From Oscillospiraceae bacterium (GTDB taxonomy: Bacteria > Bacillota > Clostridia > Oscillospirales > Acutalibacteraceae), in NCBI GenBank assembly GCA_902792985.1, contig CADBBT010000007.1:1-51216 (forward strand): a stretch of DNA of 51,216 bases, written 5' to 3'. The notes beneath the pieces were generated by a model, which was not told where the DNA came from, did not search any database, and saw nothing but the letters and a program-made list of their open reading frames with translations. Made by a program: the position numbers and the translations under genes. The number at the start of each line of letters is the position of its first letter. The first letter of the stretch is position 1. This document shows positions 1 to 51,216 of this stretch, piece after piece.

Positions 1-2
1 CC

Positions 3-869
3 ATCGGCGCCTGCCTGCAGGCCGGCGTGCTCGGAGGCGACGTGAAGGGTCTGCTGCTGCTCGACGTGACGCCGCTGTCCCTCGGTATCGAGACCATGGG
101 CGGCATCAACACCAAGGTGATCGAACGCAACACCACCATCCCGACCAAGAAGAGCCAGATCTTTTCCACCGCAGCGGATAATCAGCCCTCCGTGGAAGTC
201 CATGTGCTGCAGGGCGAACGTGAATTTGCCCGCGACAACAAGACGCTCGGCATCTTCTCGCTTGACGGCATCATGCCGGCGCGCCGCGGTGTGCCGCAGA
301 TCGAAGTCACCTTTGACATCGACGCCAACGGCATCGTCCACGTTTCCGCAAAGGATCTCGGCACCGGCAAGGAGCAGAGCATTTCCATCACCGCTTCCTC
401 TAACATGAGCAAAGAGGACATTGAAAAGGCGGTGCAGGACGCGGAAAAATTTGCGGAAGAGGACAAGAAGCGCCGCGAAGAGGTCGACACCCGCAACGAG
501 GCCGATCAGATGGTCTATCAGTGCGAAAAGATCCTTTCCGAGGAAGGCGCAAAGTTTGACGAAAGCGACAAGAGCGAGCTGCAAAGCAAGATCGATGCGC
601 TCAAAAATGCGCTGAACGGTCAGGACATCAACCTCATCAAGAACGAGAAAGACGCGCTGACCCAGGCGTTCTACAAGATTTCCGAAAAGCTGTATCAGCA
701 GGCGAATCCGCAGGGCGCACAGGGCGGTCCGCAGGGCTTTAACCCGAACGACTTTGCAGGCGGCGCACAGGGCGGTTTCAACCCGAACGATTTCAACCAG
801 GGCGGCGCATCCGGCGACGGCTATACTGACGCTGGCTACACCGACGCGAACTTTACCGACGCGAACTAA
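3..869 (+). CDS. dnaK: Chaperone DnaK (Hsp70), C-terminal part, cut by the window edge
   Basis: The open frame runs in from the left edge and holds the end of the ATPase domain and the whole substrate-binding domain of DnaK. The Hsp70 signature [17 protein letters not shown] lies near the start, followed by the beta-sandwich and the helical lid rich in Lys and Glu. DnaK binds exposed hydrophobic peptides in an ATP cycle driven by DnaJ and GrpE. The tail is Gly/Gln/Asn rich, as in many Firmicutes. It ends in an unusual triplicated YTDA-G/N unit instead of the common acidic end. It is followed 69 bases later by clpP and then dnaJ, so this is a protein-quality-control locus. The start codon and regulation lie outside the window. 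Confidence 0.97.
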
Positions 870-938
870 CCGATCATTTTTCAACTGACGGCGTGCGCCG
901 CAAACTATGGCGCACCCTACACGACAGGAGGTACTCTT

Positions 939-1520
939 ATGGCATTGGTTCCCTATGTCATCGAACAAACCAACCGCGGCGAACGCCAGTATGACATTTT
1001 TTCCCGTTTGCTCAACGACCGCATCGTTGTGCTCTCTGACGAAGTGAACGACGCAACGGCCAGCCTTGTGGTTGCGCAGCTGCTCTTCCTTGAAAGCCAG
1101 GACGCGGAAAAGGACATCAGCTTTTATATCAACTCCCCGGGCGGCTCCGTGAGCGCGGGACTTGCGATCTATGACACGATGCAGTATATCAAGTGCGACG
1201 TTTCTACCATCTGCATGGGCATGGCGGCGTCCATGGGCGCGTTCCTGCTTTCGTCCGGCGCAAAGGGCAAGCGTTTCGCGCTGCCGAACAGCGAGATCAT
1301 GATCCATCAGCCCTCCGGCGGCGCAAAGGGTCAGGCGACCGAGATCGAGATCGTTGCAAAGCACATTTTGCGCACCAAGGAAAAGCTGAACAAGATTCTT
1401 GCCGAAAACACCGGCAAGCCCATTGAACAGATCGCCGTTGACACCGACCGCGACAACTTCATGTCGGCGGAAGAGGCGCTCGAATACGGTCTGGTCGATA
1501 AGATTCTGTATAAGAGATAA
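939..1520 (+). CDS. clpP: ATP-dependent Clp protease proteolytic subunit ClpP
   Basis: A full-length ClpP of 193 residues, the usual size. The catalytic triad is visible as Ser98 in [10 protein letters not shown], His123 in MIHQPSGG and Asp172 in DTDRDNFM. ClpP forms a 14-mer barrel that degrades proteins fed in by ClpX, ClpC or ClpA-type ATPases. The ATG is preceded by a strong CAGGAGGT site at the right distance. The gene sits between dnaK and dnaJ on the same strand, which is unusual because those two are normally adjacent. Co-expression with the chaperones is likely. A weak hairpin follows the stop codon and may reduce read-through into dnaJ. Confidence 0.97.
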
Positions 1521-1536
1521 AACGAAATCAAAAGTG

Positions 1537-1560
1537 AGGGCGGCCTCGGCGTCGCCCTTT
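1537..1560 (+). terminator. Weak hairpin between clpP and dnaJ
   Basis: AGGGCG and CGCCCT pair around a GC-rich loop, followed by only three T residues. It may attenuate rather than stop transcription, since dnaJ follows 26 bases later without a clear promoter of its own. Confidence 0.4.
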
Positions 1561-1585
1561 CTGAGCTTTTTGAATTGAGACGATT

Positions 1586-2755
1586 ATGGCGGAAAAAAGA
1601 GATTATTATGAAGTGCTCGGCGTGAATAAAAACGCAACCGAGGACGAGATCAAAAAAGCCTACCGCAAGGTGGCAAAACAGTATCACCCCGACCTCAACC
1701 CCGGCGACAAAACGGCCGAGGAAAAATTCAAAGAGGCGAACGAGGCCTATGAGGTGCTGTCTGACAGCGAGAAGAAGGCGCGCTATGACCAGTACGGCCA
1801 CGCCGGCGTGGACCCGAACTTCGGCGCCGGCGGCGGTGGCTTCGGCGGTTTTGGCGGCTTTGGCGACGCGTTTGACCTTGGCGACATTTTCGGCAGCTTT
1901 TTCGGCGGCGGCTTCGGCGGCGGACAGCGGCAGAATCCCAACGCGCCGCGCAAGGGCTCCACGGTCACGGCGAACGTCACCATCTCCTTTGAGGAGGCGG
2001 CGAAGGGCTGCAAGAAAAGTGTGCGCATCAACCGCGTGGACACCTGCTCAAAATGCGGCGGCTCCGGCTGCGCAGAGGGCACCACGGCTGAAACCTGCTC
2101 CACCTGCGGAGGACGCGGTACAGTCAACGCGCAGCAGCGCACGCCCTTTGGCGTGATGAGCACAACCAAGCAGTGCTCGGCCTGCGGTGGACGCGGCAAA
2201 ATCATCAAAACCCCGTGCAGCAAATGCCGCGGCTCCGGCTTTGAGACCAAGAGTGAAACGGTGGAAATCGACATCCCCGCCGGAATCGACGATCGCCAGG
2301 CGCTTAACGTGCGCGGCGGCGGCAACAAGGGGCTCAACGGCGGCCCGACGGGCGATTTGCGCGTAAACGTCAACGTGCGCCCGCACCCGTTTTTTGAGCG
2401 CGACGGCTTCGACGTGTGGTGCGATTTTACCGTCACGTTTGCGCAGGCTGCCCTCGGCGACACACTGTACATCCCCACGCTCGACGGCAAGGTCAAATAT
2501 GAGCTGCCGGCAGGCACCCAGCCGGGCGAAGTGTTCCGGTTCCGCGCGCGCGGCATCCAGCAGCTCGGCGGACGCGGACGCGGCGACCAGTTTGTGCGCA
2601 TCATCGTGGATGTGCCGAAGAATCTGACCGCCAAACAGAAGGAGCTGCTGCGCCAGTTTAACGATTCCCTCCCGAACAAACCGAAGAACAACATTGACGA
2701 CGGCAAAACGGTCGGGGAGGAGAAAAAGGGATTTTTTGATAAGTTCAAGCTGTGA
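1586..2755 (+). CDS. dnaJ: Chaperone DnaJ (Hsp40, type I)
   Basis: A complete 389-residue class I DnaJ. The J domain occupies about residues 1-70 with the HPD motif at 34-36, which stimulates DnaK ATPase. A Gly/Phe-rich linker follows. The central zinc-finger region has four CxxCxGxG-type motifs ([32 protein letters not shown]). The C-terminal beta-sandwich peptide-binding domains complete the protein. It acts in the cytoplasm with DnaK, whose gene lies two genes upstream. A good rho-independent terminator ends the unit at about 2800-2829. Confidence 0.97.
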
Positions 2756-2787
2756 GTTGTTAGCTGTTAGTCGTTAGCTGTTAGCGA
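2756..2787. repeat. Short tandem GTTAG-type repeats after dnaJ
   Basis: The 12-mer GTTAGCTGTTAG occurs twice almost back to back directly after the dnaJ stop codon. It is simple-sequence intergenic DNA. No promoter or coding role is visible. Confidence 0.6.
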
Positions 2788-2799
2788 TCAGCAAAGTTG

Positions 2800-2829
2800 A
2801 ACCCGCCGTGGAATTCCTCGGCGGGTTTT
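2800..2829 (+). terminator. Rho-independent terminator after dnaJ
   Basis: A 9-bp perfect stem (AACCCGCCG with CGGCGGGTT) is followed by a T-run. It ends the dnaK-clpP-dnaJ unit and also lies just beyond the stop codon of the minus-strand ribbon-helix-helix gene. Confidence 0.85.
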
Positions 2830-2830
2830 G

Positions 2831-2983
2831 TTATTGTTTGTCCTTTTGTTTTGCAAGATGTTCTTTCAGAACCTTGTTGATATATTGAGAAAAAGAGCGG
2901 TCATCCTGCTCGGCCAAAATGCGAAGCTGTGCAACAACATCTTCGTCCAGCGTGATGCTGACTTTTTCTTTGAGCGGTTTCAT
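2831..2983 (-). CDS. Small ribbon-helix-helix (CopG/Arc-like) DNA-binding protein
   Basis: A 50-codon frame on the minus strand with the Arc/CopG/MetJ pattern. A short basic N-terminus leads into a strand KVSITLDEDVV, then a first helix (LRILAEQDD) and the typical RSFSQYINKVLKEHL second helix. Such proteins dimerise and insert a two-stranded beta-ribbon into the DNA major groove. The second of two nearby ATGs is chosen because GGAA lies about 8 bases upstream of it; the first ATG (2989) is only about 3 bases away from that site. The gene is divergent from the CHAP gene, so it may control that promoter. This is inference. No toxin partner is seen next to it. Confidence 0.75.
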   Translation of the reverse strand: MKPLKEKVSITLDEDVVAQLRILAEQDDRSFSQYINKVLKEHLAKQKDKQ

Positions 2984-3031
2984 GTGCATTCTTCCTTTTT
3001 TATTTAGAGTAGCATATTTTCATCAAAAGTA

Positions 3032-3060
3032 TTGACTATTCCGATAAAGTAGGATAAAAT
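3032..3060 (+). promoter_or_regulatory. Sigma-A promoter of the CHAP gene, with a spacer motif shared with the zinc operon promoter
   Basis: TTGACT and TAAAAT are separated by 17 bases. The spacer begins with ATTCCGATAAAG, identical in sequence and position to the spacer of the promoter at 13258-13286. A GATAAA direct repeat overlaps the -10 box, so an operator is plausible. Confidence 0.8.
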
Positions 3061-3090
3061 ACTACTAAATAAATATTGGGAGGATGTACT

Positions 3091-4974
3091 ATGAAAAAGG
3101 CAAAACAAATCTTGTCCGTTCTGCTCACTGTGGTGATGCTAATGTGCGCCGTGCCGGTGATGCAGGCGAGTGCGACTTCAAAAACCGTTAGCGAAGCGAT
3201 GAGCTGGTGCGATTCTAAAGTAGGAAGCAAAGTAGGTACCGGCCAGTGCGTTGCACTGATTCAAGCGTATTATGAATACTTAGGCGCTTCGAAAGTAAGC
3301 GGAAACGCTTGTGATTATGCGACAAACTCTTTGCCGAGCGGATGGTCGAGAGTGAAAGGCGGCGTGCCCCAAGCAGGAGATATTTTGGTTTATACCGGTG
3401 CAAAATACGGTCATGTTTGTATTTATGCAGGTGGGACGACTGCATATCATCAAAACTGGAGCGGACTTTGGGTTGAAAAAAAGACGGATTGGCCATACAA
3501 CAAAAGCTGGTACAGTAATTCAGAAGGCGGAACAAAGTCTTATTGGGGATATATCCGTCCTGACTTTATTAGTAATTATATTAATTTTTGGGCAATCACA
3601 AAAGCCGATAACAGTGACGCGGGCATTGATCCGAACTCAACTCCGACTTTGTCTGGACAATATAAGTTTTGGTTTAAACGCGTAGATTCAGACAGCAATC
3701 ATTATGTTAATATGTTTGTCGATGATACCCAGGTTATTTTTCATGGCTCTGTAGATGGCAGCGGTTATACAGCCTATGTTATCGACACTGCGAATTTATC
3801 TAATGGGAAACACAGCATAAAATGTGTTTATGTGAACACGTTGCAATCTTCCACGGCCATCAAAGAGTTTTATGTTTCTAATGAAGCGTATGACCCAATA
3901 GGAAGTTTGGACACTTGCGAAGGTGGAGCCGGAACAGTTAAAGTTGGTGGCTGGGCATTTGATCCAAGCAATTCAAGTGCATCAATTGATATTCACGTTT
4001 ATATAGGTGCTGACTCTTTTGCGGCAGGCGGAGAAGGGCATAATATTGGCCCAGCCAACGGAGAGCGAAACGATGTAAACAATGTATATGGCATTTCTGG
4101 AAAACATGGTTTTACATCAATTATTTCAACTTCAAAAACAGGCAATCAAACCGTTTATGTCTACGCAATCAATATTGGAGCAGGTGCCACCCGTTTAATA
4201 GATTCAAAAACCGTCAATATTACACCGCATAAGCACAGCTATAGTGGTAAAGTCACAACCGCTGCAACTTGTACGACCGACGGCGTAAAAACCTATACCT
4301 GTTCCTGCGGCGCAAGCTATACGGAGAAGATCAACAAACTCGGTCACAGCTACGGCGCATGGACAAAGCTGAACGACACGCAGCACCAGCGCGTTTGTTC
4401 ACGCAATAGCAGCCATGTTGAAAAAGCAAACCATACATGGAACGCCGGGAGCGTGACCAAGGCGGCAACCTGTTCTGCAACCGGTGTGAAAACCTACACT
4501 TGTACAGTATGCAGTGCAACCAAAACCGAAACCATTTCCATCAACGCTAGCAACCACATCAACATCAAAAATGTTGCCGCCGTTGCTTCCACTTGCACAG
4601 TCAAGGGCTACACCGCCGGTGTGTACTGCAACGACTGTAAAAAGTATATCAGCGGCCATGCAGAGCAGCCGCTTGCGGCCCACACAACCACCCTCATCAA
4701 TGCCAAAGACGCCACCTATGACGCCGAAGGCTACACCGGCGACACCTATTGCACGGCTTGCAAGCAAACGCTCGCCAAAGGCGACGTGATTCCGAAGCTG
4801 ACAAAGCCGGATGACCCAACCAATCCGACCAACCCGACGCAGCCCCAGCCCACCCAGCCGCAACAGCAGCCCTCCGGCTCCTGCAAATACTGCGGCGGCA
4901 CGCACACAGGCTTCCCCGGCATTTTGATCGGCTTCTTCCACAGCATCCTCGCGCTGTTCGGACTTCGAAAATAA
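3091..4974 (+). CDS. Secreted CHAP-domain protein with Cys-pair repeats and a hydrophobic C-terminal tail
   Basis: A 627-residue exported protein. A signal peptide (about 1-28) is followed by a CHAP amidase/endopeptidase domain with Cys53 in GTGQCVAL and His108 in YGHVCIY. CHAP enzymes cut peptidoglycan peptides. A central beta-rich region (about 165-375) comes next, then tandem roughly 45-60-residue segments with paired Cys (TCTTDGVKTYTC-type). A Pro/Gln linker leads to a tail of pattern CxxC-x3-H, FFHSIL and a basic end. A similar tail ends the ubiquitin-domain protein at 32230. The start at 3091 is chosen for GGGAGG 7 bases upstream. The CHAP and central parts are clearly AT-richer than the tail, which suggests a mosaic or acquired gene. 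The substrate could be its own wall or that of competitors. Confidence 0.85.
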   Translation: MKKAKQILSVLLTVVMLMCAVPVMQASATSKTVSEAMSWCDSKVGSKVGTGQCVALIQAYYEYLGASKVSGNACDYATNSLPSGWSRVKGGVPQAGDILVYTGAKYGHVCIYAGGTTAYHQNWSGLWVEKKTDWPYNKSWYSNSEGGTKSYWGYIRPDFISNYINFWAITKADNSDAGIDPNSTPTLSGQYKFWFKRVDSDSNHYVNMFVDDTQVIFHGSVDGSGYTAYVIDTANLSNGKHSIKCVYVNTLQSSTAIKEFYVSNEAYDPIGSLDTCEGGAGTVKVGGWAFDPSNSSASIDIHVYIGADSFAAGGEGHNIGPANGERNDVNNVYGISGKHGFTSIISTSKTGNQTVYVYAINIGAGATRLIDSKTVNITPHKHSYSGKVTTAATCTTDGVKTYTCSCGASYTEKINKLGHSYGAWTKLNDTQHQRVCSRNSSHVEKANHTWNAGSVTKAATCSATGVKTYTCTVCSATKTETISINASNHINIKNVAAVASTCTVKGYTAGVYCNDCKKYISGHAEQPLAAHTTTLINAKDATYDAEGYTGDTYCTACKQTLAKGDVIPKLTKPDDPTNPTNPTQPQPTQPQQQPSGSCKYCGGTHTGFPGILIGFFHSILALFGLRK

Positions 4975-4985
4975 AACAAAACCCT

Positions 4986-5020
4986 GCCCGCCGTGAAAGC
5001 CATCTCACGGCGGGCGTTTT
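4986..5020 (+). terminator. Rho-independent terminator after the CHAP gene
   Basis: An 11-bp perfect stem (GCCCGCCGTGA with TCACGGCGGGC), an 8-base loop and a following T-rich stretch. Confidence 0.85.
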
Positions 5021-5078
5021 CTGCCTTTTTTCGCGCGCAACGTCTGATTCCCTCCCTGCCTTTTTTTCGAAAAACCGA

Positions 5079-5107
5079 TTGCCTTTTTGCTTTCGCTGCG
5101 CTATAAT
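5079..5107 (+). promoter_or_regulatory. Promoter of the MFS/GPH transporter gene
   Basis: TTGCCT and TATAAT are spaced by 17 bases, about 43 bases before the start codon. Confidence 0.75.
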
Positions 5108-5149
5108 AAAACCAACAGTTCACATACTCCGGCAGCAAGGAGGCAAACC

Positions 5150-6676
5150 ATGAAAAACCCGATCAAATTCTTCTTCTCCCGCGAAGAGACCGATTCCAAG
5201 GTTGCGAACAACCGGCTGCTGTCCTATGCGGTCGGCCTTGCGGGGCAAAACATGAACTACGGCTTTGTGTCGAACCGTTTGTTTGTGTTTTTGAATACCG
5301 TTTTGAAGATCGACTCGCGCAAAACCGGCTTCATCACCGGCTTTTCCACCCTGTGGGACGCGCTGAACGACCCGATCATCGGCACGCTTGTTGACACGCG
5401 CAAGTTCAGGCCCGGCCACAAGCTGCGCCCGTTTTTGCTGTATCTGCCGCCGATCATCGGCGTGCTGACGGCGCTGATGTTCTTCGACTTCGGTTTTTCC
5501 GAAGGGCAGACCGTGGCGTTCATCATCGTTGTGTACCTGCTGTATGATATCGTGTATTCCTATCAGGACGTGGCGCTGTGGGGTATGCTGCCGCTGTCGA
5601 GCGCAAGCTCTGATGAGCGCGGGCGCGTGTCGCAGTGGGCAACGATCGGCGCCGGTGCCGGCTCAACGGTTGCCGGGTTCTTTCCGCAGATCCGTCAAAG
5701 CATCGTCGATCTCGGCATCGCGAACGAAAAAACGGCCTATTTCATCGGTGCGGTGGCGTTCGGCTTCGGCGGTATGCTCGTTTCCATGCTTGCCTATCGT
5801 ATGCGCGAAAAGGTGACGTATACGCAACTCGAGGAGAAGAACGGTGTTTTGAAAAACCTTGCTGCGCTGCGGCACAACCGCACGCTGCTCATCATCTGCC
5901 TGGCGCGCTTTCTCGCGTGCTTTTCGCTGACGCTGCCGTGGGAATACTTTTTTGAAACGCAGGGCATGACCTACCGCGTGTTTGGCACAGAGCTTTCCGG
6001 TGCTACGGTGCAGCTCATGTATTCCATCCTGCCCGGCATCCCCGGTGCGTTTGCGATGTTTTTTTCCGCAAAAATCGCACAGAAGATCGGCGGGATGAAG
6101 CGCATCCTTGTGGTGGCGGAGGTGCTGTCCGTAAGCATCCGCGTGCTCTGCTTCCTGATCGGCAGCAACGATCGCTTTTTGCATTTCGGCACGCTTGTGC
6201 TCATCATGGCGCTTGTGTCGATCATCAACATTCCGACGAGTATGAAGGATATCGCGCACCGGGCGCTGATCTCGGATTCCATTGACGAGGTGGAGCTGAA
6301 AACCGGCGAGCGCACCGAGGGCATCTCCTATTCGATGCAGAATTTTGTTTCAAAGCTCACCGCCGCAGCCGCCAAGTTCATTCAGGGCTACCTGCTGCGC
6401 TGGCTCGGCTTTAACGAAAAGATCACCGATGCGGCCGGCCGTGTGCTTGAGGGCACCGCGGCCATCCGTGCGCACGACGCGACCACACGCTTTGTGCGTT
6501 TTCGCTGGCACCAGTTCATGCTCGGCCCGGCGATCGGTTCGGCGCTGTATCTGATCGTGATTTTATTTTTGAAGGACGACCGCGCCCACACGAAGGAAGT
6601 GGAACGGCTGCTGCGCGAAAAACGCGCACAGATGGAAGCGCAGACAAGCGAAGAACAGCCGGTTGAAATCGGATAA
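5150..6676 (+). CDS. MFS transporter, glycoside-pentoside-hexuronide (GPH) cation symporter type
   Basis: A 508-residue membrane protein with about 12 hydrophobic segments. The N-terminal region resembles GPH/melibiose symporters, with FSTLWDALNDPIIGTLVDTR-like residues after the second segment. This family usually brings in sugars or their glycosides with Na+ or H+. The substrate cannot be read from the sequence. ATG 5150 is chosen because AAGGAGG lies 6 bases upstream; longer versions would start inside the promoter region. It is a single-gene unit with its own promoter and a strong terminator behind it. Confidence 0.85.
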   Translation: MKNPIKFFFSREETDSKVANNRLLSYAVGLAGQNMNYGFVSNRLFVFLNTVLKIDSRKTGFITGFSTLWDALNDPIIGTLVDTRKFRPGHKLRPFLLYLPPIIGVLTALMFFDFGFSEGQTVAFIIVVYLLYDIVYSYQDVALWGMLPLSSASSDERGRVSQWATIGAGAGSTVAGFFPQIRQSIVDLGIANEKTAYFIGAVAFGFGGMLVSMLAYRMREKVTYTQLEEKNGVLKNLAALRHNRTLLIICLARFLACFSLTLPWEYFFETQGMTYRVFGTELSGATVQLMYSILPGIPGAFAMFFSAKIAQKIGGMKRILVVAEVLSVSIRVLCFLIGSNDRFLHFGTLVLIMALVSIINIPTSMKDIAHRALISDSIDEVELKTGERTEGISYSMQNFVSKLTAAAAKFIQGYLLRWLGFNEKITDAAGRVLEGTAAIRAHDATTRFVRFRWHQFMLGPAIGSALYLIVILFLKDDRAHTKEVERLLREKRAQMEAQTSEEQPVEIG

Positions 6677-6678
6677 AA

Positions 6679-6722
6679 AAAGCCGCGGCAGGTGATCACT
6701 TCACCTGCCGCAGTGTTTTTCT
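6679..6722. terminator. Bidirectional terminator between convergent genes
   Basis: GCGGCAGGTGA pairs with TCACCTGCCGC around a short loop. A-rich and T-rich flanks lie on both sides, so it can serve the plus-strand transporter and the minus-strand flavodoxin gene. Confidence 0.85.
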
Positions 6723-6727
6723 GTTGT

Positions 6728-7216
6728 TCAGTTCAATGTGCGCACATAATCCGCCAGCGGGGCGAGCGCGTTTTCGTCGAATTTATCCACGCCCTCTTCA
6801 ATGCGGCGCAGCGTTTCCGCAATCTGCGGATCGCCGCTTTTTTTGATCTCGGCGCGCAGAGCCTTGCGTACCACGCCCATGGCGAGCTTGAGCATGCCCG
6901 TCACGTTTTCCATGTGAAAATCGCCGGGGAGAAAGAAGAAGGGGATCGGATCCAGCGCCGCTTTTTCGCGCGTTTTTGCAACGTCTTTTTCGCTGTCCAT
7001 CATGCCGACACCCGCGACCGCGCGAAGGGAGAAGGCGGTTTTTGCTTCGGCAAGCCCCTGGATCTCGTTGCCCAGGATCCAGCCGAGAAAGACAGTGTCA
7101 CCGGTGACGGTATCCTTGGCTTTGGAAAGCTCCACGGCATCGCAGGACAGCTCTTTTGCAAGCAGTTCGGCATAGCGTTTGGTCGTGCCGGCGTTGGAAC
7201 AGTAAACGATCGTCAT
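6728..7216 (-). CDS. Flavodoxin-like protein
   Basis: A 162-residue protein beginning with a beta strand and an FMN phosphate-loop-like motif, VYCSNAGTTKRYAELLAKEL, followed by VFLGWILGNEI in the position of the second flavodoxin strand. It resembles short flavodoxin-domain proteins of Clostridia, which carry electrons or sense redox state. The start at 7216 is set by an AAGGAG site and by the ATGA overlap with the upstream membrane-protein gene. Translational coupling and a joint function are likely. The C-terminal half is helical, rich in Lys and Glu, and not typical of classical flavodoxin. Confidence 0.7.
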   Translation of the reverse strand: MTIVYCSNAGTTKRYAELLAKELSCDAVELSKAKDTVTGDTVFLGWILGNEIQGLAEAKTAFSLRAVAGVGMMDSEKDVAKTREKAALDPIPFFFLPGDFHMENVTGMLKLAMGVVRKALRAEIKKSGDPQIAETLRRIEEGVDKFDENALAPLADYVRTLN

Positions 7217-7800
7217 ACGTCCGCTCCTTCCTCGGCTTTCGGAGCCGCGTCTGCCTGCGTTTGCAGGCGGCGGTTTGTTTTGACTGTGTAAAGCACGGCG
7301 ATCACCAGTGTGAGCACAAACAAAGCGATGCCGCCGACGGGGTTCCACGGCTTTACGGCGAAGGTGCCGCTGAATGCAACAGAGGGCGTGACAGCTTTGC
7401 TGAGCACAAACGGAACGGCGGCGGTCAGTGCGCCGAGGACCGTCATGAGGATCCAGCGTGTCTTTCCTTCAGTAAAGAACCATGTGCCGCGCCGCGTGAC
7501 CTGCCGCAGAAAAGAGAACAGCAAAATCGCATACACAAGCAGCAGCAGCGCATCCGCCAGCAGCGGCAACGCACCGAAAAAGATCAGCTTTGCGGGAATG
7601 ATGCCGGCGCCGTGGGTGGTGGGGCGCAGCAGCAGATCAAGGAAGCCGCCGGGGTCAAGTTGGACGTTGCCGCTGAGAAAGAGCATCGGCAGCAATGTGA
7701 ACAGCAGCAAAAACAAAACAACGGCCATGGCGATGAGCAGCACAAGCGAGAGCACTTTCAGCACACGCGCGGCGGCGCCTTTTTTTTCTTTTGCAGCCAA
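7213..7800 (-). CDS. Membrane protein of unknown function, four predicted helices
   Basis: A 195-residue protein with a basic N-terminus and hydrophobic segments near residues 15-42, 65-95, 115-135 and 150-168. It ends in an Ala/Glu-rich cytoplasmic tail. I do not recognise a family, though the layout resembles DUF2975-type proteins. It is the first gene of a two-gene unit and overlaps the flavodoxin-like gene by 4 bases, so the pair may form a membrane redox module. That is inference only. Confidence 0.75.
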   Translation of the reverse strand: MAAKEKKGAAARVLKVLSLVLLIAMAVVLFLLLFTLLPMLFLSGNVQLDPGGFLDLLLRPTTHGAGIIPAKLIFFGALPLLADALLLLVYAILLFSFLRQVTRRGTWFFTEGKTRWILMTVLGALTAAVPFVLSKAVTPSVAFSGTFAVKPWNPVGGIALFVLTLVIAVLYTVKTNRRLQTQADAAPKAEEGADV

Positions 7801-7829
7801 ACGATCACCTTCTTTATATTTGTCGGTAT

Positions 7830-7858
7830 ATTATAGCATTTCCCCGTCCTGCGGTCAA
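7830..7858 (-). promoter_or_regulatory. Promoter of the membrane protein/flavodoxin unit
   Basis: Read on the minus strand: TTGACC, 17 bases, TATAAT. It is back to back with the promoter at 7877. Confidence 0.85.
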
Positions 7859-7876
7859 GAAGTTTTTGCGCTGTCC

Positions 7877-7905
7877 TTGACAAAGGGCAACCCTGACGGT
7901 ATAAT
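7877..7905 (+). promoter_or_regulatory. Consensus promoter of the AI-2E-family gene
   Basis: A perfect TTGACA, 17-base spacer and TATAAT, the best sigma-A match in the window. Confidence 0.9.
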
Positions 7906-7933
7906 TTAAATGTTAAAAAGGAGGCGTTTTTTC

Positions 7934-9112
7934 ATGGATAAAGTGAAACAGTGGTTCAAAAGACCGTGGGTCGGATACGCAGCCGCTGCTTGTATTGCTG
8001 TGGTGCTCTATGAGATCCTTGAGCATTTTGCCCAAGTCAAAGGTGCATTCAACAACGCGTTGACCTTCCTTTCGCCGGTCGTAACCGGTCTGGTCGTTGC
8101 ATATTTGTTCGACCCGGTGGCGCGTTTCTTTGAGAATAAAGTATTGAAGAAGCTGAAAAAGGAAAACGCCCGGCATCTTTGGGCGGTGATCCTGACGATC
8201 ATCTGCCTTGTGCTTGTGGTTGTGCTGCTGCTTGTGGCGCTCATCCCGTCGCTGGCAAAGAGCGTGTCGACGCTTGTTTCCAACTGGAACAACTATACGG
8301 ATAAGCTGTCATCGCTGCTGGAAAAAGCGGCTGAATTTGCGCGCACACACAACATCAACATCGATTTGAGCAGCATCCAGAACTTTATTGAGAATTCCAT
8401 GAGCAAGATGCTCAATGTTGTCAAAGACAACGCCAAAGGCATTCTGAACACGATCGGCGACATCGGTTCCGGTATTTCAAACTTTGCAATCGGCGTGCTG
8501 TTCGGCTTTTGCTTCCTTGCGGCAAAAAAAACGCTGCTGGAAGGATTGGCCATCGTGCGCGGCGCACTGTTCAAAAAAGAACGGATCGACCGGGACAACA
8601 CCATTTTTGCGAGCTGCCACCGTGTGTTTATCCGTTACTTTGGCTGCACGCTGCTTGATGCGCTGATCGTCGGCGTTGCAACGCTCATCTTCCTGTTTGT
8701 CGCGCAGATGCCGTATGCACCGTTGATCGCGGTCGTGGTTGCGTTGACCAATATTATCCCCACCTTCGGTCCGATGATCGGCGCCGCCATTGGCATCTTC
8801 TTCCTCGTGCTGGAAAGTCCGTTCAAAGCGTTGCTGTTCTTTATCTTCATCTGCATTTTGCAGGGACTGGACGGCATGGTCATCAAACCGCGTCTGTTCA
8901 GCGGATCACTCGGCATTCCGGCGGTCTGGACGATGGTGCTTATCATCCTCGGCGGCAAGATTGCGGGCGTGCTCGGCATTTTGCTTGCCATCCCGGTGGG
9001 CGCGATCCTTGTGATCATCTACAATGAGACCATTGAGCCGCGGCTTAAAAAACGCACGGCAAAAGTCAATCAAGGTTCCAGCGCAGCAGAGTCCGGAGGT
9101 AACGATTCATGA
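7934..9112 (+). CDS. AI-2E family permease (PF01594 type)
   Basis: A 392-residue membrane protein with the AI-2E/TqsA/YdbI family layout. Paired N-terminal helices are followed by an amphipathic extracytoplasmic region (about 110-180) and several C-terminal helices. The conserved NIIPTFGPMIGA motif and the later LDGMVIKPRLF segment are typical. Members export or exchange small molecules; some move autoinducer-2 and others act as Na+/H+ antiporters. The luxS gene at 23308 makes an AI-2 link possible, but it is 14 kb away. The start at 7934 follows AAAAAGGAGG. It overlaps the next gene by 4 bases (ATGA). Confidence 0.88.
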   Translation: MDKVKQWFKRPWVGYAAAACIAVVLYEILEHFAQVKGAFNNALTFLSPVVTGLVVAYLFDPVARFFENKVLKKLKKENARHLWAVILTIICLVLVVVLLLVALIPSLAKSVSTLVSNWNNYTDKLSSLLEKAAEFARTHNINIDLSSIQNFIENSMSKMLNVVKDNAKGILNTIGDIGSGISNFAIGVLFGFCFLAAKKTLLEGLAIVRGALFKKERIDRDNTIFASCHRVFIRYFGCTLLDALIVGVATLIFLFVAQMPYAPLIAVVVALTNIIPTFGPMIGAAIGIFFLVLESPFKALLFFIFICILQGLDGMVIKPRLFSGSLGIPAVWTMVLIILGGKIAGVLGILLAIPVGAILVIIYNETIEPRLKKRTAKVNQGSSAAESGGNDS

Positions 9113-9939
9113 AAATCAAGGAAAAGCTGTTGAAAACGTTCGATTTCAGCGGAAAGTCGCTGACGGCACCCATGCGTCTGGTCGGTAGCCGCTATTATAC
9201 CGGCACATCCTTTTTCGCGTCCGCGCAAGGCATCACCACCGACGGAACATATTACTACTGCACCGGGACGATCGTGCCGCTGAAATTTAACGGCCTTTCC
9301 AAAATCGATATGCAGACCGGCGAAGTAGTAATGAAAAAGGAAAACTATCTGCCGCCCGAGCTGGCACGGCAGGGGTTTCATCATTACGGCGGCTGCAGCT
9401 TCTTTGAAAACAAGCTTTACGTCGCCATTGAGGACAAGGACAGCGCGCACCCGTGCATCGGTGTATTCAGCGCCGAAACACTGGAGTTTACCGGGCAGTA
9501 TCAAATCCTCGGTCCGGAGATCCAGCCAAACGGCAACCTGCCATGGTGCGCCGCAGACAAGGAAAACCGGCTGCTGTATACCGGGTATTTCAACCACTGC
9601 GACCATATCAACGTTTTTCATATCGACACACTCGAATTTATTCGTCACATTCCCATCAGCCGTGTTGTGGAACACACGCAGGGCGCGGAAATGTGGAACG
9701 GGCTGATCTATATTTCCTGCCACGACACATGGCCGAAGAAACACATCTTTTCCATTGATCCGGTCACGGGCGAAACGAAGCTCATTATGGAGCGCGATGC
9801 GGGCAAGAACCTTGTGGAATCCGAAGGGCTCACGATCTGCCCGCAGGCGGACGGATCGTTCTTCCATCAGCTCGACGTGATCTATCCCTTTGCGCTTGCA
9901 ATCCGGCGCTATACGGCGCCGCCGGGTGTTGAGGTGTAA
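9109..9939 (+). CDS. Propeller-like protein of unknown function
   Basis: A 276-residue soluble protein with repeated short beta-strand units that resemble beta-propeller blades: GLSKIDMQTGEV, IGVFSAETLEF, INVFHIDTLEF and IFSIDPVTGET. No signal peptide or catalytic motif is recognised. It is translationally coupled (ATGA) to the AI-2E permease and is probably expressed with it. It could be a sensor, lactonase-like enzyme or scaffold; I cannot choose among these. Confidence 0.65.
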   Translation: MKIKEKLLKTFDFSGKSLTAPMRLVGSRYYTGTSFFASAQGITTDGTYYYCTGTIVPLKFNGLSKIDMQTGEVVMKKENYLPPELARQGFHHYGGCSFFENKLYVAIEDKDSAHPCIGVFSAETLEFTGQYQILGPEIQPNGNLPWCAADKENRLLYTGYFNHCDHINVFHIDTLEFIRHIPISRVVEHTQGAEMWNGLIYISCHDTWPKKHIFSIDPVTGETKLIMERDAGKNLVESEGLTICPQADGSFFHQLDVIYPFALAIRRYTAPPGVEV

Positions 9940-9954
9940 CAGAAAACAATTCAA

Positions 9955-10061
9955 CGCGCACGGCGAAAAGGCTGTGCGCGCTTTGCGTTTTGCTGTGTGA
10001 AAAGACGGACGGGAAAAGCAGCCTCTGCCTTTTCGCCGCGCAGTCAAAAACTGCGCGGCAC
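9955..10061. repeat. Inverted-repeat region in front of the cloverleaf element
   Basis: CGGCGAAAAGGC (9961-9972) is the exact complement of GCCTTTTCGCCG (10027-10038). A second hairpin pairs GCCGCGCAGT (10035-10044) with ACTGCGCGGC (10050-10059). The two share bases, so they are alternative folds. The region lies just after the stop codon at 9939 and may act as a terminator. Confidence 0.75.
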
Positions 10062-10149
10062 CGGCGGGCGGGACAAACCGTGCGCAGCACGGTTTTTGCA
10101 GGCCGCGCAGCGGCCTGCGGCGCGGCAAAGCCGCGGGTCCCGCCCGCCG
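10062..10149. repeat. Cloverleaf palindromic element, copy 1
   Basis: A perfect 13-bp outer stem (CGGCGGGCGGGAC at 10062-10074 with 10137-10149) encloses three hairpins in tandem. They are 9 bp at 10075-10095 (loop GCA), 9 bp at 10098-10118 (loop GCA) and 6 bp at 10121-10135 (loop AAA). Almost every base is paired. A second copy of the same plan, with mostly different sequence, lies at 13047-13179. It could act as DNA or as RNA; no known family is recognised. Confidence 0.85.
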
Positions 10150-10152
10150 ACG

Positions 10153-10180
10153 TTTCACGGCGCGATTTCGCGCCGTGAAA
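10153..10180. repeat. 12-bp hairpin next to the cloverleaf
   Basis: TTTCACGGCGCG (10153-10164) pairs perfectly with CGCGCCGTGAAA (10169-10180) around an ATTT loop. It continues the palindrome series of the intergenic region. Confidence 0.8.
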
Positions 10181-10182
10181 AT

Positions 10183-10213
10183 GACAGACTACCGTGATTC
10201 ACGGTAGTCTGTC
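10183..10213. terminator. Near-perfect 31-base palindrome, probable bidirectional terminator
   Basis: GACAGACTACCGTGA (10183-10197) is the exact complement of 10199-10213. Short T-rich tracts follow on both strands. It lies between the convergent genes ending at 9939 and 10234. Confidence 0.7.
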
Positions 10214-10233
10214 GCTTTTATTGGACGGAATAA

Positions 10234-10857
10234 TTATTTCAGCAGTGATTGCGCTTTGAAGAATTTGACCGCGCCGATCACGTTGAAGATCACGGCAACG
10301 AGCAGAATGATCGCCGTAAAGATCGCGTAGGATTCCACAGAGCAGGCGGGGTTGCTCTGACAGTATTCCACAAGGATGTTGGAATTGTTCACACTGTCGG
10401 CGGCGGAAAAGCCGAGCACGCTGAATATGGCGGCGCCGATTCCGAGCACAGCGGCGGGCAGATGCAGCACCTGCGCCTTCTTGGAGAGCATGACGCCGTT
10501 CAGGATCAGTGCCGCAATCAAAAACGCATAGGCGAGCAGACCGTAAAGCGCAAGCGGTTTGCAGGCGTCCGGCGCAAAGTAGTTGAAGGTATCCATATTG
10601 CCGAAGATGCCGCCGGGCGTGGTGAGCTTTCCGGTCAGGCCGCAGAAGAATGCGTTCCAGCCGCTGACCTTGATTTCGATGCCGGGAATATCTGTGTTAT
10701 AGATGCACAGCCAGGGCAGCAGCGCCACAACGCAAAGGATGATGTAAACGATGAACGAAATGCGCGGAAACGGCGTCAGTTTTGCCATTGCCGCTGCGTG
10801 CGAACGCAGTTTTTTGCTTTGACCGGGCGCAGCGCCGGCAGATTGATTTTTTGCCAT
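10234..10857 (-). CDS. Membrane protein of unknown function, four predicted helices
   Basis: A 207-residue protein. A basic, Ala/Ser-rich N-terminus (1-25) is followed by hydrophobic segments near 33-52, 103-125, 133-155 and 180-200. One long loop (about 55-100) contains a Cys and aromatic residues and probably faces outside. I recognise no family. It lies 11 bases behind the lipoprotein gene at 10869 on the same strand, so the two are probably co-transcribed from the promoter at 11433. Confidence 0.7.
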   Translation of the reverse strand: MAKNQSAGAAPGQSKKLRSHAAAMAKLTPFPRISFIVYIILCVVALLPWLCIYNTDIPGIEIKVSGWNAFFCGLTGKLTTPGGIFGNMDTFNYFAPDACKPLALYGLLAYAFLIAALILNGVMLSKKAQVLHLPAAVLGIGAAIFSVLGFSAADSVNNSNILVEYCQSNPACSVESYAIFTAIILLVAVIFNVIGAVKFFKAQSLLK

Positions 10858-10868
10858 GAGAAAGCCTC

Positions 10869-11399
10869 CTATTTGATCACATAGTATTGTAAGCCGCTTG
10901 CGTCTTCGATCAGATCGCAGGATGCAACTTCAAACGAAAGGAAAGAGATCACTTCGTTGCGGTCCGGATCGATCGTGCCGTCGTTCCGGTATGCGTGGAT
11001 GGTGATTTCGGTTTTTTCGGCACTCTTGAGTTTGCCGGTCAGATGGACCCAGGTCTTGTCGCCGTTGTCAGCGCTCTGGTTGCGCGGCTCAGGAAGCGGT
11101 TCGGCGGATTCCAGCACAAAGCCGATGATCGTGTCTCTGCCGCAGGTGCAGCCGTATTCCGAAGAGGATTTGCGTACGCCGCAGATGTAGGTCTGATCGT
11201 TCACATCGGTGAGCGCGTAAGTGAAGCAGTCAAACTCCAGCGTGCTGTCGAGATATTGCTCCGGGTAATACTGCATATTGGTCATCAAAAGGAAAAACGT
11301 ATCCTCCGTGAGCACATAATCCTTAGCTTTCCCTTTGCCGCAGCCGAAACAAGAAAAACACAGCAGGACCGCGAGCAGCAGTGACAAAAATTTTTTCAC
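10869..11399 (-). CDS. Lipoprotein with an OB-fold-like domain, related to the one in the zinc operon
   Basis: A 176-residue lipoprotein. The signal peptide ends in CFGC, so Cys20 would be lipidated. The mature part has the order strand (LDSTLEFDCFTYAL), Cys motif (YGCTCGRD), strand (TWVHLTGKL) and strand near the end. The same order appears in the lipoprotein at 16259. Both recall the C-terminal domain of DUF1980/TIGR03943 (YcgQ-type) proteins with a CCAA-like motif; this is a judgement by eye. A GTG start at 11399 is preferred because GGAGG lies about 7 bases before it. The ATG two codons upstream (11405) is only one base from that site. Confidence 0.65.
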   Translation of the reverse strand: MKKFLSLLLAVLLCFSCFGCGKGKAKDYVLTEDTFFLLMTNMQYYPEQYLDSTLEFDCFTYALTDVNDQTYICGVRKSSSEYGCTCGRDTIIGFVLESAEPLPEPRNQSADNGDKTWVHLTGKLKSAEKTEITIHAYRNDGTIDPDRNEVISFLSFEVASCDLIEDASGLQYYVIK

Positions 11400-11432
11400 A
11401 GACATCCCTCCGTTCAGGTCAGATACTGTCTT

Positions 11433-11461
11433 ATTATAACGATTTTTTTTCGCAAAATCAA
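11433..11461 (-). promoter_or_regulatory. Promoter of the lipoprotein/membrane protein pair
   Basis: On the minus strand: TTGATT, 17 bases, TATAAT, 34 bases upstream of the start codon. Confidence 0.85.
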
Positions 11462-11566
11462 CCTTTGCTTTCAAAGTTTTTTCATTCTCCGCGTCGCGAA
11501 CGCATACCTGCGCCGTTTTCGGCAACACTAAAGGTACACATGTTTGAATGAAACGGAGGAACATCC

Positions 11567-12976
11567 ATGAAAAAACTGCTTGCTTTGTGCTTGAGTCTGC
11601 TGCTGGTTTGCGGCACTTTTGCCGCCTGCAATGACGATATGCGCAAAGAACTGACCGAAAGCACGAACAATTCCACCACTGCCGGACCCGCAAAAACGGC
11701 AACGCTCACCGCACTGCTGTCCACACCGTCGCAAGCGGCGATCTGGGAGGAGATCGCGCAAAGCTACCGGGAGAAGGCCGGTGTGACGGTGCGTGTGACC
11801 ACCGTCAGTGCCGACACCTATCCTGCCGCGCTGGCAAAGCAACTGAAAGGTGACAGCGCGCCCGCGATCTTTGAATGGACTGCGGCTGCCGAAGACGACA
11901 GTCTGCGCGATCTGATGGCCGACTTAAAGGGCACATCCTTTGCCTCGCTTTTGTCCGATCCTTCGCTGGCGCTGCGCAGCGGTGACAAAGTGCAGGCGGT
12001 GCCGATCGACGTTTCCGTGTTCGGCATCCTTTACAACGGTGCGCTGTGCGAGCGCTATTTTGCGCTGAAAGACAAGGGCACGTCCTACAGCTCCATGGCG
12101 GAGATCAACAGCTTTGAAAAGTTGTCCGCACTCGCCGAGGATATGCAAAAGCACAAAAAGGATCTCGGCATCGACGGCGCGTTTGCCGCCCCTGCCTATA
12201 GCGGCAAAGACGGCGTGCCCTGGCAGACCGAGATCGCCAATGTTGCGGTCTATCGGGAAGCGCAAGGCAAGGACGGCGCGCTGGACGATCTGAAAGCGTT
12301 TTTGAAAGATACGTTCGATTTCACCTACAGCGACAATGTGCAAAGAATGCTGGATCTCACCGGCAAAAATGCCGATGTGGACGCCAAAACGCTGAAAACG
12401 CGCACTTTGGCCAATGCACGCAGCGCCTTCCGACAGGGAAAAACCGTCTTTTTGCTGGACAGCACCGACGCGTCCGAAACCCTGTTTTCCGACGGCAGCA
12501 CACTTAAAGCACAGCAGATCGGATTGCTGCCGCTGTATCTCGGCACAGACGGCGAAGAGACTCAGGGGCTTTCCGTGCATGTGAACCGTGCGCTTGCGGT
12601 CAACGACAAGGCGGATGCCGAAACCAAGCGAGCCGCTGCGGACTTTTTGGAATGGCTGTTTTCGTCCGAAGAGGGAAAGCGCCTTGTTTCCGAACGCCTG
12701 CGTCTGCGCGCACCGTTTTCCTCTTTTGCGGCCGAAGAACGTCTGAATGAGCCGCTTTCCCGCACAGCGCTGGAAACGCTCGGCAAAAACGACCGTGAAA
12801 GCGTACCGGAAGTGCTCGATCGCCTTTTGCCGACCGAGGGGCTGGAACGCGTGTCGGATTATTTGCTTTCTTATCTGCGTGGGGAGCGTGACTGGGACGA
12901 TTTGATGCGCGATGTGCGTGCGCGCTGGAAACAGATGTGGGAAGACGGTACGGATCTGATCGGAAAAGAAGATTGA
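11567..12976 (+). CDS. ABC transporter extracellular solute-binding lipoprotein, orphan
   Basis: A 469-residue lipoprotein (lipobox FAAC, Cys21) with the family 1 solute-binding pattern. TALLSTPSQAAIWEEIAQSYREKAGV is followed by an ADTYPAALAKQL segment and a later sugar-binding-protein-like C-terminal lobe. Such proteins deliver sugars or oligosaccharides to an ABC permease. No permease or ATPase gene is next to it, so it must work with a distant or shared transporter, or have another role. ATG 11567 has a good CGGAGGA site. A terminator follows at 12999. Confidence 0.8.
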   Translation: MKKLLALCLSLLLVCGTFAACNDDMRKELTESTNNSTTAGPAKTATLTALLSTPSQAAIWEEIAQSYREKAGVTVRVTTVSADTYPAALAKQLKGDSAPAIFEWTAAAEDDSLRDLMADLKGTSFASLLSDPSLALRSGDKVQAVPIDVSVFGILYNGALCERYFALKDKGTSYSSMAEINSFEKLSALAEDMQKHKKDLGIDGAFAAPAYSGKDGVPWQTEIANVAVYREAQGKDGALDDLKAFLKDTFDFTYSDNVQRMLDLTGKNADVDAKTLKTRTLANARSAFRQGKTVFLLDSTDASETLFSDGSTLKAQQIGLLPLYLGTDGEETQGLSVHVNRALAVNDKADAETKRAAADFLEWLFSSEEGKRLVSERLRLRAPFSSFAAEERLNEPLSRTALETLGKNDRESVPEVLDRLLPTEGLERVSDYLLSYLRGERDWDDLMRDVRARWKQMWEDGTDLIGKED

Positions 12977-12998
12977 CGCGCAAAAAACAAAAGGGGAG

Positions 12999-13026
12999 AG
13001 CCGACCGCAAAAATGCGGTCGGCTTT
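12999..13026 (+). terminator. Terminator after the solute-binding protein gene
   Basis: AGCCGACCGC and GCGGTCGGCT form a perfect 10-bp stem with an AAAAAT loop. The T-run after it is short. Confidence 0.7.
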
Positions 13027-13050
13027 GTACGGTTGAATTGTACGGCTGAA
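13025..13050. repeat. Tandem 13-bp duplication at the edge of the second cloverleaf
   Basis: TTGTACGGTTGAA is followed directly by TTGTACGGCTGAA, with one mismatch. The last four bases of the second unit are the start of the cloverleaf outer stem at 13047. Confidence 0.8.
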
Positions 13051-13179
13051 CACGCCGGCGGCGGTGCCCGCCGTGCAAAGCACGGCGGGCGCAAGGGCGC
13101 CTGCAGACGCGCGATAAAAAGTTTTGTGTGCGTTCGGCGCCCTTGTGCGCGGCTGCGCCGCGCGCCGCCGGCGTGTTCA
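13047..13179. repeat. Cloverleaf palindromic element, copy 2
   Basis: A perfect 16-bp outer stem (13047-13062 with 13164-13179) encloses three arms. They are an 11-bp hairpin at 13066-13090 (loop AAA), a 10-bp stem 13092-13101/13136-13145 topped by a weaker G-T-containing hairpin, and a 7-bp hairpin at 13147-13163 (loop TGC). The third arm ends exactly where the outer stem resumes. The plan is the same as at 10062-10149. The core CCGTGC/GCACGG of the first arm is shared. Confidence 0.85.
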
Positions 13180-13257
13180 CTGCGTACCGAAATGAAGCCC
13201 TCTCAAACAGCCCTGCATCTTTTCTATGGATCAAATCGATATTTCTCTTTTGCGGGT

Positions 13258-13286
13258 TTGACAATTCCGATAAAGCGTGCTAAAAT
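13258..13286 (+). promoter_or_regulatory. Promoter of the zinc-type uptake operon
   Basis: TTGACA, 17-base spacer, TAAAAT. The spacer starts with ATTCCGATAAAG, the same 12 bases at the same position as in the CHAP gene promoter at 3032. Confidence 0.85.
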
Positions 13287-13326
13287 AATAAGTTGAAACC
13301 ATAGAACTTGGAAGGGAGGCATCCGA

Positions 13327-13638
13327 ATGCGAAAAAGTAAACGAACCCTCGCATTTTTGATGGTGCTGCTGCTTTTGTGCAGCACACTGCTCGGCTTTTG
13401 TGGTGCGTTTTTGCTGGTGCGCTATCCGGGACACGCGTGCTGCGGACAACATTGTCTGTTCTGCGGTGTGCTGAATGCTGTGGATGTGCTGCTGCATCAC
13501 GGACCATTCGCAGTCACGGCTGCCGCGCTGATCGCTGTGCTTTTGGCGGCGGTCATCGGTCGTGCCGCGGCGCGTGTTCGGAATTGCCACACCGTTTTGC
13601 GCACCCCGATCACGCTGAAAACAAAGATCCTCGCCTGA
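13327..13638 (+). CDS. Small membrane protein with a Cys/His loop, first gene of the zinc operon
   Basis: A 103-residue protein with two hydrophobic segments (about 7-30 and 60-82). The short external loop between them carries GHACCGQHCLFC, a cluster of four Cys and two His suited to bind a metal. It resembles small membrane proteins with an HxCxxxxCxxC loop found beside metal ABC transporters in other Clostridia; this is from memory and not verified. It sits between the operon promoter and the substrate-binding gene, so a role in zinc capture or sensing is a reasonable inference. Confidence 0.7.
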   Translation: MRKSKRTLAFLMVLLLLCSTLLGFCGAFLLVRYPGHACCGQHCLFCGVLNAVDVLLHHGPFAVTAAALIAVLLAAVIGRAAARVRNCHTVLRTPITLKTKILA

Positions 13639-13691
13639 GTTGTCCTTTTTGTCTGAATCTTTGATCTCAACAAAAAAGGAGTGCTCATTCT

Positions 13692-14666
13692 ATGAAAAAA
13701 GTATTATGCCTTGTGCTGTCATTGCTGCTTTGCTTTGGCCTGTTTGCCGCCTGCGGCAGCACGGAAAACGATTCTGAAACTACGTCTGCCGCGCCGAATT
13801 CGTCGGACGGTCTGCGTGTGGTCTGCTCCATCTTCCCGCAATATGACGTCTGCCGCGCTTTGATGGGCGACAAGGGGACGCTTTCGATTTTGCTCGATTC
13901 CAAATCGGACCTGCATAATTACAGCCCGACCACGGCGGACATCCTTGAAATTTCAGAAAGCGATCTGTTCATCTGCATCGGCGGCGAATCCGACACCTGG
14001 GCGGACAATGTACTTTCCACCGCAGCAAACAAAAACCTGCAGACACTCAAACTGCTTGACCTTGTGAACGCAGTGGAAGAGGAACTGCTGCCCGGCATGG
14101 AAGCTGAAGAGGAAGAAGAAGGCGAGGAGGAAGGCCCCGAATACGACGAGCATGTGTGGACATCGCTGAAAAACATGATCGCCATCACCGGCGCGATCCG
14201 TGACAAACTCTGTGAACTCGACAGCGAAAACGCGTCTGTGTATACGGCGAATGCTGAAGCCTATATCGAAAAGCTTACGGCGCTGGAAGCGCGTTATGCC
14301 GAAACGATCGGCAGCGCGAAAACAAAGGTGCTTGTCTTTGCCGACCGCTATCCGTTCCGCTATCTTGCGGATGATTATGATCTGACCTGCTACGGCGCGT
14401 TTGCCGGTTGCTCAGCCGAGAGCGAAGCGAGCTTTGAAACGATGATGAAGCTCGTGAGCGCCGTGAAGGAGAACGATCTGAGCTTCGTTTTGAAAATCGA
14501 GGGCAGCGACGGCAAGATCGCCGAGACCGTGGCAGCGGAAAGCGGCGCGGAGATCCGTACACTGAATTCCTGCCAGTCCGTTTCCGCCGAAGACATCGCA
14601 AACGGCGCAACGTATCTTTCCCTGATGGAAGGGAACCTGGCTGTGCTGCAGGAGGTGCTGAACTGA
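13692..14666 (+). CDS. znuA: Metal (zinc-type) ABC transporter substrate-binding lipoprotein
   Basis: A 324-residue cluster A-I (ZnuA/AdcA/TroA family) lipoprotein with lipobox FAAC (Cys21). Likely ligand positions are the His in SDLHNYSPT and the His in DEHVW. The third usual His region reads FADRYPFRYLADDY. Between the first two sites lies a run of Glu residues (EAEEEEEGEEEG) where zinc-binding relatives have a His-rich loop. It captures the metal outside the membrane and hands it to the permease encoded downstream. The stop overlaps the ATPase start by one base. Manganese rather than zinc cannot be excluded. Confidence 0.85.
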   Translation: MKKVLCLVLSLLLCFGLFAACGSTENDSETTSAAPNSSDGLRVVCSIFPQYDVCRALMGDKGTLSILLDSKSDLHNYSPTTADILEISESDLFICIGGESDTWADNVLSTAANKNLQTLKLLDLVNAVEEELLPGMEAEEEEEGEEEGPEYDEHVWTSLKNMIAITGAIRDKLCELDSENASVYTANAEAYIEKLTALEARYAETIGSAKTKVLVFADRYPFRYLADDYDLTCYGAFAGCSAESEASFETMMKLVSAVKENDLSFVLKIEGSDGKIAETVAAESGAEIRTLNSCQSVSAEDIANGATYLSLMEGNLAVLQEVLN

Positions 14667-15379
14667 TGGAGCTGCTGAAATTCGAAGATGTTTCTGTTGG
14701 CTATGAGGGCAAACCCGTGGCCGAGCATCTGAACTTTACCGTCAGTGAGGGCGATTATTTGTGCATCGTCGGCGAAAACGGCGCCGGCAAAAGCACGCTG
14801 ATGAAAACGCTGTTGTCGCTGAAAACGCCGCTGAGCGGAAAAATCAGCTTTCAAAACGGCCTTGCTCATAACGAGATCGGTTATTTGCCGCAGCAGACGG
14901 ACATTCAGCGCGACTTCCCCGCAACGGTGAAGGAGGTCGTCCTTTCCGGCTGTCTCAACCGCAGCGGTCTGCGCCCGTTCTATACAAAGCAGCAAAAAGA
15001 AACCGCCGAAAAATGGATGGAAACGCTGGAGATCACGGCGCTGAAAAAGCGCTCCTATCGTGCGCTGTCCGGCGGTCAGCAGCAGCGGGTGCTGCTTGCG
15101 CGCGCTTTGTGCGCCACAGAAAAGCTGATCGTGCTCGATGAGCCGGTCGCAGGGCTTGATCCGATCGTCACGGCGGATATGTATCATCTGATCAAAAAGA
15201 TCAACGACGACGGCATTACGATCATCATGGTGTCGCACGATCTTTCAGCGGCGCTGAACTACGCCACGCACATTCTGCAGATCCAGAACGGAAGTTGCTT
15301 CTTTGGCACGGTTTCGGATTACAGAACCTCCGAGATCGGCAAAATTTTCCTTGAGAAAGCGGGTGAGGGCGATGCTTGA
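14666..15379 (+). CDS. znuC: Metal ABC transporter ATP-binding protein
   Basis: A 237-residue ATPase with Walker A GENGAGKST, the Q-loop in GYLPQQTD, ABC signature LSGGQQQR, Walker B LIVLDEPVAGLDP and the switch His in VSHDL. The length and motifs fit ZnuC/TroB/MntB-type subunits, which power cluster A-I metal importers. It is transcribed with the binding protein before it and the permease after it (8-base overlap). Confidence 0.9.
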   Translation: MELLKFEDVSVGYEGKPVAEHLNFTVSEGDYLCIVGENGAGKSTLMKTLLSLKTPLSGKISFQNGLAHNEIGYLPQQTDIQRDFPATVKEVVLSGCLNRSGLRPFYTKQQKETAEKWMETLEITALKKRSYRALSGGQQQRVLLARALCATEKLIVLDEPVAGLDPIVTADMYHLIKKINDDGITIIMVSHDLSAALNYATHILQIQNGSCFFGTVSDYRTSEIGKIFLEKAGEGDA

Positions 15380-16262
15380 ACAACTGTTGTCCAATATGCG
15401 GCTCGACCTCTCGGTGGACTTTTTTGCAATGCTGCAGCAGTACTTAAAAATGGATTTCACCATCAACGCGCTGATCGTCGGCCCGCTTGTGGCGCTGTGC
15501 GCGGCGCTGTTGGGTGTGACGCTGGTCCTCAAACGCTATTCCATGATCGGCGACGGTCTGTCGCATGTGACGTTCGGAACCATGACAGTGGCAACCACGC
15601 TTTCGCTTGCGCCGATGTATGTTTCTTTGCCTGTGACAACGCTGGTCGCCATCTGGCTGCTGCGCGGCGGAAAACAAAAACTGAAAGGCGATTCCGCAAT
15701 CGCGATCCTTTCAGTGTCCTTCCTTTCGCTGGGCTATGTCGTCATGAACATCTTTCCGCCCAAAGGCGGCAATGTCAGCGGCGACGTCTGCAGCATTCTT
15801 TTCGGCTCCACGTCGATCATTACGCTTTCGCGCAGCGACGTGCACTTGTGCGTGGCTTTGGCGATCGTTGTCATCCTCGTTTATCTGCTGTTTTATAAAA
15901 AGATTTTCGCGGTGACATTTGATGAGGAATTCGCCCGCGCAACAGGCACCAAAGTCTCCGTTTATAACCTGCTTCTGGCAGTGATCACGGCGGTCGTTAT
16001 TGTGCTGGCGGTGCGTCTGGTCGGCGCGCTGCTGATCACGGCGCTGGTCGTTTTCCCCGCCCAGTGCGCCATGCGGCTGTTCAAGAGCTTCCGCGCGGTC
16101 ATCATCGGCGCGGCGGTGATCTCGGTTTGCTGCGCAGTGGTCGGCCTGCTGGTTGCAATTGTCTATTCCACGCCGGTCGGCTGCACGATCGTTGCGGCGG
16201 ACCTGGTCGCGTTCCTTGTTTGTGTATTGATTGATTTAGCGAAAGGTGGCAGAAAAAAATGA
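15372..16262 (+). CDS. znuB: Metal ABC transporter permease
   Basis: A 296-residue permease of the ABC-3 family with about eight hydrophobic segments. YSMIGDGLSHVTFG is the characteristic family motif near residue 60. The start at 15372 is chosen over upstream codons in the same frame because it gives the short overlap with the ATPase gene usual in these operons. It forms the membrane channel for zinc or manganese. Confidence 0.9.
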   Translation: MLEQLLSNMRLDLSVDFFAMLQQYLKMDFTINALIVGPLVALCAALLGVTLVLKRYSMIGDGLSHVTFGTMTVATTLSLAPMYVSLPVTTLVAIWLLRGGKQKLKGDSAIAILSVSFLSLGYVVMNIFPPKGGNVSGDVCSILFGSTSIITLSRSDVHLCVALAIVVILVYLLFYKKIFAVTFDEEFARATGTKVSVYNLLLAVITAVVIVLAVRLVGALLITALVVFPAQCAMRLFKSFRAVIIGAAVISVCCAVVGLLVAIVYSTPVGCTIVAADLVAFLVCVLIDLAKGGRKK

Positions 16263-16849
16263 AAAAAGCACTTGCAATCCTGCTGAGTGTTTTGCTTGCG
16301 CTTGCGCTTTGCGCCTGTGGCAGCAACAGCGGCAACGATACAACCCCCGCGTCGACCGAAGCGCTCGACACGGTCAACGATACGGCGAACGCCGGCACGA
16401 CCCTTTCCACTCCCGCAACCACCGCTGCGGACGGCACAACGCTTTCCACCCTGCCTGTGACCCAGAATAAGGACGAAGAGGCCGCTGTTGCCGCGCAGCT
16501 TGACAAATACAGCGTTGATATCGACCTCAACGGACTCAACAACAATATGACCACGGCGCAGATGCAGTCGATCATGCAGGACGTCAAGCCGTACCTCGGC
16601 AAGACCATCCGCGTCAACGGTCTTTATGAAAAAACACACTATGACCAGACCGGTCTCGACTACAACTGGATCATCGGCTACGATGACACCGGCTGCTGCG
16701 CCGCATGGAGTATCGAGATCGCCGGCGACTGTGTGCCGAAGGATCTTGCGCTGGATACCACGATCTCTCTCGTTGGCACCATCGGCACTTATGAGGAACT
16801 CGGCGAGACGTATACGGTCATCAATGTGGAGCATTTCGCGCAGGCGTGA
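16259..16849 (+). CDS. Lipoprotein with a CCAA motif, accessory gene of the metal operon
   Basis: A 196-residue lipoprotein (lipobox LCAC, Cys20) with a Thr/Ala-rich linker (about 25-75). A compact domain follows, containing YLGKTIRVNGLY, DTGCCAAWSIEI and TISLVGTIG. This order recalls the OB-fold-like C-terminal part of DUF1980 (YcgQ) proteins, some of which are zinc-regulated. It overlaps the permease gene by 4 bases, so it is very likely part of the metal-uptake unit. The lipoprotein at 10869 appears to be a distant paralogue. The function may be metal binding or transfer outside the membrane. Confidence 0.75.
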   Translation: MKKALAILLSVLLALALCACGSNSGNDTTPASTEALDTVNDTANAGTTLSTPATTAADGTTLSTLPVTQNKDEEAAVAAQLDKYSVDIDLNGLNNNMTTAQMQSIMQDVKPYLGKTIRVNGLYEKTHYDQTGLDYNWIIGYDDTGCCAAWSIEIAGDCVPKDLALDTTISLVGTIGTYEELGETYTVINVEHFAQA

Positions 16850-16894
16850 GCCCATAGTTGAATCGCGCCGCACAATCCCGAAGGAGGAACTCTT

Positions 16895-17458
16895 ATGAAC
16901 TCGTTAAATGCCATTCAGACAATGGCTAAAGTTGCAAAAGTGCTCAGCAACGTCATCTTCGTTTTCGCAATTGTCGGCCTTTGCCTTTGTGTTGGCGGCG
17001 CTATCGGCTTTGCCTTTGGATTTGATGGCTTCGATCTCGGCAGCGTGCATGTGAACGGCCTTGTTTCGGCGCAGGACGGTCTGTCCCGCGGCGCGGCGCT
17101 CGCCGGGCTTATTAAGGGCATTCTGTACTGCATCGGCTCGATCGTGCTCGCAAGGTTCAGCCAGCGTTATTTCAGCGCCGAGCTGGAAGCCGGTACGCCT
17201 TTCACGGCAGACGGCGCAAAGCAACTGCAGCAGCTCGGTATTCTGACCGCTGTGCTTTCGGCCGCGACGCAGATCGTGCTGGCCATCGTTTACGCCGTTT
17301 TGGAAAAGTTGTATCCGGGCGAGGTGTTTGCGGAGATCGATCTCGGCGTTGCGCTCACGATCGGTCTTGCAATGATCGTCATCAGTCAGATCTGCAAATA
17401 CGGATCGCAGTTGAACCAGCCGGTCAAAGACATTGAAGACACGCCGGACAACGGTTGA
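16895..17458 (+). CDS. DUF2975-like membrane protein
   Basis: A 187-residue protein with four hydrophobic segments (about 17-42, 65-88, 110-135, 145-165). The motif YFSAELEAGTPFTADGAKQLQQLG between the second and third segments is typical of DUF2975 proteins. Those are often encoded with small transcription regulators. A GGAGGA site precedes the ATG. It follows the metal-operon lipoprotein by 45 bases and precedes the TipAS gene by 26 bases. Confidence 0.7.
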   Translation: MNSLNAIQTMAKVAKVLSNVIFVFAIVGLCLCVGGAIGFAFGFDGFDLGSVHVNGLVSAQDGLSRGAALAGLIKGILYCIGSIVLARFSQRYFSAELEAGTPFTADGAKQLQQLGILTAVLSAATQIVLAIVYAVLEKLYPGEVFAEIDLGVALTIGLAMIVISQICKYGSQLNQPVKDIEDTPDNG

Positions 17459-17484
17459 AGCGGCGCGCGAAACGAGGAGCACTT

Positions 17485-17868
17485 ATGCAAAACAAGCAAA
17501 ATGATTTTTCGACCCAAGTGAAGGAGCGCTGGGGCGGCACGGACGCCTTTCGGGAATTTGAAGCGAGAACCGCCGGACAGACTGCGCAGCAGATGCAGGA
17601 TGCGGGCGACGGTCTGATGCTGCAGCTTGCCGCGTTCGGTGCTTTACAGGACCGGCCGGTTTCTGACCCGGATGTGCAGCGGCAGGTGAAGGCGCTGCAA
17701 AGCTACATCACCGCGCATTTTTACACCTGCACCGACGAGATCCTCGCCGGGCTCGGAACGCTTTACACGAGCGATGAAGCGTTTTCCAAAAACATTGACC
17801 TTGTCGGCGGCGCGGGGACGGCGGACTTTGCCGCACGCGCCATCGCGCGATATTGCAATACAAAATAA
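17485..17868 (+). CDS. Stand-alone TipAS-domain protein
   Basis: A 127-residue protein that matches the TipAS antibiotic-recognition domain (PF07739). It opens with STQVKERWGGTDAF. The middle has ITAHFYTCTDEILAGLGTLY and the end has NIDLVGGAGTADFAARAIARYC, all typical. In TipAL the domain is fused to a MerR-type regulator and binds thiopeptides. Here no DNA-binding domain is present, as in the short TipAS form that sequesters ligands. ATG 17485 is chosen for GAGGAGC about 6 bases upstream. Confidence 0.85.
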   Translation: MQNKQNDFSTQVKERWGGTDAFREFEARTAGQTAQQMQDAGDGLMLQLAAFGALQDRPVSDPDVQRQVKALQSYITAHFYTCTDEILAGLGTLYTSDEAFSKNIDLVGGAGTADFAARAIARYCNTK

Positions 17869-17883
17869 ATATAATAAAAAACA

Positions 17884-17915
17884 CACCGCCATGGAATTGC
17901 GTTTCCATGGCGGTG
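17884..17915 (-). terminator. Terminator for the minus-strand rhamnosidase unit
   Basis: A perfect 13-bp stem (CACCGCCATGGAA with TTCCATGGCGGTG). On the minus strand it is followed by six T residues. The plus-strand side has no T-run, so its effect on the metal operon may be weaker. Confidence 0.85.
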
Positions 17916-17933
17916 CCCCTTATGTGGGGATGC

Positions 17934-20303
17934 TCATTCATTGACGACGATAAAATGCAGTGTCTGCGCTTTATCTGCGCGGATCGAAAAGACCAGTGCG
18001 CCCGGTTCGGCACGCAGGAAGGTCAGCTCCTTTGTGCCGGTGAAGCTGCCGTTTTCAAAAATCACGGTTTGGTTGCAGCGGGCCGTTTGTCCGTCGGTAT
18101 AGGGCAGATAGAGCTGCGCCGTCACACCCTGCGGGAGGCGCAAATCAAGTGAGAGCGCGCTGTCGCTCTTTTGCGCAGACAGGCGGATGTATCCCTTGAC
18201 GGTGGGCACGGTACAGTCGATTTGTGCGCAAAGGTCGGTTTGCGGCTGAACAATACAGGAATCCCAGCCCGCTTCGGTCGGCCGGATACCGGCGAAATAT
18301 TTGCTCATGATGACCAGCGGACCGCCGGACCAGGCGTGATTGCGTGTGCCGCCGAGCTTGAGCCAATGCTCCCACAGCGTGGAATAATCCTCCTCGATCA
18401 TCCCCTTGTACCGCTGCAGAATGCGCGCTTTTGCAAGATCGTATCTGCCCATTTTGCACAGCGCTTCCAGCACATAATATTCCATGTACGGGCTGGCATT
18501 TTTCGTCTTTGTCAGCACCGTTGCAAGCGTCTCATATTGTTCGGGTGAAGCGAGTCCCGCAAGCACCGCCAGCGCGTTTGCGCGGTCGTCGGGCAATGCG
18601 GCGCGGCTGCTTTTGAAGCCGTTTTTCGTCCAAAGCGCAGCGTAGCTCTTCTTGATCGTTTCCATACGCGCGGGAAGATCGCCGCTGTCTTTTTCAAGTA
18701 CCTGCGCCATACTGCAAATGCACGACAGCGCATAGCAGTACCACGCGTTTTCGATCGCGGCTTTGTCGGCGAGAATGCCCCAATCCATCCAGTCCCAGGA
18801 GCCGCCGCGATGTTCAACAAGCCCGTTTTCTCCAATCGTCCAAAGGCGGACATACTCCACCGCCGCGTCATAGACACTTTCCAAAAACGCCCGGTCGCCC
18901 GTGTAAAGGTAATAGGTCCAAAAGCCGCAGATGCCGGCGAGCTGCTGCATGGGCAGCTCAAAATAATCACCGCTGCAGGGCACTACAGTCTGCAGAATCT
19001 TTGTCTTGGGGTCAATGTGGCCGAGCATGCAGGCAACGCCCTTTTGATACAGCAGCAGCGCGCTCGCGTCCAGCGCATACATCGACATTGCCATCTCGTT
19101 TGTGACATCGCCCCACCACTGTGCGCGTTCCCGGTCGGGGCAGTCCATAAAGTTGTCGCGCATGGTGACATACAGTGTGCGAAGCGATTTTTGCCAAAGC
19201 GTGTTCAGCGCTTCGTTTTCGCAGGAAAAGCTGCCGGAAAAGGCGGTGTCGTAGCCGGTCTCCCGATATTTGAGCGCCAAAATCGTTGTGTCAGCGGGGA
19301 TCACATAGGAGATGTGCTGGCCGTTGAACCAGCCGAGCGCTTCAAATTCCTGTGTGCCGTCCTTTGTGATGTAGGCGTCTCTGACCGCGCCGATGGAGGT
19401 GTTCTCCGTGGTGATGCAAATCTTTTTTCCTGCCGGTGCGTCGATCTTGAGATAGGGCGTACACTGCGCGTTGTAGGGAAGGTCGAGCGTGATCTTTGTG
19501 CGCGAAGGAAAGGTGCGCCCGTTGTATTCGGCCGCGTTTTCATAGTCCTTCAGCCCATAGTCCTTGAGCAGGGAAATGCCGCGCGGAAAAAGCGTTCCCC
19601 ACGGCGCGCAGCCGCCTTTGCCGTTTTCGGTCGCATGTTCCCAGCCGCTGTCGTCAAAATCGGGGGCGCACCAATCGCCGATGTCTTTGCGCGCGTCGTA
19701 ATAGATGTTGAATTCCGGCAGTCTGAAATTGGGCTGCTTTTTGCGCGGATCGGTCCCATAGGCCGGGTGGCGGTAAACGCGCCAACTGCTGTCGGAAACG
19801 ATCGGTCCCGCCTCAAACAAAAAGCCCGCTTTGCCGCTGTCTGTGCTGGAAAAGCTCGTGTCCTTGCCCCAGTACCAGACGAGGGCGCAGATGACGTTTT
19901 CCCCGCTTTTGAGGAACGGGGAAATCGGCACGGTGTCGAAATAGCTGCCGTCAGGCGTCGGGCCGCGTTTGGCGCCGCCTTCAAAGACAACGGGCTTTCC
20001 GTTGATGGTCAGCCAGTATTTTGAATCCGCGCAGATAAAAGCGGTCAGATCTTCCTGCACGGCTTCCAGCTCAACTGTTTTTCGAAAGCACATCCACACG
20101 TTTTCTTCGCTGCCGTCGGATGCGTCCCAGAGGAACTGCGCCGTCCAGTCGGTTTTCGGCTTTGTGTCGATGCGTGCATACGGCGCCGTAGTTTCGGGGA
20201 TCTTATAATCGTTTTGAAAGGTCGTTTGCTCCATATTTCCACACCCACTGATCAAAAAAATTGTGATTGCCGCAAGAAGCGCGGCGAACAGTCGCTTCTT
20301 CAT
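17934..20303 (-). CDS. Alpha-L-rhamnosidase-like glycoside hydrolase (GH78 type), lipoprotein
   Basis: A 789-residue exported lipoprotein (lipobox ISGC, Cys21). N-terminal beta-sandwich domains (about 50-330) are followed by a six-hairpin catalytic domain. The key segment DNFMDCPDRERAQWWGDVTNE corresponds to the acidic DCPxRER-GD motif of GH78 enzymes, and GSWDWMDWG lies further on in the barrel. A C-terminal beta domain ends the protein. The family removes terminal L-rhamnose from plant or bacterial glycans by inversion. The start overlaps the stop of the upstream gene by 4 bases. Confidence 0.85.
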   Translation of the reverse strand: MKKRLFAALLAAITIFLISGCGNMEQTTFQNDYKIPETTAPYARIDTKPKTDWTAQFLWDASDGSEENVWMCFRKTVELEAVQEDLTAFICADSKYWLTINGKPVVFEGGAKRGPTPDGSYFDTVPISPFLKSGENVICALVWYWGKDTSFSSTDSGKAGFLFEAGPIVSDSSWRVYRHPAYGTDPRKKQPNFRLPEFNIYYDARKDIGDWCAPDFDDSGWEHATENGKGGCAPWGTLFPRGISLLKDYGLKDYENAAEYNGRTFPSRTKITLDLPYNAQCTPYLKIDAPAGKKICITTENTSIGAVRDAYITKDGTQEFEALGWFNGQHISYVIPADTTILALKYRETGYDTAFSGSFSCENEALNTLWQKSLRTLYVTMRDNFMDCPDRERAQWWGDVTNEMAMSMYALDASALLLYQKGVACMLGHIDPKTKILQTVVPCSGDYFELPMQQLAGICGFWTYYLYTGDRAFLESVYDAAVEYVRLWTIGENGLVEHRGGSWDWMDWGILADKAAIENAWYCYALSCICSMAQVLEKDSGDLPARMETIKKSYAALWTKNGFKSSRAALPDDRANALAVLAGLASPEQYETLATVLTKTKNASPYMEYYVLEALCKMGRYDLAKARILQRYKGMIEEDYSTLWEHWLKLGGTRNHAWSGGPLVIMSKYFAGIRPTEAGWDSCIVQPQTDLCAQIDCTVPTVKGYIRLSAQKSDSALSLDLRLPQGVTAQLYLPYTDGQTARCNQTVIFENGSFTGTKELTFLRAEPGALVFSIRADKAQTLHFIVVNE

Positions 20304-21823
20304 ATGCTGCCATCCCTTTTCGGCGTCAGCGTGAGGTCATTGCCCCGAATGGTCAGGACATTTTCTGAAAGAAATGTGCCGCCGTTTGTTTCCAGTGCGT
20401 AGTGTGTGCCTTTATAGCTGTAAAAAACAGTGTTGCCGTGCGCTTCGATCGCGGCTTCTTTGTTCATCAGATCGTAGGTCATCAGCGAAACCCCGGTCGT
20501 TTCTATGTCGTCTTCCGTAAAAAGAACCGCTTTGCCGTTCCATGTGATCTTTACGTCCGTGTCCGAGATCGCTTCAAAGGAGAACGCGCCGCCGTGTTCG
20601 TCCAGCGTCAGCCCGATGTTTTCGCGGACATGCTCCGCCCAGACGACGGTATCAACCAGCGGCAGATTTTCATACAGCGCATAAAAGGAATCGCACGTTT
20701 GCTGCATATAGTGCTCCGGCACCGTTTCGTCAAACAGATAAAACGCCCGCAAAAACACGCGCTCTTGATCGCGAAACAGGTTCGCAACATAGTTTTTGCA
20801 CTGGTAATAGACGGACTGCAGATCTTCTGTGTCCCAGTTTTTCAGCCCGGCGGTGACGGTCGGCGGCGTTGCGGGGAACCTTTGCCGAAAGCGCAAAGCG
20901 GTCTCGCTCATTTTTTCAAACTGAACATCGCTCCGGGTTTGCAGCGCTTCGATCTGCCGCCGCAGGGGAGAGAGGATGTCGCTGGCGCCGAAGCTGTTCT
21001 CCTGCCCGATCTGTGCATAGCCGAAGTTCAGCACGTCTTCTCCGAAAAAGTAATCCAGCATCGCGCTTTCCAGTGTGGCGCTTTCCCCGGCAAACCAGAC
21101 CGGCTCCAGCGTCCAGAAGATCACATTCTTATCAGCAGTGTCCTTTGCGATGAACTTTTTGCCGTCGTAGTTGTGGATGGGACTCGGTCCGAGCAAGCGG
21201 AACACGGGCACATCCAGCGTTTGCGCTTTTGTCTGCGCTGGCGTGAAGATGTTGTTTCTGGAAGGGTAGTAGGCGCCGTTGAAATAGCCGCCGACAAGGG
21301 AATAGGCGTCGGTGTTCGTCTGGTCGCGGCAAATGCAAAGGCACTTGACGCCGTAGTTGTCCGCCAGCCGGCAGGCCGTGCGCGTGTCGATCAGCCATGA
21401 GCCGACAACGTCGGGGTATTTGCCGAAGACCTCCTTATATTTTTCCATCGCCCGGTCAATGAGGGCGTCGCGCTGCTGCGGCAGATATGCCATGGAAAAG
21501 CCCGGCTTGATGTGCCAGTCCCATTTCCAGCCGTGTTCGCTTTCATACGGCATACCGCAGTCCGTGGTGAGCGGCTCCACGATCTCATACCAAAGGCCGG
21601 TCTCCGTGTTTTCGTCGGTCTGTGTTTTGAAAAGCGAGACGAACCGTTCGTCACACAGCGCGTCATTTTGCAGCAAAAACGTGTGCGGCACCTGCATTTT
21701 TTGCAGCAGCTCCAACTGGGCTTTTGTGGTTTGAAAAAGAATTTGATCTACTTCGTCGTCACGCGGTTCGCACTGGCGGACAATATTCATGACGTTGACG
21801 GATTTCATGGGTTTGGAATGCAT
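20300..21823 (-). CDS. Putative TIM-barrel/deacetylase-like carbohydrate enzyme, partner of the rhamnosidase
   Basis: A 507-residue soluble protein without a signal peptide. The N-terminal two thirds resemble polysaccharide deacetylase/GH57-like barrels, with an early NVMNIVRQCEPRD segment and aromatic-rich strands (HGWKWDWHIKPG, YPDVVGSWLIDT). The last third is beta-rich and may be a domain found after glycoside hydrolase barrels. I cannot assign a reaction. The start at 21823 is set by AAAGGAGG; a longer frame upstream would cross the promoter. The ATGA overlap with the GH78 gene implies shared use on a rhamnose-containing glycan, although one protein is exported and the other seems cytoplasmic. 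Confidence 0.65.
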   Translation of the reverse strand: MHSKPMKSVNVMNIVRQCEPRDDEVDQILFQTTKAQLELLQKMQVPHTFLLQNDALCDERFVSLFKTQTDENTETGLWYEIVEPLTTDCGMPYESEHGWKWDWHIKPGFSMAYLPQQRDALIDRAMEKYKEVFGKYPDVVGSWLIDTRTACRLADNYGVKCLCICRDQTNTDAYSLVGGYFNGAYYPSRNNIFTPAQTKAQTLDVPVFRLLGPSPIHNYDGKKFIAKDTADKNVIFWTLEPVWFAGESATLESAMLDYFFGEDVLNFGYAQIGQENSFGASDILSPLRRQIEALQTRSDVQFEKMSETALRFRQRFPATPPTVTAGLKNWDTEDLQSVYYQCKNYVANLFRDQERVFLRAFYLFDETVPEHYMQQTCDSFYALYENLPLVDTVVWAEHVRENIGLTLDEHGGAFSFEAISDTDVKITWNGKAVLFTEDDIETTGVSLMTYDLMNKEAAIEAHGNTVFYSYKGTHYALETNGGTFLSENVLTIRGNDLTLTPKRDGSI

Positions 21824-21859
21824 GAGGGCCTCCTTTGAAAAAGACGTTTTGTTTTTATC

Positions 21860-21888
21860 AATGTACCATATTTTTCCGATCTTTGCAA
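21860..21888 (-). promoter_or_regulatory. Promoter of the carbohydrate enzyme pair
   Basis: On the minus strand: TTGCAA, 17 bases, TACATT, 37 bases before the start codon. Confidence 0.7.
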
Positions 21889-21938
21889 TATAAGGGAGAA
21901 ATTTATTCATCCTCTTGCTGTCTGTTCGTTTTTCTGTA

Positions 21939-21967
21939 TTGAATCTCCTGCGCGCTTGTGCTAAAAT
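21939..21967 (+). promoter_or_regulatory. Promoter of the aminotransferase gene
   Basis: TTGAAT, 17 bases, TAAAAT, about 50 bases upstream of the start codon. Confidence 0.75.
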
Positions 21968-22019
21968 AGGAAAAACGGTATGGAACGGCTGAACCGCTGT
22001 TGAAGAAAGGAGCATTGTT

Positions 22020-23204
22020 ATGCCGAAATTAAGCGACCGGGTGGGAACCTTCACCGATTCCGTGATCCGCAGGATGACGCGCATCAGCAACGCCTGCGGC
22101 GCAATCAATCTTTCGCAGGGCTTTCCCGATTTTGATCCGCCGAAGCCGCTGCTGGACGCGTTGGCCAAAGCGGCCTATGCCGGACCGCATCAGTATTCCA
22201 TCACCTTCGGCGCGCAAAACTTCCGTGCGGCGCTTGCGCAGAAGATTTCGAAAACGCTGGGCAGGGTCGTTGACCCGGAGACGGAGCTGTGCGTGACCTG
22301 CGGCAGTACCGAAGCGATGATGACCGCTATGATGACGGTCGTCAATCCCGGCGACAAAGTGCTGGTGTTTTCGCCTTTTTATGAAAACTACGGCGCCGAC
22401 GCCATTCTTTCCGGCGCTCAGCCGGTCTATATTCCGCTGGTGCCGCCGACCTATGATTTTGATCTGCAACTGATCGAAGACGGCTTCCGGCAGGGCGCCA
22501 AAGCCATTGTGATCTGCAACCCCTCCAACCCCTGCGGCAAAGTGTTCACACGCGCGGAGCTGTCCGCGATCGCAGCGCTGGCGATCAAATATGACGCGTT
22601 CGTCATCACCGACGAGGTGTATGAGCACATGGTCTATGCGCCGTATACGCATACGGCGATCGCTTCGCTGCCCGGAATGTTCGAGCGCACGCTCACCTGC
22701 AATTCGCTTTCCAAAACATATTCGGTCACCGGCTGGCGGTTGGGCTATGTCTGCGGCCCTGCATGGGTGATCGACGGCGCGCGCAAGGTGCACGATTTTT
22801 TGACCGTCGGCGCCGCCGCACCGCTGCAGGAGGCCGCTGTTGCAGGTTTGACGCTGCCGGACAGCTACTATGACGAGCTGCGGCAGCTCTATACACAAAA
22901 GCGCGACTTCTTTTGCACAGGGCTCGACCGGATCGGTCTTTTGCACAATGTTCCGCAGGGCACCTATTTTGTGATGATCGACATTCAGCCGTTTCTCAAT
23001 CTGCCGCAGTTTCAGGGCTATAGCGATCTGCAGTTTTGCGAATGGATGATCAAAAACATCGGCGTTGCCGCCGTGCCCGGCTCAAGTTTTTTCCGTGAAC
23101 CGGTCAACCATCTGATCCGTCTGCACTTTGCGCGGCAGCAAAGCACATTGGAGGAAGCGCTGCGGCGGTTGGAAAAGATGGCAGAGCTGCTGAAAAACGA
23201 ATAA
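22020..23204 (+). CDS. PLP-dependent aminotransferase, class I/II
   Basis: A 394-residue fold-type I aminotransferase. Substrate loop INLSQGFPDFDPP, cofactor-binding CGSTEAMMTAMM, the NPSNPCGK motif, ITDEVYEHMVY and the PLP lysine Lys232 in SLSKTYSVTGWRLGY are all present. The sequence is closest in feel to the aspartate/methionine/kynurenine aminotransferase group (YbdL, MtnE, KAT). Because luxS follows about 100 bases later, a role in methionine recycling is possible but not shown. It has its own promoter and a GAAAGGAG site. Confidence 0.88.
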   Translation: MPKLSDRVGTFTDSVIRRMTRISNACGAINLSQGFPDFDPPKPLLDALAKAAYAGPHQYSITFGAQNFRAALAQKISKTLGRVVDPETELCVTCGSTEAMMTAMMTVVNPGDKVLVFSPFYENYGADAILSGAQPVYIPLVPPTYDFDLQLIEDGFRQGAKAIVICNPSNPCGKVFTRAELSAIAALAIKYDAFVITDEVYEHMVYAPYTHTAIASLPGMFERTLTCNSLSKTYSVTGWRLGYVCGPAWVIDGARKVHDFLTVGAAAPLQEAAVAGLTLPDSYYDELRQLYTQKRDFFCTGLDRIGLLHNVPQGTYFVMIDIQPFLNLPQFQGYSDLQFCEWMIKNIGVAAVPGSSFFREPVNHLIRLHFARQQSTLEEALRRLEKMAELLKNE

Positions 23205-23232
23205 GACACAAAAGGTTTTGTCGCAAAACAGG

Positions 23233-23261
23233 TTGACTTCAACAAATGATTGCGCTACAAT
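23233..23261 (+). promoter_or_regulatory. Promoter of luxS
   Basis: TTGACT, 17 bases, TACAAT, 46 bases before the luxS start. Confidence 0.85.
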
Positions 23262-23307
23262 AATCCGGAGTTCAACGACAAAACACAACTGACAAAGGAG
23301 AACAGAC

Positions 23308-23832
23308 ATGGAACTGATTCAGAGCTTTACCGTTGACCATACCCGCATCATCCCCGGTATCTTCACAAGCCGGGTAGATCGTTTGGGCGGCAGTGCGGTC
23401 ACGACTTACGACATCCGCCTGAAACGGCCGAACAGAGAACCGATTCTCGATGTTGCTGCCATGCATTCGCTGGAGCACATCATCGCCACGTTTCTTCGCA
23501 ATGACCCCGACTGGAAAGACGAGGTCGTTTACTGGGGTCCGATGGGCTGCCTGACTGGATTTTATCTGATTCTCAAGGGCGAGCGCGCACCGCAGGAGAT
23601 TTATGAACTTTTGCTGCGCAGCTTCAAAGCCGTTGAAGATGCGCGCGAGGTGCCCGGCGCAACAGCCGTCAACTGCGGCTGCTATCAGATGCACAATCTG
23701 GATATGGCAAAGTGGTATGCGCGGGAATTTGTCGCTTATCTGGAGGCGAACGCCGAAAACAGCGAGATCTTTTCCTACCCCAAGACCGAACGTCTTGTGA
23801 CGGATGAAGGGCAGCACTTCTTTGATTCATAA
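23308..23832 (+). CDS. luxS: S-ribosylhomocysteine lyase LuxS
   Basis: A 174-residue LuxS. The metal site HSLEH gives His53 and His57, with Glu56 as catalytic base; Cys123 in AVNCGCYQMHNL is the third ligand, and Cys81 in MGCLTGF is the catalytic cysteine. LuxS splits S-ribosylhomocysteine into homocysteine and DPD, the precursor of autoinducer-2, in the activated methyl cycle. Its own promoter and an AAAGGAG site precede it. Homocysteine recycling links it to SAM supply, which is also sensed by the riboswitch at 31700. Confidence 0.96.
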   Translation: MELIQSFTVDHTRIIPGIFTSRVDRLGGSAVTTYDIRLKRPNREPILDVAAMHSLEHIIATFLRNDPDWKDEVVYWGPMGCLTGFYLILKGERAPQEIYELLLRSFKAVEDAREVPGATAVNCGCYQMHNLDMAKWYAREFVAYLEANAENSEIFSYPKTERLVTDEGQHFFDS

Positions 23833-23901
23833 AAACGCGGTGCGGGCGTTTGCAAAGAGGCTGCACCTGATAAACAAAGCGACAACAAAAGCGAAAAAAG
23901 A

Positions 23902-23915
23902 TTAGCTTTTGCTAA
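23902..23915. promoter_or_regulatory. Small palindrome upstream of the SDR promoter
   Basis: TTAGC and GCTAA are separated by four T residues, directly before the -35 box at 23923. It is a possible operator, but short. Confidence 0.35.
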
Positions 23916-23922
23916 CATGCGC

Positions 23923-23950
23923 TTGCTTTTTCAAAGAACTGTGGTATAAT
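23923..23950 (+). promoter_or_regulatory. Promoter of the SDR dehydrogenase gene
   Basis: TTGCTT, 16 bases, TATAAT, about 50 bases upstream of the ATG. Confidence 0.75.
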
Positions 23951-23998
23951 AGAAGTGTTCAGATCTCTGGGCAAATTTTACAGACAGGAGTTTTATCC

Positions 23999-24772
23999 AT
24001 GAAAAATTATTTTGATCTCAAAGGGCAGGTCGCCATCGTGACCGGCTGTTCCACAGGCCTTGGCGTACAGATGGCAAAGGCGCTTGCCAATCAGGGCGCT
24101 GCCATCGTTGCCGTTGCACGCCGCCAGAATATGATTGATGACGTGGCTGCCGCCATTCATGCGGAATACGGCGTTGAAACATTTGCCGTGCGTTGCGACA
24201 TCACCAGCACCGAGCAGGTGGAAGCCATGGTGGATGCTGTGCTTGCAAAGTTCGGCCGCATCGACATCCTTGTCAACAATGCCGGTACCGGTGCAGTGGC
24301 TCCGGCAGAGGACATCACAGACGAGCAGTTCGGCAACGAGATGAACATCGACCTGTTCGGCTCCTTCCGTGTGGCGCGTGCCGTTGCAAAAAAGGCGATG
24401 ATCCCGGCAAAATACGGCCGCGTGATCAACATCGCCTCCATGTACGGTCTTGTGGGCAACAAGATCGCCGGTTCCGCACCGTATCATGCGGCAAAGGGCG
24501 GCGTGGTCAATCTGACCAGAGCGCTTGCTGCGGAGTGGGGCAAATATAACATCACCGTCAACGCGATCTGCCCGGGTTATTTCTATACCGACCTGACCCG
24601 CGACACGCTCAACAGCGATTTCTTCCAGCAGAACGCCAAAACCATGATCCCCGAAGAGCGCTACGGCGAAGAGGGTGAACTTGATTCCGCGGCGCTGTTC
24701 TTCGCGTCTCCGGCATCGTCCTATGTCACGGGTGTCAACCTGCCTGTGGACGGCGGCTATACCTGCATGTAA
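23999..24772 (+). CDS. SDR-family oxidoreductase, gluconate 5-dehydrogenase-like
   Basis: A 257-residue short-chain dehydrogenase. The NAD(P) loop TGCSTGLG (15-22), NNAG (93-96), Ser147, and the YHAAK catalytic pair Tyr162/Lys166 are complete. The overall sequence resembles sugar-acid dehydrogenases of the gluconate 5-dehydrogenase or 2-deoxy-gluconate 3-dehydrogenase group. The substrate is a guess. The start at 23999 has an ACAGGAG site; a longer frame exists but would overlap the promoter. It is a single gene with its own terminator. Confidence 0.88.
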   Translation: MKNYFDLKGQVAIVTGCSTGLGVQMAKALANQGAAIVAVARRQNMIDDVAAAIHAEYGVETFAVRCDITSTEQVEAMVDAVLAKFGRIDILVNNAGTGAVAPAEDITDEQFGNEMNIDLFGSFRVARAVAKKAMIPAKYGRVINIASMYGLVGNKIAGSAPYHAAKGGVVNLTRALAAEWGKYNITVNAICPGYFYTDLTRDTLNSDFFQQNAKTMIPEERYGEEGELDSAALFFASPASSYVTGVNLPVDGGYTCM

Positions 24773-24811
24773 CCGTCAAACAGACACTGTATGCATCTTC
24801 TGCAACCTGAA

Positions 24812-24844
24812 AACTGCGTGCAAACGATCGGCACGCAGTTTTTT
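24812..24844 (+). terminator. Terminator after the SDR gene
   Basis: AACTGCGTGC and GCACGCAGTT form a perfect 10-bp stem followed by TTTTTT. Confidence 0.9.
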
Positions 24845-24942
24845 GTGCCCAATTGCAAAAGAATGAAAAATTGCGCAAAACCGCTTTTCTTTCTATAAAA
24901 AATGTGTTACACTGAAAGCGCTGAATAACTCAGCGTCGATCC

Positions 24943-25066
24943 ATCCGAGCCTGCCGAAGCTAAGCGCGATGCGTATGCGCAGCAGGCCGCAGCCGAAAAT
25001 TCACAGAGCAGATTTTCCTGCTCTCCGGCTGAAGGGTCTGTCCGGAAACGGACCGGCCTTCCGTGT
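24943..25066 (+). ncRNA. Molybdenum/tungsten cofactor (Moco/Tuco) riboswitch candidate upstream of tupABC
   Basis: The long leader contains TCCGAGCCTGCC near its start and CCGGCCTTCC near its end, as I recall for the Moco RNA motif. Visible stems are GCCTGC (24949-24954) with GCAGGC (24982-24987), CAGCCG (24990-24995) with CGGCTG (25026-25031) carrying an inner GAGCAG/CTGCTC hairpin, and GTCCG/CGGAC (25040-25053) capped by a GAAA tetraloop. A GNRA loop is a known part of this RNA. It lies directly before the tungstate-transport operon, which fits cofactor feedback. No intrinsic terminator is seen, so control may be at translation. A weak promoter (-10 TACACT at 24908) may drive it. Confidence 0.75.
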
Positions 25067-25086
25067 TTGAAAAGGAGTTCTGGATC

Positions 25087-25959
25087 ATGAAAAAACTTTT
25101 GGCAATCCTTCTGGCAGCACTGCTCGTCCTCTCCCTTGCGGCGTGCGGCGGCAACACCGAACCCGATCCTTCGGCCGCGCCTTCACAAAGCGACGCGGCA
25201 AGCGAGGTCACAAACCCGACCATCCGTCTGTCCACTACCACCAGCGTCAACGATTCCGGCCTGCTGCCGTATCTGCTGCCGGTGTTTGAAAGCGAGACCG
25301 GCTACAAGGTGGAGGTGCAGTCCGCAGGCACCGGCGCGGCGATTCAAAAGGCCATTGACGGCAACGCCGATCTGATCCTTGTGCACGCCAAGGCGTCCGA
25401 AGAGGAGTTCATCAACGGCGGCTACGGCGTGGAGCGCCTGCCCTTCATGTATAACTTCTTCGTCATCGTCGGCCCGAAGGACGACCCGGCAGGCATCGCC
25501 GACTGTGAAGACGCGGCCGCTGCCTTTGCGAAAATTCGCGAGAGCGAAAGCAAGTTCATTTCCCGCGGCGACGAGAGCGGCACCCACAAGGCCGAGCTGA
25601 AAATCTGGGGCGAAGCAGCACCCGACGCGGCGAACGACAGTTGGTACATCAGCGCTGGTCAGGGCATGGGCGCTTGCCTGACGATGGCAAGTGAACAGCA
25701 GGCCTACTGCCTGACCGACAAGGCGACCTTCCTTTCCATGGAAAAGGATCTGGACCTTGGTCTCCTGCTGGAAAAGGGCGACGATATGATGAACACCTAT
25801 TCGCTGATCGCGGTCAACCCCGAAAAGATCGACGGGCTGAACGTGGAAGGCGCAAAGGCGCTGATCGACTGGATGCTTTCCGACGAAGCGAGCGAGATGA
25901 TCGCAAAGTATGGGCAGGAACAGTACGGCGTTTCGCTGTTTTATCTGCTTGAGAAATAA
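25087..25959 (+). CDS. tupA: Tungstate ABC transporter substrate-binding lipoprotein TupA
   Basis: A 290-residue lipoprotein (lipobox LAAC, Cys20). The TupA signature is clear: STTTSVNDSGLL at the first oxyanion loop, AGTGAAIQKAIDGNADLILVHA, and LPFMYNFFVIVGP. TupA binds tungstate with very high affinity and selects it over molybdate. ATG 25087 has AAAGGAG upstream and opens the mature operon after the riboswitch. Clostridia use tungsten in aldehyde oxidoreductases and formate dehydrogenases. Confidence 0.93.
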   Translation: MKKLLAILLAALLVLSLAACGGNTEPDPSAAPSQSDAASEVTNPTIRLSTTTSVNDSGLLPYLLPVFESETGYKVEVQSAGTGAAIQKAIDGNADLILVHAKASEEEFINGGYGVERLPFMYNFFVIVGPKDDPAGIADCEDAAAAFAKIRESESKFISRGDESGTHKAELKIWGEAAPDAANDSWYISAGQGMGACLTMASEQQAYCLTDKATFLSMEKDLDLGLLLEKGDDMMNTYSLIAVNPEKIDGLNVEGAKALIDWMLSDEASEMIAKYGQEQYGVSLFYLLEK

Positions 25960-25964
25960 GCGGG

Positions 25965-26651
25965 ATGGATGCGTTCCGGCAGGCAATGCACCTGCTTTTT
26001 ACGCTGGATCCTGAACTGCTGCAAATACTCGGTGTGACGATGCGGATGTCTTTTTTCAGCACCACGATCTCATGTCTGATCGGGCTTCCGCTCGGCACGC
26101 TGCTTGGAACACACAGCTTTCGCGGAAAAGCGTTTTTGAAAAAACTGCTGCATACGCTCATGGGCTTGCCGCCGGTGGTGGCAGGCCTGCTTGTATATGC
26201 ACTGTTCACCCATTACGGACCGTTCGGTTCGCTGCATCTGCTGTTTACGGTGCGCGTGATGGTGATTGCGCAGTGTCTGCTGATCACGCCCGTGGTCACC
26301 GGTCTTTGCGCGTCCTATATGGAACAGTCCGCCGCCGGCATTCTGGAAACCGCGCGGGGGATGGGGCTGCCGTCCGGGCGCGTGCTGCTGCTTTGCTTGA
26401 CGGAAAGCCGCACCTCTTTGCTTTCCGTGGTGCTGAGCGCTTTCGGGCGTTCGATCGCGGAAGTCGGCGCGGTGAGTATCGTGGGCGGGAACATCCAATG
26501 GAAAACGCGCGTGATGACCACAGCGATCCTGCTGGAGACCAACAAGGGCAATTTCAGCTTTGCGCTGGCGCTCGGCTGCATTCTGCTGTTGATCGCGTTT
26601 GTCGTCAACGTCGCCGCGTCGTGGATCGTGAAGGAGGCGCGCTATGATTGA
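25965..26651 (+). CDS. tupB: Tungstate ABC transporter permease TupB
   Basis: A 228-residue permease with five to six hydrophobic segments. The binding-protein-dependent transport signature appears as AEVGAVSIVGGN (about 165-176), preceded by the coupling helix ETARGMGLPSGRV. It starts five bases after the tupA stop and overlaps tupC by eight bases. Confidence 0.9.
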   Translation: MDAFRQAMHLLFTLDPELLQILGVTMRMSFFSTTISCLIGLPLGTLLGTHSFRGKAFLKKLLHTLMGLPPVVAGLLVYALFTHYGPFGSLHLLFTVRVMVIAQCLLITPVVTGLCASYMEQSAAGILETARGMGLPSGRVLLLCLTESRTSLLSVVLSAFGRSIAEVGAVSIVGGNIQWKTRVMTTAILLETNKGNFSFALALGCILLLIAFVVNVAASWIVKEARYD

Positions 26652-27267
26652 AGTGACGGGCCTTCACAAGCAGTACGGTACGCGCACGGTGCTGGATGTG
26701 CCGCACCTTTCAGTGGAAAGAGGCGCGTGTGTAGCGCTTATCGGTGCAAACGGCAGCGGAAAAACCACGCTTTTGCGCATCCTTGCCGGACAGCTGAAGC
26801 CCACATCCGGCACGTTTTCAACGCCACAGCCGGTGCTTTACCTGCCGCAGCGCTGCTATGCGTTTCGAGGCACAGTGCTGCAGAATGTACTGATCGGCAC
26901 AAAAAACAAAAGAGAAGACGCACTTTCTTTGCTGGAACGCATGGAGCTGGCGCCGCTGTTGCAAAAGGAAGCACGCTCGCTTTCCGGCGGAGAGCTGCAG
27001 CGGCTGGCGTTTTGCCGCCTTATGCTGCGCGATTGTACACTGCTGCTGTTGGATGAACCGACAAGCGCATGCGATTCCCACGCGGCAGAGCTGCTGCTGC
27101 AGGAATTGCAGCGCTACCGTGCGGCGCAGGGCTGCACCGTTTTGCTGAGTACCCACAGCCGGGCTGTTGCCGCGCAGGTTGCTGACCGGTGTCTGCTGCT
27201 GGCAAACGGCAGGGCTTCGGCGCTGCGATCCGAAGCGGGAACACAGTGCGAGTTCTCTTTCGACTGA
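26644..27267 (+). CDS. tupC: Tungstate ABC transporter ATP-binding protein TupC
   Basis: A compact 207-residue ATPase with Walker A GANGSGKTT, signature LSGGELQR, Walker B LLLLDEPTSACD and switch His in LSTHS. It is shorter than ModC and lacks the C-terminal molybdate-binding domain, as expected for TupC. It is the last gene of the operon; a terminator follows at 27351. Confidence 0.9.
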   Translation: MIEVTGLHKQYGTRTVLDVPHLSVERGACVALIGANGSGKTTLLRILAGQLKPTSGTFSTPQPVLYLPQRCYAFRGTVLQNVLIGTKNKREDALSLLERMELAPLLQKEARSLSGGELQRLAFCRLMLRDCTLLLLDEPTSACDSHAAELLLQELQRYRAAQGCTVLLSTHSRAVAAQVADRCLLLANGRASALRSEAGTQCEFSFD

Positions 27268-27350
27268 CAGACACGGCTGGATTCACAGACAGCTTGGAAA
27301 ATCACGCGGTAAAGAACCGTTTGCCGCCGCAGTTTTGAAAAGTACAGCAA

Positions 27351-27392
27351 ACGCCGCCGGGACGACCGAAAGGCTCCGTGGCGGCGTATTTT
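27351..27392 (+). terminator. Terminator after tupC
   Basis: ACGCCGCC pairs with GGCGGCGT across a 21-base loop, followed by ATTTTTA. The rest of 27268-27900 has no convincing gene. It holds this terminator, one intergenic repeat and AT-rich DNA. Confidence 0.7.
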
Positions 27393-27548
27393 TATGCAGA
27401 TGTGCTTTGTGTAAAGAAAGCTTCCTTTGCTGGATTTCACACAAAGTGTGGCATGAAATCAAAAAGGAGGCAGGTGAAAAAACTTTTGAATCTAAAAATA
27501 TAGGATGAATTTATACTGTATATCAAAATGTGCGGTTCCACACGAAAG

Positions 27549-27641
27549 CCCGATTTGGCATGCTGAATTTTGAAAGATTGGTGAACATTCCATACATAAA
27601 AAACTTCGCCGGATTTTTCTGACGGAGTTTTGCTTGGTGCC
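27549..27641. repeat. Dispersed intergenic repeat with terminator hairpin, copy 1
   Basis: The region shares the blocks GCATGCTGAA, TTGGTGAAC and the hairpin core CGCCGGATTTxTCxGACGGAGTxTT with copies at 34558 and 36204. The hairpin occupies about 27603-27630. It lies downstream of the minus-strand lipoprotein gene at 27901, which it could terminate. Confidence 0.75.
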
Positions 27642-27900
27642 TTTACGTTGAAATAACTCTTCGGTTCAACAGGGGGAGAAAACGGCTTCAGCGAAGCCAA
27701 AACGGGCGAGCTCAAAGCAAGCCCAAAGAATCTTGCCAAAAAGAGAAACCTTCCGATACAATAGCAAAGGTTTGGCGACCGCATTGCTAAAATATGACAG
27801 AAGGTTTATGTCACGAAACATTGAACAATTTTTTATTGTTTTATCAATACTTTATTGAAAGAATTTATGTTTCTTATTGTATCAAAGCCAAATAGTTTTA

Positions 27901-28374
27901 TCACTGATGATCATAAAAATACTCTTCCGCGTCATAGTAGTCAAAGAAATCGTCCCAGTGATCATCATAGAAATCCTCGGGGTCATAGTAATCGTAGACA
28001 TCGTAGGGATCATAAGGATGCGTGGTGGTCGGTTTCGTTGTGGCCGGTTTGGTGGTCGTCGGCGCTTTGGTCGTTGCTTTTTCGGTGCTTGTGCCGTAGA
28101 TGCTTCCCGTGATCCGAAAGCCTTGACTGCCCTTGGTGGTCGTCGGTTTGGTTGTAGTTGGCTTGGTTGTAGCCGGTTTCGTCGTCGTCGGCTTGGTCGT
28201 TGTGGGTTTCGTTGTAGTTGCGGCGCTTTTGGTGGTCGATTTTGCAGTCATCGAGACGGACGCCGCCGCGGTGGTTTCGTCGGCCGGTTCAGTCGACGTG
28301 CTTACACAAGCTGCAGCACAGATGGCAATTGCAATTACGAAAAGAATCGCAAGGAATTTTTTTGTCATGTTCAT
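27901..28374 (-). CDS. Thr-rich repeat lipoprotein with an acidic, aromatic tail
   Basis: A 157-residue lipoprotein (lipobox CAAAC, Cys23). The middle is built of TTKP/ATKP repeats in two blocks (about 52-85 and 102-117), a stalk-like, possibly O-glycosylated linker. The last 38 residues are almost only Asp, Glu, Tyr, Phe and His (YDPYDVYDYYDPEDFYDD and on), which suggests metal or cation binding. No family is recognised. The first ATG is chosen for AAAGGAG seven bases upstream. It is the last gene in line behind the CFI-box/ADP-ribosylglycohydrolase cluster, 100 bases away. Confidence 0.75.
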   Translation of the reverse strand: MNMTKKFLAILFVIAIAICAAACVSTSTEPADETTAAASVSMTAKSTTKSAATTTKPTTTKPTTTKPATTKPTTTKPTTTKGSQGFRITGSIYGTSTEKATTKAPTTTKPATTKPTTTHPYDPYDVYDYYDPEDFYDDHWDDFFDYYDAEEYFYDHQ

Positions 28375-28474
28375 GTTGAAGCTCCTTTCTCATGTAGGAA
28401 CATCGTTTGGGATTCATCGATCCTCATACTTCGTATTGGCAACACCTTTCTCATTCAGCCGCTTCACCATCCGG

Positions 28475-29098
28475 TCAAGCCTTGCGCCAGAAGCGCCGAA
28501 ACAGCTTCGTGCTGCCGAACCGGCGAACAAACGTCGGACTGAGAGCGTAGTAGATGCGCACAAAAGCGCGGCCGGGTGCAGATTGCTTCAGGGTATCGTC
28601 GCGGAAACGGCGCAGCGTCCACACCTGCGGACAGTCATAGGAACCGTAGACGCAGGTGGCGATGTAGCAGCCGCCACCGTCCGACGTGTTGCTGTAATAT
28701 GCGCCGGGTTGGGTAGGCTTCGGCATCTGATGATTCGCCTGAAACTCATACACTTCCGGCATGCTCGTGCCGACGCAGCGAAGATCGGAGGAGGAGTTGT
28801 TGTACCCGCCGGAGAAGGAAAGATCGCTGGAACCGATCTTTCTGCCCGCTGCGTCAAGATGGTCAAAGCCGCCGCTGAAATTCGGATTTACTTCACCGGT
28901 CTTTCTGTAATTCTTGTCGTAGTGCGTGTATCCGCCTTTGGAATTCGCCACCGATTCGCCGATCTTGTTTCCACTGGCGTCATATTCGTCAAAGCCGCCG
29001 TGGAAGTTCGGGACGCTGGAACCGACCTTTTTGCCGTTTTCGTCATAATGGTCGTAACCGCCGCCCCAGCGGATCTCGCTGTGAGGTTTGTTTGACAA
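28475..29098 (-). CDS. Protein with four 21-residue repeats and a CFI-box-type C-terminus
   Basis: A 207-residue protein. Residues 13-96 are four units of exactly 21 residues with the pattern GG[YF]DxYDxxGxKxGxSxxxx; a fifth begins with GGYNN. The C-terminal domain starts with CYIATCVYGSYDCPQVWTLR and includes RRFRDDTLKQSAPGRAF, matching the CFI-box-CTERM domain, a short domain seen at the ends of many unrelated bacterial proteins. There is no signal peptide. The repeats recall MORN/YD-type beta-hairpin arrays that bind membranes or proteins. It follows the ADP-ribosylglycohydrolase gene by 28 bases. Confidence 0.8.
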   Translation of the reverse strand: MSNKPHSEIRWGGGYDHYDENGKKVGSSVPNFHGGFDEYDASGNKIGESVANSKGGYTHYDKNYRKTGEVNPNFSGGFDHLDAAGRKIGSSDLSFSGGYNNSSSDLRCVGTSMPEVYEFQANHQMPKPTQPGAYYSNTSDGGGCYIATCVYGSYDCPQVWTLRRFRDDTLKQSAPGRAFVRIYYALSPTFVRRFGSTKLFRRFWRKA

Positions 29099-29126
29099 GG
29101 TGAAACCTCCTTTGTCTTACCGTGAG

Positions 29127-30290
29127 TCAGGTCGTTTCTTTCCAACGCAATTTGATATACTTCCTCACCCAGTCGGGATCGTCATAATCACCGTATTCAC
29201 TCATTTGACAGCCGGAGCAGAGATCGTTCGCCATTTCAAGTATCACGTCATACAGTTCCAGATCCCTTTTCCATTGATCGTCGATCGCGTCAAAGCCGAG
29301 CCACGCGCCGAGGATGTTGCCTGTAATCGCACCGGTGGAATCGCTGTCGCCGTTGTGGTTGACTGCTGCGATAATGCCTGCCGAGAAATCATTTTGATAA
29401 CGCAGGGCGCAGTAAATGGCGATCACGAGCGCTTCTTCGCCGACCCATCCTTCGCCGAGGGTGTGGATATTGTCAAGGTCGATTTTGTCGTTTTCGGAGA
29501 GCGCGATCGCTGTATCGATCAAAGATGTCAGTTCATTCAAGTGTCGGTCGCCCACAAAAATCTCCGCGACTGTATCGCGCGCTTCCTCCACGATCTCTTT
29601 GAGTGTCATCCCACGATTGGAATAGACAATTTGATGGACGATGTGCGTCAGCACCGCCGCCGGCATATAGCCGAGGGAGTGCCCGTGCGTGATCGCTGCG
29701 AGCTCCGCGCCTTCGCGGTCGATTGTTTTTATATCGGCATACAGATACCTTTTCAGCCCCATCGGCGCAACACGCATCACGCCGCCGCAGCCCTTGCTGT
29801 GATTGATGGGGTGATCGATATAGCTTTCTTTGTCCGCGTCGCCTCGTGTATACAGGGCGGACAGGCAGGTGTTGCCGGGCGCACGCTGGTGATAGAGCTC
29901 CGGTACATCGGAAAGCCAGGAGATGCAGCGGTTCTGTTTTTTATCCTTCTGAGCCTGTGAAAAAGACATCTCCTGCGTGCGCAGCCAGTCCTTATACGCG
30001 TGGAGCATGTACATGCTGGGCTGACCGCCGATCCCGCGCATAGCAACGCGCGTTTCCGCAAACAGCAGACCGTTCGCTGTGAAAAGCGTCATTTGCGTAT
30101 CGTCGGAAATGAGCGCTTTGCCGGAGCTGGGGTCAAGCGCGTAGGCACGGATGCCGCCGGAACCGTACTTTGCAAAGATACTGCCTTCGCTGTCAAATTC
30201 AACGGCATAGCCAAGTGCATCACCGGCAGCGCCGCCGATCAGACAGCCGCGGATCTTATCGAGGTGTTGTTTGTTTTGCTGTTCTTTCAT
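29127..30290 (-). CDS. ADP-ribosylglycohydrolase family protein
   Basis: A 387-residue enzyme of the ARH/DraG family. The two metal sites are visible: GDALGYAVEF and SDDTQM at the N-terminal side, and GDSDSTGAITGNILGA at the C-terminal side. Di-magnesium ARH enzymes remove ADP-ribose from modified proteins or other acceptors. The start at 30290 follows GGGAGA; the longer frame upstream lacks a better site. No ADP-ribosyltransferase gene is nearby, so the target modification is unknown. The neighbours are a HIRAN protein and a CFI-box repeat protein. Confidence 0.9.
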   Translation of the reverse strand: MKEQQNKQHLDKIRGCLIGGAAGDALGYAVEFDSEGSIFAKYGSGGIRAYALDPSSGKALISDDTQMTLFTANGLLFAETRVAMRGIGGQPSMYMLHAYKDWLRTQEMSFSQAQKDKKQNRCISWLSDVPELYHQRAPGNTCLSALYTRGDADKESYIDHPINHSKGCGGVMRVAPMGLKRYLYADIKTIDREGAELAAITHGHSLGYMPAAVLTHIVHQIVYSNRGMTLKEIVEEARDTVAEIFVGDRHLNELTSLIDTAIALSENDKIDLDNIHTLGEGWVGEEALVIAIYCALRYQNDFSAGIIAAVNHNGDSDSTGAITGNILGAWLGFDAIDDQWKRDLELYDVILEMANDLCSGCQMSEYGDYDDPDWVRKYIKLRWKETT

Positions 30291-30310
30291 AGTATATGTC
30301 TCCCGCAAGT

Positions 30311-30709
30311 TCAATCCTGCAAATAAATCCCGATCTGAATGCGCAGCCACTTGCCGCGCGTTTCTTTTTCCTTGATGCGCCCGAACAGCTGCTTGCCGGC
30401 GTCCATCAATCTGGCAAAGATCAGGTTGTCCTTTTCCGGCACATAGCCGATCTTGGTGCCGGTCTCCGTCTGAATCATGATCGCCTTCGGGTCGTATGGG
30501 TTCTCCGGCTCGCGGAAGAACAGAAGCTTTTCACCGATCTCCAGGTACGGTTCCAGTTCCTCGATGCCTTCAATATGCGTCGTTCCGGCAACATGGGAAT
30601 CGAACAAGTGAATCTCGCGTTCAAAAGGCTTCGGAATCGTCAAGCCGCCGGTGCTGTGCAGCAAGCCGACAAGTCCGCTGCCGCCGCCCGTTGTTGTTAA
30701 GTCGCCCAT
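30311..30709 (-). CDS. HIRAN-domain protein
   Basis: A 132-residue protein whose C-terminal 95 residues match the HIRAN domain. Diagnostic parts are the HxEGIEELEPYLEIGEKL segment, FFREPENPYDPKAIMI and GYVPEKDNLIFARLMDAGK. In HLTF the domain binds 3-prime single-stranded DNA ends; in bacteria it occurs alone or in mobile and repair-linked loci. It starts four bases after the J-domain gene and is probably coupled to it. Confidence 0.85.
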   Translation of the reverse strand: MGDLTTTGGGSGLVGLLHSTGGLTIPKPFEREIHLFDSHVAGTTHIEGIEELEPYLEIGEKLLFFREPENPYDPKAIMIQTETGTKIGYVPEKDNLIFARLMDAGKQLFGRIKEKETRGKWLRIQIGIYLQD

Positions 30710-30713
30710 GTTC

Positions 30714-31511
30714 TCACTCCATCATGTGATTGATTTGTTCCTGCATGTCAGTGATAGCCTTTGTATATTCGTCGATCAACGCCTGCAGTTCTTCGCGTCG
30801 TTCCGCGATCATTGCCTCATCCCGCAGCAGATCCCGTTCCGTGTACGGGAACGAGGTCTTGATCGTGTCGATCTCCGTGCGGACGGTCTTAGCCAGTTTC
30901 CGCAGCTGCTCCCGGCGGTTTTGCAGTTCCTGCACGGCGTTCTGCTTTTCGGCGGGAAGCTCCTCCTGACAAACCATATCGTCGATCATACGAAGTGTCA
31001 TCAGGTCGCCGTTTTCATAGGCGCTCACTGCCTGATGGAACAGATCGATCTGCGCCGGTGTCACGTCGGGATTCAGATCCGGATGCAGCGCTTTCACAAT
31101 GCGGCGATAGCGTTTTTTGACTTCCTTTGTCTCTTCTTCCGTCAACTCTCTGGCGTTTTTACGATTCGCCGCATCCTGCGTTTTCCGGATCTGTTCGTTC
31201 AGTTTTGCCTGATAGGACGCGAACTCCTCGTCAAGCATTGCGTCGATGAGTTCCAGATCCACCTGCTCCCGGCGATTCAGACGCGCCCGGATCATTTCCG
31301 CTTTCCGCTTCAGCCGCAGATACTTGCATTGCAGCGAAAACGCCTGATGTTCCAGTCCGCCGAGACGAAGCATGTATTCCATTTCGATGTTTTTGCAAAT
31401 GACATACTGCAGCTCGTCGCGCTGCGCCATCAGCATGGAGATCTCGGTGGTCGGCCGCTCGATCTCCTTTTTCAGTTCCTCGATTTCGGGGAACACAATG
31501 ATGTCACCCAT
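30714..31511 (-). CDS. Coiled-coil protein with a J-domain-like segment
   Basis: A 265-residue, highly charged helical protein. Residues about 125-180 contain KKRYRRIVKALHPDLNPDVTPAQ, a J-domain-like core with an HPD motif, placed inside the protein instead of at the N-terminus. Both flanks are predicted coiled coil. It may recruit DnaK to a client. The start at 31511 is set by CGGGAGGTG. It is the first gene of a minus-strand run of four or five genes ending at 27901. Confidence 0.75.
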   Translation of the reverse strand: MGDIIVFPEIEELKKEIERPTTEISMLMAQRDELQYVICKNIEMEYMLRLGGLEHQAFSLQCKYLRLKRKAEMIRARLNRREQVDLELIDAMLDEEFASYQAKLNEQIRKTQDAANRKNARELTEEETKEVKKRYRRIVKALHPDLNPDVTPAQIDLFHQAVSAYENGDLMTLRMIDDMVCQEELPAEKQNAVQELQNRREQLRKLAKTVRTEIDTIKTSFPYTERDLLRDEAMIAERREELQALIDEYTKAITDMQEQINHMME

Positions 31512-31545
31512 AAAAACACCTCCCGTCGAATCGTTTCTAAGGATT

Positions 31546-31574
31546 ATCATACCACTGCTTGAAAACATTTGCAA
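31546..31574 (-). promoter_or_regulatory. Promoter of the J-domain/HIRAN/ADP-ribosylglycohydrolase cluster
   Basis: On the minus strand: TTGCAA, 17 bases, TATGAT, 35 bases before the start codon. Confidence 0.75.
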
Positions 31575-31663
31575 CAATTATCGTAACCGGGCTTTCTTAA
31601 AGTCCGTGAAACGGGAGTTTGCGCTGGACATATGTTCTTTTTCGCGAAACCAGCGTCTTCCGC

Positions 31664-31692
31664 TTGACAAAGCCGGTGCAGACTAATATGAT
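31664..31692 (+). promoter_or_regulatory. Promoter of the SAM riboswitch transcript
   Basis: TTGACA, 17 bases, TATGAT; transcription would begin just before the first riboswitch stem at 31700. Confidence 0.88.
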
Positions 31693-31699
31693 AGAGCCA

Positions 31700-31800
31700 A
31701 CCTATAAAGAGTGCGCGAGGGACAAGCCCGTTGACCGCACAGCAACCTGCCGCAGGGCAAGGTGCTAAAGCTTGACCGATGGGTAACTGACTGCAGCAGA
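31700..31800 (+). ncRNA. SAM-I-clan (S-box-type) riboswitch
   Basis: The leader shows the S-box core: AAGAG, GAGGGAC followed by GCCC, GCAACC, and AAGGTGCTAA. Stem P1 is ACCTAT (31700-31705) with ATGGGT (31779-31784). P2 is GTGCG (31711-31715) with CGCAC (31736-31740). P3 pairs CCTGCC with the GGGC-AAGG side. The P1 3-prime strand overlaps CCGATGGG (31776-31783), which can alternatively pair with CCTCATCGG (31804-31812) inside the terminator. SAM binding would hold P1 and free the terminator, an OFF switch. It may belong to the SAM-I/IV variant subgroup. Confidence 0.9.
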
Positions 31801-31830
31801 CACCTCATCGGGACGATGGGGTGTTTTTTC
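31800..31830 (+). terminator. Regulated terminator of the SAM riboswitch
   Basis: ACACCTCATCG and CGATGGGGTGT form an 11-bp stem with one G-T pair and a three-base loop, followed by six T residues. Its 5-prime arm overlaps the antiterminator pairing described for the riboswitch. Confidence 0.88.
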
Positions 31831-31874
31831 GTGCCGCTCTTTTGGGGAATCTATCATCAAGAGAGGTATGACCC

Positions 31875-32147
31875 ATGAAGAACATCCTGAAACAACTGGA
31901 AAGCACGAACAAACCCGTTTACGTTGAACTGACAGACGAAGCGGCCGGAAAGCGCTTCCTGGCGGAAGCGGAAAACGCCGGATTTCGCTTTGAAGACGGC
32001 GTGAAACCGACCGAGCGTGCATTTGCCCGCATTATGGTTTTGAAAAACGACCGCACGATCTGCTACGCCGGCACATACGGAACGATGGCGTTCGGCTGTA
32101 ATGATGGCGGCAGGATCCGGGCGCGATATCCATTCGATCAAACATAA
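31875..32147 (+). CDS. Unknown 90-residue protein controlled by the SAM riboswitch
   Basis: A small soluble protein with no family I recognise. It has an N-terminal helix, a strand KPVYVELTDE, a helix AAGKRFLAEAENAGFRF and later strands, suggesting a compact alpha/beta fold. There is no signal peptide or membrane segment. AGAGAGG lies about 8 bases before the ATG. It is the only gene behind the riboswitch, so its expression should rise when SAM is low. A hairpin follows the stop codon. Confidence 0.75.
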   Translation: MKNILKQLESTNKPVYVELTDEAAGKRFLAEAENAGFRFEDGVKPTERAFARIMVLKNDRTICYAGTYGTMAFGCNDGGRIRARYPFDQT

Positions 32148-32160
32148 CCATAGTGCACAA

Positions 32161-32188
32161 CAGCCGCGATCTGTTCGGATCGCGGCTG
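32161..32188. terminator. Hairpin between convergent genes
   Basis: CAGCCGCGATC and GATCGCGGCTG form a perfect 11-bp stem with a TGTTCG loop. Neither side has a strong T-run. Confidence 0.55.
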
Positions 32189-32229
32189 CTTGACTGTGTT
32201 TCATTGAATTGTTATAAATCTTCCATGCC

Positions 32230-33522
32230 TTACTTTCTGCCGAGCAGGCGTGAGAAATGCCAGAGGATGGTATGGAATAATTTGGTGATCCGGCCGAAGA
32301 AAGATGTGCCGTGATCGACGTTGTCCCAGTTGCAGAGGTTCGCGGGCACCGGGTCGTTTGTATCGTTCTGCGGCGCGCTCGTCAGTTCGGGATCGGGCGT
32401 CGGGGCGATATACGGCTGTGTCAAAGTCAGCAGACGCATCGGGTTCGCCGCTTCGCCGTTCGCAAACAGCGCAATGGTTTCGTTGCACGCGACCGGCACG
32501 CCGAACGCGCCCAATTCATCATTGCCGACGGGGATATAAACCCAGAATCTAAAAACGGGTGCGTTTTCGATGCGTTTTGCCAGCGTTTCGCACGGGAGCG
32601 TCTCATACGCAACCAGATCTTGACGGGATAAGATCAGGCGCCCGTTCTCCGCATTGATCAGGTTGACTGTCATCCGGGCGTTGTTGTCGGTGTTGCCGCA
32701 GATCGCGGCGTGATTGTAGCCCGCGACCACGCTGCTGCCGATGTTTGTGATATTGACAACGGTATCGGCGTTTGCGGAAACGGACATCGCACCGCACCAT
32801 CTGGCGGCCAGGATTTCGGCATTGTCAAACACAAGGTGAAAGGATTTTGCTTCGCCGGATTCGTTGAAGATCATCAACGGGGTGTCGGCGGCGCGGGTAC
32901 CGGTGATGACGTAGGAGCCCTGATGCGGGATCAGCGGAACGCGATCGGCTTCCCTGAGGGGATGCTCAAATGTATCGACCACGCGGTAGCCGTCGGGATA
33001 CAGGAGTATACAGCCGTCAGCAAGGTTGAGTGTCACGGTGTCGGACGGAACCGGGGACTCGCCGCGCAGGCGCAAAACCAGATGCAAGGTGCTTTCTTTC
33101 TGAATGTTGTAATCGGCGAGCGTTCTGCCGTCTTCCAGCTGCGTGCCGTTGAAGAGCAGCCGCTGCTGATCGGGCGGAATGTTCTCTTTTTCCTGGATCT
33201 TCTGCTTGATGTTTTCGATCGTGTCGTTCGGCACCGTTTCAAGCGTGAGCGTTTTGCCGGTCAGCGTGCGCACGAAGATCTGCATAGAAGTGTTGTTGAT
33301 TGCATTGGACGTGCCGTCGTTGATGTAGGGTTTGTCCGGCTTGACGTCGCCTTTGATGTCGTCCTCTCTGACGTCCGGCTCCACGTTCTGGTTGCCGCTT
33401 TCCCCATGCCCGGGGAGCAGCGGTGCGGAACCATTTCCGGCAAAGGCGAACGTCGGCAGTACCGAGAGCAGCAGGACGAGGGCCAACAGAAGGGCGGTCA
33501 GTTTTGTTTTGCGGTTTTTCAT
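32230..33522 (-). CDS. Secreted protein with an embedded ubiquitin domain
   Basis: A 430-residue exported protein. A signal peptide (1-28, ending FAFA) and an acidic linker (29-79) precede a ubiquitin domain at 80-155. By my alignment from memory 62 of 76 residues equal eukaryotic ubiquitin. Lys11, 27, 29, 33 and 63 are kept. Lys6 is Arg, Lys48 is Thr, Ile44 is Leu, and the end is LRLRGE, so Gly76 is missing. A beta-rich region (about 160-370) with GSYVITGT and [10 protein letters not shown] segments follows, resembling secreted beta-helix/carbohydrate-binding-like domains. A Pro-rich linker leads to a CxxD-x3-H, LFHTIL tail like that of the CHAP protein. The start at 33522 is chosen because AAGGAG is 7 bases upstream. 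Conjugation by the normal route is unlikely. Binding to host or predator ubiquitin-system proteins, or simple structural reuse, are alternatives. Confidence 0.9.
33058..33285 (-). other. Ubiquitin domain within the secreted protein
   Basis: This stretch encodes the 76 residues from [12 protein letters not shown] to LVLRLRGE. It sits in frame, without introns or repeats, and its codon choice (CTG, GGC, ATC, AAC, ACG) looks like that of the neighbouring genes. A very recent transfer from a eukaryote is therefore not evident from composition. Confidence 0.93.
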
Positions 33523-33588
33523 GTTCATACTCCTTTTCAGATGTTGTGATTGGGGGTGTGAAACGTTGCGCTTGTTTCTTACACACTT

Positions 33589-33617
33589 ATTATACGGACC
33601 CCCCATCCAAAAAGCAA
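33589..33617 (-). promoter_or_regulatory. Promoter of the ubiquitin-domain gene
   Basis: On the minus strand: TTGCTT, 17 bases, TATAAT. A run of six G residues lies in the spacer. Confidence 0.85.
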
Positions 33618-33656
33618 CATCTTTTCAGATATGACTTGTAAACCTGCAAAAACAGC

Positions 33657-33685
33657 TTGATTTTGCCTTTGATTTGCGGTATACT
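33657..33685 (+). promoter_or_regulatory. Promoter of the LytTR regulator gene
   Basis: TTGATT, 17 bases, TATACT, 23 bases before the start codon and divergent from the ubiquitin-gene promoter. Confidence 0.8.
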
Positions 33686-33708
33686 ATCCCTGACAGGAGG
33701 TGCAAAGT

Positions 33709-34521
33709 ATGATTCGGAACGAAATCGCCGACCGCTCGGCCGAGCTGATCATCCGCTATTATGAGAACGACTACCTGCCGTTTTTGCAAAGCATGGACGA
33801 CGATGCGCTGTGGTACGGTCCGGCCGAAGGGCAGTTTTTGCGCGGGCGGGAAACCATGCTGCGCGTCTGGGGCGCGGAAGAGCACAATCTGCGCTTCACG
33901 ATGGGCAATCTGAAGGTGGTGCACGCCAGCACGCATCCGTCGTTCTGCAACGTGATGCTGACTTACTCGGTCGTAACACATTACCCTGATGGGCACGACA
34001 TTTCGGTCTATCAGCGGCTTCTGCTCTGCTGGTGCGAGCGCAAAGAGAAGGATGAAGCCGGCAACGTGCATAAGGTGCCGCGTATTCTGGTCTGCCACAT
34101 CTCCAATCCCCACGGCAAGCATGAGGACGACGTGATCTATCCCACAAACTTCAGCCAGGTCTATGCCGGTTCCAACGCGCTGCCGCAGCAGGGCGAGCGC
34201 ATCCACTTTCACGGGCTGGACCGGTCGGACTATTTCTATTTGTCCGATTCGATCTACTGGATCGAGGCCGCGGCCGGCGGTAAGCACAGTATTCTGCACA
34301 CGGTCAATGATACAGTGGAGATCATGGCCACTGTCGCGTCGCTGGAAAAGACGTATCCCCACCTGTTCCTGCGCTGTCACCAGAGCTATTTGATCAACCC
34401 GCATTTTTTGCGTAACATCCGCCGCTTCGAGGTGACGCTGACCGACGGCACCGTTTTGCCGATCCCCGAAAAGAAATATACCGCCTTCCGTGCGGCGGCG
34501 ATGCAGGCGATCGGACACTGA
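33709..34521 (+). CDS. LytTR-type transcription regulator with an NTF2/SnoaL-like sensor domain
   Basis: A 270-residue protein. The N-terminal about 140 residues resemble a SnoaL/NTF2-like fold (RYYENDYLPFLQSMDDDALWYGP, FLRGRETMLRVW), which often binds a small ligand in a cone-shaped pocket. The C-terminal about 100 residues are a LytTR DNA-binding domain, with DSIYWIEA, FLRCHQSYLINPHFL and TDGTVLPIPEKKY as family marks. There is no receiver domain, so it is not a classical response regulator. ATG 33709 has CAGGAGG upstream. It is divergent from the ubiquitin-domain gene, which makes that gene a natural target candidate. Confidence 0.85.
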   Translation: MIRNEIADRSAELIIRYYENDYLPFLQSMDDDALWYGPAEGQFLRGRETMLRVWGAEEHNLRFTMGNLKVVHASTHPSFCNVMLTYSVVTHYPDGHDISVYQRLLLCWCERKEKDEAGNVHKVPRILVCHISNPHGKHEDDVIYPTNFSQVYAGSNALPQQGERIHFHGLDRSDYFYLSDSIYWIEAAAGGKHSILHTVNDTVEIMATVASLEKTYPHLFLRCHQSYLINPHFLRNIRRFEVTLTDGTVLPIPEKKYTAFRAAAMQAIGH

Positions 34522-34557
34522 GACGCGGCGCCGACAGGCCGGGAAAGAAGACCCCTC

Positions 34558-34652
34558 AACCTGATTTCGCTTGCTGAACCACGAAAACTTGGTGAACTTT
34601 TCTCACGCACAAATACTCCGCCGGATTTCTCCGACGGAGTATTTTTTAGATG
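34558..34652. repeat. Dispersed intergenic repeat with terminator hairpin, copy 2
   Basis: The same block order as at 27549: CTGATTTCGCTTGCTGAA, CTTGGTGAAC, then a hairpin ACTCCGCCGG/CCGACGGAGT (34615-34640, one mismatch) and a T-run. It can terminate the LytTR gene on the plus strand. Confidence 0.78.
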
Positions 34653-34759
34653 AACAAATGGACTGTGATGTCCTTTCACTGGTTCAGCCTTCGTTTTGGG
34701 GCGCGGCTGCGTTTTTGCAGTGGGCAATAAAACAATAATGACGTACCGTTCAAATGAGT

Positions 34760-35431
34760 TTAATATGAGAGTGTATTTTCGGCCATAAGCCGTGCGTATT
34801 TACGTAATGCGTCATAATCAGTTTCATCAATCTTTTTGCATGAGTCTTTTCCAGTTGTAAGATCAAGAACTCTCAAAGCATAGTGATATGTAAAAAAGAT
34901 AATGTCATATTTGTATTCTGCTTTAGAGTATATTTTATAGATGTGTTCTCTCCATTCTAATACAGTATTGGGAATAGGCATTTCATCCATAACCATAATC
35001 AAACCAAGTTTTATGTAACCCTTTTGCTTATAACTCGGAATCTTGTTTATCTTTTTCTGAAAAATCTTTTTCATTGCATCAAGTTCATCTTGCTTGGTTA
35101 TGCCAGGGGTGGTATAAGAGAACTCTGTTGCCAGACCACCTTTATTCTCAATTTGTTTAAGATAATGAGCTTTTCCTTTTTTTCTGTATTTTTCAAAGTC
35201 ACCTTCTATTGATTTAATCTTATTAATTGCTACTTCAGTGACTTCAATGCCCAAAGAGCGATCTGAACTTTGAAGATCTGGTGAATCACTTAATATAAGA
35301 CTGTCGTATTCGTTATAGCAATATCTTAAAACAGCAAAAGCTAATTGTTCAACATAATGCTTTCTAATCTCGAAGTCCATAGAAGAAGTAAACTCGAAAT
35401 TGCGTATTTCTTCTGTTAATTCTATGCTCAT
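34760..35431 (-). CDS. AT-rich unknown protein with a partial PD-(D/E)XK-like motif
   Basis: A 223-residue protein, AT-richer than its surroundings. Residues 51-66 (PDLQSSDRSLGIEVTEV) have the Pro-Asp and Glu of restriction-endonuclease-like folds. The Lys expected two residues after Glu63 is Thr, so activity is uncertain. The rest is Lys-rich alpha/beta with late conserved-looking aromatic strands (YDIIFFTYHY). It lies 54 bases behind the Mrr-like gene on the same strand, which suggests a shared mobile or defence-type origin. Confidence 0.6.
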   Translation of the reverse strand: MSIELTEEIRNFEFTSSMDFEIRKHYVEQLAFAVLRYCYNEYDSLILSDSPDLQSSDRSLGIEVTEVAINKIKSIEGDFEKYRKKGKAHYLKQIENKGGLATEFSYTTPGITKQDELDAMKKIFQKKINKIPSYKQKGYIKLGLIMVMDEMPIPNTVLEWREHIYKIYSKAEYKYDIIFFTYHYALRVLDLTTGKDSCKKIDETDYDALRKYARLMAENTLSY

Positions 35432-35485
35432 TTTTCACCACCATTTTTGTGTCCATTTAGAGCTGGTTTAGTGTCAGTTGAAAGG

Positions 35486-36130
35486 TTATTCAAAGTTTTC
35501 AATTAATACAACGCCAGTCTTTTCTGCAAATTCTTTTGCAGCTTTTGTGAATTGTGAGGTTGTAATGACCATGGCGATGTCACATGAGTAAAAACTTTTT
35601 GCGGAATACACCTCTTGAATTGCATGCAAACCAACTGGTTTTGAATAGCGTTTGCACTGAATACAGTATTGTTTTCCATCGCGAAAAGCCAAAATATCTG
35701 CGCCAAAGTCTCCACTGCTTTTTGTCACATTTACTCTTTTATATCCCATGCTTTCAAGCCGATCAGCAACATATTTCTCATATGCAAGACCGTTCATGTT
35801 GTTATTAGTATCTTTTTCCTTGTTAACTTCATTATCGTTAAGGGTAGAACCACCATAATATGTATGTGGGATAACTTCAAAATAATTATTGCTTTTTCTT
35901 TTCTTAATGCCAGTTCTTTCCGCGTTTTTGTTGTTGTTTCTCTTTTTTTGTTCGGTTTTATCAGTCATTCCTATTAAGCATATAATTAAACCAATAAGCC
36001 CAACTGACATAATGATAATTCCCTCTTTTTTCATGTCGCTTAAAGCCATCATGAGGCCGCCCATCGATAGAAGCAGGAAAACCAATAGAGCACAACCGCA
36101 ACCTTCATTATTATTGTTTTTTGAACTCAT
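35486..36130 (-). CDS. Membrane-anchored Mrr-type restriction endonuclease-like protein
   Basis: A 214-residue protein with two membrane helices (about 12-31 and 37-55), an Asn/Lys-rich linker, and a C-terminal Mrr catalytic domain. The active-site residues are complete: Glu118 in LAYEKYVADRL, Asp141 and Asp145 in SSGDFGADILA, and Gln158 and Lys160 in CIQCKRY. Soluble Mrr proteins cut modified DNA. The membrane-tethered form may act on incoming DNA or in another nuclease role. The start at 36130 has AGAGGTG upstream. Base composition is AT-rich, a sign of transfer. Confidence 0.85.
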   Translation of the reverse strand: MSSKNNNNEGCGCALLVFLLLSMGGLMMALSDMKKEGIIIMSVGLIGLIICLIGMTDKTEQKKRNNNKNAERTGIKKRKSNNYFEVIPHTYYGGSTLNDNEVNKEKDTNNNMNGLAYEKYVADRLESMGYKRVNVTKSSGDFGADILAFRDGKQYCIQCKRYSKPVGLHAIQEVYSAKSFYSCDIAMVITTSQFTKAAKEFAEKTGVVLIENFE

Positions 36131-36147
36131 TTTTTCACCTCTATAGA

Positions 36148-36176
36148 ATAATACCATACATTAGAATAAAAGTAAA
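36148..36176 (-). promoter_or_regulatory. Promoter of the Mrr-like gene
   Basis: On the minus strand: TTTACT, 17 bases, TATTAT. Confidence 0.65.
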
Positions 36177-36203
36177 GCTATCGTTGCACTTGGTTTTTTG
36201 AGT

Positions 36204-36277
36204 GGCAATTCGCATGTTGAGCGTGACCTCCCCCACACGCAAAAACTCCGCCGGATTTCTCCGACGGAGTTTTGATG
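36204..36277. repeat. Dispersed intergenic repeat with terminator hairpin, copy 3 (shortened)
   Basis: GCATGTTGA is followed by the same hairpin ACTCCGCCGG/CCGACGGAGT (36245-36270) and TTTT. The middle TTGGTGAAC block of copies 1 and 2 is absent. On the minus strand it stands just after the ppdK stop codon and should terminate that gene. Confidence 0.75.
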
Positions 36278-36292
36278 TTATCTGATCAGACG

Positions 36293-38923
36293 TTACGCAT
36301 TTGCGCTGATCGCAGCCTGTGCCGCAGCCAGACGAGCGATGGGCACGCGGAACGGGGAGCAGGAGACGTAGTCGAGGCCGATCTTGTGGCAGAATTCCAC
36401 AGATGTCGGGTCGCCGCCGTGCTCGCCGCAGATGCCGCAATGCATTTCCGGACGGACCTTCTTGCCCATTTCGACAGCCATTTCCATCAGACGGCCAACA
36501 CCGATCTGGTCGAGCTTCGCAAACGGATCGTTTTCGAAGATCTTGGCGTCATAGTAAGCATCAAGGAACTTACCGGCGTCGTCACGGCTGAAGCCGTAGG
36601 TCATCTGGGTCAGGTCGTTGGTGCCGAAGCAGAAGAACTCAGCGTCCTTCGCGATCTCGTCGGCAGTCAGCGCTGCGCGCGGGATCTCGATCATGGTACC
36701 CACTTCATACTTGAGGTCGCTGCCGGCGGCGGCGATTTCAGCATCAGCGGTTTCCACAACGAACTTCTTGACATACTTGAGTTCCTTCGTGTCGCCCACG
36801 AGCGGGATCATGATTTCGGGAACGATGCTCCAGTCCGGATGCGCCTTCTTGACGTTGATGGCGGCACGGATGACAGCAGCGGTCTGCATCTTCGCGATTT
36901 CCGGATAGGTGACAGCCAGACGGCAGCCACGGTGACCCATCATCGGGTTGAACTCGTGCAGGCCCTGGATGATGCCCTTGATGGTCTCAACGCTCTTGCC
37001 CTGTGCAGCGGCGAGTGCTTCGATGTCGGCCTCTTCGGTCGGCACGAACTCGTGCAGCGGGGGATCCAGGAAGCGGATGGTGACCGGGCAGCCTTCCAGC
37101 GCTTCATAGAGCTTTTCAAAGTCAGACTGCTGCATCGGCAGGATCTTTGCAAGGGCGGCTTCGCGCTCTTCCACAGTGTCGGAGCAGATCATCTCGCGGA
37201 ACGCAGCGATGCGGTCCGGCTCGAAGAACATGTGCTCGGTACGGCAAAGGCCGATGCCTTCTGCGCCAAGCTCGCGGGCTTTCTTCGCGTCAGCCGGAGT
37301 GTCGGCGTTTGTGCGAACCTTGAGAACTCTGTATTTGTCAGCCCAAGCCATGACGCGGCCGAATTCACCGGCGATGGAAGCGTCAACGGTCGGGATGGCG
37401 CCGTCGTAGATGTTACCGGTGGAGCCGTCGATGGAGATCACGTCGCCTTCGTGGAATTCCTTGCCGGCGAGGGTGAACTCTTTGTTTTCTTCATCCATCA
37501 CGATGTCGGAGCAGCCGGAGACGCAGCAGGTGCCCATGCCGCGGGCAACAACAGCCGCGTGGGAGGTCATACCGCCGCGGACGGTCAGGATGCCCTGGGA
37601 GGCTTTCATGCCGGTGATGTCTTCCGGAGAGGTCTCCAGACGGACAAGGATGACTTTCTTGCCGGCGGCGTTCCATTTTTCAGCATCGTCGGCGGTGAAC
37701 ACGATCTGGCCGCAGGCAGCGCCCGGAGAAGCGCCGAGACCTTTGCCCATCGGTGTGGCAGCTTTGAGCGCTTTTGCGTCGAACTGCGGGTGCAGCAGGG
37801 TGTCAAGGTTACGCGGGTCGATCATGAGAACGGCTTCCTGCTCGGTGCGCATGCCTTCGTCCACAAGGTCGCAGGCGATCTTCAGCGCGGCCTGCGCAGT
37901 ACGCTTGCCGTTTCTGGTCTGCAGCATGAACAGTTTGCCGTGCTCCACGGTGAACTCCATGTCCTGCATGTCTCTGTAGTGGTTTTCAAGCTTCTGGCAA
38001 ACATCTTTGAACTGCGCAAAAGCTTCGGGGAACTTCTGCTCCATCTCGGAGATGTGCATCGGGGTACGCACGCCTGCAACGACGTCTTCGCCCTGTGCAT
38101 TGGTCAGGAACTCACCGAACAGGCCCTTGTTGCCGGTGGCCGGGTCACGGGTAAACGCAACGCCGGTGCCGCAATCGTCGCCCATGTTGCCGAAGGCCAT
38201 CGCCTGCACGTTGACAGCAGTACCCCAGGAATAGGGGATGTCGTTGTCACGGCGATAAACGTTGGCGCGCGGGTTGTCCCAGGAACGGAACACAGCCTTG
38301 ATCGCTTCGAAAAGCTGCTCTTTCGGATCGTCCGGGAAATCCTTGCCGAGCTGGTTCTTATATTCCTCTTTGAACTGGCCGGCGAGAGTCTTGAGGTCTT
38401 CCGCAGTCAGTTCAACGTCCTGCTTCACACCCTTTTCTTCTTTCATCTTGTCGATGAGCTGTTCAAAATACTTCTTGCCGACTTCCATAACGACGTCAGA
38501 GAACATCTGGATGAAACGGCGATAGCAGTCCCAGGCCCAGCGGGGGTTGTTCGATTTTTCGGCAATGACGTTGACCACGCGCTCGTTCAGGCCGAGGTTG
38601 AGAATGGTGTCCATCATGCCGGGCATGGAAGCTCTTGCGCCGGAACGCACGGAAACGAGCAGCGGGTTCTCCTCGTCGCCGAACTTTTTGCCGGTGATCT
38701 CTTCCAGCTTCGGAATCGTTGCCATGATTTCGGCCTGAATGTCGTCGTTGATGCGACGGCCGTCCTCATAGTACTGGGTGCAGGCTTCGGTGGTGATGGT
38801 GAAGCCCTGGGGAACGGGAAGACCGAGATTCGTCATCTCAGCAAGGTTTGCGCCCTTGCCGCCGAGGAGTTCTCTCATGTTCGCATTTCCCTCTTTGAAC
38901 AAATAAACAAATTTTTTGCCCAT
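36293..38923 (-). CDS. ppdK: Pyruvate, phosphate dikinase
   Basis: An 876-residue PPDK, the standard length. The N-terminal ATP-grasp region begins VYLFKEGNANMRELLGGKGANLAEM; the phospho-carrier His is in GGMTSHAAVVARGMG (near residue 455); the C-terminal PEP/pyruvate barrel has HCGICGEHGGDP near the end. It interconverts pyruvate, ATP and Pi with PEP, AMP and PPi, a central step in glycolysis or gluconeogenesis of many anaerobes. The start at 38923 is chosen for AGGAGG about 11 bases upstream. It is a single-gene unit. The 370-base region upstream (38924-39297) is AT-rich and holds no further gene that I can see. Confidence 0.97.
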   Translation of the reverse strand: MGKKFVYLFKEGNANMRELLGGKGANLAEMTNLGLPVPQGFTITTEACTQYYEDGRRINDDIQAEIMATIPKLEEITGKKFGDEENPLLVSVRSGARASMPGMMDTILNLGLNERVVNVIAEKSNNPRWAWDCYRRFIQMFSDVVMEVGKKYFEQLIDKMKEEKGVKQDVELTAEDLKTLAGQFKEEYKNQLGKDFPDDPKEQLFEAIKAVFRSWDNPRANVYRRDNDIPYSWGTAVNVQAMAFGNMGDDCGTGVAFTRDPATGNKGLFGEFLTNAQGEDVVAGVRTPMHISEMEQKFPEAFAQFKDVCQKLENHYRDMQDMEFTVEHGKLFMLQTRNGKRTAQAALKIACDLVDEGMRTEQEAVLMIDPRNLDTLLHPQFDAKALKAATPMGKGLGASPGAACGQIVFTADDAEKWNAAGKKVILVRLETSPEDITGMKASQGILTVRGGMTSHAAVVARGMGTCCVSGCSDIVMDEENKEFTLAGKEFHEGDVISIDGSTGNIYDGAIPTVDASIAGEFGRVMAWADKYRVLKVRTNADTPADAKKARELGAEGIGLCRTEHMFFEPDRIAAFREMICSDTVEEREAALAKILPMQQSDFEKLYEALEGCPVTIRFLDPPLHEFVPTEEADIEALAAAQGKSVETIKGIIQGLHEFNPMMGHRGCRLAVTYPEIAKMQTAAVIRAAINVKKAHPDWSIVPEIMIPLVGDTKELKYVKKFVVETADAEIAAAGSDLKYEVGTMIEIPRAALTADEIAKDAEFFCFGTNDLTQMTYGFSRDDAGKFLDAYYDAKIFENDPFAKLDQIGVGRLMEMAVEMGKKVRPEMHCGICGEHGGDPTSVEFCHKIGLDYVSCSPFRVPIARLAAAQAAISANA

Positions 38924-39297
38924 CGGAATCAATCCTCCTGAAAAATAATATACAGTGTTTAAACGCAAGGAAACCCTTTGCGCATTTAGAAAAATTTTAA
39001 CAAAAAATCCGCCGTTTGTCTACTGCTTTTTTTCATATAGATTCCAAAAAAAACATTGAAAAATTGTAAATTTTTACGGTTTTTACGCCGAAGGCTGTTT
39101 TTCCTTTTGCGCAGTGCAAGAAAAGTGTGCGCGAAGAGGAGTTTTTTTTCAATTATTGTGGAATTTTTCATAAATATGTGGTATGATAAAGTGCTTTAAT
39201 ATGGAAACATAGCTTTTTAAGTTAGGCTATATTAGCGTTTGTATACTGATTCTGCTGCGCTCGAACGATCAAACCGGACAGAGAAGGGGAAAGCCTG

Positions 39298-39795
39298 ATG
39301 AAACAAAAACGGATCTTCGCTCTGCTGCTGGCGGTTTTGCTTTGCGCCGGACTGCTCGACTTTTTTGTCGTCTCGCCGCGCACACTGCGCCGGCAGACCG
39401 CGCTGAAGACACAGGCGATCTTTTTGCCGCACGGCATGGCGAATCACTATCACAACTTTCTGCCGGTCAGCATCGACGTCCACCAGCAGTGGGAATACAC
39501 CCTTAGCAAAAAAGAAGTCGCCGCAATGGAAGCGGACGCCAAAAACGGCGTTTGGCGCACGCCGGACAAAGCGGAATGGCAGGACATCTGCGCGACCTTC
39601 TTTTCGATGGGCGCAGAAGCGCTTTTGCCCGCTGCGCTGACGAACGGCCGCAAAAACGTGCTTTGCTGCATCTATGATGTCGGCGAAGGGCGGTTTTTGA
39701 AGAGCGGCGAGGGCGCGGCTTTGGGCTGGACAAGGGAACTGCATTTATATGACCGCAGCAGCGCGCTTTATCTCTGCGTGCTCTGCAGCATTTGA
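39298..39795 (+). CDS. Small exported protein of unknown function
   Basis: A 165-residue protein with an N-terminal hydrophobic segment (5-25) that could be a signal anchor. The rest is mixed alpha/beta with no motif I recognise. A possible -10 box (TATGAT at 39182) with a poor -35 lies upstream. The gene ends 47 bases before the mannonate dehydratase start. It may be co-transcribed, but no functional link is apparent. Confidence 0.55.
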   Translation: MKQKRIFALLLAVLLCAGLLDFFVVSPRTLRRQTALKTQAIFLPHGMANHYHNFLPVSIDVHQQWEYTLSKKEVAAMEADAKNGVWRTPDKAEWQDICATFFSMGAEALLPAALTNGRKNVLCCIYDVGEGRFLKSGEGAALGWTRELHLYDRSSALYLCVLCSI

Positions 39796-39842
39796 ACAAA
39801 CAACGCATATCAACGATAACAACGTATAAAGGAGATACCGCT

Positions 39843-40916
39843 ATGCAAATGACATTTCGCTGGTTCGGCGACGAAAAGGACACCGTGTCCCTTGCACAGA
39901 TCCGACAGATCCCCGGCGTCACGGGCGTGGTGCCCGCGCTGCACAAGCTGCCTTGCGGCGAACCCTGGCCGCTCGATCAGATTCTTGAGATGAAAAAAGA
40001 GATCGAGGACGCAGGACTGACGATGGAGTGCATTGAATCCGTCAACGTCCATGAGGACATCAAGCTCGGTCTGCCTTCGCGCGAACGCTATATCGAAAAT
40101 TACATCACGTCCATCCGCAACCTTGCGAAGGCGGGTGTGAAATGCATCTGCTACAACTTTATGCCGGTCTTTGACTGGACGCGCACCGACCTTGCAATGC
40201 CGATGGGCGACGGCGCGACCTGCCTGTCCTATAACGGCAAACAGATCGAGGGCAAATCCGCCGAGCAGATGTTCCGCGAGATCGACGACAACTCCAACGG
40301 CTACGCCATGCCCGGCTGGGAAACCGAACGCATGGGCGAGATCAAGGATCTGTTTGAAAAATATAAGGGGATCACCGCAGAGGACCTTTGGACGAACCTG
40401 CAGTATTTCCTTGAAAAAATCATTCCCGTCTGCGAGGAGTGCGACGTCAGAATGGCGATCCATCCGGACGACCCCCCATGGGACATCTTCGGTCTGCCGC
40501 GCATCATTCGGGATCTGGATTCGCTCAAGCGCTTTTTGAAGCTGGTCGACAGCCCGTATAACGGCCTGACCTTCTGCACGGGTTCGCTCGGCGCTTCGCC
40601 CGACAATGATCTGCCCGCCATGATCCGCGAAGTGGGCGACCGCATCTATTTTGCCCACATTCGCAACGTAAAAATCGAAGATCATCATTTTCATGAGACC
40701 GCCCATCTTTCCGCTGCCGGTTCGCTGGACATCTATGAGATCGTCCGCGCACTGCAGGACGTCGGCTTTGATGGCTACATCCGTCCCGACCACGGCCGCA
40801 TGATCTGGGGCGAGGTCGCCCGTCCGGGCTATGGACTGTATGACCGCGCGCTCGGAGCCGCATATATCGGCGGTGTCTGGGAAGCTTGCGAAAAAAGTCG
40901 GCATTCGAAAGACTGA
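39843..40916 (+). CDS. uxuA: Mannonate dehydratase
   Basis: A 357-residue UxuA. Family marks are MTFRWFGDEKDTVSLAQIRQIPG at the start, ESVNVHEDIK, CYNFMPVFDWTRT, AIHPDDPPWDIFGLPR, CTGSLGA and RPDHGRMIWGE, which hold metal-binding His, Cys and Asp residues. It converts D-mannonate into 2-keto-3-deoxygluconate in glucuronate breakdown. AAAGGAGA precedes ATG 39843. No other hexuronate genes are nearby. The last residues (EKSRHSKD) run into an AATTCGGAAT repeat region. Confidence 0.95.
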   Translation: MQMTFRWFGDEKDTVSLAQIRQIPGVTGVVPALHKLPCGEPWPLDQILEMKKEIEDAGLTMECIESVNVHEDIKLGLPSRERYIENYITSIRNLAKAGVKCICYNFMPVFDWTRTDLAMPMGDGATCLSYNGKQIEGKSAEQMFREIDDNSNGYAMPGWETERMGEIKDLFEKYKGITAEDLWTNLQYFLEKIIPVCEECDVRMAIHPDDPPWDIFGLPRIIRDLDSLKRFLKLVDSPYNGLTFCTGSLGASPDNDLPAMIREVGDRIYFAHIRNVKIEDHHFHETAHLSAAGSLDIYEIVRALQDVGFDGYIRPDHGRMIWGEVARPGYGLYDRALGAAYIGGVWEACEKSRHSKD

Positions 40917-41100
40917 ATTCGGAATGAAGACCGCGCTTTCCCATGATTCCTGCTTTTCTCTTTCAACCGCAGTTGAGAAGGAATAAAAGCCGCAATTTCG
41001 CAAACAAGTATTTGGACGTGCTTACTACTTTTTTTGACGCATCACGCGCAGCGTGACTTCCCTCAATTCCGAATTCCACATTCCGAATTCCGAATTGAAC
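40914..41100. repeat. AATTCCGAAT-type inverted and direct repeats between uxuA and the ABC genes
   Basis: GAATTCGGAATG (40914-40925) faces CATTCCGAATTC (41079-41090 region) and neighbouring copies of AATTCCGAATTCC up to 41098. A hairpin TCACGC-GCA-GCGTGA lies between them at about 41042-41056. A related AATTCGGAAATCCGAATT stretch occurs at 41840-41857, next to a GATTTCGC-GCA-GCGAAATC hairpin. No gene is seen here. Confidence 0.7.
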
Positions 41101-41120
41101 ACGACGAAGGAGTGTTCCTG

Positions 41121-41822
41121 TTGAGTTTTATTGAATTTGATTCCGTATATAAGCGTTACACCGCCGGCGAGGTCATCATCCCCGCTGTGGACGGTGTGAC
41201 TTTCAGTGTGGAAAAAGGCGAGTTCTGCCTGATCGTCGGTACCAGCGGCGCCGGCAAGTCCACAGTGTTGAATATGCTCGGCGGCATGGATACCTGCGAC
41301 GACGGTAAGATCCGCGTGGCAGGGCGGCTGATCAACGGGCTTTCCAAGGAGGAGCTGGTGGACTACCGCCGCAATGATATCGGCTTCGTGTTCCAGTTCT
41401 ATAACCTTGTGCCGAACCTGACGGCACTGGAAAACGTTGAGCTTGCAACGCAGCTTTGCAAGAAAGCGCAGAACCCGCGCAAGATTCTGGAAAAAGTCGG
41501 TCTGCGCGACCGAATGGATAACTTCCCGTCGCAGCTTTCAGGCGGTGAGCAGCAGCGCGTTTCCATTGCGCGTGCGCTGGCGAAGAATCCGAAGCTTCTG
41601 CTGTGCGACGAGCCGACCGGCGCGCTGGACTATAAGACCGGCAAGCAGATTTTGCGTCTGCTGCAGCGCACCTGCCGGGAAACGGGCACGACCGTGATTG
41701 TCATCACGCACAACCATGCTCTGGCAGGCATGGCGGACCGCATCATCACCATGCGCTCCGGCCGTGTGGTGCAGATCGCTGTCAACGATCACCCGGTTTC
41801 GGTCGATCTGCTGGAATGGTGA
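41121..41822 (+). CDS. ABC transporter ATP-binding protein (MacB/LolD type)
   Basis: A 233-residue ATPase with Walker [26 protein letters not shown] (typical of MacB/LolD/YtrE-type subunits), signature LSGGEQQR, Walker [13 protein letters not shown] and the switch His in ITHNH. A TTG start at 41121 is used because GAAGGAG lies upstream and no ATG is close. It pairs with the large FtsX-like permease encoded 69 bases downstream. Such pairs export peptides or lipoproteins, or act as mechanotransmission devices. Confidence 0.9.
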
Positions 41823-41891
41823 TTTCGCGCAGCGAAATCAATTCGGAAATCCGAATTACTCTCCACTCTTTTTCTCGGGAGTTTTTCTAAC

Positions 41892-44800
41892 ATGAACAAC
41901 GTACTTTTAAAGGACACCTGGCGCACCATTGAACGCACGCGTTCGCGCTTCATTTCGCTCATCGCCATCGTGGCGCTGGGCGTGAGTTTCTTTGCCGGCG
42001 TGAACGCGGCTGCGCCCGATATGATAGAAACGGCTGAAAAATACTATAAGGACGCCAACATCATGGACCTGCAGGTCCTTTCCACCGCGGGTCTGACAGA
42101 CAGCGACGTGAACGTCATCTCCAGCATTGAAGGCGTGGAGACTGTGGAGGGCGTCAAGTTCATCGACGGTGTGCTGCGCGTGAACGGCGAAAAGATCAGC
42201 GAGCTTGACGGCTCTGAGCTGACCGTGCGCGCCTACGGTCTGGACATTCAGCGCGCAATCAACGATTCCGCCGGTCTGGACGATCCCACCTTCCTGAACC
42301 GGCCGCAGCTTGTAGAGGGTACCTGGCCGACCCAGCTCAACCAGTGCGTCGTGGAAGCGGACAACCTTTCCGCGCCGGACGAGTTCCAGATCGGCGCGAC
42401 CGTCAACATCGACGGCGCGGGTACCGATATCGCAGGTTCCCTGCAGAACACGGAGTATACCATCGTCGGCATCATCCGCACGCCGCTTTACATCTCTTAT
42501 GAGCGCGGCACCACATCTATCGGCACCGGTAAGCTCGGCACATTCATCTTTGTGCCGCAGGAAAACTTCACGGTCGATTACTACAGCGGCCTTTCCATCA
42601 AGCTTGTCGGCACGGAGAACATGGATCCTTACAGCGAAAAATACAAAGCGTTCGTCAAACCTTACGCCGATTATATTGAGTCCATTTCACAGCAGTGTCT
42701 GGCGTCGCGCGTTGCAAAGCTCAAGGATCAGTACACGCAGATGGTCGAAAAGGGCGAAGTTGACTATGCCCGTGCCAAGGAAAAGACCGATACCACCATT
42801 GCTGCCGCGGAGGAAAAGGTGAAGACCATCCTTGACATGGCGGAAAACGGTGATGCAAAGCTGGCGGAATATAAGCGTCAATATAATGAAAAGGCAAAAG
42901 AGGCCAGTGAAAAGATCGACGCGTCTAAACTGGAGCATTCCACACAGTATGCCGCGTGGGAGCAAAAGCGCAGCGAATATCTCGCGGCCAAGGCGCAGTT
43001 TGAGCAGTATGCGGATTCGGAGACCGATCTCAAGAACGCGCAAACAGAATATAATGTTGCAAACCTGCAGGTGAATTCGCTGCTGACCACGATCGATTAT
43101 CTGGAACAGCTCATCGCCACGACCCGCAGCGCCATGACTGCGCTCGATCAGCGACAGGGCGGAGATGTGAGCAACATTATCGACCGCTTTGAGCAAAGCG
43201 GACTTGTCGGCGCCGAGGTGGACCAGATCATGGCCGGCATCAACTCTTTGACCGCTGTCGGCACCGCCGAAGAAATGGCGGCATATCTGGAACCGCAGAT
43301 CCAGAACCTGGAGATCCAGCTTGCCGGCACCAAGCAGCAGCTTTCCGAAACCAAGACCGTACTCGCGCAAAAGAAGGTGGAGCTCGATAACGCCAAACGC
43401 CTTGTTTCGCAGCTTGACGGTGTGAATACCTCGCTGGAAAGCGCGCAGGCGCAGCTTGACGCAGCGGAAAAAGAACTGACCAGCGCGAACGATGATATCC
43501 GTTTCGGCGAACTGGAAGTGCTCTCGCAGCTTTCCGATTATAAAAATCAGATCACGAACTATGAGACGAACCTGTCGCTTGCCAAAGCCAACGCCGGCAC
43601 CGCGCAGGAGGAGTTTGAAAAGCAGCGCGAAGAGGCGTATAAAAAGCTGGAGGACGCGAAAAATCAGCTTGACCACGCCAAGGCGTTTTTGCTGGATCTC
43701 GATTCCGCAAAATGGTATGTCAACGACCGTGACGAAGCGCTGCGCGGCTATGAGGACTACAAGGGCACGGCTGACCGAACGGCGGCCATCGCCATTATCT
43801 TCCCGTGGTTCTTCTTCATCGTTTCCACCATGGTCAGCCTGAATACCATGACCCGTATGGTCGAAGATGAACGCACACAGCTCGGTACGCTCAAGGCGCT
43901 CGGCTTCCGCAACCGTGAGATCGTGCGCAAGTATCTGATCTATGCGCTCTCCGCCAGTCTGATCGGCGGCATTGCGGGCAGCCTGCTGGGTTTTGTACTC
44001 TTCCCATCGGCGATCAACTTTGCCTACGGCATCATGTTTGAGATGCCGGCGCTGATCATCAAATACCGTTTCGGCTACGCCATTCCGGGCATTTTGATCT
44101 CGGTCGGCACAACCCTTTTTGCGGCATACACCGCAAGCTATCGCAGCCTGTCTGCGGTTGCGTCAACGCTGATGCGGCCAAAGGCACCCAAGGGCGGCAA
44201 GCGCGTTTTCCTCGAACGATTCCCGACGCTGTGGTCGTCGCTGTCCTTTACATGGAAAGTCACGTTCCGCAACGTGTTCCGCAACAAAAAACGCTTTATC
44301 ATGGCTGTCATCGGTGTTCTGGGTTGCTCTGCGCTGCTGGTTGCCGCCTTCGGTCTGGATAAATCCATCAACACGAGTCTGGAGGAACAGTTCACAAACG
44401 AAGACAGCATCTTCCGCTATGATATGCAGATCGTGACCAACGGCAGCTATGATCTGTCGCTCGGTGAATCTGCCGCGCTGAACTTTGTGCGCTCCCAGCC
44501 CGAGATCGCGATGGCAAACCTGACCTATATGAAAATTTACGATACCACCAGCGACAAGATGGATCCGGACGATCCGAAGCTGATGGAAACCTACCTGCTT
44601 GTGCCGGACGATGAAAACGCGCTGCCAAACTATATCTATCTGCGCGATGACAAGACGGGAGATCTGATCTATCTGCCGCAAAACGGCTGCGTGATCAGCA
44701 ATAAGCTGGCAAGAACGCTGAAGCTCGGCATCGGTGATTCTATCATCGTGAAGCTCGACACAGACAACGCTGTCAGTGTGCCTGTGGCCGCCATTGCGGA

Positions 44801-45419
44801 AAACTACACCTTCCATTATGTCTATATGACCAAGGAGGTCTATGCGGCGGTCTTCGGTGCAAACCCGCAGTTCAACTATGTCACTGCCAACCTTGCCTAC
44901 GACCTGGACGGCACGCAAAAACAGACGCTTTCGCAAAAGCTCATCAACGATTACACCATTACCGCGCTGGCTTATCAGGAAGACATTCAGTCCAGCTTTG
45001 AAAACCTGTTCAACGCTTTGGGCTTTATCGTGCTTGTGCTTGTGGCTTCTGCGGCCATGCTGTCGCTGGTCGTCATGTACAACCTGTCCAGCATCAACAT
45101 CCACGAACGCATGAAGGAGATCGCCACGATCAAAGTGCTCGGCTTTACGCCCGGCGAGGTCGCGTCGTATATCTTCCGCGAGAATATGCTTCTGAGCGTG
45201 ATCGGTACTGTGATCGGACTGCTCCTGGGCATCGGTCTGCACCGACTGGTGCTGCTTGTCGGCGAAGTGGACATTATCCGCTTCGGCCGCAACCCGGGCA
45301 TCATGTCCTTTGTTTACGCAGCCCTGCTTTCTCTCGGCTTTACCATGCTTGTCAACCTTGTCCTCATGCGCAACCTGCGCAAGATCGATATGGTCGAATC
45401 ACTCAAATCCATCGAATAA
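41892..45419 (+). CDS. Large ABC transporter permease, FtsX-like, with long coiled coil
   Basis: A 1175-residue permease. A first helix (about 15-35) is followed by a long outside region. This includes a MacB-like periplasmic domain (40-260) and a coiled coil rich in Ala, Glu, Lys and Gln (about 270-620). The first FtsX domain (about 630-770) and a second, duplicated FtsX domain (about 800-1175, beginning at RNVFRNKKRFIMAVIGVLG) complete it. The layout resembles FtsX-family permeases of Firmicutes whose coiled coil reaches into the cell wall. The cargo or partner is unknown. Only CGGGAG precedes the ATG. Confidence 0.9.
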   Translation: MNNVLLKDTWRTIERTRSRFISLIAIVALGVSFFAGVNAAAPDMIETAEKYYKDANIMDLQVLSTAGLTDSDVNVISSIEGVETVEGVKFIDGVLRVNGEKISELDGSELTVRAYGLDIQRAINDSAGLDDPTFLNRPQLVEGTWPTQLNQCVVEADNLSAPDEFQIGATVNIDGAGTDIAGSLQNTEYTIVGIIRTPLYISYERGTTSIGTGKLGTFIFVPQENFTVDYYSGLSIKLVGTENMDPYSEKYKAFVKPYADYIESISQQCLASRVAKLKDQYTQMVEKGEVDYARAKEKTDTTIAAAEEKVKTILDMAENGDAKLAEYKRQYNEKAKEASEKIDASKLEHSTQYAAWEQKRSEYLAAKAQFEQYADSETDLKNAQTEYNVANLQVNSLLTTIDYLEQLIATTRSAMTALDQRQGGDVSNIIDRFEQSGLVGAEVDQIMAGINSLTAVGTAEEMAAYLEPQIQNLEIQLAGTKQQLSETKTVLAQKKVELDNAKRLVSQLDGVNTSLESAQAQLDAAEKELTSANDDIRFGELEVLSQLSDYKNQITNYETNLSLAKANAGTAQEEFEKQREEAYKKLEDAKNQLDHAKAFLLDLDSAKWYVNDRDEALRGYEDYKGTADRTAAIAIIFPWFFFIVSTMVSLNTMTRMVEDERTQLGTLKALGFRNREIVRKYLIYALSASLIGGIAGSLLGFVLFPSAINFAYGIMFEMPALIIKYRFGYAIPGILISVGTTLFAAYTASYRSLSAVASTLMRPKAPKGGKRVFLERFPTLWSSLSFTWKVTFRNVFRNKKRFIMAVIGVLGCSALLVAAFGLDKSINTSLEEQFTNEDSIFRYDMQIVTNGSYDLSLGESAALNFVRSQPEIAMANLTYMKIYDTTSDKMDPDDPKLMETYLLVPDDENALPNYIYLRDDKTGDLIYLPQNGCVISNKLARTLKLGIGDSIIVKLDTDNAVSVPVAAIAENYTFHYVYMTKEVYAAVFGANPQFNYVTANLAYDLDGTQKQTLSQKLINDYTITALAYQEDIQSSFENLFNALGFIVLVLVASAAMLSLVVMYNLSSINIHERMKEIATIKVLGFTPGEVASYIFRENMLLSVIGTVIGLLLGIGLHRLVLLVGEVDIIRFGRNPGIMSFVYAALLSLGFTMLVNLVLMRNLRKIDMVESLKSIE

Positions 45420-45447
45420 ACCCTGTTTTGCAAAGGAGAGACCCATT

Positions 45448-46293
45448 ATGCCCCTTGTCAACATGAAAACTCTGCTGGCGGATGCCCAAAAGGGCAACTA
45501 CGCCGTCGGCTCGTTCAGTATCGCCAACATGGAAATGGTGCGTGGTGTGATCCGTGCCGCCGAAGAGGCGAAGGCGCCCATCATCCTGCAGATCGCGGAG
45601 GTGCGGCTGAACCATTCGCCGCTGGCGCTGATCGGTCCGCTGATGCTCGCTGCCGCAAAGGAAGCGCAGGTTCCCGTGGCGGTCCATCTCGACCACGGCA
45701 CCACCCTCGGCTGCATCAAACACGCGCTCGAGCTCGGCTTTACGTCCGTTATGTTTGACGGCTCGCATCTGCCGCTCGAAGAGAACATCCGCATGACCAA
45801 GGAAGTCGTCGCCATGGCGAAGCCCTACGGCGCGGCGGTGGAAGCGGAGATCGGCTGTGTCGGCGGCAGTGAGGACGGCAGCGAGGATATCGCCATGCGC
45901 TGCACGGATCCCGCTCAGGCAAAGCGTTTTGCCGAAGAGACCGGTGTGGATGCGCTTGCCGTTGCCATCGGCAACGCCCACGGCAATTACAAGGAAACGC
46001 CGCATCTGCGGTTCGACATTCTGGAAAAGGTGCGCGACTGTGTGGCTGTGCCCCTGGTGCTGCACGGCGGCACAGGCATTTTGCCCGAAGAGTTCAAGCA
46101 GTGCTTCCGCTGCGGCATCAAAAAGATCAATATTGCTACCGCCACGTTTGACCGTGTGGAACAGACTGTACGCGAAAAATACGCGGCCGGTCAGATCAAG
46201 GGCTACTACGACCTGCACTGCGCAGAGATCGAGGGCGCCTATCTGAACGCGAAAAAGCACATTGAAATTTTTGAAACGGGAGGTCATATTTGA
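45448..46293 (+). CDS. Class II (zinc) aldolase, FbaA/GatY/IolJ type
   Basis: A 281-residue class II aldolase. Metal and phosphate-site residues are seen in VHLDHGTT, FDGSHLPLEEN, EAEIGCVGGSEDG, AVAIGNAHGNYK and LHGGTGI. The family splits ketose phosphates such as fructose 1,6-bisphosphate, tagatose 1,6-bisphosphate or the myo-inositol intermediate DKGP. Because an IolC-like kinase follows two genes later, the IolJ role (DKGP aldolase) is attractive, but the other iol genes are absent. ATG 45448 has AAAGGAGAG upstream. Confidence 0.9.
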   Translation: MPLVNMKTLLADAQKGNYAVGSFSIANMEMVRGVIRAAEEAKAPIILQIAEVRLNHSPLALIGPLMLAAAKEAQVPVAVHLDHGTTLGCIKHALELGFTSVMFDGSHLPLEENIRMTKEVVAMAKPYGAAVEAEIGCVGGSEDGSEDIAMRCTDPAQAKRFAEETGVDALAVAIGNAHGNYKETPHLRFDILEKVRDCVAVPLVLHGGTGILPEEFKQCFRCGIKKINIATATFDRVEQTVREKYAAGQIKGYYDLHCAEIEGAYLNAKKHIEIFETGGHI

Positions 46294-47498
46294 TGAAAAA
46301 AACAACCAAAGTTCTCAGCCTGCTCTTGAGCGCGCTGCTGCTGCTTTCGGTGTTTTCCGTTGCCGGCTTTGCCGTGCAGGAAACTGCCGCGCAGGAAATT
46401 GCCGCGCCGGCGCTGAAATTCAGCAAGGACGGAAAATTCACCATCCTGCATCTGACAGACACACAGGATGACCAGTATCCGGCGCACGAGCTCAAGCCCT
46501 TTTTGACCAAGGCGATCGAGCAGGCGCAGCCCGATCTGATTGTCTTCACAGGCGACCTTGTAGAAGATTTTCGTCTTGCTGATTTCAAGGACAATTTCGG
46601 CATCGTGGAGGGCGTATTTGCCTTCGGGCTGAAGGGAAAGGACAAGGAAAAGACCCACAGCAACGCGATCCTCGCCGCACAGTATGTGCTTTCGATCTTT
46701 GAGGAAAGCGGCGTGCCCTTCGCGATGGTGCAGGGCAACAATGACTACAAGGTCAATGTCAGCAACGAGGACTGGAAAGCGCTTTATGCCACCTACAGCC
46801 ACAACCTGACGAACGACATGAGCGACATGAGCGCGGGCATCGATTACCGTCTGCCGATCTACGGCGCGGACGGCAAGCAGGTCAAGCTCAACGTCTATTG
46901 CCTGGACAGCGGCGAACACGAGATCGACCCGGCGTCCATTGAGTGGTATGTTTCCGACAGCAGCGCGCAGAAGGCGCAGGACGGAACGGCCACGCCGGCG
47001 TTCGCGTTCCAGCACATCCCTGTGGACGAAGTCGGCAATCTCTTTGAAGAATGCAAATGGAACGATGCGGGCGCGAGCCCCTACGGGTTCAAGAGCTATA
47101 AGCTGGTCGACGGTGCACACGGTTACTTTACCAAGGTTTATCAAAGCGAAGGCGCCAGCGATGAGTTCACCGCTTGGAAGCAGCAGGGCGATATCATCGC
47201 CGCATTCTTCGGCCATATGCACACCGAAGGCTATACCGGCACCTATGACGGCATTGAACTCAACCTGACCTATGGCTGTGAGTTTGCCAAAAGCGGCCCT
47301 TACGGGATGCGTGTGATCACACTCAGCGAAGACGATGTGACAAACTATCAGAACCAGAGCTTTTCCTACGAAGACGGCACGTTCACGCCCGATCCCTTCA
47401 ACGCGTCGGAAAAGACGCTTCTTCAGAAAATCAAGCTCTTCTTTTCGAGCTTGTTGAATATTGCAAAATTGCTTATTAGAAAGGTGTTGCCCGTATGA
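46293..47498 (+). CDS. Secreted calcineurin-type metallophosphoesterase
   Basis: A 401-residue exported protein with a signal peptide (1-26). The phosphoesterase motifs are ILHLTDTQDD, DLIVFTGDLVEDF, QGNND and FGHMHTEG, giving the usual two-metal site (Gln replaces His in the first motif, as in PhoD/Dcr2-like members). The C-terminal tail is hydrophobic and basic (KIKLFFSSLLNIAKLLIRK) and may attach the protein to the membrane. The start shares an A with the aldolase stop (TGATG), so the two are coupled. It could release phosphate from extracellular substrates. Confidence 0.88.
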   Translation: MKKTTKVLSLLLSALLLLSVFSVAGFAVQETAAQEIAAPALKFSKDGKFTILHLTDTQDDQYPAHELKPFLTKAIEQAQPDLIVFTGDLVEDFRLADFKDNFGIVEGVFAFGLKGKDKEKTHSNAILAAQYVLSIFEESGVPFAMVQGNNDYKVNVSNEDWKALYATYSHNLTNDMSDMSAGIDYRLPIYGADGKQVKLNVYCLDSGEHEIDPASIEWYVSDSSAQKAQDGTATPAFAFQHIPVDEVGNLFEECKWNDAGASPYGFKSYKLVDGAHGYFTKVYQSEGASDEFTAWKQQGDIIAAFFGHMHTEGYTGTYDGIELNLTYGCEFAKSGPYGMRVITLSEDDVTNYQNQSFSYEDGTFTPDPFNASEKTLLQKIKLFFSSLLNIAKLLIRKVLPV

Positions 47499-48511
47499 AG
47501 TACATTACATTTGACCAAAGCAAGCCCCTTGACGTGATCCCCATCGGCCGCGTCGCCATCGACTTTAACCCCACAGACATGAACCGTCCGCTTTCCGAAA
47601 GCTGCAACTTCAACAAGTATGTCGGCGGCTCCCCGGCGAACATCGCTGTCGGCCTTGCCCGTCTTGGCAAAAAGGTCGGTTTCATCGGCAAAGTTTCCGA
47701 TGACCAGCACGGCGACTATGTGGTGAACTATTTCAACAACGAGGGCATCGACACCTCAAACATCTTCCGTGCAAAGAACGGCGAAAAGCTCGGTCTGACC
47801 TTCACGGAGATCAAGAGCCCGAGCGAAAGCAGCATTCTGATGTATCGTGACGGCGTTGCGGATCTGATGCTCGAACCCGGCGAAGTCAGCGAGGATTATA
47901 TCAAGAGCGCGAAAGCCATCGTCATCTCCGGCACAGCGCTTGCACAGTCGCCCTCCCGTGAGGCGGCGCTCAAAGCGATGATGCTCGCCAAGAAAAACGG
48001 TGTGGTCGTGATCTTCGACATCGACTATCGCGCCTACACCTGGAAGAATCCGGACGAGATCTCCATCTATTATTCGATGGTTGCCCGCAACAGCGACATC
48101 ATGCTCGGCTCTCGTGAGGAATACGATTTGACCGAAGCGATCACCGGCGTTTGCGCAAGTGACGAGGAAAGCGCAAAGCTTTGGCACAGCTACGGCAACA
48201 AGATCGTCATCATCAAGCACGGCAAGGACGGCTCCACCGCCTATACCAACGACGGCAAGAGCTACACCATCAAGCCCTTCCCCGTCAAAAAGCTTAAGGG
48301 CTTCGGCGGCGGCGATGGTTACGCGTCCGCATTCATCCGCTGCCTGCTGGACGGTTACGATGTGATCGATGCGCTGGAATTCGGCACGGCGAGCGCCTCC
48401 ATGCTCATCTCCGCGCACAGCTGCTCGGCCGCAATGCCGACGGTGGAGCAGGTAGAAGCGTTCATCAAGGAAGAAAAAGAACTCTACGGTGAAATGGTCG
48501 CGCGTGTCTGA
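47495..48511 (+). CDS. iolC: PfkB-family sugar kinase, 5-dehydro-2-deoxygluconokinase-like
   Basis: A 338-residue ribokinase-fold enzyme. The N-terminal GRVAIDFNP and YVGGSPANIAVGLARLG motifs are typical of IolC; the anion-hole/catalytic motif reads GFGGGDGYASAF with the catalytic Asp kept. IolC phosphorylates 5-dehydro-2-deoxy-D-gluconate, whose product is split by IolJ, a class II aldolase like the one at 45448. It overlaps the phosphoesterase gene by 4 bases. The pair aldolase plus IolC kinase suggests inositol or deoxy-sugar-acid use. Confidence 0.88.
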   Translation: MKYITFDQSKPLDVIPIGRVAIDFNPTDMNRPLSESCNFNKYVGGSPANIAVGLARLGKKVGFIGKVSDDQHGDYVVNYFNNEGIDTSNIFRAKNGEKLGLTFTEIKSPSESSILMYRDGVADLMLEPGEVSEDYIKSAKAIVISGTALAQSPSREAALKAMMLAKKNGVVVIFDIDYRAYTWKNPDEISIYYSMVARNSDIMLGSREEYDLTEAITGVCASDEESAKLWHSYGNKIVIIKHGKDGSTAYTNDGKSYTIKPFPVKKLKGFGGGDGYASAFIRCLLDGYDVIDALEFGTASASMLISAHSCSAAMPTVEQVEAFIKEEKELYGEMVARV

Positions 48512-48638
48512 GAATCGCAGAAAGCTGCTGTAAATTCACAATTTGTTCATACTTTTGTGGAGTTCGTCTGTTATACTCTACTTAAAGAAAGCCTATCCGA
48601 AAACACGATAGAAAACAAAGAAGAAGGGAGTCACAAAC

Positions 48639-48728
48639 ATGATTACCGCGATTGCCACATTTGTTAACCTTTTGGTTCTTGCAATCAAATTCGACGTATT
48701 CATGGCGAAGCTTGCGCTGATCTTCTGA
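48639..48728 (+). CDS. 29-residue hydrophobic peptide
   Basis: The frame reads MITAIATFVNLLVLAIKF and on to LALIF, one membrane helix with two Lys and one Asp. AAGGGAG stands seven to nine bases before the ATG, and a possible -10 box (TATACT at 48572) lies upstream. A strong terminator follows 25 bases after the stop codon. It therefore has all marks of an independent gene. It resembles small membrane peptides such as type I toxins or transporter modulators, but no family is recognised. Confidence 0.65.
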   Translation: MITAIATFVNLLVLAIKFDVFMAKLALIF

Positions 48729-48752
48729 TTGGGCAAACGAACAATGAACATG

Positions 48753-48787
48753 AAACAGTTGTCGCGTTTGCGGCAACTGTTTTTTTG
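48753..48787 (+). terminator. Strong terminator after the 29-residue peptide gene
   Basis: AAACAGTTGTCGC pairs with GCGGCAACTGTTT (13 bp, one G-T pair) around a GTTT loop, followed by a seven-T run. Confidence 0.9.
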
Positions 48788-48878
48788 CGCAGAGCGGGAT
48801 GACGGGACGGTTTTTCAGCCGGCGGCAACCGCGCCGCAGAAGAAAATGAAAGAAAACAAAAAAAACTTCAAAAAGCAC

Positions 48879-48907
48879 TTGATTTTTCTGTCGCGTTTAT
48901 GTATAAT
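48879..48907 (+). promoter_or_regulatory. Promoter of tRNA-Ser
   Basis: TTGATT, 17 bases, TATAAT, 14 bases before the tRNA. Confidence 0.85.
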
Positions 48908-48920
48908 ACTTAGGCGACGT

Positions 48921-49013
48921 GGAGAGTTGTCCGAGCTGGTCGAAGGAGCACGACTGGAAATCGTGTAAACCGTCAACGCGGTTTCGAGGGTTCGAATCCC
49001 TTGCTCTCCGCCA
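48921..49013 (+). tRNA. tRNA-Ser (anticodon GGA)
   Basis: A class II tRNA with acceptor stem GGAGAGT/GCTCTCC, anticodon stem CACGA/TCGTG around the loop CTGGAAA (anticodon GGA at 48956-48958), a long variable arm (CCGTCAACGCGG), and the T-arm GAGGGTTCGAATCCCTT. Discriminator G is followed by an encoded CCA. The 3-prime half is the likely attachment site of the integrative element whose integrase gene ends at 49089. Confidence 0.97.
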
Positions 49014-49021
49014 AAAAGAAT

Positions 49022-49063
49022 GCCCTGTTCATGCGGCCTGAGGCCCTGTGAACAGGGCGTTTT
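49022..49063 (+). terminator. Terminator after tRNA-Ser
   Basis: GCCCTGTTCA and TGAACAGGGC form a perfect 10-bp stem, followed by GTTTT. An ATTCTTATTTTT-type tandem repeat (49068-49096) leads into the integrase stop codon. Confidence 0.8.
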
Positions 49064-49088
49064 CCATTTTTTATTCTTATTTTTATTC

Positions 49089-50318
49089 TTATTTATCGTT
49101 ACCGGCTGTTTTTGCGGTGGTCAAAGGCATGTGCCCGAAGAGGTCTGCAACGTAGTCGATCGCCATCACATTTGCCGCCTGCAGTTCGTGTGTGTAGATC
49201 TTCAGCGTGGTCGCCGTGTCGGAATGCCCGAGCACGGAACTGATCGTTTTCGGATCTACCTGCTTGCCGACGATCAGCTCTGTTGCAAAGCTGTGGCGCA
49301 TATTGTGCACCGCTTTGTAGGGCAGATCGTGCGCCTTGCAGAACTTGCGCAGAAAGTTGCGCGGCTGGTTCGGGTTGATCGGCTCACCGAACGTTTTGGT
49401 GAACAGCCGGTCGCATTCCACCCACTGGTCGCCGAGGTTGACTTTGTCGGTGTTCTGCTGAAACTTGAATTGCTTGAGCAGATTGACGACCTCCTCCGGC
49501 AGCTTGAGCACACGCTTGCTGGCTTTGGTCTTCGGATCGTTCGTGAACGTGCCGGTGGACTTGTTGCAATACTCGCTCGTGCGCCGGATCTGCATGATCC
49601 CGGTGGAAAGGTCGATGTCCGACCATTCCAGCCCGGCAACTTCTCCGATGCGCATGCCGGTGTAGATCACGAGCGCAAAGAAGACATAGTACTTCATCGG
49701 CGCGTCCTTTGCGAGCGCCGCGAGCAGCGCTTTCTCTTCGGCCAGTGTATAGATGTTGTGCGGCTTCGACGGGATCTGTTTGACGATGACGCCCTGACAC
49801 GGATTGGTTTCGCGGATGCCGCATCTGATTGCGTAGCGCATGACGTTTGACACGAGCGTCAGATGATGCACCTGCGACTTTGTTCCGAGTCCGCCGCCGG
49901 TGCGCTGGTTCATGCCGGGTTCGCTCAGCGACGTGATGAACGACTGCACATCCCGGTAGCGGATGGATGCGACCGGCAGATTGCCGAGTGCACGGTAGGT
50001 GCGCTCTCTGCAGGAGAGCAGCCGCTGCAGACTGGACAGACGCATGGTGTTCATCTGTTCCACTAGATGCAGATATTCATCGGCGAGTTCGCGGAAACAG
50101 ACGTTGGTCTGCGAGAACTGTCCGCTTTTGACTTTTTCTTCAAACAGAATACATTGCTTTTGTGCTTCCCGTTCGGCCTGCCGTGCAGACATCGACGGGT
50201 CGGGGTGCCACGTCATCTGATGGATGATCTGTTTGCCAAGACCGTCGTAACCGTCAGAGACGCGAATGTTATAACTGACCACTCCTTTCTTGCTGATACG
50301 TTTTGAAACTTGAGCCAT
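49089..50318 (-). CDS. Tyrosine recombinase (integrase) of an integrative element
   Basis: A 409-residue phage/ICE-type integrase. An N-terminal arm-binding region and a SAM-like core-binding domain (about 70-170) are followed by the catalytic domain. This has Arg223 in YTGMRIGE, His338 and Arg341 in HNMRHS, His365 in LGHSD and Tyr375 in IYTHE. All catalytic residues are present, so it should be active. Its 3-prime end is 76 bases from tRNA-Ser, the classical arrangement for integration into a tRNA gene. An excisionase-like gene precedes it. Confidence 0.95.
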   Translation of the reverse strand: MAQVSKRISKKGVVSYNIRVSDGYDGLGKQIIHQMTWHPDPSMSARQAEREAQKQCILFEEKVKSGQFSQTNVCFRELADEYLHLVEQMNTMRLSSLQRLLSCRERTYRALGNLPVASIRYRDVQSFITSLSEPGMNQRTGGGLGTKSQVHHLTLVSNVMRYAIRCGIRETNPCQGVIVKQIPSKPHNIYTLAEEKALLAALAKDAPMKYYVFFALVIYTGMRIGEVAGLEWSDIDLSTGIMQIRRTSEYCNKSTGTFTNDPKTKASKRVLKLPEEVVNLLKQFKFQQNTDKVNLGDQWVECDRLFTKTFGEPINPNQPRNFLRKFCKAHDLPYKAVHNMRHSFATELIVGKQVDPKTISSVLGHSDTATTLKIYTHELQAANVMAIDYVADLFGHMPLTTAKTAGNDK

Positions 50319-50321
50319 AGG

Positions 50322-50561
50322 TTACACCTCATTCCTGTTAGAACGAAGTGCGGCAGCAGAGCCATTATAGCACGCCAACCGGTCAAAAAGCAAGTCCAGA
50401 TTGAGAAGTCGCTTGTTCGCAACCTGCACCGTATCAACGAGGCCTTCCTTCACCAGACGGCGCAGGGCAGACATCGTGATCGACGTGTTCGGATCTATGG
50501 CTTTGATCTCTTTGAAGGCTTGCGGGATTGTCCGCATCCGGGGCAATCCGCTATGGTTCAT
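50322..50561 (-). CDS. Excisionase-like small DNA-binding protein
   Basis: A 79-residue protein beginning MNHSGLPRMRTIPQAFKEIK. The pattern (TIPQAFKEIKAIDPNTSITMSALRRLVKEGLV followed by a short basic strand-like end) fits a winged-helix, MerR-like excisionase or helix-turn-helix domain. It lies only three bases before the integrase gene. ATG 50561 is chosen for AAAGGAACG upstream; a TTG-initiated form 12 residues longer is possible and would overlap the gene before it. Confidence 0.75.
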   Translation of the reverse strand: MNHSGLPRMRTIPQAFKEIKAIDPNTSITMSALRRLVKEGLVDTVQVANKRLLNLDLLFDRLACYNGSAAALRSNRNEV

Positions 50562-50593
50562 CGCATCGTTCCTTTCGTTTTTGATTTCATTTT

Positions 50594-51205
50594 TCAACGT
50601 TCGTAATCTCCTTTATTGCTGTATCTGAATTGTTGCTGTTGTCTTCTTTCCTGCTCAAGCGCAAGATCGTAAATCTGCCGTTGTTTCAGTTCCAATTCCG
50701 GCTCGTCATCCACAATGCTGTTGCAGATACGGATGTGGCAGTGCATAAGCGCCAGGCGCTGCGTCAAGAGCGAAATCTCGTCTTTGTATTCGCAGATTTT
50801 TTCTGTATCGTCCGCGCGCACCGCCCGTTTGAGCGCGTTGCGGAACCGCTGGCGCGTCTCAGTCAGTTCGCCGATTTCGGCCTCGCATTCCGACTTGTAA
50901 CGGCACACGTCGTCGTCATTTTTCAGATCATGATCGAGCATCAGATTCTGCTGCGCGACCCGTTTTTCAAACTTACGGATCTCGTCCGCCATCAGTCGAT
51001 ACATCGCCCGGTTTTGATCCGGACAAACCCGAACAGCTTCAATCGTAGCGACGATATTGACCACCAGCGTCTGCCAGTTGTCGTAGGAAAACACATAGTT
51101 TTTTGCCGGAATCTGCGGCTGAATATTCGACTGCGGCCGCACATCCCAGCCACGAAAATACGCGCGAAGATTTTCTTCGCTGTATTCCTGTCCGAGGTTA
51201 ATCAT
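50594..51205 (-). CDS. Unknown helical protein of the integrative element
   Basis: A 203-residue, highly charged and mostly helical protein, with coiled-coil-like stretches at about 75-165 and a Gln/Arg-rich end. No family is recognised. An AAGGAAA site precedes the ATG at 51205. It is encoded just before the excisionase and integrase genes, so it is likely cargo or a maintenance gene of the element. The remainder of the element lies beyond the window. Confidence 0.65.
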   Translation of the reverse strand: MINLGQEYSEENLRAYFRGWDVRPQSNIQPQIPAKNYVFSYDNWQTLVVNIVATIEAVRVCPDQNRAMYRLMADEIRKFEKRVAQQNLMLDHDLKNDDDVCRYKSECEAEIGELTETRQRFRNALKRAVRADDTEKICEYKDEISLLTQRLALMHCHIRICNSIVDDEPELELKQRQIYDLALEQERRQQQQFRYSNKGDYER

Positions 51206-51216
51206 GCGCTTTCCTT

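What the first reader, a model, noticed from the sequence alone, without database searches (positions are those of the whole stretch)
33058..33285. Near-eukaryotic ubiquitin domain inside a secreted bacterial protein
The 76 codons give a sequence that differs from eukaryotic ubiquitin at only 14 positions by my alignment from memory. It keeps the start MQIFV, the PPDQQRL and [18 protein letters not shown] segments and Lys11, 27, 29, 33 and 63. Lys6 is Arg, Lys48 is Thr, Ile44 is Leu and Gly76 is Glu. It follows a signal peptide and linker and is fused to a beta-rich domain, so it is exported and not processed to a GG end. A secreted bacterial ubiquitin is known in Bacteroides fragilis (BfUbb); a Clostridia-type fusion protein with this identity would be a separate case. 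No E1, E2 or JAB-type gene is visible nearby. A role as a decoy or binder for eukaryotic ubiquitin receptors is inference.
Basis: partly seen in the sequence, partly recalled or inferred. Interest (0 to 1): 0.95.

Follow-up and report, generated by a model that had tools for sequence, protein, structure and literature searches.

The report
Secreted ubiquitin fusion in gut Clostridia
A gut bacterium carries a gene for an exported protein with an almost eukaryotic ubiquitin as one of its domains, next to a regulator gene, and similar domains stand at the front of exported proteins in several bacterial phyla, which suggests that bacteria use ubiquitin outside the cell as a binding module and not as a protein tag.

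Summary
Window 33058-33285, minus strand, encodes a ubiquitin domain identical to human ubiquitin at 62 of 76 positions, within a predicted 430-aa exported precursor (32230-33522): signal peptide, 51-aa linker, ubiquitin, unassigned region, C-terminal helix. It is neither a generic beta-grasp domain nor a chimera: a same-genus contig holds the same regulator/promoter/signal-peptide/linker/ubiquitin block (1,491 bp, 89.7% identical), ending at the last ubiquitin codon, with a different domain behind it.

It is not isolated. A genome-collection scan gave at least 442 related stretches; of 94 fetched loci kept, 66 have a signal-peptidase-like site directly before Met1. Among 60 fusions scanned, 13 carry dockerin and 9 autotransporter modules. 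In the window's clade the domain is under purifying selection (median pN/pS 0.09), while across the family the conjugation tail decays.

A LytTR-regulator gene stands upstream, divergent, in 8 of 19 K6R-type loci (one with a gene between); the seven direct pairs share CAAG-N17-CAAG repeats before the promoter.

Best reading: a regulated, exported, non-conjugated ubiquitin used for binding. Regulation, tethering and the partner (eukaryotic protein or rival bacterium) are inference. New variant of the BfUbb kind.

The parts
33058..33285 (-). ubiquitin domain, 76 codons, MQIF...LRLRGE (residues 80-155 of the precursor)
32230..33522 (-). coding sequence of the exported ubiquitin fusion, 430 aa plus stop; the mechanical ORF begins at 33606, upstream of the -10 box
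33439..33522 (-). signal peptide [28 protein letters not shown]
   Evidence: sequence; helix 2-27 in the model; cleavage site judged by eye (AFA), no signal-peptide program was available
33286..33438 (-). 51-aa linker between signal peptide and ubiquitin; signal peptide plus linker together near-neutral against G004 (dN/dS 0.83)
32395..33057 (-). downstream region of unknown fold; no Pfam family; one 34% relative among 97 related genomes, in G008 (L143), in a signal-peptide protein without ubiquitin
32239..32301 (-). C-terminal helix (residues 408-428) of a tail that recurs in other ORFs of this genome (CxxC..H..FF..I..FFH type; second Cys missing here)
33530..33535 (-). ribosome-binding site AAGGAG
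33589..33594 (-). -10 box TATAAT
   Evidence: the pair is not listed by the consensus scan, whose rule its weak -35 does not meet
33612..33617 (-). -35 box TTGCTT, 17 nt from the -10
33635..33659 (-). direct repeat CAAG-N17-CAAG, 21 bp start to start, LytTR-type spacing
33700..34521 (+). divergent regulator gene with a LytTR DNA-binding domain (likely start ATG 33709; N-terminal part unassigned)

Best explanation
This is a regulated, exported ubiquitin used as a non-covalent binding module. Shown from sequence: a signal-peptide-like start, a full ubiquitin domain, no GG end, purifying selection on the ubiquitin domain but not on signal peptide plus linker, a neighbouring LytTR regulator gene, and a repeat of LytTR spacing just upstream of the promoter. 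Inferred: the regulator binds the repeat and switches the gene on; the preprotein leaves through Sec; the C-terminal helix holds it at the envelope while the linker lets the ubiquitin reach outward. Inferred with least support: the ubiquitin body binds ubiquitin-recognising proteins of eukaryotes that share the habitat (rumen ciliates, other protists, gut epithelium or shed host cells), as a decoy, inhibitor or adhesin. It is not used as a conjugated tag.
For: Ubiquitin stays close to the eukaryotic sequence at near-saturated synonymous sites: 24 gut domains of the window's clade (23 K6R, one K6), 275 of 276 pairs (one without synonymous change dropped), median pN/pS 0.089 at median pS 0.74; in seven pairs that share a downstream domain the rest of the ORF has ratios 0.26-0.68 against 0-0.14 for ubiquitin. 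In G000 versus G004: ubiquitin dN/dS 0.18, LytTR 0.08, signal peptide plus linker 0.83. The domain is joined to surface or export modules in many fusions: dockerin 13, autotransporter 9, SLH 2 of 60 scanned. Loss of the conjugation tail: Gly76 kept in 24%, GG in 13 of 79. LytTR gene upstream in 8 of 19 K6R-type loci with at least 1.1 kb upstream, window included, and no homologue at E 1e-40 in the other 397 of 398 Bacillota genomes sampled. CAAG-N17-CAAG in 7 of 7 LytTR-ubiquitin intergenic regions.
Against: No partner is known, and export, tethering and regulation were not measured. The Ile44 face is not more conserved than other positions, and the window itself carries I44L, A46N and K48T in that area. 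The search for related loci patterns (MQIFV.., DYNIQKE) and its cut to the best 80 favour conserved copies, so conservation is overstated there. LytTR regulators are best known for bacteriocins and other competition or virulence factors (recalled), which fits the rival as well or better. Only 8 of 86 loci of all types with enough upstream DNA have the LytTR gene, and two genomes have it away from ubiquitin (G500, G508).
Confidence: 0.45

Rival explanations
1. It is an antibacterial protein like BfUbb of Bacteroides fragilis: the exported ubiquitin enters or binds competing bacteria and blocks a bacterial target, and the LytTR gene switches it on as in bacteriocin loci.
For: BfUbb is a signal-peptide ubiquitin without GG end whose bare 76-aa synthetic form inhibits sensitive B. 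fragilis strains (passages); Tyr119 of a B. fragilis peptidyl-prolyl isomerase is reported as critical for sensitivity (as cited in another paper, passages). LytTR regulator and repeats.
Against: Here ubiquitin is fused and perhaps tethered, stays close to the eukaryotic sequence across phyla, and pN/pS is low, whereas weapons often diversify (recalled). I did not search for an immunity gene; BfUbb producers seem to need none.
Confidence: 0.25
2. The ubiquitin fold is only a stable, protease-resistant N-terminal building block of modular secreted proteins, acquired once or several times and shuffled like other extracellular domains.
For: Downstream domains are exchanged: window and G004 share the block up to the last ubiquitin codon and then differ; tail and downstream region also occur in proteins without ubiquitin. 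The Ile44 face is not specially conserved.
Against: A mere scaffold should keep the fold, not nearly the eukaryotic sequence, when synonymous sites are near saturation; it would hardly need a regulator gene that goes with it.
Confidence: 0.22
3. The ubiquitin is handed to eukaryotic conjugation or cleavage enzymes (E1 suicide substrate, or fusion cut by deubiquitinases).
For: BfUbb inhibits ubiquitination in vitro and binds human E1 covalently (abstract passage). 13 of 79 signal-peptide-type domains end in GG before the fusion or stop.
Against: The window ends RGE and is fused, so there is no GG for cleavage or activation; no route into a eukaryotic cytosol was looked for or is known.
Confidence: 0.06
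4. Assembly or contamination artefact from eukaryotic DNA.
For: Some loci fetched do look like contamination: tandem polyubiquitin in a 'Nitrospinota' bin (L063), and several copies without signal peptide (L045, L047, L050, L051, L059, L061, L083).
Against: For the window: bacterial signal peptide, ribosome-binding site, promoter, same-genus block on another contig; named isolates and a complete Ruminococcus albus plasmid carry such genes.
Confidence: 0.02

Closest known systems
BfUbb (ubb) of Bacteroides fragilis (PMC3352274, PMC5705921; passages seen, not the whole texts)
   Same: Signal-peptide-bearing eukaryotic-like ubiquitin in a gut bacterium, no GG end, exported, no conjugation machinery reported.
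   Different: BfUbb is a free 76-aa protein with the cleavage site directly before Met1 and 63% identical to human; the window domain is 82% identical, sits behind a 51-aa linker, is fused to a further region and a tail helix, and lies beside a LytTR gene. Function untested here. The BfUbb sequence itself was not fetched, so it is not in the tree.
'Ubiquitin family protein' WP_013483628.1 of Ruminococcus albus 7, plasmid pRUMAL01
   Same: Signal peptide, ubiquitin (66 of 76 identical to human), fused downstream domain, gut Clostridia.
   Different: Cleavage site directly before Met1, K6 kept, in a run of same-strand genes for small signal-peptide proteins, no LytTR homologue on the plasmid at E 1e-20 (the chromosome was not searched).
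   Same: Nearest relative: LytTR gene, promoter, signal peptide, linker, ubiquitin and tail shared.
   Different: Leucine-rich-repeat domain in place of the window's downstream region.
Secreted nematode ubiquitin of Globodera rostochiensis (as told in a passage of PMC5705921)
   Same: Signal peptide plus ubiquitin plus C-terminal extension, acting outside the producing cell.
   Different: Eukaryotic producer, plant host, extension cleaved off.

Membership tests
BfUbb-type secreted bacterial ubiquitin | ubiquitin-proper sequence | tested here: met
   62 of 76 to human ubiquitin; PF00240 E 1.1e-27; tree
BfUbb-type secreted bacterial ubiquitin | signal peptide | tested here: met
   sequence and helix 2-27; by eye, export not measured
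BfUbb-type secreted bacterial ubiquitin | cleavage site directly before Met1 | tested here: not met
   51-aa linker in the window; met by 66 of 94 related loci under a simple rule
BfUbb-type secreted bacterial ubiquitin | free 76-aa mature protein | tested here: not met
   275 further residues after the domain
BfUbb-type secreted bacterial ubiquitin | no C-terminal GG | tested here: met
   ends RGE
BfUbb-type secreted bacterial ubiquitin | inhibits rival strains | not testable with these tools
   needs a growth assay
Ubiquitin as a conjugated modifier (eukaryotic or bacterial operon type) | C-terminal GG exposed by processing | tested here: not met
   RGE followed by a fusion
Ubiquitin as a conjugated modifier (eukaryotic or bacterial operon type) | E1, E2 or JAB/deubiquitinase genes nearby | tested here: not met
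   none at E 0.001 among 51 window ORFs
Ubiquitin as a conjugated modifier (eukaryotic or bacterial operon type) | E2 or deubiquitinase anywhere in the genome | tested here: inconclusive
   no hit to PF00179 or PF00443 in G000, but no control genome rang either and the genome is 89% complete; other deubiquitinase families not searched
Generic bacterial beta-grasp (ThiS/MoaD type) | low identity to ubiquitin | tested here: not met
   82% identity
LytTR-regulated gene pair | LytTR domain gene adjacent and divergent | tested here: met
   PF04397 E 4.7e-13; conserved in further loci
LytTR-regulated gene pair | two direct repeats about 21 bp apart upstream of the promoter | tested here: met
   binding itself not tested

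The most novel reading that the evidence does not exclude
Bacteria of several phyla, above all those living among ciliates and other protists, display eukaryotic ubiquitin on their surface as a regulated mimicry system aimed at eukaryotic ubiquitin-binding proteins; in rumen Clostridia it is carried as a LytTR-regulator plus ubiquitin cassette whose downstream domain is exchanged at the last codon of ubiquitin.
Probability: 0.3. Interest if true: 0.92.

Novelty: new variant of a known kind. Interest (0 to 1): 0.8.

Why it matters
Ubiquitin is taken as the mark of eukaryotes, and the mBio 2017 paper calls B. fragilis 'one of a few bacteria' with a eukaryotic-like one (passage). The data here suggest that near-eukaryotic ubiquitins with signal peptides occur in several phyla, under purifying selection in the clade tested, and often joined to surface modules; in one gut clade with a regulator gene beside them. 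That makes directly testable what ubiquitin does outside the cell in bacteria, and it bears on how rumen bacteria deal with protists and with each other.

Tried and rejected
Generic beta-grasp, chimera and conjugation readings were considered and set aside.

Negative or weak results: the Ile44-face conservation test gave p 0.25, on a residue set recalled from memory. E2 and UCH searches are inconclusive. The scan for the longer repeat motif was no better than chance (2 found, 28 of 100 shuffles with at least as many). A recent horizontal transfer between G000 and G004 is not supported: dS of ubiquitin and LytTR (0.18, 0.29) is of the same order as that of the housekeeping PPDK gene (0.38), so the block was probably inherited, though the flanks are not syntenic. 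The idea that the window protein arose by fusion of two tandem genes as in L019 rests on a shared tail (E 7e-14) but only a faint linker likeness (E 0.008 and 5.3), so it is left as a suggestion. In one search the eighth pair, window with L016, is left out of the 'rest of the ORF' range (its values were 0.83 for the rest, 0.20 for ubiquitin), because the downstream domains are unrelated. The fold of the downstream region was not solved. Phages gave no match, plasmids three records. No paper on this gene pair or on the wider family was seen in the ten searches, which cover open-licence PMC papers only; for only the first 20 of 38, 25 of 70, 30 of 200 and 8 of 12 papers were listed. Passages, not whole texts, were seen of PMC5705921, PMC3352274, PMC4378268, PMC11354881 and PMC12396204. 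The table was misframed for several loci and was replaced; one search printed the wrong frame for L120, L121 and L125.

Rows dropped before counts: duplicates L001, L003, L005, L006, L013; L002, L010, L014, L106 (33-47 of 76 identical) from the 94; L011, L012, L015 and L107-L115 as too weak or partial. The 94 are loci, not genomes: some genomes give two (for example L020 and L036, L030 and L062). It is not a random sample. L016 has a signal peptide but fails the 60-aa rule because of its long linker.

Full report
What is there. The minus strand at 33285-33058 encodes [76 protein letters not shown]. Pfam ubiquitin matches at E 1.1e-27. The host ORF runs mechanically from 33606, but the -10 box lies inside that stretch; the ATG at 33522 with AAGGAG upstream gives a 430-aa precursor. 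Order: signal peptide 1-28, linker 29-79, ubiquitin 80-155, a region without Pfam match, and a C-terminal helix at 408-428. AlphaFold2 is confident for signal peptide, ubiquitin and tail helix only; Foldseek matches PDB ubiquitins.

Not an artefact. The window genome G000 (2.6 Mb, 89% complete) has a second, divergent ubiquitin-domain gene on contig C43 (33 of 76 identical to human). Among 98 genomes, the own one included, 11 have a PF00240 match, 10 over the cut-off; nine of the 11 are in the window's genus, which is represented by 34 genomes. In an even sample of 398 Bacillota genomes, the own one included, 5 match and 4 are over the cut-off, two of those being partial and weak, so the gene is patchy. 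G004, same genus, shares one 1,491-bp block with the window at 89.7% nucleotide identity: 33058-34545, that is the LytTR gene, the intergenic region, signal peptide, linker and ubiquitin. It ends at the last ubiquitin codon; the following domain is different (LRR in G004), the tail matches again (32262-32391, 79%), and the rest of the 114.7-kb contig has only two further short blastn matches to the window. Divergence of the block is of the order of that of PPDK (dS 0.18 and 0.29 for ubiquitin and LytTR, 0.38 for PPDK), so it is old in both genomes and the downstream domain has been exchanged since.

Wider family. With the loci, after removal of duplicates and weak rows, 94 loci hold a domain with at least 50 of 76 identities to human ubiquitin. 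By simple rules, 78 of these have a signal-peptide-like stretch within 60 aa upstream, and 66 have an A-x-A-like site directly before Met1. Eighty loci (the 78 plus L016 and L075) fall by record title into Bacillota (38, and four more from the window's genus), Pseudomonadota (18), Verrucomicrobiota (5), Actinomycetota (2), Methanobacteriota (2), single records of four other groups, and seven viral-collection contigs. Named isolates include Conexibacter, Dyella, Rhodobacter, Loktanella, Pseudohaliea and Sphingomonas (titles); Dyella sp. OK004 has a signal peptide plus a free 76-aa ubiquitin identical at 75 positions and ending GG (L039). Ruminococcus albus 7 has one on plasmid pRUMAL01. Many of the Bacillota records are ruminant-gut bins (titles naming goat, sheep and buffalo; the meaning of the RUG code is recalled). 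Several loci without signal peptide look like eukaryotic contamination; they are among the 94 but are not used as support.

Architecture. Of 60 proteins of at least 130 aa scanned from Met1 to the stop, 13 carry dockerin I, 9 an autotransporter beta-domain, 5 GLUG, 4 LRR_4, 3 Cthe_2159, 2 SLH; 14 further ones and 22 short ones were not scanned. So ubiquitin often stands at the front of proteins that carry a surface or export module of the lineage. In the window's own genome the tail matches in 11 places at a lenient E of 10, five of them besides the window at E below 0.002.

Selection. Among 24 gut domains of the window's clade (23 K6R, L023 with K6), 275 of 276 pairs have median pN/pS 0.089 with median pS 0.74. 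In seven pairs that share a downstream domain the remainder of the ORF has ratios 0.26-0.68, ubiquitin 0-0.14. Between G000 and G004 dN/dS is 0.18 for ubiquitin, 0.08 for LytTR, 0.83 for signal peptide plus linker. Conservation is weakest at the very end: Gly76 keeps the human residue in 24%, and positions 73-75 in 65, 65 and 56%, of 79 signal-peptide-type domains; 13 of 79 end GG. Some positions in the body vary as much as 73-75 or more (S57, A28, V26, D32, S20, P19). The search patterns force part of positions 1-8 and 58-64, so those say little. The Ile44 face is not more conserved than the rest (p 0.25).

Tree. On 74 columns the window joins L016 (100/95) within a supported set of 25 rows, 24 of them K6R, nearly all titled as Clostridia or their families and one as Verrucomicrobia (97/91). 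Other members of the window's genus (L004, L007, L008, L009, and L093, which is the G015 locus) fall with three further rows in another supported set (100/99), and L002, L010, L014 form a third, distant one. So the genus holds more than one exported-ubiquitin lineage. Most other forks are unresolved and the bootstrap had not settled; the number of transfers from eukaryotes cannot be told.

Regulator. Window 33700-34521, plus strand, has a LytTR domain. Its homologue stands upstream of the ubiquitin gene, in divergent orientation, in seven other loci: L016, L019 (with one LRR protein gene in between), L025, L027, L040, L043, L062. That is 7 of 18 K6R-type loci with at least 1.1 kb upstream, and 7 of 85 of all types; with the window 8 of 19 and 8 of 86. 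At E 1e-40, 2 of the 98 genomes have the regulator, the own one and G004, both beside ubiquitin; of 398 Bacillota genomes only the own one. Of 20 genomes or records chosen because they hold ubiquitin, 9 match at E 1e-20, one of them a fragment at a contig end (G509); of the other 8, six have it at the ubiquitin locus and two, G500 and G508, do not. The intergenic regions of the seven directly paired loci, window included, all hold CAAG-N17-CAAG; the stretch before G508's regulator has it too, G500's does not. In the whole window this spacing occurs 6 times on both strands, 0.12 per kb. In the window it lies 17 bp before a weak -35 and a perfect -10. That LytTR proteins bind 9-bp direct repeats about 21 bp apart is recalled knowledge. 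Binding and regulation are inference.

How it most likely works. The regulator responds to a signal not known, switches on the ubiquitin gene, the product is exported and held at the envelope by its tail, and the ubiquitin body binds something outside. The body is kept nearly eukaryotic while the conjugation end decays; this argues for recognition of the folded body and against conjugation. Whether the partner is eukaryotic (confidence 0.45) or bacterial, as for BfUbb (0.25), is open; a plain scaffold remains possible (0.22).

Known context. BfUbb: exported, 63% identical to human, no GG, binds E1 covalently and inhibits ubiquitination in vitro (passages of PMC3352274), antibacterial and cleaved exactly before Met1 (passages of PMC5705921); a peptidyl-prolyl isomerase residue governs sensitivity (as cited in PMC12396204, passages; the original was not read). 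The present case shares the kind but differs in fusion, probable tether, linker and regulator. In ten searches of the open library I saw no description of this pair or of the broad family.

Noticed in passing
window 34604-36273: A low-GC stretch (34% at 35-36 kb) with two minus-strand genes, the second an Mrr-type restriction endonuclease (PF04471), bracketed by two similar 40-nt hairpin-forming repeats (90%): looks like an inserted island.
   Followed up: partly
L002 (G000:C43), L010, L014: A second, much more divergent ubiquitin-like domain (33-34 of 76) inside large repeat proteins of the same genus.
   Followed up: partly
L039, Dyella sp. OK004: Signal peptide directly followed by a free ubiquitin 75 of 76 identical to human with intact GG end, in a named isolate on a 1.3-Mb contig.
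   Followed up: no
L116, Ruminococcus albus 7 plasmid pRUMAL01: Ubiquitin fusion gene within a run of same-strand genes for small signal-peptide proteins, a PI-PLC-like protein and a dockerin protein on a mobilizable plasmid.
   Followed up: partly
L096-L106 (viral contigs): Of 20 viral-collection loci, eleven encode a domain at least 47 of 76 identical to human ubiquitin; seven have signal-peptide-like starts. Whether they are viral or host pieces was not checked.
   Followed up: no
L140, next to the LytTR homologue of G500: A dockerin-serpin-like protein and a dockerin-LRR-like protein (by eye) flank the regulator where no ubiquitin is seen within the 10 kb taken.
   Followed up: no
window 49089-50318: Phage-type integrase gene near the window end.
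   Followed up: no
window 29127-31577: ADP-ribosylglycohydrolase, HIRAN-domain and DnaJ-like (below the Pfam cut-off) genes in a row downstream of the ubiquitin gene.
   Followed up: no
own genome, L122-L124 and L126-L128: A C-terminal tail of type CxxCGxxH..FF..I..FFH recurs in several ORFs of this genome, possibly an envelope anchor.
   Followed up: partly
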